From: Methylopila sp. M107
GTDB lineage: Bacteria > Pseudomonadota > Alphaproteobacteria > Rhizobiales > Methylopilaceae
DNA length: 64,000 nt
Direction: 5' to 3'
Assembly (NCBI RefSeq): GCF_000384475.1
Contig: NZ_ARWB01000001.1
Coordinates: 1,530,176 to 1,594,175 of the forward strand
Shown here: in pieces, positions 1 through 64,000 of the stretch
Position numbering within the stretch: the first letter of the stretch is position 1
Layout: every line of letters starts with the position of its first letter
Notes under the pieces: generated by a model
The model's input: only the letters and a program-made list of their open reading frames with translations
Told to the model about the DNA's origin: nothing
Databases searched by the model: none
Translations under genes and position numbers: made by a program

Positions 1-1
1 G

Positions 2-130
2 ATCGCCGACTCGGTCGTGGCCCGCGCCGAATACCGCTACACCGACTACGGCACGGACAAGTTCAAGGGCGTGAAGTCCGACCTTGACGAGCATCGCGTC
101 CTCGCCGGCGTCGCCTACAAGTTCTGGTGA
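2..130 (+). CDS. outer-membrane beta-barrel protein, C-terminal end (partial)
   Basis: Only the last 42 codons are in the window. They read as alternating polar and hydrophobic beta-strands (VVARAEYRYTDYG, then HRVLAGVAYKFW) and end in an aromatic residue. This is the usual C-terminal signature of porin or Omp25-type barrels recognised by the BAM machinery. A strong intrinsic terminator follows 39 bp after the stop, so the gene probably ends its transcription unit. The subfamily cannot be given without the upstream part. Confidence 0.7.
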   Translation: MADSVVARAEYRYTDYGTDKFKGVKSDLDEHRVLAGVAYKFW

Positions 131-168
131 AAATGATCTGACCGAAAGGTCGGGATCGGAACGAAAGA

Positions 169-196
169 CCCCGCGGCGCGAGCCGCGGGGTTTTTT
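169..196 (+). terminator. intrinsic terminator of the outer-membrane protein gene
   Basis: Perfect 8-bp stem (CCCCGCGG at 169-176 with CCGCGGGG at 183-190), a 6-nt loop, and six T residues at 191-196. It lies 39 bp after the stop of the barrel-protein gene on the same strand. Confidence 0.92.
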
Positions 197-265
197 CGTT
201 GTGCATCGAGGCGCAGGGACGTCCTGAGTCTCGGCGCCATGTTCGCTTGAAATGGACGCAGCAGA

Positions 266-364
266 GCCGTCATGCCCGGCGGAGCCGGGCATCCACGACT
301 TGCTGGGATCATAGAGCTCCACGATCAAGTCGTGGATGCCCGAGACGAACTCGGGCATGACGGC
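266..364. repeat. intergenic palindromic repeat, GTCATGCCCG family
   Basis: A long inverted repeat opening with GCCGTCATGCCCGG and closing with GGGCATGACGGC. The inner arms are ATCCACGACTT and AAGTCGTGGAT, so the whole unit can fold into one branched hairpin. The same unit recurs at 30577-30673, with a short version at 26291-26321 and related ones at 47991-48069, 50055-50123 and 52358-52473. No gene is seen between 197 and 403. Confidence 0.85.
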
Positions 365-403
365 TGAGTGATCCGCCCAGACTAAAAATGCGCGAGATCG
401 GGT

Positions 404-982
404 TCAGGCCTCGTCCAACGCGGCCAGAACGCTGCGTCCTCGCGGCGACACGCGGTAGCCGACCGGCAGGCTCTCCGTCAGGCCGAGCTCCTTCAGCTTC
501 CGCACATCCGATTTGAACGGGGCCGTCTCGCGGCCGAGCGCGCGCGCGAGTTCCGCAGCCGTGCGGCCGGGACTGTTCGCGATGAGGTCGAGGGTCGCGC
601 GCGTCCACGGCGCGCCGCGGGCCTCGTCGAAGCGGGACAAGGACGCGAGGATTTTTCCGAGGTCCGCGCCCTCGGCGACTGCGGCGCGCAGCGTGGTCCG
701 TGGGTCCGGGCCCGCGAAACGCGGCGATATCCTGTAGAGGGCGCGATCCGGCTCGCGCCGGAGGTCCGCGAGCAACTCGCCGCGCGAGCCGAACCCTGCG
801 CGCTTCGCCTCGTCATCGGTCGGGCCTTCGCCGCCGACGGTCTCGACATCGTCGATCGCGACGACGCCGATCGCGGTCCTCAGCCTTGCGCCAGGCCGGA
901 CTGCGGGCTTCGCCCAGCGGCGAAAGGCGAGGTTGATCTCGCCGGCGGCGATCCCCTCGAGGATCGCGCGCCGGAACAGCAT
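404..982 (-). CDS. ASCH-like protein with C-terminal winged helix
   Basis: 192 residues. The N-terminus (about 1-90) has the ASCH/PUA-like look: a hydrophobic start, LEGIAAGEINLAFRRW, then a basic strand. ASCH domains are thought to bind RNA. Residues about 124-186 form a helix-turn-helix or winged-helix-like segment with a proline/glycine wing, so this may be a fused RNA/DNA-binding regulator. It starts 16 bp after the enolase stop on the same strand and is probably co-transcribed with eno. The ASCH call comes from reading the pattern and the precise role is unknown. Confidence 0.6.
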   Translation of the reverse strand: MLFRRAILEGIAAGEINLAFRRWAKPAVRPGARLRTAIGVVAIDDVETVGGEGPTDDEAKRAGFGSRGELLADLRREPDRALYRISPRFAGPDPRTTLRAAVAEGADLGKILASLSRFDEARGAPWTRATLDLIANSPGRTAAELARALGRETAPFKSDVRKLKELGLTESLPVGYRVSPRGRSVLAALDEA

Positions 983-998
983 GTCGGTCGGCCGGTCG

Positions 999-2300
<1,302 letters not shown>

Positions 2301-2398
2301 TCAAACGATGAGAAGGAAGAACCTCTAACGGATGCGGATGACCGCTGGAAGTCGCGCGATGCGTCGAAGGACGCTACATCCGTCGAACACGGAGCCGA

Positions 2399-2848
2399 AT
2401 GATGACCGATTTGAAGCTCGGGCACCCGACCGCCCTGCCCGCCTCGCCCGACGAGGCGACGCTCGACCGCGTGCCCAACCCGCACCCGGACGTCGACTAT
2501 GTCGCGCGCTTCGCCGCGCCCGAATTCACCTCGCTCTGTCCGGTGACCGGCCAGCCGGACTTCGCGCATCTCGTCATCGACTACGCGCCCGCCGACTGGC
2601 TGGTCGAATCGAAGTCGCTCAAGCTCTATCTCGGCTCGTTCCGCAATCACGGCGCCTTCCACGAGGACTGCACGGTCGCGATCGGCAAGCGGCTGATCGC
2701 GGAGCTTGCGCCCAAATGGCTGCGCATCGGCGGCTACTGGTATCCGCGCGGCGGCATCCCGATCGACGTGTTCTTCCAGGCGGGCGAATTGCCGAAGGGC
2801 GTCTGGGCGCCGGACCAGGGCGTCGCGCCCTATCGGGGACGGGGCTGA
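2399..2848 (+). CDS. queF: NADPH-dependent 7-cyano-7-deazaguanine reductase (QueF, short form)
   Basis: 149 residues, the single-domain (YkvM-like) form. It reduces preQ0 to preQ1 with NADPH in queuosine tRNA-modification biosynthesis. The nucleophile Cys47 is in [11 protein letters not shown] with the acid Asp54. The QueF motif ESKSLKLY is at about 70-77 and the substrate residues HEDC follow. Two ATG codons are in tandem at the start (2399 and 2402), so the exact start is ambiguous by one residue. It is divergent from eno with about 115 bp between. No other que genes are in the window. Confidence 0.96.
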
Positions 2849-2880
2849 CGCGTCCGCGTCACGATCGGAAATCGATCCGG

Positions 2881-3285
2881 TCAATGAAGTGACCAGCCGA
2901 CACGGTTCCACAGCGCCGCCAACACGCACACGTCAATGATCACGTGCGCCGAAAGCGAGATCCAGTATGGGTTCGCGCTTCTCGTCAGGCATCGCAAACT
3001 TGCGGCGAAAGCGGCGTTCTTGTTCTGCTCCAGATGAGCATTGATCTCACTGCCAAGGGTCCGATTGATCCGAAGCGCTTGCATCACCAAACTCCAGTGA
3101 CACAGCGCAAACACTGAGAAACCGAGTGATATGGCAAGCACCACCCCAGCGTGAAGATCTTGCTGCGAAAGCCCATAGCTGGCGGTCGCGAAGGTCGCGG
3201 CGACGTAAACTGCCCAGAGACTATTGATGGAACTGCTTTGCGGACAGAATAGCGTCACTGCGTTTGATAGGTTGAACTCTGTCAT
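2881..3285 (-). CDS. small multi-pass membrane protein, unknown function
   Basis: 134 residues from the ATG at 3285, which has a good ribosome site (AGGAGA, 5 nt spacing). Three hydrophobic segments at about 20-38, 46-66 and 108-127 suggest an inner-membrane protein. A more polar segment with RTLGSEINAHLEQNK lies between the second and third. No family is recognised. It stands alone, convergent with queF and divergent from the DUF1835 gene. Codon use is somewhat less GC-biased than its neighbours (several CAA, ACA and AAT codons), which may mean recent acquisition, but this is weak. Confidence 0.6.
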   Translation of the reverse strand: MTEFNLSNAVTLFCPQSSSINSLWAVYVAATFATASYGLSQQDLHAGVVLAISLGFSVFALCHWSLVMQALRINRTLGSEINAHLEQNKNAAFAASLRCLTRSANPYWISLSAHVIIDVCVLAALWNRVGWSLH

Positions 3286-3607
3286 TCGCCTCTCCTGCGA
3301 GCTTTTGTTTCGGACCCGGATCCGTTCGGGAGAGTTCCTTGCTCGCCGGCCGACTGCAATCCGCAAGGCATTACCGTCCAGCGTGCCGGACCGTTGATCG
3401 ATGCAGCAGAGTCCAAGGCTGAACGACGGCGGAAACGGAAATGGCCCAATTGCGGCGCGGCGAGTCCTGCCGCCGGCGCGCGTCGTCCGACACGTTGCTC
3501 CCAAGGCCAAGCACCGCTTGGCGCCGCTGTCGTGAACGGTCCAAGCCCCGGAAACGCCTTACCGCTCGGCCATTTTCCAAAGGCCGCATGCCGCAAGGAC
3601 CTTCCCG
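3286..3607. other. intergenic region without a recognised gene
   Basis: 322 bp between two divergent genes, so it should hold both promoters. No clear ORF, terminator or long palindrome is seen. A stretch at 3560-3578 resembles, on the minus strand, the D-arm of a serine or leucine tRNA, but no anticodon arm or T-arm follows. Confidence 0.4.
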
Positions 3608-4627
3608 ATGACAATCCGGACGAAACTTAAATCGCGCCCCGATGACGTCCTAATCATCACCAATGGCGACAGCGCCGTGGCGCGGCTTGCGGCGGCGGGC
3701 GTCTCCGGCACGGTGCTCGCCTGGCGCGACGTGCTGCATGACGGGCCGGTGCCCGACGCCGGCGGGCTCGAGCGCCTGTCGGCGATCCGGGCTGCGTTCA
3801 TCGCGACCGATTTCGGCCTCGAGGCGGGCGAGGTCGCGGCCGAGTTTCGCGCCCGCGATCTCGCGATGCGCGGCCACGAAGGCTTCGAGCGGATCGAGAT
3901 CTGGCTCGAGCATGATCTCTACGACCAGCTGCAACTCCTTCAGATACTTGATTTCTTCCGTTCACAGCACCGCGCCGTCGGGCTCTTCCTCGTGCAGTCG
4001 AACGACTACCTGGGCCATCAGGAGCCGTCGGCGGTACGCCGGCTCGCGCGGAAGGCCGCGCCCGTCACCGATGCCCAGCTGGCGCTCGCAAGCGCCGCAT
4101 GGGCGGCCTTCACCGCGCAGACGCCCCATGGGCTCGCGGCTTTGGCGCGGTCGGACACCAGCGCCCTGCCCCACCTTGGCGGCGCGCTGAGACGCCTGCT
4201 CGCAGAACTGCCCGATCCGCTGCGGGGCCTCACCCTGACGGAGGAGCGCGCTCTGATGCATCTCGAACGCGCGGAGACCACGTCCGGAGAGCTGTTCCGA
4301 CGCGTCTGCGACGACGACGAGGCGCGGTTCCTGGGCGACGCCAGCTTCTTCCGCAGGCTCGACGGCCTCGCTTTTTCGGAGCGGCCGCTGATTGAGGGGC
4401 TGCCCGCGACGTCGCGCAGCTTCTGCGCGCGGCCTGCCGACCGCGGCTACGCCGAATTCGCGCGGGCACGGCTGAGGCTGACGCGCACCGGCCACGACGT
4501 GCTTTCGGGCCGGCTCGACCATCGCGTGGTCAACACGGTCGACCATTGGGTCGGCGGCGCGCATGTCTCGCCGGCGGCGTTCATCCGCTACGACCGGACG
4601 CAGAGCCGGCTGGTGGCGCAGGCGTGA
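3608..4627 (+). CDS. DUF1835 domain-containing protein
   Basis: 339 residues. The N-terminal third (VLIITNGDSAVARLAAAG, then WRDVLHDGPVP) matches the DUF1835 pattern. The C-terminal part, with the conserved Thr/Glu-rich and aromatic blocks (LTLTEERALMHLE, RRLDGLAFSERPLIE), fits the accompanying DUF3658-like region. Function is unknown; the family is widespread in proteobacteria and firmicutes and is usually a lone gene. The ATG start follows a weak ribosome site. It converges with the TerB-like gene, with only 7 bp between stops. No catalytic residues can be assigned. Confidence 0.8.
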   Translation: MTIRTKLKSRPDDVLIITNGDSAVARLAAAGVSGTVLAWRDVLHDGPVPDAGGLERLSAIRAAFIATDFGLEAGEVAAEFRARDLAMRGHEGFERIEIWLEHDLYDQLQLLQILDFFRSQHRAVGLFLVQSNDYLGHQEPSAVRRLARKAAPVTDAQLALASAAWAAFTAQTPHGLAALARSDTSALPHLGGALRRLLAELPDPLRGLTLTEERALMHLERAETTSGELFRRVCDDDEARFLGDASFFRRLDGLAFSERPLIEGLPATSRSFCARPADRGYAEFARARLRLTRTGHDVLSGRLDHRVVNTVDHWVGGAHVSPAAFIRYDRTQSRLVAQA

Positions 4628-4634
4628 CGGAAGC

Positions 4635-5189
4635 TCAGCGCGGCTTGGTGAAGCCGAACCCCTGCCCCGTCGCCTCCGGGGCCGACAGGCGCTTCCTGAG
4701 CGCTTCGAGCGCGGCGGTCTGATCTTCGTTCGGCGGGCCGTCGACATTGGCGATCCTCTCCACCATGGCGAACAGGTCGTCGCGCTCGGCCTCCGTCAGC
4801 CGCTCGTTGAACAGCGGCGCGAGGTCCTGGATCGCGGCCGTGACGCCCGGCGACTGGGTGCAGGCCCAGCGCGCGTGGGACAGATAGGGCGCAAGGTCGC
4901 CCGCAATCGCCATCACGCCGCGCATCTCCTGCTCGATCGCGGCGAGCTGGGCCGCCGAATAGTCGCCCTTCTGGCGCGCGATGAGGAACAGCAGCACCGT
5001 GCCGGCCTCGCGCGGATCCTTGATCGACTTGATCGGCGCCCGCGCCTGCGCCTCGATGGCGGCGACGCGGCGCTTGGTGTCGCGCCGGCTCGCAAAGGCG
5101 GCTTCGACCTTCTTGTGGCCGTCGAGATAGAAGAACCAGTAGCAGGCCCAGAACAGCAGCCCGCTGACGATCGTGGCGATGACCGGCAT
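4635..5189 (-). CDS. membrane-anchored TerB-like protein
   Basis: 184 residues from the ATG at 5189, preceded by GGGAGG with 5 nt spacing. An in-frame ATG 30 bp further upstream lacks such a site. The N-terminus is a single signal-anchor helix (IATIVSGLLFWACYWFFYL) followed by a charged helix. The rest is all-alpha with LTEAERDDLFAMVERIANVDG, which resembles the acidic helix of TerB/DjlA-type domains. The role is unknown; a membrane-associated helical scaffold is the most that can be inferred. Confidence 0.65.
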   Translation of the reverse strand: MPVIATIVSGLLFWACYWFFYLDGHKKVEAAFASRRDTKRRVAAIEAQARAPIKSIKDPREAGTVLLFLIARQKGDYSAAQLAAIEQEMRGVMAIAGDLAPYLSHARWACTQSPGVTAAIQDLAPLFNERLTEAERDDLFAMVERIANVDGPPNEDQTAALEALRKRLSAPEATGQGFGFTKPR

Positions 5190-5273
5190 TTGCGCCTCCC
5201 CGCGAAACGCAACCCGCACGTGCGCTTCCCCGAGGCTTTTCTAGTCGGGTGATCGACCGACCGCAACGGCCCG

Positions 5274-5585
5274 TCAGGGTTTCCCGCACATCGCCGAATA
5301 GACCGCCGCCGTGGTCTGGCGGTTCATTTTGATCATGATCTTGGACTGCATCGCCGTGTAGCAGTCGTCATGCGTGGTGCTGAGGATGTCGTCGCGGATC
5401 GCGTTCGCCTCGGCCATCAGCCGGCAGGACTCCGCCGTGCGCCGCTCTTCGAACGCCTTCGTGTTCGCCTTGTCGAGCGCCTCGGCCTTGGCGAGCTTCG
5501 CCGCGAACGGCGCGCAATCGGCGGCGACCGACGGCGACGCCGACAACAGGACCGCCAACGCCGCAGCCGCCAGCCGGTGGGTCAT
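5274..5585 (-). CDS. small periplasmic protein, unknown function
   Basis: 103 residues with a clear signal peptide (cleavage after SVAA, about residue 22). The mature helical protein has four cysteines (DCAPF, SCRLM, DCYTAM, MCGKP), which would allow two disulfides in the periplasm. It starts 1 bp after the kdsA stop and its ribosome site (GGAGAGG) lies inside the end of kdsA, so it is translationally linked to kdsA. No family is recognised. Confidence 0.7.
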   Translation of the reverse strand: MTHRLAAAALAVLLSASPSVAADCAPFAAKLAKAEALDKANTKAFEERRTAESCRLMAEANAIRDDILSTTHDDCYTAMQSKIMIKMNRQTTAAVYSAMCGKP

Positions 5586-5586
5586 C

Positions 5587-6438
5587 TCACCTCTCCGCTT
5601 TCGCCAGCCGGTCGAACGCCTGCAATCTCTCGACCAGCGCCGGCAGGTCCTTCAGCGCCACCATGTTGGGCCCGTCGGACGGCGCGTGGTCTGGGTCGGG
5701 ATGCGTCTCGATGAACACGCCCGCGACGCCGACCGCGACCGCGGCGCGCGCCAGCACCGCCACATATTCGCGCTGCCCGCCCGACGACGTGCCCTGCCCG
5801 CCCGGCTGCTGGACGGAATGGGTGGCGTCGAAGATCACCGGCGCGCCGGTCTTGGCCATTTCGGGCAAAGCGCGCATGTCGGAGACCAGCGTGTTGTAGC
5901 CGAACGAGGCGCCGCGTTCGGTGAGCAGAACGCGCGCGTTGCCCGCGCCGACGAGCTTGGCGACGACGTTCTTCATGTCCCAGGGCGCCAGGAACTGGCC
6001 CTTCTTGACGTTGACGACGCGGCCCGTGGCGGCCGCGGCGAGCAGCAGGTCGGTCTGGCGGCACAGGAACGCCGGGATCTGCAGCACGTCGACCGCCTCC
6101 GCCACGGCCGCGCACTGATGCGCGTCGTGGACGTCTGTGAGGGTGGGAAGGCCGAGGCTCTCCCGGATCTCGGCGAAGACCGGCAGCGCGGCTTCGAGGC
6201 CCATGCCGCGCTCGGCGTTCGCGCTGGTGCGGTTCGCCTTGTCGAACGAGGTCTTGAACACGAGGCCGATCTTCAGCCGCCCGGCCATCTCCTTCAGCGC
6301 GGCCGCGACCTCAAGCGCATGCGCCCGGCTCTCCATCTGGCAGGGGCCGGCGATGAGGGCGAGCGGCAGCTCGGCGCCGAAGCGGACGGGGCCGACCTCC
6401 ACGATCGCGTCCGGGCGAGGGTTCGCTTCAGCGTTCAT
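5587..6438 (-). CDS. kdsA: 3-deoxy-8-phosphooctulonate (KDO-8-P) synthase
   Basis: 283 residues, family-normal. It condenses phosphoenolpyruvate with arabinose 5-phosphate to give KDO-8-P for the inner core of lipopolysaccharide. Seen are the substrate loops AGPCQMES, FKTSFDKANRTS, LTDVHDAHQC and FDATHSVQQPGG, typical of class I DAHP/KDO-8-P synthases. The chosen ATG (MNAEANPRPD) fits homologues; an in-frame ATG 57 bp upstream only adds a basic, low-complexity stretch. It is co-transcribed with the small periplasmic gene downstream and lies on the same strand as pyrG and eno. Confidence 0.97.
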   Translation of the reverse strand: MNAEANPRPDAIVEVGPVRFGAELPLALIAGPCQMESRAHALEVAAALKEMAGRLKIGLVFKTSFDKANRTSANAERGMGLEAALPVFAEIRESLGLPTLTDVHDAHQCAAVAEAVDVLQIPAFLCRQTDLLLAAAATGRVVNVKKGQFLAPWDMKNVVAKLVGAGNARVLLTERGASFGYNTLVSDMRALPEMAKTGAPVIFDATHSVQQPGGQGTSSGGQREYVAVLARAAVAVGVAGVFIETHPDPDHAPSDGPNMVALKDLPALVERLQAFDRLAKAER

Positions 6439-6538
6439 CGACCTGCTCTCGACACAAAACCGCCTGGCGCCGGAAAACCGGGCCAGGCGGGGCATGTATC
6501 AGGCTCCGGCGGGCGCTTCCAGAAGCGCCGACGATCCG

Positions 6539-6868
6539 TCAGTCGTTGAACGTAAACGTGCCGACCTTGCAGACGTTGACGTTTCTCTTGACGACCTTCT
6601 GCTTGCCGAACACGCCCTGGAAATCGAACTTGCACTTGCCGGTGCCGTCGTCGATGTCGATCTCGATCTCTTCGCCCGGATTGAGCTGGCCCTTGCCGAG
6701 GATGTCCTCCTCCCAATCGTCCTGCCCGGTGTTGGACGCATAGAACTCGGTCATCGTCGATGAGGTGAGGTTCTGGATCGTGACCTTGCGGTCGGCCGCG
6801 CCGGCGCTCGCGCACGACAAGACGAAGCCGAGCGCGAGCGCGCCGGCGGCGAAGATACGCGATTTCAT
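6539..6868 (-). CDS. small secreted protein with acidic core, unknown function
   Basis: 109 residues with a signal peptide (cleavage after CASAGA, about residue 24). The mature part is rich in Asp and Glu (WEEDILGKGQLNPGEEIEIDID) and has two cysteines (GKCKF and NVCKV) likely to pair. Similar short exported proteins with a TMTEFYASN-type motif occur across alphaproteobacteria without known function. A hairpin with a T-rich tail lies about 20 bp upstream of the ATG and may be the terminator of the VOC gene or a leader element. Confidence 0.7.
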   Translation of the reverse strand: MKSRIFAAGALALGFVLSCASAGAADRKVTIQNLTSSTMTEFYASNTGQDDWEEDILGKGQLNPGEEIEIDIDDGTGKCKFDFQGVFGKQKVVKRNVNVCKVGTFTFND

Positions 6869-6888
6869 GAATTTTCCCCGAAAGCAAA

Positions 6889-6903
6889 AGGCCGTAACGG
6901 CCT
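6889..6903 (-). terminator. hairpin with T-rich tail upstream of the secreted-protein gene
   Basis: AGGCCGTTACGGCCT on the minus strand is a perfect 7-bp inverted repeat and is followed by TTTGCTTT. It lies downstream of the VOC gene (7023) and about 20 bp before the ATG at 6868. It could end VOC transcription or attenuate the next gene. The loop is very tight, so the effective stem is about 5 bp. Confidence 0.45.
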
Positions 6904-7022
6904 GCCCTGCTTTGCTTTACGGAGAGACGGTTCGTCAATACAGTTTACGAATAGATCAATCAATCACTTCATCGCGCGGTTAACCCGCGCAGTTGAAATC
7001 TATTGCTTTTCTGCAACCGTGG

Positions 7023-7829
7023 TCAGGACTTCGGCTCGAAAGCGAGGTCGAGGCCGAACACCCGCGTCGCCGCTGCGGCCGCGCCGCCCGCGATGCGGAT
7101 CGCCCCGAGGCGCAGCGACGGCGCAGCCGAGGCGCCGAGGCGGTATCGCTGCTCATAGGCCTGCGGGGTCAGAACCTCGATCACCCCGCGCGGCGTGTGG
7201 ATGATCAGCCCGAGCGACGAGGCGCGGAAGTCGCGGACGCCGGTGAACTCCTTCAGGAAGACGTGGTGATCGGACGGGTTCTCGGCCGTCAGCACGACGC
7301 CGGCGACGCCGGTCGCGCCGTTGGGATGCGCCTGCGCCGCCTCGGACCAGAAGTTCTCCGGATATTTATGCTCGCACGCGAAGAACGCCGTGTCGGGCGA
7401 CGTCTCGTCGACCGCGAAGGCGAGCTCGAACGCCACATGGGTCTCGGAGCCGTCCGGCTTGCGGCCGCGCCGCTCGAAGAAGAACGGCTCGAAGTCGCCG
7501 ATGCCGGACTTGGCGAACGCGGCGGCGTCGGCTTTGGCGTCGTGGCTTTCCAGCACGACCGCCGAGCCCCCTTCGCCCGCGCGCGCCAGCCGGTCGCGGT
7601 GGAAGGCGGCGAAGGAGAACGACTTCGGACCGTGCTCCGGGATCGGCGCATGGTCGCCGACGCCGAGGATCTCGATGAACACGCCGGGGAACTGGACGAT
7701 GCGGTTCTTCGTGCCGAAGGGATGGAGGTTCTCAGGCCCGACCTTGAAGCCGAGCGCCTCATAGGCCGCGCCCGCCGCGTCGAGATCGCGCACGAGATGG
7801 ATGAGGTGGTCGAGGCCGTGTGCGGTCAT
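7023..7829 (-). CDS. VOC family protein (Glyoxalase_3-like)
   Basis: 268 residues. It opens with GLDHLIHLVRDLDAAGAAYEALGFKV, the beta-alpha-beta of vicinal-oxygen-chelate folds, followed by FPGVFIEILGV. A second half-module includes GVAGVVLTAENPSDH. This two-module layout fits the Glyoxalase_3 (PF13468) group, whose substrates are mostly unknown. His7 and a glutamate (E54) are plausible metal ligands by position. It is divergent from the PepSY gene with about 110 bp for two promoters. Confidence 0.8.
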   Translation of the reverse strand: MTAHGLDHLIHLVRDLDAAGAAYEALGFKVGPENLHPFGTKNRIVQFPGVFIEILGVGDHAPIPEHGPKSFSFAAFHRDRLARAGEGGSAVVLESHDAKADAAAFAKSGIGDFEPFFFERRGRKPDGSETHVAFELAFAVDETSPDTAFFACEHKYPENFWSEAAQAHPNGATGVAGVVLTAENPSDHHVFLKEFTGVRDFRASSLGLIIHTPRGVIEVLTPQAYEQRYRLGASAAPSLRLGAIRIAGGAAAAATRVFGLDLAFEPKS

Positions 7830-7943
7830 GGCAGGCGCATAGCAGGAAGGGACCGATCCCGAAACAATCTCTGAGCTAATCGCGGGCTAAGCCGCCTGGC
7901 TCAGAACGCCCTCTCCTGCAACGCGACACCAAGGAGAGAAGAG

Positions 7944-8267
7944 ATGAAACGTCATACGATCACGATCGCATCGGTCCTGCTTATCGCCGGCGTCACGGCC
8001 GCCGCCGCGGAGACGAAGAACGACGCCCCTCCGGGGCCCGAGGCGGCGACGTCCATGCAGACCGCGATCGCGACAGCCGAGCAGCACGTCAAGGGCAAGG
8101 CGGTGCGAGCCGAGTACGAACGCCGGAAAGGCGGCGGCTGGGTCTACGACATCGAGGTCCGGACCGCCTCGGACGTGTTCGACGTGACGGTCGATCCCGA
8201 CAAGGGCGCTGTGATCGCGTCTATTGCGGACAAGGCTGACTTGGACGACGACGACGCCGAGGACTGA
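7944..8267 (+). CDS. PepSY domain protein, exported
   Basis: 107 residues with a signal peptide (cleavage near TAAAAE, about residue 21) and one PepSY module (TAEQHVKGKAVRAEYER, then WVYDIEVRTASDVFDVTVDPDKG). PepSY domains are periplasmic or extracytoplasmic modules thought to inhibit peptidases or sense. The ribosome site AAGGAGAG is well placed. The acidic tail DLDDDDAED ends the protein. It converges with pyrG across a GC-rich hairpin. Confidence 0.85.
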   Translation: MKRHTITIASVLLIAGVTAAAAETKNDAPPGPEAATSMQTAIATAEQHVKGKAVRAEYERRKGGGWVYDIEVRTASDVFDVTVDPDKGAVIASIADKADLDDDDAED

Positions 8268-8287
8268 CCTTTCCGCCACGGAAACCC

Positions 8288-8320
8288 GGGCGCGCGTCGA
8301 CCGACCGTCGATGCGCGCCC
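8288..8320. terminator. bidirectional stem-loop between PepSY gene and pyrG
   Basis: A 13-bp stem (GGGCGCGCGTCGA at 8288-8300 with TCGATGCGCGCCC at 8308-8320, one G/T mismatch) and a 7-nt loop lie between two convergent stop codons. There is no T-tract, so the termination role rests on position and stem strength. Confidence 0.55.
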
Positions 8321-8325
8321 TCTGC

Positions 8326-10299
<1,974 letters not shown>

Positions 10300-11694
10300 T
10301 TGAGCGCCGCAGCCCGGAACCTTTTCGCCCGCGTGATCCGGCGCGGGACCGCAGGCCTCGCGGCCGTCGCGATCGCCCTGTCGGGCCTGCCCTCCCCGAC
10401 CGCCGCCCAGGCGCCGAAGGGCCTGCCGCTCATCCGCGACGCGGAAATCGAGGGGCTGCTGCGCGACTACATGCGCCCGATCTTCCAGGCGGCGGGCGTC
10501 AACGAGGGCGTGGTCGAGATCACGCTGATCAACTCGCGCGAGTTCAACGCCTTCGTCGCCGACGGACGGCGCATCTTCGTCAATGTCGGCGCGCTGATGG
10601 ACTCGCAGACGCCGAACGAGATCATCGGCGTGCTCGCGCACGAAACCGGCCACATCACCGGCGGCCACCTCGCCCGCCTGCGGCAGCGGCTGGAGGACGC
10701 GCAGACCATGTCGATCGTCGCCATGCTGCTCGGCATCGGGGCCGCCGCCGGCGCGATGGCGACGCGGTCGGACGGCTCGGCCGCCGCCGGCGCGATCCTC
10801 GCCCCGCAGGAGGCGATCCGGCGGTCGCTGCTGTCCTATCAGCGCGGCGAGGAACTGGCGGCCGACCGGGCCGCGATCAGCTTTCTGGCGAAGTCCGGCC
10901 AGTCGGCCAAGGGAATGCTCACCACCTTCAAGCGGTTCGACAACCAGATCGCCTTCTCGAGGAAGTTCATCGACCCCTACGCGCAGAGCCATCCGATGCC
11001 GGCGGACCGCATTTCGAGCCTCGAGGAGCTGGCGCGCAAGAGTCCCTATTTCGACAAGCTGGATCCCCCGGCGCTGCAGGCGCGCCATGATCTGATGCGC
11101 GCAAAGCTGTTCGGCTTCGTCGACACGCCGCAGGGGGTCGGCCGGCGCTATCCGCCGAGCGACACGACCCTGCCGGCCCGATACGCCCGCGCGATCGCGT
11201 CCTACCGCTCGTCGGCGCTCGACGGCGCGATCGCCCAGATCGACGGGCTCATCGCAAGCCAGCCCAACAACGCCTATTTCCACGAGCTGAAGGGCCAGGC
11301 CTATCTCGAGAACGGCAAGCCGGCGCAGGCCGTGCCGGAATTGCGCAAGGCGGTCGCGCTGGCGCCGAACGCGCAGCTCATCCGCACGATGCTGGGCGAG
11401 GCGCTCACCGCCTCCGGCGGCAAGGCCGCGGGCGGCGACGCGGTGGCGGAGCTGACGCGCGCGACGGCGCGGGATTCGAAGAACGCGGACGCCTTCCGCA
11501 AGCTCGCGATCGCTTACGCCCAGAAGAACAAGATTCCCGAGGCCGACCTCGCCTCCGCACAGGCCGCCTTCGCGGACGGCGACTACGGCACGGCGCGGCA
11601 GATTGCGAACCGCGCCAAGAAGGGGTTGAAACAGGGCACGCCGAACTGGCTGAAGGCCGACGACATCGCAAGCTACACGCCGCCGAAGAATTGA
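10300..11694 (+). CDS. M48 family metalloprotease with C-terminal TPR region (BepA/YfgC-like)
   Basis: 464 residues. A signal peptide (about 1-37, ending PTAAQA) sends it to the periplasm. The zinc site is HETGH at 114-118, with the third ligand in EELAAD (185-189). A long Ala/Gly helix lies between them. The C-terminal half (about 280-450) is helical with TPR-like repeats (YFHELKGQAYLENGKPAQAV). Related BepA proteins act on misassembled outer-membrane proteins such as LptD, so a quality-control role is likely. The start is TTG; it is the best placed start before the signal peptide. It is followed within 80 bp by the DsbA-like gene. Confidence 0.9.
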   Translation: MSAAARNLFARVIRRGTAGLAAVAIALSGLPSPTAAQAPKGLPLIRDAEIEGLLRDYMRPIFQAAGVNEGVVEITLINSREFNAFVADGRRIFVNVGALMDSQTPNEIIGVLAHETGHITGGHLARLRQRLEDAQTMSIVAMLLGIGAAAGAMATRSDGSAAAGAILAPQEAIRRSLLSYQRGEELAADRAAISFLAKSGQSAKGMLTTFKRFDNQIAFSRKFIDPYAQSHPMPADRISSLEELARKSPYFDKLDPPALQARHDLMRAKLFGFVDTPQGVGRRYPPSDTTLPARYARAIASYRSSALDGAIAQIDGLIASQPNNAYFHELKGQAYLENGKPAQAVPELRKAVALAPNAQLIRTMLGEALTASGGKAAGGDAVAELTRATARDSKNADAFRKLAIAYAQKNKIPEADLASAQAAFADGDYGTARQIANRAKKGLKQGTPNWLKADDIASYTPPKN

Positions 11695-11770
11695 GAACCC
11701 GCGGCGCTCGCCGCGATTTCGACACCGAGCGGCCCGACAAGACCGAAGACATTTGCCCGGAGACGAACCT

Positions 11771-12529
11771 TTGCGCCTTTCCCCACGCCTCGCGCTCGCA
11801 GGCCTGCTCGTCGCCTCCGCGACGCTTCCCGCCTTCGCCTTCGACGAGAAGGAGAAGAAGGAGATCGGCGAGATCGTCCGCGAGTACCTGATCCAAAACC
11901 CGGAGGTGCTCTACGAGGCGCAGAAGGAGTGGAACCGCCGGCAGGAGGCCAAGGTCGCCGAGACGCGCGAGGCCTCGCTCAAGACCTATCTGGCGCGCAT
12001 CGAGGAGCAGCAGCTCCACACCGTCATCGGCAACCCGCAGGGCGACGTCACGCTGCTCGAGTTCTTCGACTACAATTGCGGCTTCTGCCGCCGCGCGCTG
12101 AAGGACATCGACCAGATGATCAAGGACGATCCGAAGCTCAAGATCGTGCTGATCGAGCTGCCGGTCATCCGTCCCGAGGAATCGACCGGCGCGGCGCAGG
12201 TCTCGATCGCGGTGAGCCGCGTCGCGCCGGACAAGTTCCGCGCGTTCCACGACAAGCTGCTCGGCTCGCAGACGCTCGCCACGAAAGCGTCCGCGCTCGC
12301 CGCCGCGAAGGCCGTCGGCGTCGACGAGGCCGCGCTCAAGGCCGGGCTGAACGACCCGGAAATCGAACGGACGCTGGTCGAGGCGAAGCAGCTCGCCGAC
12401 GATCTCGGCGTCGACGCCACGCCGACCTATGTGATCGGCGAGAGCGTCGTCCCGAACACGACCGCGGTGGTCGAGGACCTGAAGGGCCGCGCAGCGGCGC
12501 TGCGCGCGTGCGGCAAGGCGGTGTGCTGA
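11771..12529 (+). CDS. DsbA-family thiol:disulfide oxidoreductase
   Basis: 252 residues from the TTG at 11771, chosen because GGAGA lies about 8 nt before it; another in-frame TTG is 18 bp upstream. The signal peptide ends about residue 23 (PAFAF). A helical, Lys/Glu-rich linker (25-85), as in ScsC/Com1-type proteins, precedes the thioredoxin-like domain. That domain has the redox pair CGFC (Cys103 and Cys106) and the cis-proline loop ATPTY (Pro218). It is likely a periplasmic disulfide oxidase or isomerase. It is directly upstream of aroQ, as in many Hyphomicrobiales. Confidence 0.9.
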   Translation: MRLSPRLALAGLLVASATLPAFAFDEKEKKEIGEIVREYLIQNPEVLYEAQKEWNRRQEAKVAETREASLKTYLARIEEQQLHTVIGNPQGDVTLLEFFDYNCGFCRRALKDIDQMIKDDPKLKIVLIELPVIRPEESTGAAQVSIAVSRVAPDKFRAFHDKLLGSQTLATKASALAAAKAVGVDEAALKAGLNDPEIERTLVEAKQLADDLGVDATPTYVIGESVVPNTTAVVEDLKGRAAALRACGKAVC

Positions 12530-12634
12530 AGCGGAGCGCCTTGAGCGACCACCCAGCTGGTCGCCCGACCGCGGGATAAAGTCGGAATCGCTTGGGTTCT
12601 ACGAAAGGCTTGCCTATAAGGACGGCCCATCAGC

Positions 12635-13150
12635 GTGGGATCGGTCGATCCGGCGCGTCTGTCCTGGCCTCAAGCGAGCCGTCCGCTGAAACCCGTCGTT
12701 TTCATCCTGAACGGACCGAATCTGAACCTGCTCGGCTTGCGGGAGCCCGCAGTCTATGGCTCGGCGACGCTCGCGGACGTCGAGGCCCGCGCCCGCACGG
12801 TCGGCGAAGGCCTCGGCCTCGAGATCGAGACCCGGCAGTCCAATCACGAGGGCGATCTCGTCGACTGGATCCAGGAGGCGCGGACCGCGGCGCAAGGCGT
12901 GGTGCTGAACGCCGGCGCCTACTCGCACACCTCGATCGCGATCGTCGACGCCATCAGGGCGGCGGGCGTTCCGGTCATCGAAGTCCACATCTCCAACATC
13001 CATGCGCGCGAAAGATTCCGTCATCACTCTTACGTCTCGGCGGTCGCCGCCGGAGTGATCGTCGGCTGCGGGATCGACGGCTACGAGTTCGCCCTGCAGG
13101 CGCTCGCCCGGCGGATCACGCCCCTAGAGCTCGAAACCATTTCCGTCTGA
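12635..13150 (+). CDS. aroQ: type II 3-dehydroquinate dehydratase
   Basis: About 171 residues from a GTG start; the conserved fold begins at about residue 20 ([18 protein letters not shown]), so the first residues may be a poor start call. It dehydrates 3-dehydroquinate in the shikimate pathway and forms dodecamers. Seen are the flexible loop tyrosine (AVYG), [12 protein letters not shown] and [17 protein letters not shown], all active-site segments of the type II family. It lies 46 bp before accB in the common order dsbA-like, aroQ, accB, accC. Confidence 0.96.
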
Positions 13151-13196
13151 GCCCATGCGGCGCGCCAAACCAGAGCCATCCAAGGCAGAGACCTCC

Positions 13197-13649
13197 ATGA
13201 GCAATCCGCCCCTACGCGCCAATGACGACCATGCGCTGGTCCGCGATCTCGCGGAGCTGCTGGACGAAAAGGGCCTGTCGGAGATCGAGATCGAACGCGG
13301 CGACTTCCGCGTCCGCGTCGCCCGCCAGCTGACCGTTGCGGCGGGACCGACCCTCGCCGCCGCCGCCGCGGCCCCGGCGGCCGTCGCGGCGGCGCCGAGC
13401 AGCGCGGCGGACCATCCGGGCGTCGTCACCTCCCCGATGGTCGGCACCGCCTATCTCGCGCCCGAGCCCGGCGCCCGCGCCTTCGTCGAGGTCGGCTCGA
13501 CGGTCCGGCAGGGCCAGACTGTTCTCATCGTCGAAGCCATGAAGACCATGAACGCGATCTCGGCGCCGCGCGCCGGCACGGTGCGCGAGATTCTGGTCGC
13601 GGACGGGCAGCCGGTCGAGTTCGGCGAGCCGCTCATCATCGTCGACTGA
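13197..13649 (+). CDS. accB: acetyl-CoA carboxylase biotin carboxyl carrier protein
   Basis: 150 residues from the ATG at 13197 (an in-frame ATG 42 bp upstream is less likely). The N-terminal part is a helix-rich dimerisation segment, followed by an Ala/Pro linker (about 50-72). The biotinyl domain has the acceptor lysine in EAMKTMN (Lys116). It carries CO2 between AccC and AccAD for malonyl-CoA synthesis. Its stop overlaps the accC start (TGATG), which indicates translational coupling. Confidence 0.97.
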
Positions 13650-15007
13650 TGCCCAGTTTTGAGAAAGTCCTGATCGCCAATCGCGGCGAGATCGCGCTCC
13701 GGGTGCTTCGCGCCTGCAAGGAGCTCGGCATCCCGACGGTCGCGGTGCATTCGACCGCCGACGCCGACGCCATGCATGTGCGCCTCGCGGACGAGAGCGT
13801 CTGCATCGGCCCGCCGCCGGCGCGCGAGAGCTATCTCAACATTCCCGCTCTGCTCGCGGCCTGCGAGATCACCGGCGCGGACGCGATCCACCCCGGCTAC
13901 GGCTTCCTGTCGGAGAACGCGCGCTTCGCCGAGATCCTCGAGGAGCACAACATCGTCTTCATCGGCCCCAAGGCCGAGCATATCCGCGTCATGGGCGACA
14001 AGATCGCCGCCAAGCAGACCGCCAAGCGCCTCGGCATCCCTGTCGTGCCGGGCTCCGCGGGCGGCATCACGGAAGACGACGAGGCGTTGCGGGTCGCGAA
14101 GGAGATCGGCTACCCCGTTCTCGTGAAGGCCGCTTCGGGCGGCGGCGGGCGCGGCATGAAGGTCGCGATGACCGAGGACGACCTCGTCGAGGCGCTGCAG
14201 ACCGCGCGCTCCGAGGCCAAGGCCGCGTTCGGCGACGACGCGGTCTATCTGGAGAAGTATCTCGGCAAGCCGCGCCATATCGAGGTGCAGGTGCTGGGCG
14301 ACGGCGAAGGCGGCGCGATCCACCTCGGCGAGCGCGACTGCTCGCTGCAGCGCCGCCACCAGAAGGTCTGGGAGGAATGCCCCTCTCCCGCCCTCAACGC
14401 CTCGCAGCGCGTCGAGATCGGCGAGACCTGCGCGGCCGCGATGCGCGAGCTCAAATATCGCGGCGCTGGGACGATCGAGTTCCTGTACGAGAACGGCGAG
14501 TTCTACTTCATCGAGATGAACACCCGCATCCAGGTCGAGCATCCGGTGACCGAGATGGTGACGGGCATCGACCTCGTGAACGAGCAGATCCGGATCGCCG
14601 GCGGCGCGCGGCTCGGCATCGCGCAGGAAGAGGTGATCTTCCGCGGCCACGCCATCGAGTGCCGGGTGAACGCGGAACATCCGCGGACCTTCCGTCCCTC
14701 GCCCGGCCGGATCGCCTATTACCACGTGCCCGGCGGGCTCGGCGTCCGCGTCGATTCAGCGGCCTATCAGGGCTATAAAATCCCGCCGCACTACGACAGC
14801 CTGATCGGCAAGCTGATCGTCCACGGCCGCAACCGCACCGAATGCCTGATGCGGCTGCGCAGGGCGCTCGACGAGTTCGTGGTCGACGGCATCGACACCA
14901 CGCTGCCGCTGTTCCGCGACCTGGTGCGCAACCCGTCGATGCAGGACGGCGAATACGACATCCACTGGCTCGAAAAGATGCTGGCGGAGCAGCCGGCCGA
15001 AGAGTGA
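13649..15007 (+). CDS. accC: acetyl-CoA carboxylase, biotin carboxylase subunit
   Basis: 452 residues, standard. An ATP-grasp enzyme that carboxylates AccB-bound biotin. Seen are the N-terminal [14 protein letters not shown], the glycine-rich ATP loop [13 protein letters not shown], the metal and substrate segment [16 protein letters not shown], and the C-terminal biotin carboxylase domain ([11 protein letters not shown]). It overlaps accB by one base at the TGATG junction. Downstream aat is on the same strand after 55 bp. Confidence 0.98.
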
Positions 15008-15062
15008 GGCTGACGTCGCCTCGCTTCCTTCTCGCGCTCCGCCGCTCTAGCATCCGGACTCG

Positions 15063-15752
15063 ATGACCCGCATCAACGACGTCCTCGTCGAGATCACGCC
15101 GGAGGTCCTGCTAAAGGCCTATGCCTGCGGGATCTTTCCGATGGCCGAGAGCGCGACCGATCCGGGCCTGTTCTGGATCGAGCCGGAGCTGCGCGGCGTG
15201 CTGCCGCTCGCCTCGTTCCACCTCGGCTCCCGCCTCGCGCGCACCGTGCGCGCAGACGCGTTCGAGGTGCGCGTCGACACGGCGTTCGACGCGGTGATGG
15301 AGGCCTGCGCCGCGCCGGCCGCGGGCCGCCCGAAAACATGGATCAACGACCGCATCCGCCGGCTCTATGGCGAGCTGCACCGCATCGGCCGGTGCCACAG
15401 CGTCGAGGTCTGGCGCGACGGCGCGCTGGTGGGCGGGCTCTACGGCGTGCGGCTCGGCGGCGCCTTCTTCGGCGAGAGCATGTTCCACCGCGAGCGGGAC
15501 GCCTCGAAGGTGGCGCTGGTGCATCTCGTCGCGCGGTTGAGGCGCGGCGGGTTCGAGCTGCTCGACACGCAGTTCGTGACCGAGCATCTGCGGCAGTTCG
15601 GGGCCGTCGAGGTTCCGCGGCGCGACTACCACCGGCTGCTCGAAAGCGCGCTGCTCGCCAAGCCGGATTTCTTCGCCTGGCCAAAGGGAAAGGCCGTGTC
15701 CGGCGCCGAGGCGCTGGCGGCTCTGCACGAGGCGCCGGTAACGGTTCGGTAA
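15063..15752 (+). CDS. aat: leucyl/phenylalanyl-tRNA--protein transferase
   Basis: 229 residues, standard. It adds Leu or Phe to N-terminal Arg/Lys of proteins, feeding the ClpS/ClpAP N-end-rule pathway. Family signatures seen are [49 protein letters not shown] (in two pieces) and [16 protein letters not shown]. It follows accC in the common alphaproteobacterial order. The ATG start is directly followed by [13 protein letters not shown], typical of the family. Confidence 0.96.
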
Positions 15753-15802
15753 GCAGGATGATGGTTACTGAAAGGTAGCCATCCCCTCGAGGGCCGACCC
15801 CG

Positions 15803-16825
15803 ATGACCCGCTACCTGCCGAAGCCGTCTTCCGACCTCTCCTTCAGCCGCGCCATCGCGCGGTGGCGCGCGGAGAGCGGCGACGCGCCCGAGCCCGAGGT
15901 CGGCGACCGGCCCTACGAGCTGGCGCAATCGGACTGGAGCGTCCGGCCCTATGTCCCCTACGCGATCGCGCTGACGCTCGCGCTCGGCGTCGGCGCGGCG
16001 GCCGCGTCGCTCGCGACCGCGCCCGTTCTGACCGACTCGATCGAGACGGTCGCGGCGATCGACGCAAGGCAGGTCGGCTTCGCGACCAATCTCGACGCGA
16101 CCGGCCAGCAGAGCCAGCAGAAGAAGGCCGCGGCGCTGTCGCGCGACGTCGGCTCGATGAAGTCCGAGATCGCCCGTCTGCAGCGCGCGCTCGACCAGTC
16201 GCGCGCCAACCAGGCCGCGCTGTCGAAGACGACGGCCGGCCAGGCGGCCGCTGCGTCCGACGAGGTCAAGACGCTGAAGTCCGAGATCGCCAACCTGCAG
16301 AAGACGCTCGACGGCGCGCGCGGCGAGGCGGCCGCCAAGATCGACGGGCTGACCGCCAAGCTCGACCAGTCCCGGCAGGACGCGGGCCAGGTCGCCCAGC
16401 TCAAGGAGCGCCTGGAGCGTTTCGAGAAGCTCGCCGCGCTCGACAGGACGCCGCCCGCCCAGAAGCATGCGGACCAGCGCGCCGAGCCCGAAACCACCGG
16501 CAGCGTCGACCGCGACGCGCGGCGCGAGCCCGCACGCGCGGAGCCGACGCCGGAAAAGGCGGCCGACAAGGCCGCGAAGACTGAAGCTCGGCCCGAGGAG
16601 CCCCGCCAGGCCGCGCGGGACGACAATCGCCAGGTCGTGCGCAACTGGACGGTCCGCGAAGTGGTGCGCGGCGTCGCTCTGCTCGAAGGCCGCGACGGCA
16701 TGATCGAGGTCGAGCGCGGCTCCCGGGCGCCCGGCATCGGCCGAGTCCGCTCGATCGAGCGCCGCGACGGCCAGTGGGTCGTGGTGACCGACCGCGGCGT
16801 CGTGCTCGAACGCGACGAGCTTTAA
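15803..16825 (+). CDS. single-pass membrane protein with long coiled coil
   Basis: 340 residues. A cytoplasmic N-terminus (1-50) is followed by one transmembrane helix (about 52-75). A long Lys/Ala/Gln coiled coil (about 105-215) contains two near-copies of the block LKSEIANLQKTLD. A charged linker leads to a compact C-terminal domain (RNWTVREVVRGVALLEGR, then VERGSRAPGIGRVRSIERR) that looks like a small beta domain. Similar proteins occur beside aat in Hyphomicrobiales, function unknown. By topology the coiled coil is periplasmic, which would suit a cell-envelope spacer. Confidence 0.75.
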   Translation: MTRYLPKPSSDLSFSRAIARWRAESGDAPEPEVGDRPYELAQSDWSVRPYVPYAIALTLALGVGAAAASLATAPVLTDSIETVAAIDARQVGFATNLDATGQQSQQKKAAALSRDVGSMKSEIARLQRALDQSRANQAALSKTTAGQAAAASDEVKTLKSEIANLQKTLDGARGEAAAKIDGLTAKLDQSRQDAGQVAQLKERLERFEKLAALDRTPPAQKHADQRAEPETTGSVDRDARREPARAEPTPEKAADKAAKTEARPEEPRQAARDDNRQVVRNWTVREVVRGVALLEGRDGMIEVERGSRAPGIGRVRSIERRDGQWVVVTDRGVVLERDEL

Positions 16826-16885
16826 GCCGGTTTTAAGCCGGACGGCCCAAGGTCCTGTTCCGACGATCGTTCAGGCGGCCAAGAC

Positions 16886-17854
16886 ATGTCCGAAGTCGTG
16901 CGGCGCCTTCGCGACGATGTCGCGACCGAGCCAAAAGCAGCGCCCCTCAAGGTCGCGGTGCTTCTGCCCTGCTACAACGAGGAAGCCGCGATCGCCGACG
17001 TCGTGGCGGGGTTTCGCGCGGTGCTGCCGGGCGCGGACATCTATGTCTACGACAACAATTCGATCGACCGCACGGTCGCGCGCGCGGTCGAGGCCGGCGC
17101 GATCGTCCGCAGCGAGACGCGGCAGGGCAAGGGCAACGTCGTGCGCCGCATGCTCGCCGACGTCGAGGCCGACGTCTATCTGATGGCCGACGGCGACCTG
17201 ACCTACGATCCGCTCGCGGCCCCGCTGCTGATCGACCGGCTGGTCTCCTGCCAGCTCGACATGGTCGTCGCGACGCGCGAGGGCGAAGGCATGCTGGCGC
17301 GCCGCGGCCACGCGGCCGGCAACCGCATCTTCAACCGCATGCTCGCCATGCTGTTCGGCGCGGGGCTGACCGACATCCTGTCGGGCTACCGCGTCGTCTC
17401 GCGCCGCTTCGCCAAGTCCTTCCCGTCCGCCTCGCGCGGCTTCGAGATCGAGACCGAGCTCTCGGTCCACGCGCTCGACCTGCGGCTCGCGGTCGCCGAA
17501 ACGCCGGTGCGCTATGGCAACCGGCCGGAGAATTCTGCGAGCAAGCTGTCCACCTTCCGCGACGGCTTCAGGATCCTGTGGACCATCGCGATGATGTACA
17601 GGGCGCTGAAGCCGTTCAAATTCTATGGCGCGATCGCGGCGGCGTTCGCAGGCGCAAGCGTGATGCTCGGCGCGCCGGTCGTGGTCGAGTTCATCGAGAC
17701 CGGGCTCGTGCCGCGCCTGCCGACCGCGGTGCTGGCGGCCAGCGTGATGCAACTCGCCGTGCTCAGCTTCGTCTGCGGGCTGATCGTCGAGGCCGTCGCG
17801 GACGGACGGCGCGAGGCCAAGCGCCTGCGCTATCTGGAGCTGAAGAGCGCCTGA
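16886..17854 (+). CDS. family 2 glycosyltransferase (dolichol-phosphate-mannose synthase-like)
   Basis: 322 residues. The GT-A domain begins KVAVLLPCYNEEAAI (about 22-36), with DNNSIDRT and the nucleotide-sugar motif DGD (102-104). Later come the acceptor region GYRVVSRRF and the RYGNRPENSASKLST loop, seen in polyprenyl-phosphate glycosyltransferases. Two C-terminal transmembrane helices (about 250-300) anchor it to the inner membrane. It probably transfers a sugar to a polyprenyl phosphate for envelope glycans; the sugar is unknown. Start ATG at 16886. Confidence 0.9.
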   Translation: MSEVVRRLRDDVATEPKAAPLKVAVLLPCYNEEAAIADVVAGFRAVLPGADIYVYDNNSIDRTVARAVEAGAIVRSETRQGKGNVVRRMLADVEADVYLMADGDLTYDPLAAPLLIDRLVSCQLDMVVATREGEGMLARRGHAAGNRIFNRMLAMLFGAGLTDILSGYRVVSRRFAKSFPSASRGFEIETELSVHALDLRLAVAETPVRYGNRPENSASKLSTFRDGFRILWTIAMMYRALKPFKFYGAIAAAFAGASVMLGAPVVVEFIETGLVPRLPTAVLAASVMQLAVLSFVCGLIVEAVADGRREAKRLRYLELKSA

Positions 17855-17888
17855 AGGGCCGGACAATGCTTCAAAGCGGAACGCCGCT

Positions 17889-18047
17889 CTTCACCTCTCC
17901 CCGGTGAGGCGAGGTCGGCGCGCAAGCGCCGGGTGAGGGGACTTAGCCCTTCCCGGAAAACGCTGATCCCCCTCACCCGCTCGGCTTCGCCTCACGACCC
18001 CCGATCGAGTCGGGGGCAGGCTCTCTCCCCGCCGGGGAGAGGTGAAG
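17889..18047. repeat. intergenic palindromic repeat, CTCTCCCC family (composite)
   Basis: The unit opens with CTTCACCTCTCCCCGG and closes with CCGGGGAGAGGTGAAG. Inside are GGCGCGCAAGCGCC and CCCCTCACCC/GGGTGAGGGG arms. A small extra palindrome (CCCCCGATCGAGTCGGGGG, 17999-18017) sits within the right half. It fills the gap between the glycosyltransferase and map. Related copies are at 23272-23405, 45361-45790 and 49762-49992. Confidence 0.85.
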
Positions 18048-18155
18048 GCCAACGCTTCGCCTCTCAGGTGATCGCCCTGGCCTGACGAGCCGGCGCTTGG
18101 CGCGGCGCGCCGGGACGCCTATCTTGGCGGCTTCCCTGAGGCCGCCGGACTGCAC

Positions 18156-18983
18156 ATGACCTTCATCGACGCCGACACCGCTCCATCCCGCAAGACAGGA
18201 GCGATCAAGCTGCATGGCCCCGAAGCCTTCGAGGGCATGCGCAAGGCCGGAAGGCTGGTGGCCGAGGCGCTCGACGTGCTGGGCGAGTTGGTCCAGCCGG
18301 GCCTGACCACCGAGGAGCTCGACCGAAGGGCGCTTGAATTCGGCATGGACCACGGCGCCCTGCCCGCCTGCCTCTTCTATCGCGGCTACTCCAAGACGAT
18401 CTGCACCTCGATCAACCACGTCGTCTGCCATGGCATCCCGAACGACAAGCCGCTGCGCGACGGCGACATCGTCAATGTCGACGTCACCTATGTGCTCGAC
18501 GGCTGGCACGGCGATTCGAGCCGGATGTACGCCGTCGGCGAGATTCCCCGCCGGGCCGAACGGCTGATCGAGATCACCTACGAATCGCTGATGCGCGGCC
18601 TCGCCGTCATCAAGCCGGGCGCGACCACGGGCGACATCGGCGCCGCGATCCAGGATTTTGCCGAGGGCGAGCGCTGCTCCGTGGTGCGCGACTTCTGCGG
18701 CCACGGCGTCGGCCGCCTGTTCCACGACGAGCCGAACATCCTGCATTACGGCCGGCGCGGCGAAGGCGTCGAGCTGAAGCCCGGCATGTTTTTCACCGTC
18801 GAGCCGATGATCAATCTCGGCCGCCCGCATGTGAAGATCCTCGGCGACGGCTGGACCGCCGTCACCCGCGACCGCTCGCTCTCCGCCCAGTTCGAGCACA
18901 TGGTGGGGGTGACAGAAGACGGCTGCGAGGTTTTTACGCATTCGCCGACGGGGCGGGAGTGCCCGGTGTTCGGGCAGGGCTGA
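18156..18983 (+). CDS. map: type I methionine aminopeptidase
   Basis: 275 residues. It removes the initiator methionine from nascent proteins. All five metal ligands are visible: the two aspartates in VNVDVTYVLDGWHGDSS, the histidine in CGHGVGRLFHDEPN, and the glutamates in FFTVEPMIN and AQFEHMVGV. The N-terminal extension before IKLHGPEAFEGMRKAG is short, as in proteobacterial enzymes. It lies about 90 bp upstream of radC in the common map-radC order. Confidence 0.97.
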   Translation: MTFIDADTAPSRKTGAIKLHGPEAFEGMRKAGRLVAEALDVLGELVQPGLTTEELDRRALEFGMDHGALPACLFYRGYSKTICTSINHVVCHGIPNDKPLRDGDIVNVDVTYVLDGWHGDSSRMYAVGEIPRRAERLIEITYESLMRGLAVIKPGATTGDIGAAIQDFAEGERCSVVRDFCGHGVGRLFHDEPNILHYGRRGEGVELKPGMFFTVEPMINLGRPHVKILGDGWTAVTRDRSLSAQFEHMVGVTEDGCEVFTHSPTGRECPVFGQG

Positions 18984-19073
18984 GCGCCGCCGCACGAGGC
19001 GAACGAACGATCAATTGCTTGCGCTCGTCCGACGGTCCGCGCCACCATGCGCGGGCCATCGGAACGTTGCCGC

Positions 19074-19823
19074 ATGACCGCTCCAGCGCCAGACACGACC
19101 GCGCCACTCGCCTTGCCCGGATTCGACGACGCGCCGTCCGTCTCGAAGGACGAGCCCCACTATCTCGGCCATCGCGCCCGGCTGAAGCAGCGGTTTCTCG
19201 AAGCCGGTCCCGAGGCCCTGCCCGATTACGAGCTGATGGAGCTCGTCCTCTGCCGCACTCTGCCCCGCATGGACGTCAAACCGCTCGCAAAACAGCTGAT
19301 CGCGACCTTCGGCTCGTTCGCCGACGTCCTTGCCGCGCCCTACGAGCGGCTCACCGAGATCAAGGGGATCAAGGACGCGACCGCGACCGACTTCAAGGTG
19401 ATCGAGGCCGCAGCGCGGCGCTTCGCCAAGGGCGCGATCGGCAAGCGCGCCGTGCTGTCGTCCTGGTCGGCCGTGCTCGACTATTGCCGCACCGCCATGG
19501 CGTTCGACGACGTCGAGCGGTTCCGCATCCTGTTCCTCGACAAGAAGAACGGGCTGATCGCCGACGAGGTGCAACAGTCGGGCACGGTCGACCACACGCC
19601 GGTCTATCCGCGCGAGGTGGTGCGCCGGGCGCTGGAGCTCAGGGCTTCTGCGCTGATCCTGGTCCACAACCACCCTTCGGGCGACCCGACGCCGAGCCGC
19701 GCCGACATCGAGATGACGCGCACCATCGCGGACATCGCAAAGCCCCTAGGCATCGAACTGCACGACCACGTCATCGTCGGCCGCGAGGGCCATGCGAGCT
19801 TCCGGGGGCTCCGGCTGATCTGA
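19074..19823 (+). CDS. radC: RadC family JAB-domain protein
   Basis: 249 residues from the ATG at 19074; another ATG 27 bp upstream is possible. The N-terminal helix-hairpin-helix region ([28 protein letters not shown], read in two parts) is followed by the C-terminal JAB1/MPN domain. That domain has the metallo-signature [16 protein letters not shown]. Family members were once linked to DNA repair, but the biochemical role is unsettled. It lies just downstream of map. It converges with the cell-wall hydrolase-like gene, 30 bp between stops. Confidence 0.93.
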
Positions 19824-19853
19824 AGACGCCCGGAACCGGCGCCCGCTCTAAGA

Positions 19854-21548
19854 TCAGAGATTGTTCCTCAGGATCGCGAAGACGCGGTTCTCGGGCACCA
19901 GGAACCCGTTGGCGTCGAGATCGAAGTTCTTCATCGAGACGCTGTCCGAGACGTTGCCGCCGATGGTGCGCACCGTCTCCTTCGTCACCTCGACGACGAA
20001 GTCGGTGTGGCTCTTGAAGCTGCTGTTGCCGGCGGCTGTGTCGTAGGTCTGCTTGACCTCGCGCCACTGGCAGACGAGGTCGCCGAGCTGCGGCCGGTGC
20101 TCCGACAGCCGAAAACCCCAGAACGGCGCCGAGACGCCCGTCACGCGCTTCTTTATGCCGTCATGGATGTATTTCGAATGGGCGGCCGCGAAAACGAAGC
20201 CCGGATAGAGGCCCGTGTTACGGACGACGTACGAGATGAACGCCGCCGACCAGTATTGATCGGTGTCCGTGCCGTCGACGCCCTGGACGCCGATCGCCTG
20301 CCACATCGCGCCGATGTAGCGGAAGTAGGGATCGACCGTCTCCTTCCCTGCGCCGCGGTTGAAGCGGAGCCACTGCGCGACGGCCTCGTCGAGCAGCGCT
20401 TCCTTGGCGACGCTTTCCACCCGCCGAAGATAGGCGCCGAAGACGTGGCCCTCCTCGCCCGCCGCCGTGCGCACTTTCTTCCATCCGGGCGCGGCGGAGT
20501 CGCCAAGCACTTCGAGCGGCGTGCCGACATAGAGCGTCCGCTTGATCGTTTCCGGCGCCACGACCGGACTGGACCTCAGATTGAGCTCCTCCGACCGCAC
20601 CCGCATGACCGACTGGTCGGCTCCGAACGCCGCGCCGCCGTGGCCAAGTCCGCCGTCTTCCGGGTCCGGCCGCCGGCCCGGCGCGGCCTTGCGGTACTTC
20701 GACGGGACGATCTTGGTCTCGATGTAGCCGTTGAGCCAGGCGCGGTAGGCCTTCTTGGCCGAGCCCGCGGCGGCCGTCAGGGCCGTCGCCTTCGCCTGCC
20801 CGACCTGCGTCTTGAGAAGGCTCGCAGACTTGCTCTCGCTGATCTCGTTCTTGAGGAACTTGGCCGCCCCGCCCGGCCCCTCGTGATGCGCGAGGTACAT
20901 AAGCTTGGCCTTGCCGTCGTCGTCGAGGCCAGGCTCGAGCAGGCCCTTGCCGGCAAGGATCTTGAGGTTCGCCGCGCCATATTCGGCGGCCGCGACGATC
21001 GACTGCTCGGGATCGAAGCGGAGCTTCAAAAGCTTCGACTTCCCGACCACCTTGTCGTCCGCCGAGACAAGGCCCAGCCATCTCGCGGTCTCGTTCAGGT
21101 AGGAGCCGGCGGTTGTCGCCTGAGCGAGCCAGGTCGCATCGAGGAACTGCGTGAGCCCGGAGGCCGACGACGTCGACGCCTTCGAGTCCGCCTTCCAGAC
21201 GCTCTGATTGTTTTTCGCCGCCTCCGCATCGATCAAAGCGGCGAGAGCGGCTCCGTCGATGCCGGTGCGCTCTTCGGCCTTCAGAATTGCGGCGCGATAC
21301 TGCTCGTTGACGCCGAGCGAAAGAGTTGTGGAGACGCCTTCGTCGCCGGGTTCGTCTTCCGGCGCGTCGGTCAGTCGCCACTGTTCGATCGATACGCCCT
21401 GCGACCCTGAAGATTCAATATTCAATAAATCGACTACTCTACTCAATATTTCGACGCGCTCGACCAATGTAAGCGTCTCGCCGCCGGCCACGCTGGCCGC
21501 TGCATTGTCGAGCAATTTCAGAATGTTTTCTTTTTTATGATCTGACAT
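19854..21548 (-). CDS. multidomain cell-wall hydrolase-like protein (lytic transglycosylase-like, SH3, DUF2272)
   Basis: 564 residues from the ATG at 21548. After an acidic N-terminal region, residues about 85-260 resemble a phage-type lytic transglycosylase: ALIDAEA (candidate acid Glu109), then SASGLTQFLDATWL and AAEYGAANL. Residues about 312-377 are a bacterial SH3 module (MRVRSEELNLRSSPV, WKKVRTAAGEEGHVF). Residues about 385-560 match DUF2272, an NlpC/P60-like fold, with WSAAFISYVVRNTG, AAAHSKYIHDG and the His/Asp pair HTDFVVE (514-516). No signal peptide is visible, so export would need another route. The likely role is peptidoglycan cleavage; effector or autolysin roles are both possible. 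Confidence 0.8.
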   Translation of the reverse strand: MSDHKKENILKLLDNAAASVAGGETLTLVERVEILSRVVDLLNIESSGSQGVSIEQWRLTDAPEDEPGDEGVSTTLSLGVNEQYRAAILKAEERTGIDGAALAALIDAEAAKNNQSVWKADSKASTSSASGLTQFLDATWLAQATTAGSYLNETARWLGLVSADDKVVGKSKLLKLRFDPEQSIVAAAEYGAANLKILAGKGLLEPGLDDDGKAKLMYLAHHEGPGGAAKFLKNEISESKSASLLKTQVGQAKATALTAAAGSAKKAYRAWLNGYIETKIVPSKYRKAAPGRRPDPEDGGLGHGGAAFGADQSVMRVRSEELNLRSSPVVAPETIKRTLYVGTPLEVLGDSAAPGWKKVRTAAGEEGHVFGAYLRRVESVAKEALLDEAVAQWLRFNRGAGKETVDPYFRYIGAMWQAIGVQGVDGTDTDQYWSAAFISYVVRNTGLYPGFVFAAAHSKYIHDGIKKRVTGVSAPFWGFRLSEHRPQLGDLVCQWREVKQTYDTAAGNSSFKSHTDFVVEVTKETVRTIGGNVSDSVSMKNFDLDANGFLVPENRVFAILRNNL

Positions 21549-21789
21549 GTCGGCCACCCCTGCCCGCCACAATCGTTTCTATACGATCGATCACTTGTAT
21601 ACGACTACGGAACGGCCGATCAAAAGAGTAATCGCGCGTCCGCCAGCAAGTTCACGTGAGCGCAGTCGTGGCGCAAGGGGGGTGGACGAATTTGGAACTG
21701 ATCGCATTTGCCGCCGGGGGCGCCGAAAAAATGGGCGTTTCGCCCCTTTTCACGCGGCCCGTGTGGATTAGCATCACGCCGGCCAATTC

Positions 21790-23229
21790 ATGACGGAGCC
21801 ACATCGCTTGCCCCCCTCCACCTTCGACGAGATGACGCTTTCCGACGGATCGGTTCGCGAGGCGTATGGCAGGCTCTCGGAGTGGCTTTCGACGGCGCCG
21901 ACCGACCTGCTCGACTACCGCATCAAGGAAGCCGAGCTGCTGTTCCGCCGGATCGGCATCACCTTCGCGGTCTATGGCGACGCGCAGGCGACCGAGCGGC
22001 TGATCCCGTTCGACATCATCCCGAGGATCATCACCGGCCAGGAATGGTCGACGCTGAAGCTCGGCCTCGAACAGCGCGTCAAGGCGCTGAACATGTACAT
22101 CGCCGACATCTACGGGCGGCGCGATATCCTCAAGGCCGGGATCATCCCGAACGACCTCGTCTTCCAGAACGAGGCGTTCCGCCCAGAAATGGCCGGCAAA
22201 GCCCCGCCGCACGATCTCTGGGTGCACATTGCGGGCATCGACATCGTGCGGGTCGACGCCGACACCTTCTACGTGCTCGAGGACAACGCCCGCACGCCGT
22301 CGGGCGTCTCCTACATGCTGGAGAACCGCGAGGTCATGATCCGGCTGTTCCCGGAGCTGTTCTCGCGGCACCGCGTCGCGCCGGTCGAGCGCTACGCCGA
22401 CGAGCTGCTTGCGACGCTGCGCTCGATCGCGCCGCGCTCCTCGTCGTCCGACCCGAACGTCGTGCTGCTGACGCCCGGCGTCTACAACTCGGCCTATTAC
22501 GAGCACTCCTTCCTGGCCGACAAGCTCGGCATCGAGCTGGTCGAGGGCCGCGACCTCTTCGTGCGCGACGACATAGTGTATATGCGCACCACCGAGGGCC
22601 CGCAGCGGGTCGACGTGATCTACCGGCGGCTCGACGACGAGTTCCTGGACCCGCTGGTGTTCCGGCCGGATTCGGCGCTCGGCGTGCCCGGCCTGATCGG
22701 CGCCTACCACGCCGGCAACGTCACGCTGACCAACGCCATCGGCACAGGCGTCGCGGACGACAAGGCGATCTACAGCTACATGCCGGAGATCATAAAATTC
22801 TACCTGGGCGCCGAGCCGCTCCTGAAGAACGTGCCGACGCATCGCTGCCGCGAGCCGGAGGCGCTGAAATACGTCCTCGACAATCTCGAACAGCTCGTCG
22901 TCAAGGAGGTCCACGGCTCGGGCGGCTACGGCATGCTGGTCGGGCCGCACGCCTCCAAGGAGCAGATCGAGCTGTTCCGCGCCAAGCTCAAGGCCCAGCC
23001 GGCCGGCTTCATCGCCCAGCCGACGCTCGCTCTGTCCACCTGCCCGACCTATGTCGACCAGGGGGTCGCGCCACGCCATGTCGACCTGCGCCCCTTCGTG
23101 CTCACCGGCACGGACGCGGTGCGCATCGTTCCGGGCGGGCTGACGCGCGTCGCCATGAAGGAGGGCTCGCTCGTCGTGAACTCCAGCCAGGGCGGCGGCA
23201 CCAAGGACACCTGGGTGCTGGACGAATGA
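21790..23229 (+). CDS. circularly permuted ATP-grasp protein (Anbu cluster)
   Basis: 479 residues. It has the family blocks LFRRIGITFAVYGD, EQRVKALNMYIADIYGRRDI, YVLEDNARTPSGVSYMLENR and GAYHAGNVTLTNAIGTGVADDK, then KEVHGSGGYGMLVGP. These mark circularly permuted ATP-grasp type 2 proteins. They are predicted peptide or amide ligases and are genomically tied to alpha-E, transglutaminase and Anbu genes, all of which follow here on the same strand. The product of the ligation is unknown. A 134-bp palindromic repeat separates it from the alpha-E gene. Confidence 0.93.
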   Translation: MTEPHRLPPSTFDEMTLSDGSVREAYGRLSEWLSTAPTDLLDYRIKEAELLFRRIGITFAVYGDAQATERLIPFDIIPRIITGQEWSTLKLGLEQRVKALNMYIADIYGRRDILKAGIIPNDLVFQNEAFRPEMAGKAPPHDLWVHIAGIDIVRVDADTFYVLEDNARTPSGVSYMLENREVMIRLFPELFSRHRVAPVERYADELLATLRSIAPRSSSSDPNVVLLTPGVYNSAYYEHSFLADKLGIELVEGRDLFVRDDIVYMRTTEGPQRVDVIYRRLDDEFLDPLVFRPDSALGVPGLIGAYHAGNVTLTNAIGTGVADDKAIYSYMPEIIKFYLGAEPLLKNVPTHRCREPEALKYVLDNLEQLVVKEVHGSGGYGMLVGPHASKEQIELFRAKLKAQPAGFIAQPTLALSTCPTYVDQGVAPRHVDLRPFVLTGTDAVRIVPGGLTRVAMKEGSLVVNSSQGGGTKDTWVLDE

Positions 23230-23271
23230 GCTCGACTATCCGGGAAGAAGGATTGGCGAGCCGTAGCCTTC

Positions 23272-23405
23272 CTTCACCTCTCCCCGGCGGGGAGAGGTCG
23301 CGAGGCGGAGCCGAGCGGGTGAGGGGGAACGGGGTTGTCCGGATGGCGCGAGACCCCCTCACCCGTCGCTTCGCGCCGACCTCTCCCCACCGGGGAGAGG
23401 TGAAG
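23272..23405. repeat. intergenic palindromic repeat, CTCTCCCC family
   Basis: Opens CTTCACCTCTCCCCGGCGG and closes CGGGGAGAGGTGAAG, with internal GGGTGAGGGG/CCCCTCACCC arms. It sits inside the Anbu cluster, between the ATP-grasp and alpha-E genes, and would give the transcript a long hairpin at that point. Confidence 0.88.
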
Positions 23406-23452
23406 AGCCGCTCTCAACTGAAAATCACGTCCGCATTCCGCCAGGATCGCCC

Positions 23453-24394
23453 ATGCTGAGCCGCACCGCCGACAACCTGTTCTGGCTGTCGCGCTATATC
23501 GAGCGCGCCGAGAGCCTCGCGCGCATTCTGGACGCGACCCAGCGCCTCGCCTCGCTGCCGACCGCCTATGGCGGCAAGACCAACGAGTGGGAGAGCGCCG
23601 TCGAGACCGCGGGCTGCGCGCCGGCGTTCTTCGCCAAGCACGAGGAGGCGACGCACGAGACCGTGGTGTCGTTCCTGGTGTTCGACCGGGACAACTCGTC
23701 CTCCATTCTCAACTGCTTCGAGACGGCGCGCCACAACGCCCGCTCGGTGCGCACCGCGCTCACCATGGAGATGTGGGAGGCGATCAACGGCGCCTGGCTG
23801 GAGCTTCGCCGCAACCCCGACCGCAAGCTCGAGGGCGAGGAGCTGACGCGCTTCCTCGATTGGGTGAAGGAGATCGGGCTGCGCTTCGACGGCTCGGCCT
23901 CGCGCACCATGCTGCGCAACGACATCTACGATTTCTCGCGCCTCGGCATGCTGCTGGAGCGCGCCGACAACACGGCCCGCATCCTCGACGTGAAGTACCA
24001 TCTGCTGCTGCCCGAAGAGGGCGAGGTCGGCGGCGGCCTCGACTATTACCAGTGGTCCGCGATCCTGCGCGCGGTCTCGGCGGTCACGAGCTATCACTGG
24101 GTCTACCGGCAGAGCCTCAAACCCTGGCTCGTCGCGGATCTCCTGATCCTGAACGACCAGCTGCCGCGCTCCTTCGCGGCCTGCTACAACCAGCTCGTCC
24201 GCCATCTCGACGAGCTCGCCCGCGCCTATGGCCGGCAGGGTCCCGCGCAACGGCTGGCGCGGTCGACGCGATCGCATCTCGAGAACGCGGAAATCAGGCA
24301 GATCTTCCAGGGCGGCCTGCACGAGTTCATCACGGATTTCATCGGCCACAACAACCAGCTGGGGCTCGCGATCCACGAGCAGTATCTGGCGTGA
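23453..24394 (+). CDS. alpha-E domain protein (Anbu cluster)
   Basis: 313 residues, all-alpha. The start MLSRTADNLFWLSRYIERAES is the hallmark of the alpha-E family (PF04168). Later blocks are SVRTALTMEMWEAIN, LRNDIYDFSRLGMLLERADNTARILDVKYH (in two pieces) and WSAILRAVSAVTSYHWVY. Alpha-E proteins always travel with permuted ATP-grasp and transglutaminase-like proteins and are thought to form part of a peptide-modifying complex. It is followed by the transglutaminase gene after 10 bp. Confidence 0.93.
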   Translation: MLSRTADNLFWLSRYIERAESLARILDATQRLASLPTAYGGKTNEWESAVETAGCAPAFFAKHEEATHETVVSFLVFDRDNSSSILNCFETARHNARSVRTALTMEMWEAINGAWLELRRNPDRKLEGEELTRFLDWVKEIGLRFDGSASRTMLRNDIYDFSRLGMLLERADNTARILDVKYHLLLPEEGEVGGGLDYYQWSAILRAVSAVTSYHWVYRQSLKPWLVADLLILNDQLPRSFAACYNQLVRHLDELARAYGRQGPAQRLARSTRSHLENAEIRQIFQGGLHEFITDFIGHNNQLGLAIHEQYLA

Positions 24395-24404
24395 GGGCCG
24401 ATCC

Positions 24405-25307
24405 ATGCGCCTGACCGTCCGCCACCAGACGCTCTACAGGTTCGTCCAGCCGGCTTCCGCCATCGCCCAGACGCTGCGCATCACCCCGCGCGGCCATGAC
24501 GGGCAGCACGTGGTCGGCTGGCGCATCGACATCGACAAGGACTGCCGCCTCAGAACCGCCGAGGACGCGTTCGGCAACCTCACCAGCATGTTCACGGTCG
24601 ACGGGCCGATCGACGTGCTGACGGTCGTCGCCGAAGGCGAGATCGACACGCGCGACACCGCCGGCATGGTGCATGGCGCGGTCGAGCGGTTCCCGCCGGA
24701 GCTCTATCTGCGCGAGACAGATCTCACCGCGCCGGATCTCGAGATTGCGGAATTCGCGAGAGAGGCGACGAAAAGCGACGCGAGCCCGCTCGGGCGGATG
24801 CACGCGCTGATGGGAGCGCTTCACGAACGCATCGCCTATGACGAGACGCCGACCGACAGCAACACGACCGCGGCGCAGGCGTTCCGGCTGGAGCGCGGGG
24901 TCTGCCAGGACCTGACCCATGTGTTCCTCGCAGCCGCCCGCTCGCTCGGAGTCCCGGCCCGCTATGTCGGCGGCTACCTGCTGCGGACGCCCGAGATCGA
25001 GCCGGGCGCCGCGATGTCGCAATCGACGGACGGCATGCGCCAACACATGTCCGCGCCGCCCTCCGTCCCGGTCGAGCAGCGCGCCGGGCACGCCTGGGCC
25101 GAGGCCTATGTGCCGGATTTCGGCTGGATCGGGTTCGACCCGGCGAACGACCTTTGCCCGACGGAAGGATATCTGCGGGTCGCGATCGGCCTCGACTACC
25201 TGGGCGCGGCGCCCGTGCGCGGCTCCCGCTATGGCGGCGCCGGCGAGACGCTCGACGTGCGGATCACGGTCGAGGACTGCACCGGGCGGCGCGCTTACCG
25301 CTCCTGA
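24405..25307 (+). CDS. transglutaminase-like cysteine protease (Anbu cluster)
   Basis: 300 residues from the ATG at 24405. The N-terminal beta region (LTVRHQTLYRFVQPA, then PRGHDGQHVVGW) is followed by the papain-like core. The catalytic triad is Cys167 (GVCQDLTHV), His229 (AGHAWAEAYVP) and Asp245 (WIGFDPAN). No signal peptide, so it is cytoplasmic. It starts 10 bp after the alpha-E stop, which indicates one operon. It is predicted to cleave or transfer a peptide made by the ATP-grasp partner. Confidence 0.93.
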   Translation: MRLTVRHQTLYRFVQPASAIAQTLRITPRGHDGQHVVGWRIDIDKDCRLRTAEDAFGNLTSMFTVDGPIDVLTVVAEGEIDTRDTAGMVHGAVERFPPELYLRETDLTAPDLEIAEFAREATKSDASPLGRMHALMGALHERIAYDETPTDSNTTAAQAFRLERGVCQDLTHVFLAAARSLGVPARYVGGYLLRTPEIEPGAAMSQSTDGMRQHMSAPPSVPVEQRAGHAWAEAYVPDFGWIGFDPANDLCPTEGYLRVAIGLDYLGAAPVRGSRYGGAGETLDVRITVEDCTGRRAYRS

Positions 25308-25428
25308 GGTTTCGTCATCGCGCTGACATGCCACAGCGGAGCGATCTTTCGCCCGATGCGGCGGCGCGCATTGTGAAGCGCGGCCGAGTCTTGGTAGCTT
25401 CCGGCCGCGCGGGTATCAGGTTTCATCC

Positions 25429-26196
25429 ATGACGTATTGCGTCGGCATATTGCTTCGCGACGGGCTCGTAATGATCGCCGACACCCGCACCAATGCGGGC
25501 ATCGACAACATCGCGACGTTCCGCAAGCTCAAGGTCGTGTCCGACAAGGGCAAGCGCGTGCTCGCGATCGCGACCTCGGGCAATCTGTCGATCAGCCAGT
25601 CGGTCATCTCGATGCTGGCGGAGGGCGTCGAAAACACCGAGACCGGCGAGTTCGACACGCTCGAAAACCAGCCAACGATGTTCAAATGCGCGCAGCTCGT
25701 CGGCCGCGCGGTCCGCGAGGTCTGGCGGATCGACGGCCAGAGCCTCGAGCAGATCTCCTCGCGCTTCAACGTCCAGCTGCTGTTCGGCGGCCAGGTCGCG
25801 GGCGGGCGCCTGCGGCTCTTCATGATCTACGCCGCCGGCAACTTCATCGAGGTGACGCCGGACACGCCCTACTTCCAGATCGGCGAGCACAAATACGGCA
25901 AGCCGATCCTCGACCGCGCCGTGCACTACGAGACAGACCTCTACGACGCGCTGAAGATCGGGCTGATCTCGATGGATTCGACCATGCGCTCGAACCTCAG
26001 CGTCGGTCCGCCGATCGACGTGCTGGTGCTGCGCAAGGACGCGCTGACGCCGGAACTCGATTTCCGGATCGAGCCGACCGACCCCTATTTCCTCGCGCTG
26101 CGCGATCAGTGGTCGAAGGCGCTGCGCGAAGCGCATATTCAGATCCCGCGCCCGCCGTATGGCGCCAACGTGCCGGGCGATATCGACGCGCCCTGA
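25429..26196 (+). CDS. Anbu-type proteasome-like peptidase
   Basis: 255 residues. It begins MTYCVGILLRDGLVMIADTRTNAGIDNIATFRKLKV. After Met removal Thr1 would be the nucleophile, with Asp17 and a nearby Lys as in beta-subunits of proteasomes and HslV. No propeptide is present. Anbu proteins are ancestral Ntn-hydrolase peptidases that form open-ring or helical assemblies in published structures. The operon companions (ATP-grasp, alpha-E, transglutaminase) are the classical context, which supports the call strongly. Natural substrate unknown. Confidence 0.94.
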   Translation: MTYCVGILLRDGLVMIADTRTNAGIDNIATFRKLKVVSDKGKRVLAIATSGNLSISQSVISMLAEGVENTETGEFDTLENQPTMFKCAQLVGRAVREVWRIDGQSLEQISSRFNVQLLFGGQVAGGRLRLFMIYAAGNFIEVTPDTPYFQIGEHKYGKPILDRAVHYETDLYDALKIGLISMDSTMRSNLSVGPPIDVLVLRKDALTPELDFRIEPTDPYFLALRDQWSKALREAHIQIPRPPYGANVPGDIDAP

Positions 26197-26290
26197 GCGT
26201 TCGGCGAGGGTCGGTCCAGCCCCACGTCTCGGCGGACCGAGGCGCGACCGCGCCGCTAGAACATTCTCAGTTTAGGCGACGACATCTCCA

Positions 26291-26321
26291 CGGTCATGCC
26301 CGGCTCAGCCGGGCATGACCG
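26291..26321. repeat. short palindrome, GTCATGCCCG family
   Basis: A single perfect hairpin of the family (CGGTCATGCCCGGC ... GCCGGGCATGACCG) between the convergent Anbu and DUF2155 genes, where it may also act as a transcription terminator for either side. The surrounding 26197-26361 region holds nothing else recognised. Confidence 0.8.
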
Positions 26322-26361
26322 CCCTTGCTTCAGTCCATCTATCAGCATCGCCGGCCGCCGC

Positions 26362-26850
26362 TCACTCGCCGAGGGTCGGACCCTGCGGCGCCTCTGGGCG
26401 GTCGCCGCCTTTGCAGTCGATCAGCCACACATCGTAGATCGGGTGCTCGACGCCGGTGAGGCCGGGGCTCGAGGCGAACATCCAGCCGGAGAACAGCTTG
26501 CGCTGCTCGTTCGTCAGCGTGGTCTCCTGCACGTCGACATAGGAGGTCGTGTTCGGCGCCTCGGTCGGCGGGCGCGTGTAGCAGACATGCGGCGTGACCT
26601 TGAGCGCCCCGAAGACCGAGACCTTGTCGATCGGCGCGTCGAATTCGGTGATGCGGCCGGTGATCTTGTCGAGACCGTTGAACACCGCGACCGGATTGGT
26701 GATGCGCGGCGTCGGCGTCACGATCTCGGCGCGGCCGCTCTTCGGCTTCGGCTCGAGCGTCGAGGTCCCCGGCTTCTGCGCGAAGGCCGGCTGGGACACG
26801 AGCGCGACGGCGGCTGCGAGAAGAATGCGGACGGGCAATGGGACGCTCAC
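26362..26850 (-). CDS. DUF2155 domain-containing exported protein
   Basis: 162 residues from a GTG at 26850; a TTG 12 bp further in is an alternative. Signal peptide ends about PAFAQ. The mature domain has FNGLDKITGRITEFDAPI, a single-sheet fold with KVTPHVCYTRPP and FSGWMFASSPGLTGVEHPIYDVWLIDC (read in two parts), which match DUF2155. Two cysteines can pair in the periplasm. It is usually the neighbour of the NDUFA12 homologue, as here (83 bp apart). The function is unknown. Confidence 0.88.
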   Translation of the reverse strand: MSVPLPVRILLAAAVALVSQPAFAQKPGTSTLEPKPKSGRAEIVTPTPRITNPVAVFNGLDKITGRITEFDAPIDKVSVFGALKVTPHVCYTRPPTEAPNTTSYVDVQETTLTNEQRKLFSGWMFASSPGLTGVEHPIYDVWLIDCKGGDRPEAPQGPTLGE

Positions 26851-26932
26851 GAGATTGGCTGCGGCAGACTGGCGCCGCCAGAGAGCGCCGGGATTGCGGC
26901 TCCCGAAGGGCGGGAGACGTAACCCGGCGGCG

Positions 26933-27355
26933 TCAGTCGGCGGGCGACCAGGCCTTGTAGTCGCCCGTCGCGGCCGGCCGCTCGCTGGTCGACAGCGTCG
27001 AGCCGCGCGGGCGGTACGCCTCGACCGTGCCGGTCTTGTTCTCGCGATGCGGCTTCTGCCACTCGCGCGCGGGGTAGTTCTCGTTCGCGGGCGGGACATT
27101 GACGGTGTGATGCATCCAGCCGTGCCAACCGGAGGGAATCGCGGACGCCTCGGCGTAGCCCGCATAGATCACCCAGCGCCGCTCGGTCCCGAAGGCCGCG
27201 TTCTTTTCGGGATCGTTGGGCAGGCGGTAATAGCGGTTGCCGAACTCGTCCTCGCCGACGAACTCGCCGACGCCGCGCTTGAGCGCGACGCGCGTGCCGA
27301 TGGTGGAGCCGTTCCACCAGGTGAAGACGCTGGTCAGGATGCTCATCAGGGACAT
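26933..27355 (-). CDS. NDUFA12 / B17.2 homologue of complex I
   Basis: 140 residues. It matches the alphaproteobacterial form of the mitochondrial complex I accessory subunit B17.2. Seen are VFTWWNGSTIGTRVALKRG, FVGEDEFGNRYYRLP, RRWVIYAGYAEASAIPSGWHGWMHH (in two parts) and AREWQKPHRENKTGT. The subunit binds the peripheral arm or helps assembly of NADH:ubiquinone oxidoreductase. The nuo operon itself is not in the window, which is usual since this gene lies apart. Confidence 0.96.
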   Translation of the reverse strand: MSLMSILTSVFTWWNGSTIGTRVALKRGVGEFVGEDEFGNRYYRLPNDPEKNAAFGTERRWVIYAGYAEASAIPSGWHGWMHHTVNVPPANENYPAREWQKPHRENKTGTVEAYRPRGSTLSTSERPAATGDYKAWSPAD

Positions 27356-27452
27356 TGGCGGCCTCGGTCGGAGCCTCTTCGATCCGACATTGGGTATGGA
27401 GCCGCGCGCCCGGGTTGTCCAGACGATCGCGACCCAGAGCAGTCGCCGAAAC

Positions 27453-28385
27453 TCAGGCCAGCAGGAAATCTCCCGCGTCGATCGTCGCGCCCTTCTTCAG
27501 GACGGCGAACACGATCGCCTCCTCGTCGCCCGATCCGTCCGGATCGTAGAGCAGTTCGCCCGTCCTGGTGTTGAAGACGATGCGCTGATCCTCGGTCTCG
27601 GCCACGCCGGTCGAGTTCGCGACGAAGGCCGCGTCGTCGAACGTCTCTCCGGCGATGGCCGAAAACACGCCGCGATCGAGCAGGATGCTGTCGACGCCGG
27701 TTTCGAAATCGCGGATGACGTCGGCCTTGCCCTCGACGAGCGCGGTCTCGAACACGAACGTGTCGGCGCCTTCGCCGCCCGTCAGCCTGTCGGCTCCCCG
27801 GCCGCCGCTCAGCCTGTCGTCGCCGTCGCCGCCGTTGAGCCGGTCGCGGCCGCCGCCGCCATGCAGCGCGTCGTCTCCCACGTCGCCGTTCAGGAGATCC
27901 CGCTTGCCGCCGCCGCTCAACCGGTCGGCGCCGTCGCCGCCGGCAAGGGAGTCGCGGCCGCCGCCGCCCTCGAAGACGTCGTTTCCGAGTCCGCCGGAGA
28001 GCCGGTCGGCTTCGTCCGAACCGAACACGAAATCGTCCCGCTCGCCGCCCGTGAAGTCGGCGGCCGAGTCGAAGGCGGTCACCGTGAATTCGGAGAGGAG
28101 ATAGGTGCCGTCGTTGAAGTCGTTGAGTTCGTACTGCCCCTCATAGGTCACGCCGTCCTCGAGGGTCGCCGAGAAGCTCATCTCCATCGGGCGGTCGTTG
28201 TCCTCGTAATGATACCCGCCGAAGTCGCCGAGGGTCGCCGAGATGTCGCCCGCCCAGAGGTAGTAATCCAACTCCGGATCGTAATACCCCTCAAGTCCGT
28301 AGAAGAAGCTGAGCCCAACCCCGGTTTCGCCGCGCACGATCGTGAATTCGGGCGTGACCCGCTGCTGGTAGTCGGTGATACGCAT
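27453..28385 (-). CDS. RTX-repeat calcium-binding protein
   Basis: 310 residues without a signal peptide. The N-terminal part (about 1-110) is a polar, aromatic-rich domain with acidic runs. Residues about 113-210 are GGxGxDxL-type nonapeptide repeats, such as GGLGNDVFEGGGGRDSLAGG and GGRGADRLTGGEGADTFVFE, which bind calcium in a parallel beta-roll. The C-terminal GDEEAIVFAVLKKGA and AGDFLLA resemble secretion-signal ends. Such proteins usually leave through a type I (ABC) exporter, but none is nearby. Function unknown; surface adhesin or enzyme scaffold are possible. Confidence 0.85.
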   Translation of the reverse strand: MRITDYQQRVTPEFTIVRGETGVGLSFFYGLEGYYDPELDYYLWAGDISATLGDFGGYHYEDNDRPMEMSFSATLEDGVTYEGQYELNDFNDGTYLLSEFTVTAFDSAADFTGGERDDFVFGSDEADRLSGGLGNDVFEGGGGRDSLAGGDGADRLSGGGKRDLLNGDVGDDALHGGGGRDRLNGGDGDDRLSGGRGADRLTGGEGADTFVFETALVEGKADVIRDFETGVDSILLDRGVFSAIAGETFDDAAFVANSTGVAETEDQRIVFNTRTGELLYDPDGSGDEEAIVFAVLKKGATIDAGDFLLA

Positions 28386-28567
28386 GGCGACCTCCCCGTC
28401 GACCCGCCGTTATCCGGCGTTTTGTCCGACGAGACACCTCGGACTCAACGGGCGCAATCCGCAGTACTACGCATCATCCTGCGCGCTCTCGCATGCGTGT
28501 TCGACGCGATCCGACCGCAACCAAGCGGGCGGACGGCGGGGTCCGCCGCCGCCCGCCCGGCTGTCCG

Positions 28568-29398
28568 TCAGGACCGGATGAAGGCGAGAAGATCGGCGTT
28601 GATGACGTCGGCGTGCGTCGTGCACATGCCGTGCGGGAAGCCCGCATAGGTCTTCAGCTCGCCGTTCCTGAGCAGCTTCGCCGACAACGGGGCCGAGTCG
28701 GCGTAAGGCACGATCTGGTCGTCGTCGCCATGCATGACGAGCGTCGGAACCTCGATCGCCTTCAGGTCCTCGGTGAAGTCGGTCTCGGAGAAGGCCTTGA
28801 TGCAGTCGTAGTGGGCCTTGGCGCCGCCGGCCATGCCCTGCCGCCACCAGTTGTCGATGACGCCCTGGCTCACCGCCGCGCCCGGACGGTTGAAGCCGTA
28901 GAAGGGGCCGGCGGGGACGTCGTAGTAGAACTGCGCGCGGTTCGCGACGAGCGCCGCGCGGAAGCCGTCGAACACCTCGATCGGCAGGCCGCCGGGATTG
29001 GCGTCCGTCTTCAGCATGATGGGCGGCACCGCGCCGATCAGCACCGCCTTCGCGACCCGGCCGGGTTTTGCGCGGGCGACATAGTGCGCGACTTCGCCGC
29101 CGCCGGTCGAATGGCCGATGTGGACCGCCTTCTTCAGGTCGAGCGCGTCGGCGAGTTCCGCGACGTCGGCCGCGTAGGTGTCCATCTCGTTGCCTTCGTC
29201 GGTCTGGCTCGACCGGCCATGCCCGCGGCGGTCGTGGGCGATGACGCGGTATCCTTCGCCGAGGAAGAACAACATCTGGTTGTCCCAGTCGTCTGCGCTC
29301 AACGGCCAGCCATGATGGAAGACGATCGGCTGGGCGTCTTTCGGACCCCAGTCCTTGTAGAAGATTTCGGTGCCATCCTTGACCTTGATCGTGCTCAT
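28568..29398 (-). CDS. alpha/beta hydrolase (chloroperoxidase-like)
   Basis: 276 residues. The fold has [25 protein letters not shown], the nucleophile elbow GHSTGGG (Ser97), [14 protein letters not shown] with the acid, and the catalytic histidine in [11 protein letters not shown] (the first or second His). This matches non-haem chloroperoxidase-type esterases. An SD site (AGGAGATGATCAG) precedes the ATG. It is divergent from the GlxA-type regulator, with 129 bp between, so that regulator may control it. Confidence 0.92.
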
Positions 29399-29527
29399 CT
29401 GATCATCTCCTGTGACCTGAAATACATGTTAGCTGAAGACGTCGCCGTCTCCTCGATGCAAAAGATGGCGTGCGAGCTTGCCGATTTCGATTGGCGATAT
29501 CGACAGAGTCCGGGCTAAAACTGACAA

Positions 29528-30511
29528 ATGGCCCCGAAACCGCCCGTCGCCGAGATCGGCGTCCTGATCTATCCGGACGCGCAGCTCGGCGCGGTGCATG
29601 GGCTGACCGACCTCTTCACCATCGCGAACCGCATGGCGCGCGAGCGGAAGGGCCCTGCCGCGCCGCGACTTCGCGTCAGCCACTGGCGCGAAAGCGGCGG
29701 CGCGGTGACGCGCGTGTTCGACACCGAGCCAGGCGGCGGCGAGCCGGCATTCGTCATCCTGCCGCCGGCCGTGACGGCGCCGATCACGGCGGCGGACGCG
29801 CAGCCCTTCGCCCGCTGGCTCCGCGAGCGGCGCGAGCGCGGCTCGACGCTCTGCTCGGTCTGCGCCGGGGCCTTCCTGCTCGCCGAGACCGGCGCGACGG
29901 ACGGGCGGACGGTCACCACCCACTGGTTCTTCGCGGAGGCCTTCGCGGCGCGTTTTCCGGACGTGCGGCTCGAGATCGACAAGCTCGTCATCGACGACGG
30001 CGACCTGATCACCGCGGGCGGGCTGATGGCCTGGACGGACCTCGGCCTGAAGCTCGTGGAGCGGCTGCTCGGCCCGACCGTGATGCTCGACGCCGCGCGC
30101 TTCCTGCTGGTCGACCCGCCAGGCCGCGAACAGCGCTATTACAGCGCCTTCTCTCCGCGTCTTCATCATGGAGACGAGGCGATCCTGAAGGTCCAGCACT
30201 GGCTGCAGGCGACCGGCGCGCATGGCGCGACGCTCGACGCGATGGCGGCGAAAGCGGGCCTCGAGCCGCGCACCTTCCTGCGCCGCTTCCGGACGGCGAC
30301 GGACATGAAGCCGACCGAATATTGCCAGCGCCTGCGCATCGGCCGTGCCCGCGAACTGTTGGAGACGACGCACGGCACCGTGGAGCAGATCGCCTTCGAG
30401 GTCGGCTACGAAGACGCCAGCGCGTTCCGAAAGCTTTTCCAGCGGATCGTGGGGCTGAGCCCGCGGGAGTTTCGTGTGCGGTTCAACGGCCCCGCGGCAC
30501 TGGCGGGCTGA
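29528..30511 (+). CDS. GlxA-type transcriptional regulator (DJ-1/PfpI plus AraC HTH)
   Basis: 327 residues. The N-terminal DJ-1/PfpI domain (about 8-185) includes the elbow CSVCAGAFLLAETG, with Cys112 at the usual position, and LVIDDGDLITAGG. The AraC/XylS double helix-turn-helix (about 220-325) reads MAAKAGLEPRTFLRRFR and VAFEVGYEDASAFRKLFQ-like (IAFEVGYEDASAFRK). These regulators bind small molecules at the DJ-1 domain and activate nearby genes. The divergent hydrolase is the obvious target. No clear SD before the ATG. Confidence 0.93.
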   Translation: MAPKPPVAEIGVLIYPDAQLGAVHGLTDLFTIANRMARERKGPAAPRLRVSHWRESGGAVTRVFDTEPGGGEPAFVILPPAVTAPITAADAQPFARWLRERRERGSTLCSVCAGAFLLAETGATDGRTVTTHWFFAEAFAARFPDVRLEIDKLVIDDGDLITAGGLMAWTDLGLKLVERLLGPTVMLDAARFLLVDPPGREQRYYSAFSPRLHHGDEAILKVQHWLQATGAHGATLDAMAAKAGLEPRTFLRRFRTATDMKPTEYCQRLRIGRARELLETTHGTVEQIAFEVGYEDASAFRKLFQRIVGLSPREFRVRFNGPAALAG

Positions 30512-30576
30512 CGACGGTTTTCACCGCCAGTCAGCCCGGAAAATCACCGTTCTCGAGGTGAGAGGAATCACCTCGA

Positions 30577-30673
30577 CCGTCATGCCCGAGCTTGTCTCGG
30601 GTATCCACGACTTGATCGTAGCGCCCTACGTTCCCAGAAAGTCGTGGATACCCGGCTCCGCCGGGCATGACGG
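30577..30673. repeat. intergenic palindromic repeat, GTCATGCCCG family
   Basis: Full-length relative of the 266-364 copy: CCGTCATGCCCGAG at the left, GGGCATGACGG at the right, and inner arms TATCCACGACTT and AAGTCGTGGATA around a short spacer. It lies between the GlxA-type gene and the DUF3060 gene. Confidence 0.88.
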
Positions 30674-30740
30674 CTTCGCGGTGTCAGCGCCGAGCAAGAA
30701 TGCTCTGACAGACCAGCGACCTCAACCGGAGACGCCCGCC

Positions 30741-31250
30741 TTGAAAACCGCATTCGCCTCGACGATCGCCGCTCTGGCGCTGACCGCCACACCCGCGCTC
30801 GCCGGGGGGATCGTGATCGAGGGCGTCCGGATATCGCGCGAAGTGGACTGCGGCGGGCAGGACGTCGTCATCGCGGGCCAGGGCAACACGATCGCGCTGA
30901 CCGGCGCCTGCGGCGCGGTCCAGGTGATGGGCTCAGATCACAAGGTGACGTTCGAGAGCGCCAAGGCGCTGCAGGTCGCCGGAGCTTCGATCGCGGCGAC
31001 AGGCGGCAAAGTCGAGGCGCTCGCGGTCGACGTCACCGACAACACCGTGAAGGCGACCGTCGCCTCATCCCACGAACCGGCGGAAGTCCGCATCTTCGGC
31101 GCGGATCAGAAGAGCGAATTGCGGTTCGAAAGCGCGGCCGCCGTCACTGTCGGCGGGGCGGCCAACGAATTGGTCTGGACAGCCGACAAAGGCGTGAAAC
31201 CGCCGTCGATCTCGAGCCTCGGCGTCGATCTGAAGATCACGCGGAAATAG
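30741..31250 (+). CDS. DUF3060 domain exported protein
   Basis: 169 residues from a TTG, chosen because GGAGA lies about 10 nt upstream and the signal peptide (ending TPALAG) starts here. The body is a right-handed beta-helix-like series (VVIAGQGNTIALTGACGAVQVMGSDHKVT, read in two parts), matching DUF3060. Two cysteines, one in each half of the first repeats, can pair. The role is unknown; such proteins are periplasmic or surface. No operon partner is seen. Confidence 0.82.
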   Translation: MKTAFASTIAALALTATPALAGGIVIEGVRISREVDCGGQDVVIAGQGNTIALTGACGAVQVMGSDHKVTFESAKALQVAGASIAATGGKVEALAVDVTDNTVKATVASSHEPAEVRIFGADQKSELRFESAAAVTVGGAANELVWTADKGVKPPSISSLGVDLKITRK

Positions 31251-31757
31251 CGGCGCTGCGCTCCCGCGCCACGAAGCGGCCTATGTGAGGCGCGTCCGCA
31301 ACAGGCGATTTTTGCGGCCGTCCGGCGAATTTCCCCACTGCCATCCACAGGCCTCAAAACCTGTTCACACCCGCTTAACCCTCTCCGTTTCGAGGCATTT
31401 CGGGGCCCGTCAGGTCGCGTCGTCAACCTTTGATTCACGATCGTCGGCACACTATATCTAGTGTCGAGACGTCATCCACAGACGAGGGATTGCGTGGATA
31501 CGGGAAAATCCGGACTCGACGCCGGACCGATTCTCGCTCTAGCTTCGGTCTGTCGCCGCCCCGACCATCGGGCGGACGGCGGCGAGCCAATCGAACGACA
31601 TCGTCCGCGCGGGCCTCTCGGCTCTGCGGCCAGCCTTTGCGCAACCCTTGCGCAGGGAACGGCTTTTTGCGCCCGGCGATGACGATGTGACAACGCCGGC
31701 TTCGGCCGGAAGCGAAGGCTCAAAAGGCCTCCGCATGACAGACATTGGGGACCGGGC
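31251..31757. other. intergenic region upstream of nrdJ
   Basis: 507 bp without a credible gene. It contains an NrdR box (31449-31464), an imperfect palindrome ATCCAC...GTGGAT (31474-31499), and a GC-rich arm pair CGCCGGCTTCGGCCGG close to nrdJ. No B12 riboswitch core (B12 box) was found in it, although NrdJ uses B12. Confidence 0.5.
31449..31464. promoter_or_regulatory. NrdR box upstream of nrdJ
   Basis: ACACTATATCTAGTGT matches the palindromic NrdR consensus (acaCwATATaTwGtgt) closely. NrdR is an ATP/dATP-binding zinc repressor of ribonucleotide reductase genes. Sites usually come in pairs about 31 bp apart; no convincing second copy is seen at the expected distance here. It lies 294 bp before the nrdJ start, so a long leader is implied. 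nrdR itself is not in the window. Confidence 0.8.
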
Positions 31758-34700
31758 ATGAAGATCGATCGTCGCTACACGAAGGCCGGCCAGTCCCCTT
31801 ACGCGGAGATCGCGTTCCGCAAGGCGACGAGCGAGATCCGCAATCCGGACGGCTCGATCGTGTTCCGCGCCGCCGACATCGACGTGCCCGAGGCCTGGAG
31901 CCAGGTCGCGGTCGACATCCTCGCCCAGAAGTATTTTCGCAAAGCAGGCGTCCCCGCGCGGCTGAAGCCGCTCGAGGAGAACACGGTCCCGTCCTGGCTC
32001 TGGCGCCATGTCGCCGATCACGACGCGCTGAACGCCCTGCCCGAGCCCGAGCGCTTCATCGGCGAAGACGACGCCCGTCAGGTGTTCACCCGGCTCGCCG
32101 GCACCTGGACCTATTGGGGCTGGGGCCAGAAGTATTTTGACACGGAAGAGGACGCCCGCGCGTTCTTCGACGAGCTCTGCTTCATGCTGGCGACCCAGAA
32201 GGCCGCGCCGAACTCGCCGCAGTGGTTCAACACGGGCCTGCACTGGGCCTATGGCGTCGACGGCCCGAGCCAGGGCCACTTCTACGCCGACCACGAGACC
32301 GGCGAAGTCCGCGCCTCGGAATCGTCCTATGAGCGGCCGCAGCCGCACGCCTGCTTCATCCAGGGCGTCTCGGACGACCTCGTCAACGACGGCGGCATCA
32401 TGGACCTCTGGGTCCGCGAGGCGCGGCTGTTCAAGTACGGCTCCGGCACCGGCTCCAACTTCAGCCAGCTGCGCGGCGAGGGCGAAAAGCTCTCCGGCGG
32501 CGGGCGCTCGTCCGGCCTCATGTCGTTCCTCAAGATCGGCGACCGCGCGGCCGGCGCCATCAAGTCGGGCGGCACCACGCGGCGCGCGGCCAAGATGGTC
32601 GTGGTCGACGCCGATCACCCCGACATCGAGACCTACGTCTCCTGGAAGGTGAAGGAGGAGCAGAAGGTCGCAGCGCTCGTCACCGGCTCCAAGATCATCA
32701 AGAAGCACCTGAAGGCGGTGCTGAAGGCCTGCGTGAACTGCGAGGGCCAGGATAAGGATTGCTGCGACCCGGAGAAGAACCCGGCGCTGAAGCGCGAGAT
32801 CAAGGCGGCCCGCAAGGCGTCGGTCTCCGACAACCTGATCAAGCGCGTGCTGCAGCAGGCGGCCCAGGGCAAGACCGAGATCGACCTCGACACCTACACC
32901 ACCGACTGGGACGGCGAGGGCTATCTGACGGTCGCGGGGCAGAACTCGAACAACTCCGTGCGCGTCACCGACCAATTCCTGCGCGCCGTCGAGACCAATG
33001 GCGACTGGAGCCTGACCAGCCGCACCACCGGGAAGGCGACCAAGACCCTGAAGGCCCGCAACCTCTGGGACCAGATCTCCTACGCGGCCTGGGCCTGCGC
33101 CGATCCCGGCATCCAGTACCACACCACCGTCAACGACTGGCACACCTGCCCGGCGTCAGGCCCGATCCGCGCCTCGAACCCGTGCTCGGAATACATGTTC
33201 CTCGACGACACGGCGTGCAATCTGGCCTCGCTGAACCTTCTGCAGTTCCGCCGCGCAGACAAGACGTTCGACGTCGAGTCCTACGCCCACGCCTGCCGGC
33301 TCTGGACGGTCGTGCTCGAAATCTCGGTGCTGATGGCGCAGTTCCCCTCGCGCCAGATCGCGGCGCTCAGCTGGCGCTACCGCACGCTCGGCATCGGCTA
33401 CGCCAATATCGGCGGCCTGCTGATGTCGTCGGGCGTCGCCTATGACAGCCGCGAAGCCCGCGCGCTCTGCGGCGCCCTTTCGGCGCTGATGACGGGCGTC
33501 TCCTACGCCACCTCCGCCGAGATGGCCGGCGAACTCGGCGCCTTCGTGGGCTATGCGGAAAACCGCGACCACATGCTGCGCGTCATCCGCAACCACGCCC
33601 GCGCCGCGCGCGGCGAGGCCGGCGGCTACGAGGCGCTCAGCACCCTGCCCGTGCCGCTCGACGTCGCGGCCCTGCCCGGCTCCGACATCGTGTCGGCCGC
33701 GCAGGACGCGTGGGCGCTCGCCTATCGCCTCGGCGAGCAGCACGGCTTCCGCAACGCGCAGGTTTCTGTCGTCGCCCCGACGGGCACGATCGGCCTGGTC
33801 ATGGACTGCGACACGACCGGCATCGAGCCCGACTTCGCGCTGGTGAAGTTCAAGAAGCTCGCCGGCGGCGGCTATTTCAAGATCATCAACCGCGCGGTTC
33901 CCGAGGCGCTGCGGGCGCTCGGCTACGCCGAGCACCAGATCGCCGAGATCGAGGCCTACGCGGTCGGCCACGGCTCGATGCGGCAGGCGCCGGGCGTGAA
34001 CCCCGTGACGCTCCGCGCCAAGGGCTTTTCGGACGAAGCCATCGAGGCGCTGGAGGGCGCTTCGAAGTCGGCCTTCGACATCAAGTTCATCTTCAACAAG
34101 TGGACGCTCGGCGAGGAGCTGCTGACGCGCGCGCTTAAAGTGCCCGCCGAGAAGCTGGAGGACCCCTCCTTCGAGCTGCTCGCCCATCTCGGCTTCACCA
34201 AGGCCGAGATCGAGGCCGCCAACACCCATGTGTGCGGCGCCATGACCGTCGAGGGCGCGCCGCACCTGCGCCCCGAGCACTATCCGGTGTTCGACTGCGC
34301 CAACCCCTGCGGGCGCACCGGCAAGCGGTTCCTCTCGGTCGAGAGCCACATCCGCATGATGGCGGCGGCGCAGCCCTTCATCTCGGGCGCGATCTCCAAG
34401 ACCATCAACATGCCGAACGACGCGACCGTCGAGGACTGCGCCGAGGCCTACAAGCTCTCCTGGAAGCTCGCGCTGAAGGCCAACGCGCTCTATCGCGACG
34501 GCTCGAAGCTCAGCCAGCCGCTCTCGGCCCAGCTGATCGCGGACGAGGAGGACGAGGACGACGCGATCGAGGCCCTCGTCGCCCAGCCGGCGGCGGCGCG
34601 CACCGCCCATGTCATCGAGAAGATCGTCGAGCGCGTGCAGCTCGTCCGCGAGCGCGAAAAGCTTCCCGGCCGCCGCAAGGGCTACACCCAGAAGGCGATC

Positions 34701-35462
34701 GTCGGCGGGCACAAGGTGTATCTCCGCACCGGCGAATATGACGACGGCCGCATCGGCGAGATCTTCATCGACATGCACAAGGAAGGTGCGGCCTTCCGCT
34801 CGGTGATGAACAACTTTGCGATCGCGGTCTCGCTCGGCCTTCAATATGGCGTGCCGCTGGAAGAATATGTGGAGGCCTTCACCTTCACGCGCTTCGAACC
34901 GGCCGGCTTCGTGCAGGGCAACGACACGATCAAGAACGCGACGTCGATCCTCGACTACGTGTTCCGCGAACTCGCGATCTCGTACCTGTCGCGCTACGAC
35001 CTCGCCCATGTCGACCCGTCCGACATCACCCCGGACGCGATCGGAACCGGCGTCGCGCAGGACCGCCCCCCGGCCCCCGCGCCGGTCTCGAAGGGCCTTG
35101 TGCGCGGCCGGCAGCTGGCGGCCGTCCCCTCCTCGCCTTCGGCTGAACCGAAGGGTTCCGCCGCGCAGTCGAACGTCACCGCGATCGGCGGCCGCCCGGC
35201 GGTCTCCGCCATTGCGGGCGGCGCCGCGACGGCCCTGAAGCGCGAGCCGGAGGTGCTGGAATCGGCCGCCCTCGGCCACCTCGCCTGGGAAGCGCCCGCG
35301 ACGCCCGCCCCGGCCGCGAAGAGCGCCGAAGCCCGCCGCATGGAAGCCCGCGTCAAGGGCTATGAGGGCGACAACTGCTCGGAATGCGGGAACTACACGA
35401 TGGTGCGGAATGGGACGTGCCTGAAGTGCGACACGTGCGGCTCGACGAGCGGGTGCAGCTGA
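31758..35462 (+). CDS. nrdJ: adenosylcobalamin-dependent ribonucleotide reductase (class II)
   Basis: 1234 residues, the long alphaproteobacterial form. It reduces ribonucleoside diphosphates to deoxy forms with a cobalamin-derived thiyl radical, independent of oxygen. Seen are [41 protein letters not shown], the active-site motif [33 protein letters not shown] (in two parts) and, at the C-terminus, the cysteine pairs CSECGNYT and [14 protein letters not shown], which shuttle disulfides. The NrdR box upstream supports control by dNTP level. A hairpin follows the stop. Confidence 0.97.
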
Positions 35463-35496
35463 GGGGCAGTCGGTTCTCCGCTCCGCGACCAGAGGA

Positions 35497-35534
35497 CGGC
35501 GGGAGTCATTCGGAAAGCAGTGTGACTCCCGCCG
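35497..35534. terminator. stem-loop after nrdJ, at the edge of the AT-rich insertion
   Basis: Perfect 12-bp inverted repeat (CGGCGGGAGTCA at 35497-35508, TGACTCCCGCCG at 35523-35534) with a 14-nt loop, 35 bp after the nrdJ stop. No T-tract follows. Native GC-rich sequence seems to end here and the AT-richer segment to begin. Confidence 0.55.
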
Positions 35535-35627
35535 CTCACACACATTGCGTGCAAGAAAGAATTACTTTTATCTTAATAAAGTTCCTGATTCGCGTGGCGA
35601 TCCGGAGACCATCCTTCGGAGCTAAAT

Positions 35628-36569
35628 ATGCGCCGAAAATCAGGCAGCAAGAACGAGTTCGGAGGCCCGTGGACAGAGATTAAACTTGACGCTATCGAGT
35701 ACTATCTCCAGTGCTATCTGAACGCCATGACGAGAACGCCGTTCAATCTATGGTATATTGACGCTTTCGCAGGTACTGGCAGGAGACTAAGGAAACGTAC
35801 GATTGGTGGCTTGGAACAGAATAGGATCATCGAAACGATAGAAGAGGAAGTTGAGGGCTCTGTCCTCAGAGCCCTTAAATTGCAACCACCGTTTCATCAT
35901 TTCGTTTTTATTGAGAAAGATCCGGACTTCCATGCGGCATTAGAAAATGCCGTTGGTCAGCCAGTTTCTGCCAAAGTTGAGTGCCTTAAAGGCGAAACTA
36001 ACCTCGTACTCCGGCGAGAGTTTTCACAAGACGAATGGCAGGGTCGCAGAGCTGCACGTCGCGGTGTCGTTTTTCTTGATCCATTTGCATTACAGGTGGA
36101 ATGGAAGACACTGGAAGTGTTGGCCTCCACGAAGGCGCTTGATGTATGGTATCTTTTTCCGCTCCGCGATGTTACGCGTCAGCTTGCCAAGAGTTATAAT
36201 GGGATAGGTCCAAAAGCACCGAAGCTTGACTCCGTATTGGGCCCCGCTTGGAGCACAGACCTTTACGCGTTTCCACTGAAAGAGGCACCAGTACAGACTG
36301 AACTTTTTGATTTGGGTGATACAGAACAGTTTGCGGAGCGTGTCGGTGATCAAAGTCACATCGAGCGCTGGTTCAAGACTCGCCTTGAGTTGATTTTTGC
36401 ACACGTTTCAGAGCCGCTACCATTATTCACAGATCCGTCTCGTCAAGCCTTCTCTCTATTTTTGGCCATCTCGAATCCGGATCGATCAGCCATAGACTTG
36501 GCAACTAAGTTTTCCGGATACGTTAGCAAAAATTTTGCGCCGGCATTTCGTCATAAGTTCTCCCGTTAA
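35628..36569 (+). CDS. tcmP: three-Cys-motif partner protein TcmP
   Basis: 313 residues. The start KNEFGGPWTEIKLDAIEYYL is typical of TcmP (TIGR04474-type), a family of unknown function found beside three-Cys-motif (DUF5131) proteins. It also shows a nucleotide-binding-like series: DAFAGTG (45-51), FIEKD (94-98) and LDPFALQ (150-156). This resembles motifs I, II and IV of class I SAM-dependent methyltransferases, with DPF where DNA enzymes have DPPY. The start has SD GGAG with 6 nt spacing. Base composition is clearly lower in GC than neighbours (28 G/C in 60 at 36181-36240). It converges with the DUF5131 gene and overlaps it by 47 bp. Confidence 0.88.
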   Translation: MRRKSGSKNEFGGPWTEIKLDAIEYYLQCYLNAMTRTPFNLWYIDAFAGTGRRLRKRTIGGLEQNRIIETIEEEVEGSVLRALKLQPPFHHFVFIEKDPDFHAALENAVGQPVSAKVECLKGETNLVLRREFSQDEWQGRRAARRGVVFLDPFALQVEWKTLEVLASTKALDVWYLFPLRDVTRQLAKSYNGIGPKAPKLDSVLGPAWSTDLYAFPLKEAPVQTELFDLGDTEQFAERVGDQSHIERWFKTRLELIFAHVSEPLPLFTDPSRQAFSLFLAISNPDRSAIDLATKFSGYVSKNFAPAFRHKFSR

Positions 36570-37272
36570 GCATGCGTCCGGTCGCATGCTTATTAACACC
36601 CCCCCACTGCTTGAAAAAGAACGCGACTTGAGCTTGTCGACACATCGCCTCGATTTCCTGTACCCAAACAGGATCCATTGACCGAGCACGAGGCCCACTT
36701 TCACCGCCGACAATGGCCCAATGGAGACCGCCTAGATCCGCTCCAGCGACAGACCCGATTAAAGGCTCAAAGGAAGCAAACCGAACTACGGCAGCGACAT
36801 TTTTCAGCTCGTCCAGGCGATCCAGTACCGCCGAGCTTTCGACACTAGTACCAAGCCAGACATTTGGCAAAACTGGCATTTGGGCCATCTCCACTCGGAG
36901 ACGCCCGGGACGCTTGGTTAGTATCTGATACGTATGCTGGGGCGTATCCGCCATAACCTTCCAAATCCTCTGAATAAAACTAGAAGGGACATCTTCATGA
37001 AATAAGTCACTCATTGAATTGACAAAAACCTTCCTAGGCTTTGACCACTTTCTCGGAGTATCAAGAGCCCGTTCATCGAGGGTTATTCGTCCAGTCCAAA
37101 CGGCCCTCCCGCCGGAGCGCCGGGTAAGTTTTTTGTACTTTTCCTGACCCATGGCCTCCAGCCTCGCTGCCATGCGCATCGCATAGCAGTTAGTGCAACC
37201 GGGGCTAACTACGGTGCAACCAGCGACCGGGTTCCAGGTCGCGTCAGTCCATTCGATCGACGACTCAGCCAT
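36523..37272 (-). CDS. three-Cys-motif protein, DUF5131 (phage Gp37/Gp68-like)
   Basis: 249 residues. It opens ESSIEWTDATWNPVAGC and holds the cluster C19-x6-C26-x2-C29 (GCTVVSPGCTNCYA). This is near the N-terminus and resembles an iron-sulfur or radical-SAM-like motif, although the spacing is not the classic CxxxCxxC. Later blocks are FVNSMSDLFHEDVP, VWLGTSVESSAVLDRLD, FASFEPLIGSV, AIVGGESGPRARSM and FFFKQWGG, all conserved in the family. A good SD (GGAG) precedes the ATG. It is AT-richer than the surroundings and converges with its partner tcmP. Activity is unknown. Confidence 0.92.
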   Translation of the reverse strand: MAESSIEWTDATWNPVAGCTVVSPGCTNCYAMRMAARLEAMGQEKYKKLTRRSGGRAVWTGRITLDERALDTPRKWSKPRKVFVNSMSDLFHEDVPSSFIQRIWKVMADTPQHTYQILTKRPGRLRVEMAQMPVLPNVWLGTSVESSAVLDRLDELKNVAAVVRFASFEPLIGSVAGADLGGLHWAIVGGESGPRARSMDPVWVQEIEAMCRQAQVAFFFKQWGGVNKHATGRMLNGRTYDEMPAQNFC

Positions 37273-37480
37273 CTGAATTCTCCTGCCGTGGAATTAGGCC
37301 TCCCGAATCGGCTAACCGACCATCGCCTCGATATGGTCCAAAACAAGAACGATCGCAAACCAGCGCTTGATCCTCTTGTAATTGGCGTAGGTAGCGCCGA
37401 TTGCTTGGCTTCCCGTCGCACTGCGCAAAATGGCTCAGGCTGACGGCACAGATAGATTGTTCGCGGGCTTTGCAGTCAGA
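37265..37480 (-). pseudogene. truncated Cys/His-rich reading frame upstream of the DUF5131 gene
   Basis: A 71-codon open frame with no ATG, GTG or TTG, closed upstream by an in-frame TAG at 37483. It contains CAVSLSHFAQCDGKPSNRR and ALVCDRSCFGPYRGDG, five cysteines and one histidine, which looks like a zinc-binding end of a real protein. Its stop (TGA) overlaps the start of the DUF5131 gene (ATGGCTGA), as coupled operon genes do. Its 5' end lies 6 bp from the next native stop codon (37489), so it seems cut at the insertion junction. No family recognised. Confidence 0.4.
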
Positions 37481-37488
37481 CTACATAC

Positions 37489-38097
37489 TTACTCCGCCGC
37501 CGCCCTCTCCCCGCCCGCGATCTCCCGTCCGATCTCCCCCGCCCGCTCCAGCGCCGTCTCCGGAAACGTTCCTTCGCCCGGCAGCAGCCGATCCGAACTC
37601 AGCAGCGGCGCGCCGCAGTAATCAAATATGCCGACGTCGATCTGGGTGCGCATGGCGGCGGCGTAGTCGCGGCGGCGATAGAGGTCCTCGTCGGCCGCGC
37701 CGATGGAGACAAGCCGCACCTTCAGCCGGCCGAGCAGCTTTTCGACCTTGCCGTCGGCGCGCTCGTCATAGGCCCAGCCATTGGTGAAGACGCGGTCGAT
37801 CCAGCCCTTGAGCTGCCCCGGCATCGCCCACCAGTAGATTGGGAACACCAGCACCAGCGTGCCGGCCCGGTCGATCCGCGCCTGCTCGGCGAGCACGTCG
37901 GCCGGCGGCGCCGCCTCCTTCCGGAACGCCGCGACGTCGGCGGCGCGCCAGCGCGGATCGAAACCTTCTGCGGAAATGTCCGCGATCTCGACCTCATGCG
38001 CCGGATCAGCCTTGTGGGCGGCGTCGGCGATCCTGGCCGCGACCGCATGGGTGAGCGAATTCGGATCGGGATGGGAAAGCACGATCAGCGTGCGCAT
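37489..38097 (-). CDS. flavodoxin-fold NAD(P)H-dependent oxidoreductase
   Basis: 202 residues. It opens MRTLIVLSHPDPNSLTHA (phosphate-binding loop for FMN/FAD) and holds LVLVFPIYWWAMPGQLKGWIDRVF in two parts, typical of Flavodoxin_2 (MdaB/KefF-like NAD(P)H:quinone reductases). It probably reduces quinones or electrophiles by two electrons. It is divergent from the TetR regulator across a 75-bp region with a clear palindrome, so it is likely that regulator's target. Confidence 0.9.
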   Translation of the reverse strand: MRTLIVLSHPDPNSLTHAVAARIADAAHKADPAHEVEIADISAEGFDPRWRAADVAAFRKEAAPPADVLAEQARIDRAGTLVLVFPIYWWAMPGQLKGWIDRVFTNGWAYDERADGKVEKLLGRLKVRLVSIGAADEDLYRRRDYAAAMRTQIDVGIFDYCGAPLLSSDRLLPGEGTFPETALERAGEIGREIAGGERAAAE

Positions 38098-38134
38098 GGG
38101 TCGTCTCCGAAGTGGTTGGAGGTTGGACAGGCGT

Positions 38135-38171
38135 GCTATATACTTTTCGTAACCTACGTTTGGTATATAGC
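38135..38171. promoter_or_regulatory. candidate TetR operator between the oxidoreductase and its regulator
   Basis: Outer arms GCTATATAC (38135-38143) and GTATATAGC (38163-38171) are a perfect 9-bp inverted repeat. Inner arms CGTA (38148) and TACG (38155) sit near the centre. It occupies the divergent promoter region and would let one TetR dimer or pair control both genes. TATAT elements may also be the -10 boxes. Confidence 0.65.
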
Positions 38172-38172
38172 C

Positions 38173-38793
38173 ATGTCAACCGATCCATCCGCCCCTTCAG
38201 CGCCCGCCCGCCAGCGACTGACGCGCGAGGAGCGGCGCCGGCAGCTGATCGAGACATCCTGGAAGATCGCGCAGGCCGAGGGCGCGGACGCGCTGACACT
38301 CGGACGGCTCGCGGACGCCGCAAACGTCGCGAAACCCGTGGTCTACGACCACTTTGGAACGCGGAACGGCCTGCTGGCGGCGCTTTATCAGGACTATGAC
38401 GGGCAGCAGTCGGTCGGCATGGCGCAAGCGCTGGCGGCGGGGCCGGAGACGCTCGCCGACAAGGCGAAAATCATCGCGGCGGCCTATGTCGACTGCGTGA
38501 TGGCGCAGGGCGAAAAACTGTTCGGCGTCGCGGCGGCGCTCGAGGGCTCGGCGGAAATGGCGGCGGTGAAGCGAAGCTGCGACGCCGCATTCCTCGCCCA
38601 GTGCAAGGCGGCGCTCGATCCGCTTGCCGACGGCGGCGTGTCGCGCACCGGCCTTCTCGGCGCCCTCGGCGCGGCCGAAGCGCTGTCGCATGCGGCGGCC
38701 GCCGGCGACATCGGCGCGGACGAGGCGAAGGCCGAACTCGCCGCCGTGTTCTTCGCGACCGCGCAACGGCCGGAGGCAGGAAAGGCCGGCTGA
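38173..38793 (+). CDS. TetR family transcriptional regulator
   Basis: 206 residues from the ATG at 38173. The N-terminal HTH (about 20-65) reads EERRRQLIETSWKIAQAEG, then LADAANVAKPVVYDHFGTRNGLLAAL, standard for TetR. The C-terminal ligand-binding helices are Ala-rich. It is divergent from the oxidoreductase and probably represses it until a quinone-like or electrophilic inducer binds. A palindrome at 38135-38171 is the likely operator, overlapping the regulator's own promoter. Confidence 0.94.
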   Translation: MSTDPSAPSAPARQRLTREERRRQLIETSWKIAQAEGADALTLGRLADAANVAKPVVYDHFGTRNGLLAALYQDYDGQQSVGMAQALAAGPETLADKAKIIAAAYVDCVMAQGEKLFGVAAALEGSAEMAAVKRSCDAAFLAQCKAALDPLADGGVSRTGLLGALGAAEALSHAAAAGDIGADEAKAELAAVFFATAQRPEAGKAG

Positions 38794-38813
38794 GCCGCCC
38801 TCACCTCAGCCGA

Positions 38814-39011
38814 TCAGCGGAAGGCGGCGAGCCCGCGCGCATAGCCCGTCGACACCCTGGAGTGCAGCCGCACGACCTGATGCTCCAGCGCGGCGTTCTC
38901 CGCGAGCAGCGCCATGACGGTCGCCCTCGGGTCTCCGTCGCAGGCGGCGATCGCGATGTCGGCCGCAGCCTCCAGTTCGTCGGCGGGGATGGTCTTCGCG
39001 GCTTCGGCCAT
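38814..39011 (-). CDS. small protein of 65 residues, unknown function
   Basis: MAEAAKTIPADELEAAADIA, then an Ala-rich helix, CDGDPRATVMALLAENAALEH and a basic end. A well placed SD (AGGAG with 6 nt spacing) supports translation. The heptad-like LLAENAALEHQVVRLHSRV suggests a short coiled coil. Convergent with the TetR gene. No family recognised. Confidence 0.6.
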   Translation of the reverse strand: MAEAAKTIPADELEAAADIAIAACDGDPRATVMALLAENAALEHQVVRLHSRVSTGYARGLAAFR

Positions 39012-39209
39012 GGGACGCTCCTGAACTCATGAAGAGCGCCATCGTGCCCGAGTCGGGCGCCCTCTCGCCACCCGCGAAGGCCATCCCACACAGAAAGTTC
39101 GCGGCCAAATTTCCATAAGCGTCTTTTATACTAAGAAGAAGGCCTGCCCCGTATCGGCGGGACGGCGGACTGGGCCAATGTCCGCCCGCACCCACTGCGG
39201 AGACGTCTC

Positions 39210-40379
39210 ATGCTCACGGAAACCGAATTCGTCATCGTCGGCCTCGGCGCCATGGGCGCGGCCTCAGCCTATCAGCTGGCGAAGCGCGACACGTCGGTCG
39301 TCGGGGTCGACCGGTTCGCGCCCCCGCATGACCTCGGCTCCAGCCATGGCGAGACGCGCATCACGCGCGCCGCCGTCGGCGAAGGCGGGGCCTATGCGCC
39401 GCTGGTCGCGGCCTCGCACCGGATCTGGCGGGAGCTGGAGGCCGAGACCGGCGAGGACCTGTTCCGGGCCTGCGGCGCGATCGTGATCGCGCCGGGATCG
39501 GGCGCGAGTTCGCATCACGGCAAGCCGGACTTCGTCGCCCGCTCGACCGAGGTCGCGGTCGAGAACGGCATCCCGCACGAGACCATGACGGGCGCCGAGG
39601 CCAAGAAGCGCTTCCCGCAATTCGTGGGGCTGAGCGGCGACGAAAAAGTCTATTACGAGCCCGGCGGCGGCTATGTGTTCCCCGAAAAATGCATCGGCGC
39701 GCAGCTCGCGCGCGCCGCGGCGCTCGGCGCCGAGATCCGGACCGGCGAGGAAGTGCTGTCGCTGGCGCAGGACGGCGACCGCGTGGTGGTCGAGACCTCG
39801 CGGGGGAAAATCATCGCGCGGCACGCGATCGTCTCGGCCGGCGGCTGGGCCTCGAACCTGCTGGGCTCCCCGTTCGACCGGCTGCTCACCGTCAACCGCC
39901 AGGTGCTGCACTGGTTCGAGCTCGACGACATGTCGGCCTATTCCACCGACGCGCCCGTCTTCATCTGGATGCACGGGCCCGGCGACGTCGACTATCTTTA
40001 CGGCTTCCCGCCCCTGCCGGGCGATCCGAGGATCAAGGTCGCGACCGAGCAGTACGCGGCCTCCACGACCGCCGACGATCTTGTGCGCGACGTCGGCGCC
40101 GAGGAGAGCGGCTGGATGCACGAGACCCATGTCGCGGGCCGCCTCGCCGACGCCTCGACCCGCGTCGCGAAGGCCGCCGCCTGCCTTTACACGGTGACGC
40201 CCGACAACGGCTTCATCATCGACCGGCATCCGCACATGGACCGCGTCGTCGCGATCTCCGCCTGCTCGGGCCACGGCTTCAAGCATTCGGCGGGCATCGG
40301 CGAGGCTGTGGCGAAGGCCGTCGTCGACGGCGCGTGGGGCCCGCTCGAAGCGTTTTCGGTCGGGCGGTTCGGCGGCTGA
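39210..40379 (+). CDS. solA: SolA-like N-methyl-amino acid oxidase (monomeric sarcosine oxidase family)
   Basis: 389 residues. FAD-binding GLGAMGAASAYQLAKRDTSVVGVDR (two parts) at the N-terminus, GETRITR, a second dinucleotide strand near 190, and the covalent-flavin cysteine in SACSGHGFKHS near residue 350. This fits monomeric sarcosine oxidase or N-methyltryptophan oxidase. It oxidatively demethylates an N-methyl amino acid giving formaldehyde and peroxide. The substrate cannot be decided from sequence, so the symbol is by similarity only. Confidence 0.88.
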   Translation: MLTETEFVIVGLGAMGAASAYQLAKRDTSVVGVDRFAPPHDLGSSHGETRITRAAVGEGGAYAPLVAASHRIWRELEAETGEDLFRACGAIVIAPGSGASSHHGKPDFVARSTEVAVENGIPHETMTGAEAKKRFPQFVGLSGDEKVYYEPGGGYVFPEKCIGAQLARAAALGAEIRTGEEVLSLAQDGDRVVVETSRGKIIARHAIVSAGGWASNLLGSPFDRLLTVNRQVLHWFELDDMSAYSTDAPVFIWMHGPGDVDYLYGFPPLPGDPRIKVATEQYAASTTADDLVRDVGAEESGWMHETHVAGRLADASTRVAKAAACLYTVTPDNGFIIDRHPHMDRVVAISACSGHGFKHSAGIGEAVAKAVVDGAWGPLEAFSVGRFGG

Positions 40380-40384
40380 GCCGC

Positions 40385-40412
40385 GCCGGGTCGTGATTGC
40401 GCGCGACCCGGC
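40385..40412. terminator. bidirectional stem-loop between solA-like and cupredoxin genes
   Basis: GCCGGGTCG (40385-40393) and CGACCCGGC (40404-40412) form a perfect 9-bp stem with a 10-nt loop between two convergent stop codons. No T-tract. Confidence 0.5.
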
Positions 40413-40430
40413 CGCCCTGGCCTCGTCAGA

Positions 40431-40808
40431 TCACTCGACGATGACCTTACCCTTCATCACCGCCGAATGCGGCGTGCAGATGTAGTTGTATGTGCCTGGC
40501 TCGATGAACTTCACGGCGTAAGAGTCGCCCGTGTTCAGCATAGGACCCATGGCGCCGGGAATCGTCTTGGCGGGGCCGGCGCGGAAGTGGACGTTGTGGG
40601 CGGTCCCGGCTTCCTGGTTCTTCCAGCGCACGATCTGGCCGGACTTGATCTTCACCTCCGGCACCGTGAACGACATGCTGTCGATCGGCACCTCGGTGAT
40701 CTCGCCCGTGACGGTCGCCGGGTCCTTCAGGATCTCGACGGGATCGGCGGCGCGGGCGACGCTGAGCGGCAGCGCGACGCACAGCGCCGCGAGCAAGACT
40801 GAACGCAT
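40431..40808 (-). CDS. periplasmic cupredoxin (pseudoazurin/plastocyanin-like)
   Basis: 125 residues from the ATG at 40808. Signal peptide ends about VARAAD. The single beta-barrel carries type 1 copper ligands His71 (TAHNVHF), Cys111 and His114 (CTPHSAVM) and Met118. It probably carries electrons in the periplasm. The N-terminal half, with TVPEVKIKSGQIVRWKNQ, is standard. No obvious redox partner gene is adjacent; the neighbouring oxidase is cytoplasmic. Confidence 0.9.
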   Translation of the reverse strand: MRSVLLAALCVALPLSVARAADPVEILKDPATVTGEITEVPIDSMSFTVPEVKIKSGQIVRWKNQEAGTAHNVHFRAGPAKTIPGAMGPMLNTGDSYAVKFIEPGTYNYICTPHSAVMKGKVIVE

Positions 40809-41189
40809 GGTCGAAAACCTCGAATGCCGGATGCTTGAAACGCGTCGCCGTACCGGACCGTCGGCGACGTCGAACAGACGAGCGGCGGCGATCGCGCCAG
40901 CTCGGATACGCGCCGACGCCATGCTTTCACTGCAGTCCGCCGCTGAATTTACGGACGCAGACCTAAGGAGCGCCGCGCATGACTTACCGAGAGCTGAGGC
41001 CGCCCGTCCGAAATTGAATGACGCCAAACATCAATACTGATGTCTGACAACACCACACATAACCGTGAGAAGCAGAGTGAGCAACATCCAACAATTCTAT
41101 TTTGTTCAAGTAAGAATGATCATCATATTCCAATTCGAATTCTCCGCCGGCGGCGCCGCGTTGTCCTTGGCGACGCTGGTCCCCGCGCC
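40809..41189. other. intergenic region with an AT-rich block
   Basis: 381 bp between the cupredoxin gene and the esterase gene, both leftward. The segment 41030-41145 is markedly AT-richer than surroundings and probably holds the cupredoxin promoter. No convincing gene: short frames here lack SD sites and family resemblance. Confidence 0.4.
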
Positions 41190-42221
41190 CTATCGGGCGG
41201 GCGTCGCGCGGAACTGCCTCGCCGCGAACGCCCACGCCATTCTGGTCGCGTCCGGTCCCTCAGGGTCGCTATAGGCGTGTTTCGGCGCGCCGCCGCTCCA
41301 GGCGTGGCCGAGGCCGGTGACGTCGCACAGCGTCACCATCGTCCGGCCGCGGCGCTTGAAATCGGTCACCCGCATCGCATGGCGGCGCCCGCGCTGCACC
41401 GCGCGCGTTCCCGCGGGCCGCGCATCCATCGCAACCGCCCACATGGCGGCGGCGGCCACGGCGTTGCGGGACGACACCACGGCGTCGCGGTCGCCATGCA
41501 GCACCAGCAGCGGCGGCAGCCCGAGCGTTCTCGGGATCGACGGCGCACGCTGGCCTCGCATCGCGCCCAACGCCATTTTGGGCGAGGTCGCAGCGCCTGG
41601 CGCGACGCCTGAGTGCATGACCACAGCCTTGAACCGTGCCGGATAGTGCGTCGCGAGCAGCGCCGCCATGCCGGCCCCGGCCGACAGCCCCGCCACGGCG
41701 ACGCGCGCCGGGTCCGCCCGATAGAGCAGGCAGACCTGATCGATCGCCGCCATCAGGGTCGCGGCCTCGGCGAGCGATTTGCCGGATGCGACGTCGTACC
41801 AGTTCCAGCAGTTGTTGGAGTGCGCCAGCAGCTCCTGCTCGGGGTAGAGCACGAGGAACCCTTCCCGCGCCGCGAGGCTGTTCATGCGCGTCGCCGCCGC
41901 GAACCCCCGCCCGGTCTGACCGCAGCCATGCAGCATGACCATCAGCGGCGGCGTCTCGGCGAAGGCGAAGCGCAGGCGCGCCGGGCGGAACAGGTGGTAG
42001 CGGCGCGCGCCGCCGGGCCCGACCGCGACGCCTCCAAGCCAGTCCCCGTCGCCGGGCGGAGGCCGGAGCTGCTCGGCGGCGGCGCGGGCCGCCTGCTTCG
42101 ACACCTGGCCCGCGGCCCGCGTCGCGTTCTTCACCGACGCCTTGACGGTCGCCTTCGCCATCGCGCCGAGGTTTCGCCGATAGGCGCGGGTCAGGGAGGC
42201 TGCGAAGGACCGGCGGACCAT
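41190..42221 (-). CDS. PHB-depolymerase family esterase
   Basis: 343 residues. After a basic, Ala-rich N-terminus (helical, about 1-60, without a clear signal peptide) comes PPLMVMLHGCGQTGRGF (oxyanion region), the nucleophile GLSAGAG (Ser180), LHGDRDAVV with the acid, and GLGHAWSGG with the histidine. This matches the LpqC/PHB-depolymerase esterase family (PF10503), often active on short hydroxyalkanoates or feruloyl esters. Substrate unknown. The basic N-terminus is unusual for a secreted depolymerase and suggests intracellular or granule-bound use. Confidence 0.87.
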   Translation of the reverse strand: MVRRSFAASLTRAYRRNLGAMAKATVKASVKNATRAAGQVSKQAARAAAEQLRPPPGDGDWLGGVAVGPGGARRYHLFRPARLRFAFAETPPLMVMLHGCGQTGRGFAAATRMNSLAAREGFLVLYPEQELLAHSNNCWNWYDVASGKSLAEAATLMAAIDQVCLLYRADPARVAVAGLSAGAGMAALLATHYPARFKAVVMHSGVAPGAATSPKMALGAMRGQRAPSIPRTLGLPPLLVLHGDRDAVVSSRNAVAAAAMWAVAMDARPAGTRAVQRGRRHAMRVTDFKRRGRTMVTLCDVTGLGHAWSGGAPKHAYSDPEGPDATRMAWAFAARQFRATPAR

Positions 42222-42275
42222 CTGCGACGCTCGTCTGTTTTCGCTCGATCGATTCGCGAACGACCTTAGCGTGGT

Positions 42276-42917
42276 TCAGGTCAGCGACCACACCGTCTCG
42301 GTCGCCGGGCAGAAGCCCTTCAGCCCGCCCTCGACCTCGGCGCTTTGCAGGCGCTCGACGTCATAGGCGACGCCGTAGAGCGCAGCGACTTCCGCGTCCG
42401 TCACGGAAAACGGCGGCCCGTTCATCGCGTTCTGGTCGTAGTCGAAGGTGACGAGCAGTTGCGGCGCGCGGACGGTGATGGCCGCCAAACGCGCCGCATA
42501 GGCGACGCGCGTCTCAGGCGGCAACGCGACCAGCGCGGCGCGGTCGTACACCGCGTCGACCTCGCCCAGCGCTGCGGCGTCGAGGTCGAACAGGTCGCCG
42601 ACGAACACGTCCACGCCGTCTGCGACGTAGCGTTTCAGCGCGCCGTCCGACCGGATCTCAGGCGCGAGCCCGAGCCCGGCGAACAGCTGCTTCACCGCGC
42701 TCTCGACCAGCTCGACGGCCACGACGCGACATCCGTTGTCGCGCAGCCAGCCGATGTCGACGGTCTTGCCGCAGAGCGGCACGAAAACCCGCGCGCCGGT
42801 CCTCAGGCCGAGCGCAGACACATGCCTGACCAGCATCGGGTTCGGCGTCGCGCGATGCCATCCGAGCTCCTCGTTCCGCCACTTGGCCCGCCAGAAATCG
42901 CCGTCCATCGCCATCAT
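42276..42917 (-). CDS. tpm: thiopurine S-methyltransferase
   Basis: 213 residues. SAM-dependent methyltransferase with FWRAKWRNEELGWH, FVPLCGKTVDIGWLRDNGCRVVAVELV (two parts), VDAVYDRAALVALP and LVTFDYDQNAMNGPPFSV, diagnostic of bacterial Tpm. It methylates thiols and also selenium or tellurium compounds. The ATG at 42917 overlaps the cytochrome b561 stop (ATGA), which decides the start and shows coupling. Confidence 0.93.
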   Translation of the reverse strand: MMAMDGDFWRAKWRNEELGWHRATPNPMLVRHVSALGLRTGARVFVPLCGKTVDIGWLRDNGCRVVAVELVESAVKQLFAGLGLAPEIRSDGALKRYVADGVDVFVGDLFDLDAAALGEVDAVYDRAALVALPPETRVAYAARLAAITVRAPQLLVTFDYDQNAMNGPPFSVTDAEVAALYGVAYDVERLQSAEVEGGLKGFCPATETVWSLT

Positions 42918-43480
42918 CCCGCCCGCGACCTCGCGGGCGCGCCGATCATGCGGCCGGCATGCTCGTCGCGCCAGACGCTCTGCTTCAGCGCCGCGATCGC
43001 CGCATGGCCGCCGACGAGGCACAGCAGGAGCCATGACAGCGGCCCGTGCAGCAGGTCGACGACCGCGACGACGCCGGTCGCCACGACGCCGGTCGCCTCG
43101 AAAATCTGGACGCCCATGATGGTCCACCCCTTGCCCTTCGCCCAGACGCGGACGACGGCGATCGACGGGACGACCAGCATGAGCCCGTACATGGTCCGAT
43201 GCGTCGCGGCGGCGAGCGCGGAAGCCGGCTTGGGCCGCCGGCCGGCGGCGCCGAACGCCCAGGCGATCCGGGCGAGCGCCAGGGCGCCGATCGCGAGCCC
43301 GACATAGACATGCGGGCCGAACCTCGCGATCGCGTTCAGCCACGGCGTCTCGCCGAAGATCTTGTACGAAGCGACGATCGCGAACTGCCACAGGACGAGC
43401 GCGGCGGTCAGCGCATGCAGCGCGCGCGTCACCCGGCCGTAGCGGGCCGGCGTGTCGCGGAACCTCGCCTCACGCGGCAT
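42914..43480 (-). CDS. cytochrome b561 family protein
   Basis: 188 residues with four transmembrane segments (about 20-38, 52-70, 95-112, 135-160). Candidate haem ligand histidines lie in [29 protein letters not shown] and VGGHAAI. It matches the prokaryotic b561 group (CybB-like), a membrane di-haem electron carrier to quinone or superoxide. It overlaps mntP by 11 bp at its start and tpm by 4 bp at its end, forming one operon. Confidence 0.9.
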
Positions 43481-44036
43481 TCAGGTGCTCGAACAGGATC
43501 GACGCGCCGAGCCCGACCAGCAGCAGACCGCCGGCCATCTCGGCGTGGCGGCCGAAACGCGCGCCGATCAGGCGCCCGGCCAGCATGCCGCCGGTCGACA
43601 TCAACGCGGTGGCGCAGCCGATCGACAGCGCGATCACGAGGATGTTCGCGTGCAGGAAGGCGAGCGACACGCCAACCGCCATGGCGTCGAGGCTGGCGCC
43701 GATCGCTGTCGCGATGAGCACGCCGAACGAGCCCGCTCGCGCGGGCGAAGGCGCGTCGATCTTGCGTGTCGCCGCGTGGAAGAACATCCGGCCGCCGACC
43801 GCGCCCAGCAGGCCGAAGGCGATCCAGTGGTCGACCGCCTGGACATACTGGCTCGCGACGACGCCAGCCGCCCAGCCGAGCAGCGGCGTGACCGCCTCGA
43901 CCGCGCCAAACACCGCCCCGGTGCGCGCGGCCTCCGCGAAGCTCGGCCGTCCGATCGCCGCGCCGCGCCCGACCGACGCGATCAGGGCGTCGACGGACAT
44001 GCCGACGGCGAGAAGAACGATCGCGAAGGGCGACAT
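43470..44036 (-). CDS. mntP: manganese efflux pump MntP
   Basis: 188 residues from the ATG at 44036. Six transmembrane helices in two repeats. The signature [13 protein letters not shown] and the second acidic motif [13 protein letters not shown] (both with D and A/S spacing) are those of MntP (YebN). It exports Mn(II) from the cytoplasm. A structured leader upstream (44044-44110) may control translation, as manganese riboswitches do in enterics, although that core is not recognised here. First gene of mntP, cytochrome b561, tpm. Confidence 0.94.
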
Positions 44037-44043
44037 GGCGCGG

Positions 44044-44110
44044 AGCCCCGGACAGGATCTTCGATACCGGCGGCCTCGCGGCGCCACGTCGTCCGAGTAT
44101 CTTCGGGGCT
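44044..44110 (-). promoter_or_regulatory. structured leader of mntP
   Basis: On the minus strand AGCCCCG and CGGGGCT (44104-44110 and 44044-44050) enclose a second pair GATAC/GTATC (44097-44101 and 44063-44067). The structure ends 7 nt before the ATG and so could cover the ribosome site. Whether it is a riboswitch or a terminator cannot be told. Confidence 0.4.
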
Positions 44111-44264
44111 GATGCGCGTCAAGATCTAAGTATTTGTAATAGTTATGCAATTCATTCGCAACTGGCGGCGCGTCCGTTGCGGTCCCGGCGGTTTCATCCT
44201 TCGCTTTGCAAACCGGGGCGCGCGTCACGATATTGCGGTCACACACATTCCGAGGAGACCGCAG

Positions 44265-44789
44265 ATGACCACGACGACCGAACGCGCGATCCTGGCCGGC
44301 GGCTGCTTCTGGGGCATGCAGGACCTGATCCGCAGGCAGCCCGGCGTGATCTCGACGCGCGTCGGCTATACCGGCGGCGACGTCGCGAACGCGACCTACC
44401 GCAACCACGGCACGCACGCCGAAGGCATCGAGATCGTCTACGATCCCGCGCTCACCAGCTTCCGGCGGATGCTGGAGTTCTTCTTCCAGATCCACGATCC
44501 GACCACGAAGAACCGCCAGGGCAACGACATCGGGCTGAGCTACCGCTCTGCGATCTTCACCCTGGACGACGAGCAGAAGCGCGTCGCCGAGGAGACGATC
44601 GCGGACGTGAACGCGTCGGGCCTGTGGCCGGGCGAGGTCGCGACCGAGATCGCGCCCGCGGGTCCGTTCTGGGAGGCGGAGCCCGAGCACCAGGATTATC
44701 TTGAGCGTTTCCCGACCGGCTACACCTGCCACTTCATCCGCCCGAACTGGCGCCTGCCGGTTCGCGAAGAGGCGCGGAATGCCGGCTGA
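44265..44789 (+). CDS. msrA: peptide-methionine (S)-S-oxide reductase
   Basis: 174 residues from the ATG at 44265, with SD GAGGAG. It repairs oxidised methionine using thioredoxin. The catalytic GGCFWG (Cys14), GYTGG and [11 protein letters not shown] are present, with FFQIHDPTT and the family's RYRSAIF-like segment (LSYRSAIF). No recycling cysteine pair is seen at the C-terminus, so a single-cysteine or short form is likely. Confidence 0.95.
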
Positions 44790-45988
44790 CGACCGGCGGC
44801 GGGGCGAGCTCGCCTGCGAGCTCATCCAGACGACCTCCATCGTCCCGCCGCGAGTTTCTCGCGCGGGGTCTTCGGCATTGGGAGGCGGGGACGCCAGGCG
44901 GCCGCATCTTAGAACTTTGAGAACCGGTCGCCCGGCGCCCCACGCACGGCGATTTTGCGTCGCTCGAAGGAACCGCGCTCCGACGTCGGGCGACCCGTTG
45001 GCCCTTCGGTTTCCCAAAGGGATCCGGACCAGTCCCGCCGCGTTACGGCCCACTGAAGGGCGGCCCCGTCATAGTGCAGGGCGGGCGGCCGTCGTTCCTT
45101 GGCGTTTTCCGGGCGCCCTGGACCTCATCGGCCAAAAGCTTCCGGCTTCCGCCGCGAAAAGCCTTCGATCGACGTCCCGGGAAGGTCGAGACCGGTGCTC
45201 GAACCCGCGCAGGCGCCGCCCTCACATCCCGCGCGAACGGCCGGTCCGGACGCGCCTCCCGGCGGGAGGAGGTGAAGGGAGCGTGCGGGAGAGAAGGAAT
45301 AATGTCAAGGACAAAAAACCTATCACCGCATTATCCGAACCTGCCGCGACGCTGCTGTCCCCTTCTCCCGCTCAGCTGAGAGAAGGTAAGGATGAGGGGG
45401 CGTCAACCCGCTGAGCCCTGTCACGAAGTCCCCTCACCCTTACCCTCTCCCGCTCCGCGGGCGAGGGGGTCGGAGACGCGGCTGTCCCCCTCCCCCTTGC
45501 GGGGAGGGGTTAGGGGTGGGGGTCCCTCCGGATAAAGCGCCCCGCGTCGGCGTAGAGCAGCTTCGCTCGCCGAGCCATGTTCTGAACCACCCCCACCCCT
45601 AGCCCCTCCCCCGCAAGGGGGAGGGGAACGAGGCAGTGCGGAGAACGCGCCGCGAGCCCGCCCCCTCCACCGCCTTCGGCGGTCCCCCTCCCCCGCGCTC
45701 CGCGCAGGGGAGGATCCAGAGGCGTCGCGAGTCGTGCGCGGATCCTCCTCCATGCCGCAGGCATGGGGGAGGGGGACCGCGCGGGACGCGCGGTGGAGAG
45801 GGCGGACGTAGGGCTGAGACGCTTTCTGGCTGGCGGTTCACGCAAGTCGAGTCACACGACCCGGCTTCCGCCCCCTCCCCCGCGCGAAAACCGCGCCGGC
45901 CCACCGGTCGAATTTCCCATCCCCCGTCAAAGGACAGCGCGCCGCCCGGCGTCTAAGCTTCAGACCAACGCCAATCGGGGCCGTTCTG
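44790..45988. other. repeat-rich intergenic region, no gene recognised
   Basis: 1.2 kb between msrA and the DUF4139 gene. The first half has GC-rich non-coding sequence; 45361-45790 is a patchwork of palindromes of the CTCTCCCC family and others. No open frame here shows a start with SD, family resemblance or codon bias, so it is likely non-coding. Confidence 0.6.
45361..45790. repeat. cluster of palindromic repeats
   Basis: Contains CCCTCACCCTTACCCTCTCC with GGGCGAGGGGG, then a pair of long arms CCCCTCCCCCTTGCGGGGAG (about 45487) and CTCCCCCGCAAGGGGGAGG (about 45606) facing each other across about 65 bp. It also has CGGTCCCCCTCCCCC (from about 45679) facing GGGGGAGGGGGACCG (up to about 45779). 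At least three separate hairpins are nested or in tandem. Confidence 0.75.
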
Positions 45989-47962
45989 ATGCTGAAATCA
46001 CGCCTTCTCGCCGCCGTCTCGCTGTTCGCAGTCGCGCTCGCGACGCCGGCATTTGCCGACGTGACCGACGTCACGCTGTCGTCCGGCGGCCTCGCCGAGA
46101 TCGTCTCCGCCCATGAGGTCGACGGCGACGGCGTCATCAAGCTCGAGATCGCCGCGGACCAGCTCGACGACATCCTGAAGAGCCTCGTGGTGCGCGACGC
46201 CGGCGGCGCCGTCGGATCGATCCGGCTCGACGGGCCGGCCCAGGCGGAGGAGACGCTGAAGCGCATGCCGTTCCGCGCCGAGGACATCGCCTCCCCGGCC
46301 CGCCTGCTGACGGCGTTGCAAGGCGTATCGGTCCGGATCGAGTCCGGCGGCGACGCGGTCGAGGGCAAGTCGCTCGGCGTCTCCGAGCGCAATGGCGGGC
46401 AGAACGCCGGCGCCGTGCGAACCGCCTCCGTGCTGAAGGACGACGGCGCGGTCGCGACCATCGCGCTCGGCGACGGCGCTGTGGTCAAGATCCTCGACAC
46501 CGAGATGGCGGAAAAGCTCGTCGAGGCGACCGGCGCGATCGCGCGCACCAAGGCGGACGGCGCGCGCGTCGTCGAGATTTCGCTCGCCGGCGCCGGCAAG
46601 CGCAAGGTCGCGGTGTCCTATGTGGTCCCCGCGCCCCTTTGGAAGACGGCATACCGCGTCATGTCCGACGGCTCCGACAAGGCCCGGCTGCAGGCCTGGG
46701 CCATCATCGAGAACGCCACCGGCGAGGACTGGAAGAACGTCTCCATGACGCTGCAGACGGGCGCGCCGGTGACGCTGAAGCAGCGCCTGTTGCAACGCTA
46801 TTGGCGCCAGCGCCCGGAGGTGCCGGTCGACGTCGAGCAGGCGATCGTGCCCGAACTCGATCAGGGCGCCGTCGAGGCGCGGCGGCCGAAGGCGCAGCAG
46901 GGCCGCACCGCGATGCGCACGCTCGCGGCCCCGGCGCCCGCCCCTGTCGCCGGCATGGCGGATTCCGCCGCCTATCTCGAAGCGGAGCCCGCCCGCGCCG
47001 CCGAGACGGCCGAGACCGTGGAAAGCGACGTCTCGGCGAGCTATCGCCTGCCCTCCCCCGTGACGCTGGAGGCCGGCCGCACGCTCTCCACCCCGATCGT
47101 CGACGCCGACGTGCCGGCCGAGCGCGTCTCGCTCTGGCGGCCGGGCGCAAGCGTCCACCCGGTCGCGGCGATCTCGATCAAAAACGACACCAAGGCGACG
47201 CTGCCGCCGGGGCTCATCACCGTCTACGACAAGGTCGCGGGCTATGTCGGCGACGCCCGCCTGCCCGCGACGCCGGCCGGCGAGGAGCGCATGGCGAGCT
47301 TCGCGACCGACCGGCAGGTGACGGTGACGAGCGACGCCAAGCCCGAGGACAAAATCTTGAGCGTCAAGGTCGTGGACGGCGTCGCGCAGATCGAGGCTCT
47401 GTCGCGCGAGATCACGGACTACACGGTGAAGGGCGCCCAGAACGGGCCGCGGACGATGGTGATCGAGCACTCGAAGCGCGAGGGCTGGTCGCTCGACAGC
47501 GCCGACATCGCAAGCGAGACGCCGACCGCCTATCGCCTGAAAGCGAAGATCGCGGCGGGCGAGGTCCGGCAGGTCAGGGCGGTCTACGAGATCAAGCGCC
47601 TCGACGGTTTCTCCCTCGCTGAGGCCGGCGAGGACGACCTCGTGCGCTGGTCGAGCGGGCCGGCCGACGCCAAGACCGCGGCGCTGTTGAGGGAGCTCGC
47701 CGCCGCGAAGGCCGCTTCGGCCGAGGCCGAGCGGCAGGCGGAGGACGCGGGCCAGAACGCCGAACGCATCGGGACCGACCAGGGGCGCCTGCGCGAGAAC
47801 ATGAAGGCCGTGCCGCCGCAGAGCGAACTTGGCCGCTCCTATCTCAAGAAGCTGGAGGCGAGCGAAGCCGCGATCGACGCCGAGACCGCCGCGCGCGACA
47901 AAGCGGAAAAGCGGGTCAAGGAGCTGCAGGCGCAGGTGCGGGCGGTCATCGCGCGGTTCTGA
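45989..47962 (+). CDS. DUF4139 domain exported protein
   Basis: 657 residues with a signal peptide ending ATPAFA. The central and C-terminal parts carry KRKVAVSYVVPAPLWKTAYRV, WAIIENATGEDWKNVSMTLQTG (two parts) and the DUF4139 strand set (TIVDADVPAERVSLWRPG). The last 90 residues are a coiled coil (KAASAEAERQAEDAGQN). The domain is widespread in envelope proteins (mucoidy inhibitor-like) and eukaryotic homologues, function unknown. It is flanked by repeats, so it is transcribed alone. Confidence 0.85.
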   Translation: MLKSRLLAAVSLFAVALATPAFADVTDVTLSSGGLAEIVSAHEVDGDGVIKLEIAADQLDDILKSLVVRDAGGAVGSIRLDGPAQAEETLKRMPFRAEDIASPARLLTALQGVSVRIESGGDAVEGKSLGVSERNGGQNAGAVRTASVLKDDGAVATIALGDGAVVKILDTEMAEKLVEATGAIARTKADGARVVEISLAGAGKRKVAVSYVVPAPLWKTAYRVMSDGSDKARLQAWAIIENATGEDWKNVSMTLQTGAPVTLKQRLLQRYWRQRPEVPVDVEQAIVPELDQGAVEARRPKAQQGRTAMRTLAAPAPAPVAGMADSAAYLEAEPARAAETAETVESDVSASYRLPSPVTLEAGRTLSTPIVDADVPAERVSLWRPGASVHPVAAISIKNDTKATLPPGLITVYDKVAGYVGDARLPATPAGEERMASFATDRQVTVTSDAKPEDKILSVKVVDGVAQIEALSREITDYTVKGAQNGPRTMVIEHSKREGWSLDSADIASETPTAYRLKAKIAAGEVRQVRAVYEIKRLDGFSLAEAGEDDLVRWSSGPADAKTAALLRELAAAKAASAEAERQAEDAGQNAERIGTDQGRLRENMKAVPPQSELGRSYLKKLEASEAAIDAETAARDKAEKRVKELQAQVRAVIARF

Positions 47963-47990
47963 CCTATGAAGCTTCAGGTGGATCCATAGC

Positions 47991-48069
47991 CGTCATGCCC
48001 GGACTTGATCCGGGCATCCATCCGCTTTGGCCAAGGCGATGGATTGCCGGATCAAGTCCGGCAATGACG
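47991..48069. repeat. intergenic palindromic repeat, GTCATGCCCG family (variant)
   Basis: CGTCATGCCCGGACTTGATC at the left and GATCAAGTCCGGCAATGACG at the right, around ATCCATCCGC and GCGATGGAT arms. The same variant is at 50055-50123. It lies between the DUF4139 gene and the nitrile hydratase operon, which converge here. Confidence 0.87.
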
Positions 48070-48092
48070 ATCCATTCTGAACCGGCGAGATC

Positions 48093-48398
48093 CTAGCCCG
48101 CCCCAAGCGCGATCGGGCGGCCATGCGGCGTCGCCTTCGCGGCGCGGTCCCAGGCGTCGCGGCGAGCGGCGAGATCCCCTTGCGAGACGAGACCTGCCGC
48201 GCCTGAAACCTCCTCCAGCGCGGCGAGCCAGCTCAGCCAGTAGGCCTCGTCCGGATGCGAGGCGATCCGCGCACTGAGCGTCTCGGTCCATGTCCCCCAG
48301 CCGAAGACGCCGGCCTCCGACAGCGCGACGGCGAGCGCGAAGACCTGCGCCTGCCACGGCTCCTCGAACGGCCTTTCGGGAGCCTCAGGCGGGCGCAA
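48093..48398 (-). CDS. nitrile hydratase activator / accessory protein
   Basis: 101 residues from a TTG at 48398, with SD GGGAGA and 6 nt spacing; it overlaps the end of the beta-subunit gene by 14 bp. FEEPWQAQVFALAVALSEAG and GVFGWGTWTETLS match the P14K/NhaE-type activator family, which loads cobalt into the alpha subunit by subunit swapping. Last gene in the operon. Confidence 0.88.
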   Translation of the reverse strand: MRPPEAPERPFEEPWQAQVFALAVALSEAGVFGWGTWTETLSARIASHPDEAYWLSWLAALEEVSGAAGLVSQGDLAARRDAWDRAAKATPHGRPIALGAG

Positions 48399-49044
48399 GA
48401 TAGGTCTCCCAGAGGTCGGCGAAGATCTCCTGTCCCGGATCGGCGGCGGCGCCGAAGACGTCGGCGCCTGCGAAGCGGACCGAATAGAGAAAGGTCGGCG
48501 CCTCGCCCTGAAAATGCGCGGAAGAATCCGGCAGCACGTGCCGTCCGCGCACGGCGTCGACGACGCCCGGCCGGCCGCGGAGATAATCCGGCAGGCGCCT
48601 ATGCCCTGCGGCGATTTCGAGCCGCGTGACGACGCGGTCGCCGGGCGCATGGCGGGCGACCTCCGCGCCGGGACGCTCCGCCGGCCAGCCTTTCGCGAGC
48701 GCGAGGCCGACATCCGCGGCGCGCAGCATGCGGGCGACGGGCGCGGGCGGGGCCGATAGCGAGCCGGCTTCAAGTTCTGCGACGGTCGCAAGGCCGCGCT
48801 CGACGAGCAGAGTCTCGAGGCCATGCAGCCAGATCTCGTAATAGCTCGACGCAAGATACTTAGCCGGCGTCATGCGCTCCCGGGCGTGCCGGAAGGCGTC
48901 GATCGTCCAGGCGCCGGTCGCGCCCATCGCGACGTTGAGCGCCAGCACGCGCCGCTCCCAGTCGGCGTGGAAGACGGGCTCGTCGGCTTCGGGTTCGACT
49001 GGTCCGAAACCGCCGCGGCCGCCAAGGTCCTGCGCGCCGTTCAT
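48385..49044 (-). CDS. nthB: nitrile hydratase, beta subunit
   Basis: 219 residues from the ATG at 49044, which overlaps the alpha-subunit stop (ATGA). [19 protein letters not shown] is the family N-terminus. Later come [41 protein letters not shown] (two parts), and a C-terminal SH3-like part with [16 protein letters not shown] and FADLWETYL. It pairs with the alpha subunit to hydrate nitriles to amides. Confidence 0.95.
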
Positions 49045-49649
49045 GGCGAGGGGACAAGCGGCAGCCCCGCCCCGATCATGCTGTCGCGGGTGACGAGGTC
49101 GGCGAGCGCGTCTTCGGTTAGGGCTTCGGCGCCCTCGGGCCGCATCGGCACGACGAGGTAGCGCAGCTCGGCGGTCGAATCCCAGACGCGGATTTTCGTT
49201 TCGGCCGTCAGCTCGACGCCGAACTCCTTCAGCACTGCGCGGGGTTCGGAGACCGCACGAGCGCGGTAGGGCGGCGACTTGTACCAGACCGGGGGCAGAC
49301 CCAGCACCGGCCACGGATAGCAGCTGCACAGGGTGCAGACGACGAGGTTATGGATGTCGGGCGTGTTCTCGAGCGCGACCAGATGCTCGCCGCCCCGGCC
49401 GCCGAAGCCGAGCTCCGCCACGGCCGCAGTGGCGTCCGCGAACAGCCGCGCGCGGAACGCGGCGTCGCTCCAGGCGCGGGCGACGACGCGGGCGCCGTTG
49501 CGCGGCCCGATCTTCCGCTCGTAGGTCTCGACGATGGCGTCGAGCGCCGCCGGGTCGACATAGCCCTTCTCGACCAGCAGGCTTTCGAGCGCCTTCACCC
49601 GGAGCGCGACGGGCGACAGCTCCGAGCCGTGATCGTGATCGTGCGCCAT
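49041..49649 (-). CDS. nthA: nitrile hydratase, alpha subunit (cobalt type)
   Basis: 202 residues. The metal claw is [14 protein letters not shown] (Cys105, Cys108, Ser109, Cys110). Thr106 and Tyr111 mark the cobalt form rather than iron (Ser and Thr there). [17 protein letters not shown] and [15 protein letters not shown] are family blocks. The N-terminus [10 protein letters not shown] is His/Asp-rich, perhaps a metal-collecting tail. First gene of the leftward operon alpha, beta, activator. No amidase or cobalt transporter is next to it. Confidence 0.96.
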
Positions 49650-49761
49650 GGCCGGCAGTCTAGATTGGGACCGGCCGTGGTGAAACCGCCATGTCGTGCT
49701 GGCCGATGCGGAGCGGAAGGCCAGAACCCGGAGACGCCCAACGCCGCCGCATCCGGAGCTT

Positions 49762-49992
49762 CTTCACCTCTCCCCGGTGGGGAGAGAGCCTCCCCCGGAC
49801 TTGATCCGGGGTCGCGAGGCGAAGCCGAAGCGGGTGAGAGCGATCGGGGCTTTCCGGAGAGGGCGACGCCCCCTCACCCGGCGCTTGCGCGCCGACCTCT
49901 CCCCCGCTGGGGAGAGGTGAAGAAGCGGCGCCGCCCTTAACCTCTCCCCGGCGGGGAGAGGTCGGATGACTGAAAGTCATCCGGGTGAGGGG
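49762..49992. repeat. composite palindromic repeats, CTCTCCCC family
   Basis: Two units. The first opens CTTCACCTCTCCCC and closes GGGGAGAGGTGAAG (to about 49923) and carries an embedded CCCCCGGACTTGATCCGGGG (about 49794-49811). The second is CCTCTCCCCGGCGGGGAGAGG (about 49940-49960), followed by GACTGAAAGTC and a GGGTGAGGGGG tail. It fills the gap between the nitrile hydratase and helicase genes. Confidence 0.82.
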
Positions 49993-50054
49993 GACTCGCG
50001 GACTCAAATCAAAGCGATCCGCGCCTGCGTAAACGACGAACCGGGCGCTGGTGG

Positions 50055-50123
50055 GCTTGATCCGGGCATTCATATCTGTTGCGCAAAGGCGATGGATTGC
50101 CGGATCAAGTCCGGCAATGACGG
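50055..50123. repeat. intergenic palindromic repeat, GTCATGCCCG family (variant)
   Basis: Left arm GCTTGATCCGGGCATTCAT, right arm GATGGATTGCCGGATCAAGT followed by CAATGACGG. Same variant as 47991-48069, but lacking the left-most GTCATGCC. It ends about 30 bp after the helicase stop, so may act as its terminator. Confidence 0.8.
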
Positions 50124-50153
50124 TCGGGTCGGCTATCCGATGCCTCCCACAGC

Positions 50154-52187
50154 CTACTTCTTCTTCGAACCCGCCGCGGCGTGCTTGGCCGCCTTCACGG
50201 CCGGCCGGAAGCCGGACGCGCGGTGCGCGGGCTTCGCGCGGAACGGCTTGCCATGGGCCGGCGCGCCGGCGGCTTCGCCCGCGGGAGCCCGGCCCGGACG
50301 CGCGCCCCACGGCTTCGCCGTATGCGGCTTGGAGTGGACCGGGCGGTCGGCGCGGTGCTTGGCGAAGGCCGGCGCCGCGTCGGCGCGCTCGGGCATGGGA
50401 CGCTCGGCATTGGGACGCTCGACATTTCCCCGGTCCCGCTTGGGATAGCCGGATTTCACGCGCTCCGGCTTGTTGAATTCGGGTTTGGGATGCGGCGACC
50501 AGGCGCGCTCCGCCGTGCGCGTCTCGGGCGCCGGCGCCGAGGCGTCGGGGCCGTCGGCGCGGGTGATCGAGACGTCGCCCTTCTCGGAACCGAGCGCCGT
50601 GGCCTCGAAGCGCTCCGCGGCGTCCGCCGCGATCGAGACCTTGGTCTCGCGGTCGAAGATGCGGATCGCGCCGATCTCGTTGCGCGTCACGCCGCCGCGG
50701 CGGCAGAGCATCGGCAGCAGCCATTTCGGGTCGGCGTTCTGCTTGCGGCCGATCGCGAGGCGGAACCACACGCTGTCGCCGAAATCGGCGCGGCGGCGCG
50801 GTTCGCGCGGCTCGAACGGCGCGGCGACGCCGCCCTGCCCGACGGCGGGAGCGCGGCGCTCGCGCGGCGCGGCCCACTCGCCGGGATCCTGGACATATTC
50901 GGGCTCGGGCAGGCGCGCGCGGTGGAGCCGCAGCAGCGCGACCGCGACGGCGTCGGCGCCCATCCGCTCGACCAACGCGCGGGCGTGCTCCAACTCGCCC
51001 TCGCCTGCCGGCGCGGAGATCGCCGGGTCCTCGTGCAGGCGCTGTTCGTCGAGTTCGCGGATGTCCTGAGCCGAAGGCGGGCCGCTCCAGACCGGATTCG
51101 CGCCGATGTCGGAGAGCAGCAGCTCGGCCTTGCGCTTGCGCGAGGCCGGCGCGAGCAGGACGCTGACGCCCTTGCGGCCCGCGCGGCCGGTGCGTCCGCT
51201 GCGATGCTGGAACACTTCCGCGTCGTGCGGCAGGTCGGCGTGGATGACGAGCTCGACATTGGAGAGGTCGATGCCGCGCGCGGCGACGTCGGTCGCGACG
51301 CAGACACGCGCGCGCCCCTCGCGGATCTCTTCCAGCGCGCGATTGCGCTCGGCCTGGCCGAGTTCGCCGGAGAGCAGCACGGCCGAAAAACCGCGTTTGG
51401 CGAGCGTCTGGTGCAGGCGGCGCACCGCCTCGCGGGTCGAGCAGAACACGATCGCTGCCGCCGCGTCCTGCTGGCGCAGCACGTTGACCACGACGGCGTC
51501 GGTCTGGCGCGGCATGACGCGGATGGCGCGATGCTCGATGTCGGCATGGCCGCGCGTGTCGCTCACCGTCTCGATGCGGTGCGCGTCGCGCTGGAACCTG
51601 CGGGCGATCGAGACGATCGCGTCGGGCAGCGTCGCGGAGAAAAGCAGGGTGCGGCGCTCGGCCGGCATGGCCTCGAGGATGAACTCCAGCTCCTCGCGGA
51701 AGCCGAGGTCGAGCATCTCGTCGGCCTCGTCGAGCACGACGACCTTGAGCTGGGAGAGATCGAGCGCGCGGCGGTCGATGTGGTCGCGCAGGCGCCCCGG
51801 CGTGCCGACCACGATATGGGCTCCGCCTTCGAGCCGGCGGCGCTCGGCGCGCGGGTCCATGCCGCCGACGCAGGAGACGATGCGCCCGCCCACGCCCTCG
51901 AACAGCCAGGTCAGCTCGCGCTCGACCTGCATGGCGAGCTCGCGCGTCGGCGCGACGACGAGCGCGAGCGGCTCGGCCGCGCGCTCCAGCCGTTCGGCGT
52001 CGGCTAGCAGCGTGTCGCCGATGGCGAGGCCGTAGGCGACGGTCTTGCCCGACCCGGTCTGGGCCGAGACGAGCAGGTCGCGCGCGACGTCGGCCGAGGC
52101 GACCTCGGTCTGGACGGCGGTGAGGTCTTCGAAGCCGCGCGCGACGAGCGCGCGCATCAGGGGCGACGTTTCAGTGGCGAGGAGCAC
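50154..52187 (-). CDS. DEAD-box RNA helicase with DbpA-like C-terminal domain
   Basis: 677 residues from a GTG at 52187; a TTG 63 bp upstream is an alternative with no better SD. The helicase core has SAQTGSGKT (42-49 region), APTRELAMQ, VVGTPGRLRD and DEAD (153-156), then SATLPDA and HRSGRTGRAGRKG. After an Arg-rich linker comes a DbpA-type RNA-binding module (VWFRLAIGRKQNADPKWLLPM). The last 140 residues are basic and Pro/Ala/Lys rich and probably disordered. It likely remodels rRNA or mRNA, as DbpA/DeaD do. Confidence 0.92.
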   Translation of the reverse strand: MLLATETSPLMRALVARGFEDLTAVQTEVASADVARDLLVSAQTGSGKTVAYGLAIGDTLLADAERLERAAEPLALVVAPTRELAMQVERELTWLFEGVGGRIVSCVGGMDPRAERRRLEGGAHIVVGTPGRLRDHIDRRALDLSQLKVVVLDEADEMLDLGFREELEFILEAMPAERRTLLFSATLPDAIVSIARRFQRDAHRIETVSDTRGHADIEHRAIRVMPRQTDAVVVNVLRQQDAAAAIVFCSTREAVRRLHQTLAKRGFSAVLLSGELGQAERNRALEEIREGRARVCVATDVAARGIDLSNVELVIHADLPHDAEVFQHRSGRTGRAGRKGVSVLLAPASRKRKAELLLSDIGANPVWSGPPSAQDIRELDEQRLHEDPAISAPAGEGELEHARALVERMGADAVAVALLRLHRARLPEPEYVQDPGEWAAPRERRAPAVGQGGVAAPFEPREPRRRADFGDSVWFRLAIGRKQNADPKWLLPMLCRRGGVTRNEIGAIRIFDRETKVSIAADAAERFEATALGSEKGDVSITRADGPDASAPAPETRTAERAWSPHPKPEFNKPERVKSGYPKRDRGNVERPNAERPMPERADAAPAFAKHRADRPVHSKPHTAKPWGARPGRAPAGEAAGAPAHGKPFRAKPAHRASGFRPAVKAAKHAAAGSKKK

Positions 52188-52357
52188 GGACGGACTGCTT
52201 TCGATGGCGCGAATGAAGAGAGCCGGCGCCCTTACGCGCCCGCGGGACAAACTTGGTCCGGCTCTAGATTGGCGCGTGCATAGCTCAAATCGCGGCGATC
52301 CGCCATGGGCGGGCCGCGCGGGGCTGGGATGCTCCGCGCGACGCTGACGGAACTGCG

Positions 52358-52473
52358 TGCCGTCATTCAGCCCGAAGGGCCGGTATCCAGAAACACATGC
52401 GTATCCGCTAAAGCCCGAAACCTCCGTGCGTCTGGATTCCGGCCTCCGCTTCGCTGCAGCCGGAATGACGGCA
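52358..52473. repeat. intergenic palindromic repeat, GTCATTC variant
   Basis: Left TGCCGTCATTCAGCC, right GGAATGACGGCA; inner arms include CCGGTATCCAGA and TCTGGATTCCGG. Related to the GTCATGCCCG family but with diverged inner parts. It lies between the helicase and the reductase genes. Confidence 0.78.
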
Positions 52474-52502
52474 CGTTGGTCCGGGCCGACAAGGCGCTCC
52501 CC

Positions 52503-53201
52503 TCACCCGCGCATCGTCACGCCGTAGCGCAGCCAGACGACGCCGTCACGGACGTCGCAGGCGCGCAGGTCGAGCGTCAGCAGGTTCGCCAGTCCCCCCT
52601 CGCCCGCCTCGAAGATCGCGCGTTCGCCCGTGACGCCGTTGATCGACGGCCAAATCAGCACCACGACCTCGTCGACCAGGCCGGCCTTCAGGAAGGCCCC
52701 ATTGACGCCGCCTCCGCCTTCGAGCAGCAGGCGCTTCAGTCCGAGTTCGGCGCCGAGCAGCGCGGTCGCGGCCGTGAGGTCGACCCGCGGATCGTCCGAC
52801 ACGATGTAGGAGACGCCGTCGGCGACGAGCTCCGCGAGATGGCTGTCGGGAACGTCGCGGCCCAACAGCACGACCACATGGTCGCCGCCGATGTCGGGCT
52901 TGTCGAAATGCAGTTTTCCGGAGGGGTCGAGGATGATCCCATAGCCGCCGGCGTCGCGCCTCGCGAAATGATGCGGATGCGGCGGCGGGTCGAACTCGGC
53001 GGGTGGATGGGGCTTCGCCTTCGACATCTCCGCGCCGGTCACCCGGCCGATGATCCAGCCGTCCCCGCCGATCTCGTCATGCGCCGCCTCGAACGCCTCT
53101 CCGCGCGCCTTGATCTCGGCTTCGGCGCCCTCGCCCGATCGGCCGGACCCCAGCCGCCCGTCGATCGAGGAGAGCATCAGGCATGTAATCTGCGGGGACA
53201 T
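52503..53201 (-). CDS. RibD C-terminal-type reductase (dihydrofolate-reductase fold)
   Basis: 232 residues from the ATG at 53201, with SD GGAG. It has ITCLMLSSIDGRLG, DGWIIGRVTGAE, the NADPH-binding LLLEGGGGVNGAFLKAGLVDEV (two parts) and VVVLLGRDV. These are signatures of the RibD reductase and DHFR-like fold. Stand-alone proteins of this type reduce unknown pyrimidine-like or pterin-like substrates. No riboflavin genes are adjacent. It is divergent from the HerA-like gene. Confidence 0.87.
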   Translation of the reverse strand: MSPQITCLMLSSIDGRLGSGRSGEGAEAEIKARGEAFEAAHDEIGGDGWIIGRVTGAEMSKAKPHPPAEFDPPPHPHHFARRDAGGYGIILDPSGKLHFDKPDIGGDHVVVLLGRDVPDSHLAELVADGVSYIVSDDPRVDLTAATALLGAELGLKRLLLEGGGGVNGAFLKAGLVDEVVVLIWPSINGVTGERAIFEAGEGGLANLLTLDLRACDVRDGVVWLRYGVTMRG

Positions 53202-53430
53202 GGACCAACTCCGTTCACGAGGCTTTCGACGCGTCCGAGGGAAGGTCCGCACGCAAGGCGGCCCCTCGTCGCTGTCGGATCGCGCGCTCAGATAGGGGCT
53301 GCCGCGGCGTGGTCCACCACTGAGGCGCCATCCACAAAGCCCGTGTTCGCTGGGGAAAAGCCGCCGCGCGGCGTGGCGGGGGGCGGCGCGATCCGTCACG
53401 GTGCCGCCCAGCGGGACGTTTCAGGCCGAT

Positions 53431-54903
53431 ATGACCATCCAGATCGACATCGGCGCCAAGTCCGCCGGACAACGCGCGACGTTCGACCTCGAGGAGCTGC
53501 TGGCGACGCGCCTGCTGGTGCAGGGCAATTCGGGCTCCGGCAAGTCGCATCTGCTGCGCCGGCTGCTGGAGCAGAGCGCCCCCTGGGTCCAGCAATGCGT
53601 GATCGATCCGGAGGGCGACTTCGTCACGCTGGCGGACGCCTTCGGCCATGTCGTGATCGACGCGGCCGCCTGCGAGCGCGACCTGCTCGCGATCGCGGAC
53701 CGGGTGCGGCGGCACCGGGTGTCGGTCGTGTTCAACCTCGAGGGGCTCGAGGTCGACAAGCAGATGCGCGCCGCGGCGCTATTCCTGAACGGGCTGTTCG
53801 AGGCCGAGCGCGACGTCTGGCACCCGATGCTCGTGGTGGTCGACGAGGCGCAGCTGTTCGCGCCCGCCGCCGCGACCGACGCCGACGAGGAGAGCCGCCG
53901 CCAGTCGCTCGGCGCGATGACCAACCTGATGTGCCGCGGCCGCAAGCGCGGGCTCGCGGGCGTCATCGCCACCCAGCGGCTCGCGAAGCTCGCCAAGAAC
54001 GTGGCGGCGGAGGCCTCGAACTTCCTGATGGGCCGCACCTTCCTCGACATCGACATGGCGCGCGCCGCGGACCTCCTCGGCATGGAGCGCCGCCAGGCCG
54101 AGACCTTCCGCAACCTCGACCGCGGCGCCTTCGTGTCGCTCGGCCCGGCGATCGGCCGGAAGCCCGAGCAGGTGAAGATCGGCGCGGTCGCGACCGAGCC
54201 GCGCGGCGGCGGGCCGAAGCTGACGCCGCTGCCGGGCACGGCCGTCGAGGACGCCGCCGGCCTGATCTTCCGCAAGACGATCGACGAGGTTCGGCCCCGC
54301 GCGACAATCGCCGCGCCATCCGCCGAAGAGGTGCTGGCGCGGCTCGAGGCCGCGGCCCCCGAGCCTGCGCCGCCCGCGACCGACCTGTTCGCCGGCGCGG
54401 AGCGCAAGGCCGCGATCGGCGTGGTGATCGACGAGATGATGGCCGAGCCCGACGCCGGCTTCCGCCCGGTGTCGCTGCTCTACCAGGATTTCCTCGTCCG
54501 CTGCCGGATCGCCCGCATCGTCGGCGAGCCGCTCGACCTGCCGGCCTTCCGAAAGGAACTGGCGCTCGCGAAAGCCGGCGTCGGCGAGGGATCGCAGGAG
54601 GCCGGCGAAGGCGGCGCATGGGACCAGGCGACGCTGGTCTCCGCCTCGCTGCCCGAGGACATGCGCGGCGTCTTCCTGCTGGTCGCGAAAGCCGCGCTCG
54701 CCAAGGCCCCCTGCCCGTCCGACGCCGAGATCGCCCGCGCCTATGGCACGCGCTCCAACGGCCGCGCGCGGCGCCTGCTCAGCTACATGGAGGAGCGCGG
54801 CTTCATCCAGACCGCGACGGACCTCCGCGGCGCCCGCATCGTTGAGCTGCCGGACCTCGGCTGGCGCACCGCGCCGGGCCTCGCCGAGCTCGCGAGCGCC
54901 TGA
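53431..54903 (+). CDS. HerA-like ATP-binding protein
   Basis: 490 residues from the ATG at 53431; a GTG 30 bp upstream is possible. Walker A GNSGSGKSH (32-40) and Walker B MLVVVDEAQLF (133-143), then MTNLMCRGRKRGLAGVIATQR, match the HerA/FtsK-like DUF853 group of hexameric DNA-pumping or remodelling ATPases. The C-terminal third has a helical wHTH-like part (APCPSDAEIARAYGTRSNGRARR). Such proteins can work with nucleases in defence or repair, but no nuclease gene is adjacent. Function not known. Confidence 0.87.
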   Translation: MTIQIDIGAKSAGQRATFDLEELLATRLLVQGNSGSGKSHLLRRLLEQSAPWVQQCVIDPEGDFVTLADAFGHVVIDAAACERDLLAIADRVRRHRVSVVFNLEGLEVDKQMRAAALFLNGLFEAERDVWHPMLVVVDEAQLFAPAAATDADEESRRQSLGAMTNLMCRGRKRGLAGVIATQRLAKLAKNVAAEASNFLMGRTFLDIDMARAADLLGMERRQAETFRNLDRGAFVSLGPAIGRKPEQVKIGAVATEPRGGGPKLTPLPGTAVEDAAGLIFRKTIDEVRPRATIAAPSAEEVLARLEAAAPEPAPPATDLFAGAERKAAIGVVIDEMMAEPDAGFRPVSLLYQDFLVRCRIARIVGEPLDLPAFRKELALAKAGVGEGSQEAGEGGAWDQATLVSASLPEDMRGVFLLVAKAALAKAPCPSDAEIARAYGTRSNGRARRLLSYMEERGFIQTATDLRGARIVELPDLGWRTAPGLAELASA

Positions 54904-55007
54904 GCGACAAGATCGATTATCGAAATATTATCGAACGCCGGCGGATATTCCAAAAGTTCAGTTCCTTTTCTGAAAATCACTTCACAAATAAAATCAAGGA
55001 CAAGATC

Positions 55008-55196
55008 TTGCCGGCTCTCGTCGAAGTCAAAAGCCTTGGAGGCACCAACTTTGTCCGCCCCGAGCGCGTCATCGCAATTCAGACCTCGGCGACCGGTTCG
55101 ACCGTGATCGTCATGGAAGGCGGGGCGCAGGTGAACTCCTCGGAGACCACCGCCGTGGTGGCGGCGCGCCTGCGGGCGGCCGAGACCGAGAGCTGA
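55008..55196 (+). CDS. small protein of 62 residues, possibly FlbD-like
   Basis: TTG start with a good SD (AAGGA, 7 nt spacing). VEVKSLGGTNFVRPERVIAI, then STVIVMEGGAQVNSSET, forms a short all-beta pattern. It resembles the start and middle of FlbD-like proteins (L-x-G-x-x-F...I-x-x-I...I-x-x-x-G), but no flagellar genes are nearby. It lies in an AT-richer patch between the HerA-like and PhzF genes. Confidence 0.55.
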   Translation: MPALVEVKSLGGTNFVRPERVIAIQTSATGSTVIVMEGGAQVNSSETTAVVAARLRAAETES

Positions 55197-55284
55197 CTGA
55201 TCATCCTTGATGATGAGCCCGGTTCGCTCGCGGGCTATGCGACGGCTATGGCCGGAATCACTTGCGGCGTGATAGCTCATTGAG

Positions 55285-56184
55285 ATGTCGCGTCTTTACG
55301 TCATCCTCGACGTCTTCACAGATCGCTCGCTCGCCGGAAACCCGCTCGCCGTGGTGCTCGATTCTTCGGGCCTCGACGCGGCGGGCATGCAGGCGATCGC
55401 GCGCCAGTTCAACCTGTCCGAGACGGTCTTCCTGCTGCCGGCCGACGACGACGGCCGCAAGGCGCGGCTGCGCATCTTCATGCCGCACAAGGAGCTGCCC
55501 TTCGCGGGCCACCCCACGGTCGGCACGGCGGTGCTGCTCGGCCTGATGGAGGCGGTCGCAGGAAAGGGCCGGGAACAGGCGTTCGAGATCGAGGAGACGG
55601 TCGGCGTCATCGCGTGCGAGACGAAGGTGAGCGGCAAGCGTTCGGGCCACGCAAGGTTCACGCTGCCCCGCCTGCCGAAGACCGCGGGCGCGGCGCCTTC
55701 CGTCGCGGGCCTTGCGGCGGCGCTCGGGCTCGAGCCTGCGGACATCGGCTTCGACGGGCACCCCGCCTCGCGCTACGAGGCCGGCAACCCGTTCTGCCTC
55801 GCCCCGATCAAGACCCTCGAGGCGCTCGGCCGCGCGAAGATCGATTCGAGCCTGTGGCCGGCGGCCTTCGGCGGCGACATCGGGTGCTTTCTCTACACCC
55901 GCGAGACCGGGGATCCGTCCGTCGCCTTCCGCGCCCGGATGCTGGAGCCCGGCATCGGCGAGGACCCCGCGACCGGATCGGCGGCGGCGGCCTTTGCGGG
56001 CGCCGTCATGGCGTTCGAGCGACCGGAGGACGGCGACCACGTCCTCAGGATCGCGCAGGGCGTCGAGATGGGCCGCCCGAGCGTGATCGAGCTCGGGCTG
56101 ACGGTCGCGGGCGGCGCGCTGGTCTCCGCCACGATCGGCGGCTCCGCCGTGGTCACGGCCGAAGGCGCGCTGTTCCTGAACTGA
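55285..56184 (+). CDS. PhzF family isomerase
   Basis: 299 residues. YVILDVFTDRSLAGNPLAVV, then the catalytic glutamate in LSETVFLLP, FAGHPTVGTAVLL and GEDPATGSAAAAFAG, all standard for PhzF (two pseudo-symmetrical halves of a diaminopimelate-epimerase-like fold). The original member isomerises a phenazine precursor; most homologues have unknown substrates. No phenazine genes are near, so the substrate is unknown. Confidence 0.94.
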   Translation: MSRLYVILDVFTDRSLAGNPLAVVLDSSGLDAAGMQAIARQFNLSETVFLLPADDDGRKARLRIFMPHKELPFAGHPTVGTAVLLGLMEAVAGKGREQAFEIEETVGVIACETKVSGKRSGHARFTLPRLPKTAGAAPSVAGLAAALGLEPADIGFDGHPASRYEAGNPFCLAPIKTLEALGRAKIDSSLWPAAFGGDIGCFLYTRETGDPSVAFRARMLEPGIGEDPATGSAAAAFAGAVMAFERPEDGDHVLRIAQGVEMGRPSVIELGLTVAGGALVSATIGGSAVVTAEGALFLN

Positions 56185-56309
56185 CCCGGAAATCGCCTGT
56201 CGAACCGAGTGGCGCCGCGATCGTGTCCGCGCCGCCCTGCGGCGGATTCGATTGTGACAGACTTATGTAGCAAGACGGCCGGGGCTCGCTCGCCCGCCCC
56301 TTTTGCGCC

Positions 56310-57872
56310 TTGGCGCCCAGCCTGGATGCCGCCTTGGCCGACCCGACCGAAACCGAACTCAAGCTCGACTGCAGCCTCGCCGATCTGGAGCGCCTGAAGA
56401 GCCATCCCCTGCTCGCGGCGGCGAAGCGGCGGCCGGCCGTCAACATGCGCTCGGTCTATTTCGACGCCGAGGACCGGCGGCTGCGCGACGCCGGGATGAC
56501 GCTGCGGGTGCGGACCGCGAGGCGCCGCCACCTGCAGACCGTCAAGGCCGAGGGCGACGGGATGCTGGAGCGTCCCGAGTGGGAGCGCCGCGTCGCGACC
56601 GACCAGCCCGACCTGACGGCGATCGAGGCGACGCCCGCCGCCGCTTTGCTCGCCGACGGCGCGCCGCTCGTGCCGGTCTTCGCCACGGAAATTCGCCGTC
56701 GGACCTTTCTCGTCCAGCACGGCCAGTCCGAGATCGAAGCGGCGCTCGACGACGGCAGGATCGTCGCCGGCGCGGACGGACGCGTCTCGCCGATCGCCGA
56801 ACTCGAGCTGGAGCTGAAGTCCGGGACGGCCGCGGACCTCTTCACGCTCGCCGCCGCGCTTTCGGAAAGCGTCGAGCTCAGGCTCGGCGTGCGCAGCAAG
56901 TCGGAGCGCGGCTTCCGCCTGGCCGACGACCTGTCGCGGGCACCGGAGCACGCCGGCAAGCTCATACTCAGGGCGGACATGTCGACCGCCGAGGCGTTCC
57001 GCGCTGTCGCGCATGGCTGCATCCGCCAGATCCGGCTGAACGAGGAGATCCTGCTTGAGCGGCCGGAGGTCGAGGCGCTCCACCAGATGCGCGTCGGCGT
57101 GCGCCGGTTCCGGTCGGCGATCTCGCTGTTCGGCAAGCTCGTCCGCGACGCCGAATGCGAACGCCTGATCCTGGAGCTGAAGCGGCTGTCGCAGCCCTTT
57201 GGTCGCGGCCGCAATCTCGACGTCTTCCTCGCCGAGACGCTGCCGCAGGAGCGCGAACGCCGCCCCGACGAGGCCGGCATGCTCAACCTCGAAAAGCAGT
57301 TCGAGGTCGACCGCGCCGAGGCCCATGACGCCATCGCGCTGGCGCTGCGGTCGGCCGAATGGCGGAACGTCACGCTCGCACTGCTCGCCTGGGTCAACGC
57401 CGGCCCCTGGCTCGCGCCGGAGGACGCCGCGACGGCGGCCGCGCTCTCGGGCCCGGCGTCCGACTTCGCGGCGGCCACGCTCGATCGCCGGCGAAAGCAG
57501 CTCAAGAAGCGCGGCCGCGACTTCAAATCCTTGAGCGTCGAGGAACGCCACGAGGTGCGGATCGTCGCCAAGAAGCTGCGCTACGGCGCGCAGTTCTTCG
57601 CGAGCCTCTATGCCGGCGAGAAGCAGGCGGAGCGCCACAAGGCCTTCGTCAAGGCGCTGAAGCGTCTGCAGGGCAAGCTTGGCGCGCTCAACGACATCGC
57701 GACCGCGCGGGAACTCGTCTCGTACGCCGCGGCGCACCGGCTGAAGGGCGCGTCGAGCGTGTTCGCGGCAGGGCTTACGATCGGCGACATGGAGGCGAAC
57801 GCCCCGAAATTGCTGCGCGAGTCGGCGGAAGCCTATGAGGCGCTGATCAAGCAGCGGCCGTTCTGGCGCTGA
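56310..57872 (+). CDS. CYTH and CHAD domain protein
   Basis: 520 residues from a TTG; an in-frame TTG 24 bp later is also possible. The N-terminal CYTH domain (about 10-210) carries the ETELKL-type motif, RSVYFDAEDRRLRDAGMTLRVR (two parts) and acidic pairs for triphosphate and metal. The C-terminal CHAD domain (about 230-515) is helical and His-rich, with HQMRVGVRRFRSAISLF and VAKKLRYGAQFF, and binds polyphosphate. The pair is linked to inorganic polyphosphate or triphosphate hydrolysis. Confidence 0.93.
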   Translation: MAPSLDAALADPTETELKLDCSLADLERLKSHPLLAAAKRRPAVNMRSVYFDAEDRRLRDAGMTLRVRTARRRHLQTVKAEGDGMLERPEWERRVATDQPDLTAIEATPAAALLADGAPLVPVFATEIRRRTFLVQHGQSEIEAALDDGRIVAGADGRVSPIAELELELKSGTAADLFTLAAALSESVELRLGVRSKSERGFRLADDLSRAPEHAGKLILRADMSTAEAFRAVAHGCIRQIRLNEEILLERPEVEALHQMRVGVRRFRSAISLFGKLVRDAECERLILELKRLSQPFGRGRNLDVFLAETLPQERERRPDEAGMLNLEKQFEVDRAEAHDAIALALRSAEWRNVTLALLAWVNAGPWLAPEDAATAAALSGPASDFAAATLDRRRKQLKKRGRDFKSLSVEERHEVRIVAKKLRYGAQFFASLYAGEKQAERHKAFVKALKRLQGKLGALNDIATARELVSYAAAHRLKGASSVFAAGLTIGDMEANAPKLLRESAEAYEALIKQRPFWR

Positions 57873-58014
57873 CGGACATTCTTTTCGGCTGGCGCGTAAT
57901 CGCCGTCGTTTCCGGCTCCGCCAGGCATGCCGGCGGAAGCGTCGCGGCATTGCCTCCAGACGTCACGCCGGTGAGGTCGGGCCCTGCGATGACGCGACGG
58001 CCCGCGCGGCCGCC

Positions 58015-59019
58015 TCAGAACTCCAGGGCGATCTTGCCGAAGTGCCTGTTCGACTCCTGACGCCGGAACGCGTCCGCGAGGTCCTCGAGCGGGAACGTCC
58101 TGTCCAGCACCGGCTTCAGGCCGTTGGCGTCGATCGCGCGGATCATCTCCTGCTGATGACGGCGCGAACCGACGATGAGGCCCTGCAGCCGCGCCTGCTT
58201 GGCCATCAGCGCGAAGGTCGGCACCTCGCCCGAAAGACCCGTGAAGATGCCGATCAGCGCGATATGGCCGCCGATCGCCACCGCCTCGATCGACTGCGCA
58301 AGCGTCCCCGGCCCGCCGATCTCGACCACATGGTCGACGCCGCGACCCGCGAGCTTCGCGGCCGCCGCGCCCCAATCCGGCGTCGTGCGGTAGTTGATCG
58401 TGTGGTCGGCGCCGAGCGCCTTCAGCCGCTCGATCTTGTCGTCGGACGAGGAGGTCGCGATCACGGTCGCGCCGAACAGTTTCGCGAACTGCAGCGCGAA
58501 GATCGAGACGCCTCCAGTGCCCATAGTGAGCACCACGTCGCCGGCCTTCAGCCCGCCGTCGACCACAAGCGCCCGCCAGGCGGTCAGCCCCGCGCAGGTG
58601 AGCGTCGCGGCCTCCGCGTGGCTCCAGCCCTCTGGCGCGCGTGTGAACGCTGTCGCGGGCGCGGTCACCATCTCGCGGGCGTAACCGTCGATACCGTCGC
58701 CGGGGGTCTCGGAGAAGTCGCCGATCTCCGGCGGCCCGTCGAGCCAATTGGGGAAGAAGGTCGAGACCACATGGTCGCCGGCCGAGAACTCGGAGACCCC
58801 CGCCCCGACCTCCTCGACGACGCCGGCGCCGTCCGACATCAGGACGCGCCCTGCGGCGGCGGGCAGCATGCCGACCGCGACCGCGTAGTCATGGAAGTTG
58901 AGCGACGAGCCGTGAAGCCGGACCCGGATCTCGCCGGGTCCGGGACCGCCGGGTTCTTCGACCTCGACGATCTTCAGCGTGTCGAGACCCGCGGGCGATC
59001 CAAGCGTGACGGCTTTCAT
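58015..59019 (-). CDS. medium-chain dehydrogenase/reductase (zinc-binding dehydrogenase family)
   Basis: 334 residues. The N-terminal GroES-like domain (RVLMSDGAGVVEEVGAGVSEFSAGDHVV, two parts) lacks the usual zinc cysteines and is followed by the Rossmann domain with VLTMGTGGVSIFALQFAKLFGATVIATSSSDDKIE (two parts). The Rossmann pattern and the C-terminus (FPLEDLADAFRRQES) fit NADPH-dependent quinone oxidoreductase-like enzymes. Substrate unknown. It is not linked to an operon. Confidence 0.9.
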   Translation of the reverse strand: MKAVTLGSPAGLDTLKIVEVEEPGGPGPGEIRVRLHGSSLNFHDYAVAVGMLPAAAGRVLMSDGAGVVEEVGAGVSEFSAGDHVVSTFFPNWLDGPPEIGDFSETPGDGIDGYAREMVTAPATAFTRAPEGWSHAEAATLTCAGLTAWRALVVDGGLKAGDVVLTMGTGGVSIFALQFAKLFGATVIATSSSDDKIERLKALGADHTINYRTTPDWGAAAAKLAGRGVDHVVEIGGPGTLAQSIEAVAIGGHIALIGIFTGLSGEVPTFALMAKQARLQGLIVGSRRHQQEMIRAIDANGLKPVLDRTFPLEDLADAFRRQESNRHFGKIALEF

Positions 59020-59134
59020 GAAGCCCCTCCAGGCGACCGAGCATGGCCGCTAAATGGAGTTCATCGCCGCTCGGGCCACCTCGATCCATACGACTTTGCG
59101 CCGTCGCGCGGCGCCGGAAGTCGCGTCGCTCGGA

Positions 59135-59644
59135 TCAGAACGGGATGTCGTCGTCCATCGCGTCGTTGAAGCGGCCGCCGCCTCCGCCGCCGCCCGCCAT
59201 CGCCGGCTGGCGACGCTGCTCGGTCGGGGAGGAGCGGCCGAAGCTGTCGCCGCCGCCGCCCTCATAGGCGTCGTCGCCGCCGCCGCCCTGCCCGCGGCCC
59301 TCGAGCATCGTCAGCTCGCCGCGATATCGCTGCAGCACGATCTCGGTGGAATATTTTTCGACGCCGGACGCGTCGGTGTATTTCCGCGTCTGGAGCTGGC
59401 CCTCCAGATAGACCTTGGAGCCCTTGCGCAGATACTGCTCGGCGACCTTGGCGAGGTTCTCGTTGAAGATCACCACCTGGTGCCACTCGGTCTTCTCGCG
59501 GCGCTCGCCCGACTGCTTGTCGCGCCACGTCTCCGAGGTCGCGATGCGCAGGTTCACCACCGGCTCGCCCGAATTCAGGCGGCGGACCTCCGGGTCCTTG
59601 CCGAGGTTTCCAATGAGGATGACCTTGTTGACGCTGCCGGCCAC
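59135..59644 (-). CDS. ssb: single-stranded DNA-binding protein
   Basis: 169 residues from a GTG, with [29 protein letters not shown], then [16 protein letters not shown] and [16 protein letters not shown] form the OB fold. The Gly-rich linker and the acidic tip DDDIPF, which recruits partner proteins, are intact. It binds ssDNA in replication and repair. It is divergent from uvrA across 239 bp with a shared SOS box. Confidence 0.97.
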
Positions 59645-59764
59645 GGCGCTCTCCTGAAGCTCGAAACGCGCACCTTATCCCTGTCCGGACGAACGGTCGC
59701 GCGCATACGCCGTCTTGTCCACAGAAGCCCGATCGCCCATGTTGGAGGCTCGACAGGCAACTTT

Positions 59765-59779
59765 GTTCCTTTTATGTTC
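59765..59779. promoter_or_regulatory. LexA (SOS) box between ssb and uvrA
   Basis: GTTCCTTTTATGTTC is an exact alphaproteobacterial LexA box (GTTC-N7-GTTC). It lies 105 bp before uvrA and about 120 bp before ssb, and could repress both. The direct-repeat form is the group's own, unlike the E. coli palindrome. Confidence 0.88.
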
Positions 59780-59883
59780 CGTATCACGGCGCAGGCGGAC
59801 CCGCAAGCGCAGCTTGATCGGGGCGGCCGAAGGACGACGTTAAGAGACCCAGAACCGGCGGTCCTCCCGCCACGGGACGCGAC

Positions 59884-62907
<3,024 letters not shown>

Positions 62908-62984
62908 TGGGCTGAACGGCCGAGGACTTGCGCGCGGCGGCGCGCGGCGGTTCTCTGAGCGTCGGCGCGTGGGGGGCGCCTGTC

Positions 62985-64000
62985 ATGTCCGACGCCTCGC
63001 TCGACGAGCAACGCCTCGCCCTCGAAAAGTGGAAGGCCGAGCAGGACCTCGAGCTTCGGCGGCGGGAGGCCGAGCAGAAGGCGCGGGAGGGCGGCTGGAT
63101 CAGCCGGCTGTTCTCGCCCCTGACCACGACCATCATGGCGGGAGTGCTGACGCTCGCGGCCTCGGCGCTCGCGACCATCCTTCAGGGTGAGAACACGCTG
63201 ACGCTGGAGCGGCAGAAGTTCGAGGCGAGCGAGAAGCTCGAGAAGAGCAAGTTCGAGACCTCGCGCCTGCTCGAAGCCCAGAAGCAGGAGCACGAGCTCA
63301 TCCTCAAGATGATCAGCGTCGGCGACGAGAAGCAGGCCCGCGCCAACATCCAGTTCCTCGCCGACATCGGCCTCTTGAGCGAGGAGCGCGCCAAGAAGGT
63401 CGCACAGCTGAAGACCTTTGCGGTGCTGCCGACCGCAAACTCGGCCGCGCCGGTGCGCAACAGGATCGGCCGCAGCCTGTCGAGCGACGAGGACATCATC
63501 GATCTCATCGTCCAGTGGGAAGGCGGCTTCATCGCGCCCGGCGACGACGACAGTCGCGCGACCAATGGCGGCGTGACTCTCGCGGCGCTCTCGAAGCAGC
63601 TCGGCCGGCCCGCGACCCTCGACGAACTCAAGGCGCTCGACCGGGCGAAGATCGGCGAGATCTACAAGGCCGAAACCCTCACGCCCGACCCGCTCGGCCG
63701 TGTGGCGGACCCGGCCGTGAAGGGCGCGCTGGCGAACGCCTGGGTGATGTCGGGGCCGCGCGCCGCCACGGTCGCGTTTCAGCGCGCGATGCGCGACGCC
63801 TTCGGCAAGGAGGTGGTGATCGACGGCATGGCCGGCGCCCGCTTCATGTCGCTGATCAACGGCTTTCCCGACCGCGACCTGCTGATCGAGACGGCGAACT
63901 GCGCCCTGCTCGACCAGTTGAAGTCGAATCCCGCCTTCGCTTCCTTCCGGCCCGGCTGGGTCGCCCGGCTCAAGGACTTTACGCCCGGCCCGCTCAAGGG
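62985..64000 (+). CDS. membrane-anchored muramidase-like protein (GH108-like), cut by window end
   Basis: 338 codons are visible, no stop before 64000. A cytoplasmic charged helix (1-45) is followed by a transmembrane helix (about 46-66) and a Lys/Glu coiled coil (about 72-145). From about 168 the domain DIIDLIVQWEGGF (Glu179, the candidate catalytic acid) begins, then NGGVTLAALSKQLG, a helical part and AFGKEVVIDGMAGARFMSL, as in GH108 lysozyme plus peptidoglycan-binding domains. The usual DPGGxTxxG region is altered (DDDSRATNGG). Likely a periplasmic or prophage-type muramidase; activity uncertain. Confidence 0.75.
   Translation, partial: MSDASLDEQRLALEKWKAEQDLELRRREAEQKAREGGWISRLFSPLTTTIMAGVLTLAASALATILQGENTLTLERQKFEASEKLEKSKFETSRLLEAQKQEHELILKMISVGDEKQARANIQFLADIGLLSEERAKKVAQLKTFAVLPTANSAAPVRNRIGRSLSSDEDIIDLIVQWEGGFIAPGDDDSRATNGGVTLAALSKQLGRPATLDELKALDRAKIGEIYKAETLTPDPLGRVADPAVKGALANAWVMSGPRAATVAFQRAMRDAFGKEVVIDGMAGARFMSLINGFPDRDLLIETANCALLDQLKSNPAFASFRPGWVARLKDFTPGPLK

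What the first reader, a model, noticed from the sequence alone, without database searches (positions are those of the whole stretch)
35540..37488. AT-rich insertion carrying a TcmP / three-Cys-motif pair
The sequence drops to about half G+C (28 of 60 at 36181-36240, against 44 of 60 at 34261-34320) between nrdJ and a native oxidoreductase. It holds only two full genes, TcmP and a DUF5131 (Gp37/Gp68-like) protein, which are known to occur together but have no assigned role. TcmP also carries methyltransferase-like motifs and DUF5131 a cysteine cluster, so a two-protein nucleic-acid modification or anti-phage module is a reasonable hypothesis. No integrase is present.
Basis: partly seen in the sequence, partly recalled or inferred. 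Interest (0 to 1): 0.78.

Follow-up and report, generated by a model that had tools for sequence, protein, structure and literature searches.

The report
Paired SAM enzymes in foreign DNA
A short piece of foreign DNA in this bacterium carries two genes that look like a matched pair of SAM-using enzymes, probably modifying RNA or DNA bases as part of the conflict between bacteria and phages; the pair is already listed as an untested defence candidate, and its chemistry is unknown.

Summary
Between a nrdJ-like gene and an oxidoreductase lies 2.0 kb at about 51% G+C (rest of window 68.3%, sd 2.0) with two genes, TcmP and DUF5131. The pair is not new: PADLOC (2023) lists it as candidate PDC-M41A/B. 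TcmP is absent from the 12 other genomes of the genus that are held.

Added here: TcmP is modelled as an RlmJ-like methyltransferase that keeps RlmJ's SAM-contact residues but not its DPPY motif. DUF5131 is modelled as a radical-SAM barrel closest to spore photoproduct lyase, with C-x6-C-x2-C in 73 of 73. Of 170 TcmP loci, 151 have DUF5131 nearby, 14 have other radical-SAM genes, 4 end at contig ends, 1 has none. In a class-wide sample 29 of 30 TcmP have DUF5131 within 1 kb; only 29 of 60 DUF5131 have TcmP. In the window's branch the two genes run tail to tail with overlapping ends (61 of 62 non-redundant pairs).

Best reading: a SAM-dependent nucleic-acid modification pair carried by prophages and defence islands. 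Catalysis, substrate and defence are untested, and none of ten flanking window genes matches a defence family.

The parts
   Evidence: best DNA match of each of 12 congeners 84-89% identical
35463..37498 (.). strain-specific insertion (unique stretch between the two native flanks)
   Evidence: 50.6% G+C over 35540-37488
35497..35534 (.). 12-bp perfect inverted repeat just after the left flank gene, still G+C-rich; possible terminator
35628..36569 (+). TcmP: RlmJ-like class I SAM methyltransferase (313 aa); motif I DAFAGTG, motif IV DPFA
36523..36569 (.). 47-base tail-to-tail coding overlap of TcmP and DUF5131
36523..37272 (-). DUF5131: radical-SAM-fold protein with C-x6-C-x2-C (249 aa)
36567..36592 (.). 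hairpin with a 10-bp stem starting at the TcmP stop codon, inside the DUF5131 coding region; local to this copy
   Evidence: -15.3 kcal/mol for a 50-base stretch; no comparable signal across 61 pairs
37273..37488 (.). 216 bases of non-native composition (53.7% G+C) without a recognised gene
37489..38097 (-). native right flank: flavodoxin-2 / FMN-reductase-like oxidoreductase

Best explanation
The stretch is a small, horizontally acquired cassette of the PADLOC candidate type PDC-M41. It encodes two SAM-dependent enzymes that work as a pair. DUF5131 is a radical-SAM enzyme (cluster on the Cys at model positions 18, 25 and 28, start Met not counted; barrel closest to spore photoproduct lyase) that would make a radical change on a nucleobase or nucleotide. 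TcmP is an RlmJ-like methyltransferase that would methylate the same site, or bind the nucleic acid and present it. Because TcmP hardly ever occurs without a radical-SAM neighbour while DUF5131 often occurs without TcmP, TcmP most likely acts on, or depends on, the radical-SAM step. The target is more likely RNA than DNA, because RlmJ, the clear first match of TcmP, acts on RNA. The likely purpose is conflict with phages or other mobile elements, as prophage and defence-island cargo. Shown here: the pairing, the models, the conserved residues, the strain-specific insertion. Inferred: catalysis, order of steps, substrate, defence.
Against: No activity of either protein is known from the calls. 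TcmP lacks the DPPY motif IV of RlmJ (here DPFA). PMC3814359 calls RlmJ's active site more like DNA than RNA m6,2A methyltransferases, so the RNA preference is weak; rows after RlmJ (Trm1 14.5, Hen1 13.6, SgvM 13.4) are tied within 1 or so and mixed in substrate. DUF5131 has no Pfam Radical_SAM hit and non-standard Cys spacing; its Foldseek E-value to spore photoproduct lyase is 0.011 and no row is under 0.001. None of ten genes flanking the window copy matches PADLOC. The near/far PADLOC scans give no countable enrichment. One internal TcmP locus, L143, has no radical-SAM gene. The complex was not modelled.
Confidence: 0.5

Rival explanations
1. Nucleic-acid repair or protection cassette: DUF5131 reverses a lesion or a hostile modification, as spore photoproduct lyase does, and TcmP is a binding partner or finishing methyltransferase; it protects phage or plasmid nucleic acid rather than attacking it.
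Against: The first match of TcmP is an RNA methyltransferase, and several pairs sit by defence systems.
Confidence: 0.2
2. Viperin-like logic: the pair makes a modified nucleotide that poisons phage polymerases, with TcmP methylating or handling the product.
Against: TcmP's first match acts on RNA, not on free nucleotides; nucleotide-binding residues were not tested.
Confidence: 0.12
3. TcmP is a non-catalytic methyltransferase fold that only recruits DUF5131 to a target.
For: Motif IV differs from RlmJ and varies (position 153 Y in 74 and F in 26 of 100; position 154 G in 83, A in 14); TcmP diverges faster than DUF5131 (mean identity 0.37 against 0.53).
Against: The four aligned SAM-contact positions and K19 are 94-100% conserved in 100 sequences.
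Confidence: 0.18

Closest known systems
PADLOC candidate PDC-M41 (PDC-M41A + PDC-M41B)
   Same: Both window proteins match (2.1e-63 and 7.9e-107) and lie side by side.
   Different: Nothing tested differs. It is a catalogue entry of 2023 without a description, so it names the pair but does not explain it; a later name outside my libraries cannot be excluded.
PADLOC candidate PDC-M30 (long TcmP + DUF5131)
   Same: The window DUF5131 also matches PDC-M30B (1.6e-98); a TcmP-family protein, L063:6907-8151, matches PDC-M30A.
   Different: The window TcmP is 313 aa with no Pfam hit; the long ones scanned (L063, L065) are 415 aa with a C-terminal GMT-like wHTH, PF22560.
RlmJ (23S rRNA m6A2030 methyltransferase)
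   Different: No DPPY motif IV; 14-16% identity; nearly always beside a radical-SAM gene.
Trm1 (tRNA guanine-26 methyltransferase)
   Different: 10% identity; tied within 1 with Hen1 (13.6), so no special kinship is shown; the window has DPFA.
Spore photoproduct lyase
   Different: Cys spacing C-x6-C-x2-C; no hit to Pfam SPL; 12% identity.
Viperin
   Different: Weaker match than spore photoproduct lyase; here paired with an RlmJ-like protein.

Membership tests
TcmP family TIGR04474 | Score over the curated cut-off (53 bits) | tested here: met
   148.3 bits
DUF5131 family PF07505 | Score over the gathering cut-off (28.9 bits) | tested here: met
   320 bits over the full profile
PADLOC PDC-M41 | Both components, side by side | tested here: met
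   adjacent, overlapping genes. PADLOC's own rules of distance and coverage were not run.
Validated anti-phage defence system | Protects a host from phage | not testable with these tools
   no assay of this pair in any call
Defence-island gene | Other defence genes beside it | tested here: not met
   for the window copy: 0 of 10 flanking proteins (27456-42221) match PADLOC at 1e-5; for relatives
RlmJ family | RlmJ fold and SAM-contact residues S100, E118, D143, D164 | tested here: met
RlmJ family | Motif IV DPPY | tested here: not met
   DPFA in the window
RlmJ family | Catalytic Y4 and H6 of the N-terminal tail | tested here: inconclusive
   no residue-level alignment of the tail; H at the column of window position 9 in 65 of 100
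Trm1 family | Fold closest to Trm1 | tested here: inconclusive
Radical SAM superfamily | Barrel fold of radical-SAM enzymes | tested here: met
Radical SAM superfamily | Standard C-x3-C-x2-C / Pfam Radical_SAM | tested here: not met
   C-x6-C-x2-C in 73 of 73; no PF04055 hit at E<=1
Radical SAM superfamily | 4Fe-4S cluster and SAM cleavage | not testable with these tools
   needs protein
Spore photoproduct lyase | Pfam SPL (PF20903) match | tested here: not met
   no hit at E<=1 for the window protein; the replacement partner in L114 has a sub-cut-off one, 0.0017
Viperin | Nucleotide-binding residues | not tested
   only the fold was compared
Integrative element with its own integrase | Integrase or attachment repeats at the ends | tested here: not met
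   no integrase-like ORF seen by eye in 35463-37498; no convincing flanking repeat

The most novel reading that the evidence does not exclude
TcmP plus DUF5131 (or another radical-SAM partner) is a widespread two-enzyme immune or counter-immune system of a new chemical type: a radical-SAM enzyme and an RlmJ-like methyltransferase together build an unknown hypermodified base in RNA or DNA, which blocks phage translation or genome use. The radical-SAM half changes family at two or more points of the TcmP tree (direction unknown) while the methyltransferase half stays, and in one large branch the two genes are kept tail to tail with overlapping ends, perhaps as mutual antisense control.
Probability: 0.3. 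Interest if true: 0.78.

Novelty: new member of a known kind. Interest (0 to 1): 0.5.

Why it matters
TcmP and DUF5131 are annotated only by a Cys motif and a DUF number, and are listed as a defence candidate without a mechanism. A concrete prediction (a radical-SAM step plus RlmJ-like methyl transfer, with TcmP dependent on the radical-SAM half) makes the pair testable by nucleoside mass spectrometry and simple mutants. If true, it would add a modification chemistry to bacterial immunity or to phage counter-defence.

Tried and rejected
Ordinary chromosomal gene pair: rejected, because TcmP is absent from the 12 other genomes of the genus held and the composition is foreign.

Clean empty site: not found. 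In G010, G009 and G004 the left gene and the oxidoreductase are 2.2, 3.0 and 4.5 kb apart with DNA between them that shows no similarity to the window's insertion. A G010 gene at that place has no match in G000. In the stretches shown, read by eye, none of the 12 congeners matches the window after the left gene's stop codon, and most differ from one another.

Conserved RNA hairpin at the junction: rejected. The window has a strong hairpin at the TcmP stop, but over 61 overlapping pairs the mean z-score is -0.35 to +0.24 at all 18 offsets from -160 to +180 (20 mononucleotide shuffles each).

Neighbour census by PADLOC: inconclusive. 148 of 275 near ORFs (43,995 residues) together hit 152 models, 148 of 188 far ORFs (36,033 residues) hit 62. 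One protein can hit many models, only 25 of each list are shown, gene calls were crude, and the near set itself holds a few TcmP and DUF5131 proteins. This is no count of defence genes.

Defence neighbours of the window copy: none. 0 of 10 flanking proteins match PADLOC at 1e-5 (after); the rest of the window was not scanned.

Convergent architecture as a rule of the whole family: rejected. In the class sample 4 of 29 pairs are convergent, 20 are DUF5131-first and 5 TcmP-first in one direction. The 80 genome loci were the best 80 of 527 relatives, so that set leans to the window's branch.

Sigma-70 promoters: 0 found in 35400-37600, 1.6 expected.

Trm1 as second-nearest fold: kept only as a lead, since it is tied within 1 with Hen1; for this I lowered the best explanation from 0.55 to 0.5 when checking.

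Literature: searches found no paper that holds the terms DUF5131 or PDC-M41 and none that studies TcmP; three papers mention the three-Cys-motif name, of which I saw passages of two (PMC12429752, PMC12445080) and only the listing of the third (PMC7387457). The library holds open-licence PMC papers only.

Full report
Observation. It holds TcmP at 35628-36569 on the + strand and DUF5131 at 36523-37272 on the - strand. Their 3' ends overlap by 47 bases. The window lies in G000, 4.45 Mb in one contig.

Strain specificity. Of 13 genomes of the genus (own included, one per species), only the window's own has a TcmP at E<=0.001. The end of the left gene is found in 13 of 13, and similarity ends at its stop codon. 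In G010, G009 and G004 the oxidoreductase lies 2.2-4.5 kb further on, with DNA between that shows no similarity to the insertion. Read by eye, none of the 12 congeners matches the window just after the left gene, and most differ from one another, so the spot looks variable in this genus. No integrase-like ORF and no convincing flanking repeats were seen. How the cassette got in is open.

Already catalogued. Both proteins match PADLOC's candidate PDC-M41A (2.1e-63) and PDC-M41B (7.9e-107); DUF5131 also matches PDC-M30B (1.6e-98). One search found no paper with the terms PDC-M41 or DUF5131. In Sinorhizobium meliloti a TcmP gene (SMa2243) stands next to the defence gene hna (SMa2245) in a table of genes raised about twofold in a nolR+ strain (PMC12445080, passages); the table groups putative transcription units by shading, which I could not see.

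The partner tells the same story. I collected 170 TcmP loci: the window, 80 genome contigs (best 80 of 527), 79 viral contigs (all that the call returned), 9 plasmid or phage records (of 12 hits; three near-duplicates were not fetched) and one relative genome. 151 hold a DUF5131 within 3 kb, 145 of them within 300 bp. Of the 19 others, 14 have a neighbouring gene of two other radical-SAM groups. Three of these proteins were scanned with Pfam and match Radical_SAM above its cut-off; two of the three also match DUF5131 and one SPL, below cut-off. NCBIfam gives sub-cut-off PA0069/Rv2578c-type radical-SAM matches for the four scanned. Four of the last five (L081, L098, L202, L212) reach or nearly reach a contig end; L143 is a true exception.

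Pairing without that bias. In 385 genomes drawn evenly from the class, 30 TcmP matches pass the family cut-off; 29 have DUF5131 within 1 kb, and the thirtieth begins 138 bases from a contig end. Six weaker TcmP matches under the cut-off were dropped; none of those six genomes has a DUF5131 match. Of 60 DUF5131 matches, 29 have one of these TcmP nearby. Hence TcmP depends on a radical-SAM neighbour and the reverse is not true. The two proteins' identities are correlated (Spearman 0.355 over 67 loci; 0 of 499 permutations as high), and TcmP diverges faster (mean identity 0.37 against 0.53). This supports joint inheritance; it does not show contact.

Architecture. In the collection 107 pairs are tail to tail within 300 bp, and 105 of these overlap, by 4 to 80 bases; among the non-redundant rows 61 of 62, in all three phases. 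In five 49-kb annotated stretches I counted by eye 23 convergent neighbours with 5 overlaps; 13 lie within 300 bp, again 5 overlapping (the plasmid gene tables are incomplete). Fisher p=6e-7 for 61 of 62 against 5 of 13, though related rows are not independent. So overlap of convergent genes is common in general and nearly universal here. On a quick tree (LG+G4, SH-aLRT only) the convergent label needs at least 8 changes where shuffled labels need about 30, and 60 of 62 convergent rows lie in one branch of 67 rows (support 90). In the class sample most pairs run in one direction: 20 DUF5131-first, 5 TcmP-first, 4 convergent of 29. Tail-to-tail overlap is thus a stable trait of the window's branch, not of the family. 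I have no evidence for its purpose.

Context. Of 197 ORFs beside pairs on viral contigs I scanned 148; repressor families lead the list (10 members with phrog_4, 8 with phrog_8, 6 with a CI-like repressor; one protein may match several), with integrase, invertase, tail and methyltransferase families behind (25 of 160 families shown, no control set). That fits cargo sites of temperate phages. Of 7 annotated plasmid records with TcmP and a radical-SAM partner, 6 have defence or restriction-type genes within about 6 kb: BREX, Hachiman HamA/HamB at 2.9e-97 and 0, helicase, DUF262 and ISP-type restriction, two Abi genes, a DNA methyltransferase, and a DNA methyltransferase with helicase and GIY-YIG nuclease. 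Only the second and third were scanned with PADLOC; the rest are the records' annotation. Acetobacter has none. These records are no random sample, and records without annotation were left out. Against this, 0 of 10 genes flanking the window copy match PADLOC.

Mechanism. Shown: pairing, folds at model level, conserved cofactor residues, patchy spread. Inferred: DUF5131 makes a radical change on a base and TcmP methylates or presents it; RNA is the likelier target because RlmJ acts on RNA, though PMC3814359 finds its active site closer to DNA methyltransferases; the purpose is phage conflict. I give the whole chain 0.5, with repair, viperin-like nucleotide poisoning and a non-catalytic TcmP as rivals.

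Verdict. It is a member of a catalogued but unexplained candidate system, so novelty is low, and the open question, what two SAM enzymes do together in phages and defence islands, is worth a bench test.

Noticed in passing
own genome G000:C1 691829-692737 and 734336-735244 (L055, L056), outside the window: Two further DUF5131 genes of a longer type (open frame 355 aa) lie in two copies of a 9.3-kb stretch that are 99.97% identical; they look like a duplicated mobile element.
   Followed up: partly
L058 / G004:C1 4874431-4875406: A congener carries DUF5131 as two adjacent partial matches (profile 17-124 and 124-243), as if broken.
   Followed up: no
window 35463 and the same place in 12 congeners: The DNA directly after the nrdJ-like gene looks variable across the genus; two congeners (L046, L048) share a stretch of about 40 bases there and two more (L050, L054) resemble it by eye, perhaps the end of a mobile element.
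   Followed up: partly
window 36567-36592: A hairpin with a 10-bp stem starts exactly at the TcmP stop codon inside the DUF5131 coding region; not a shared feature of other pairs.
   Followed up: yes
L063:6904-8151, L065:8180-9427, L260:21152-22408: A second, longer TcmP type (about 415 aa), with a C-terminal GMT-like wHTH domain in the two scanned (L063, L065); L063 matches PDC-M30A; in L063 and L065 it lies beside a short TcmP and DUF5131.
   Followed up: partly
L110, L114, L134, L138, L142, L185, L187, L188, L198, L200, L226: A radical-SAM group with Cys spacing C-x3-C-x3-C in the two sequences read (L110, L114) stands in for DUF5131 beside TcmP, in Bacillota, Spirochaetota, Parcubacteria and viral contigs.
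   Followed up: partly
Synechococcus phage Ssp-JY39 (L061:2680-4298): A cyanophage carries the pair in the same tail-to-tail arrangement with a 46-base overlap, upstream of a Bet recombination gene; its DUF5131 is 69% and its TcmP 34% identical to the window's.
   Followed up: partly
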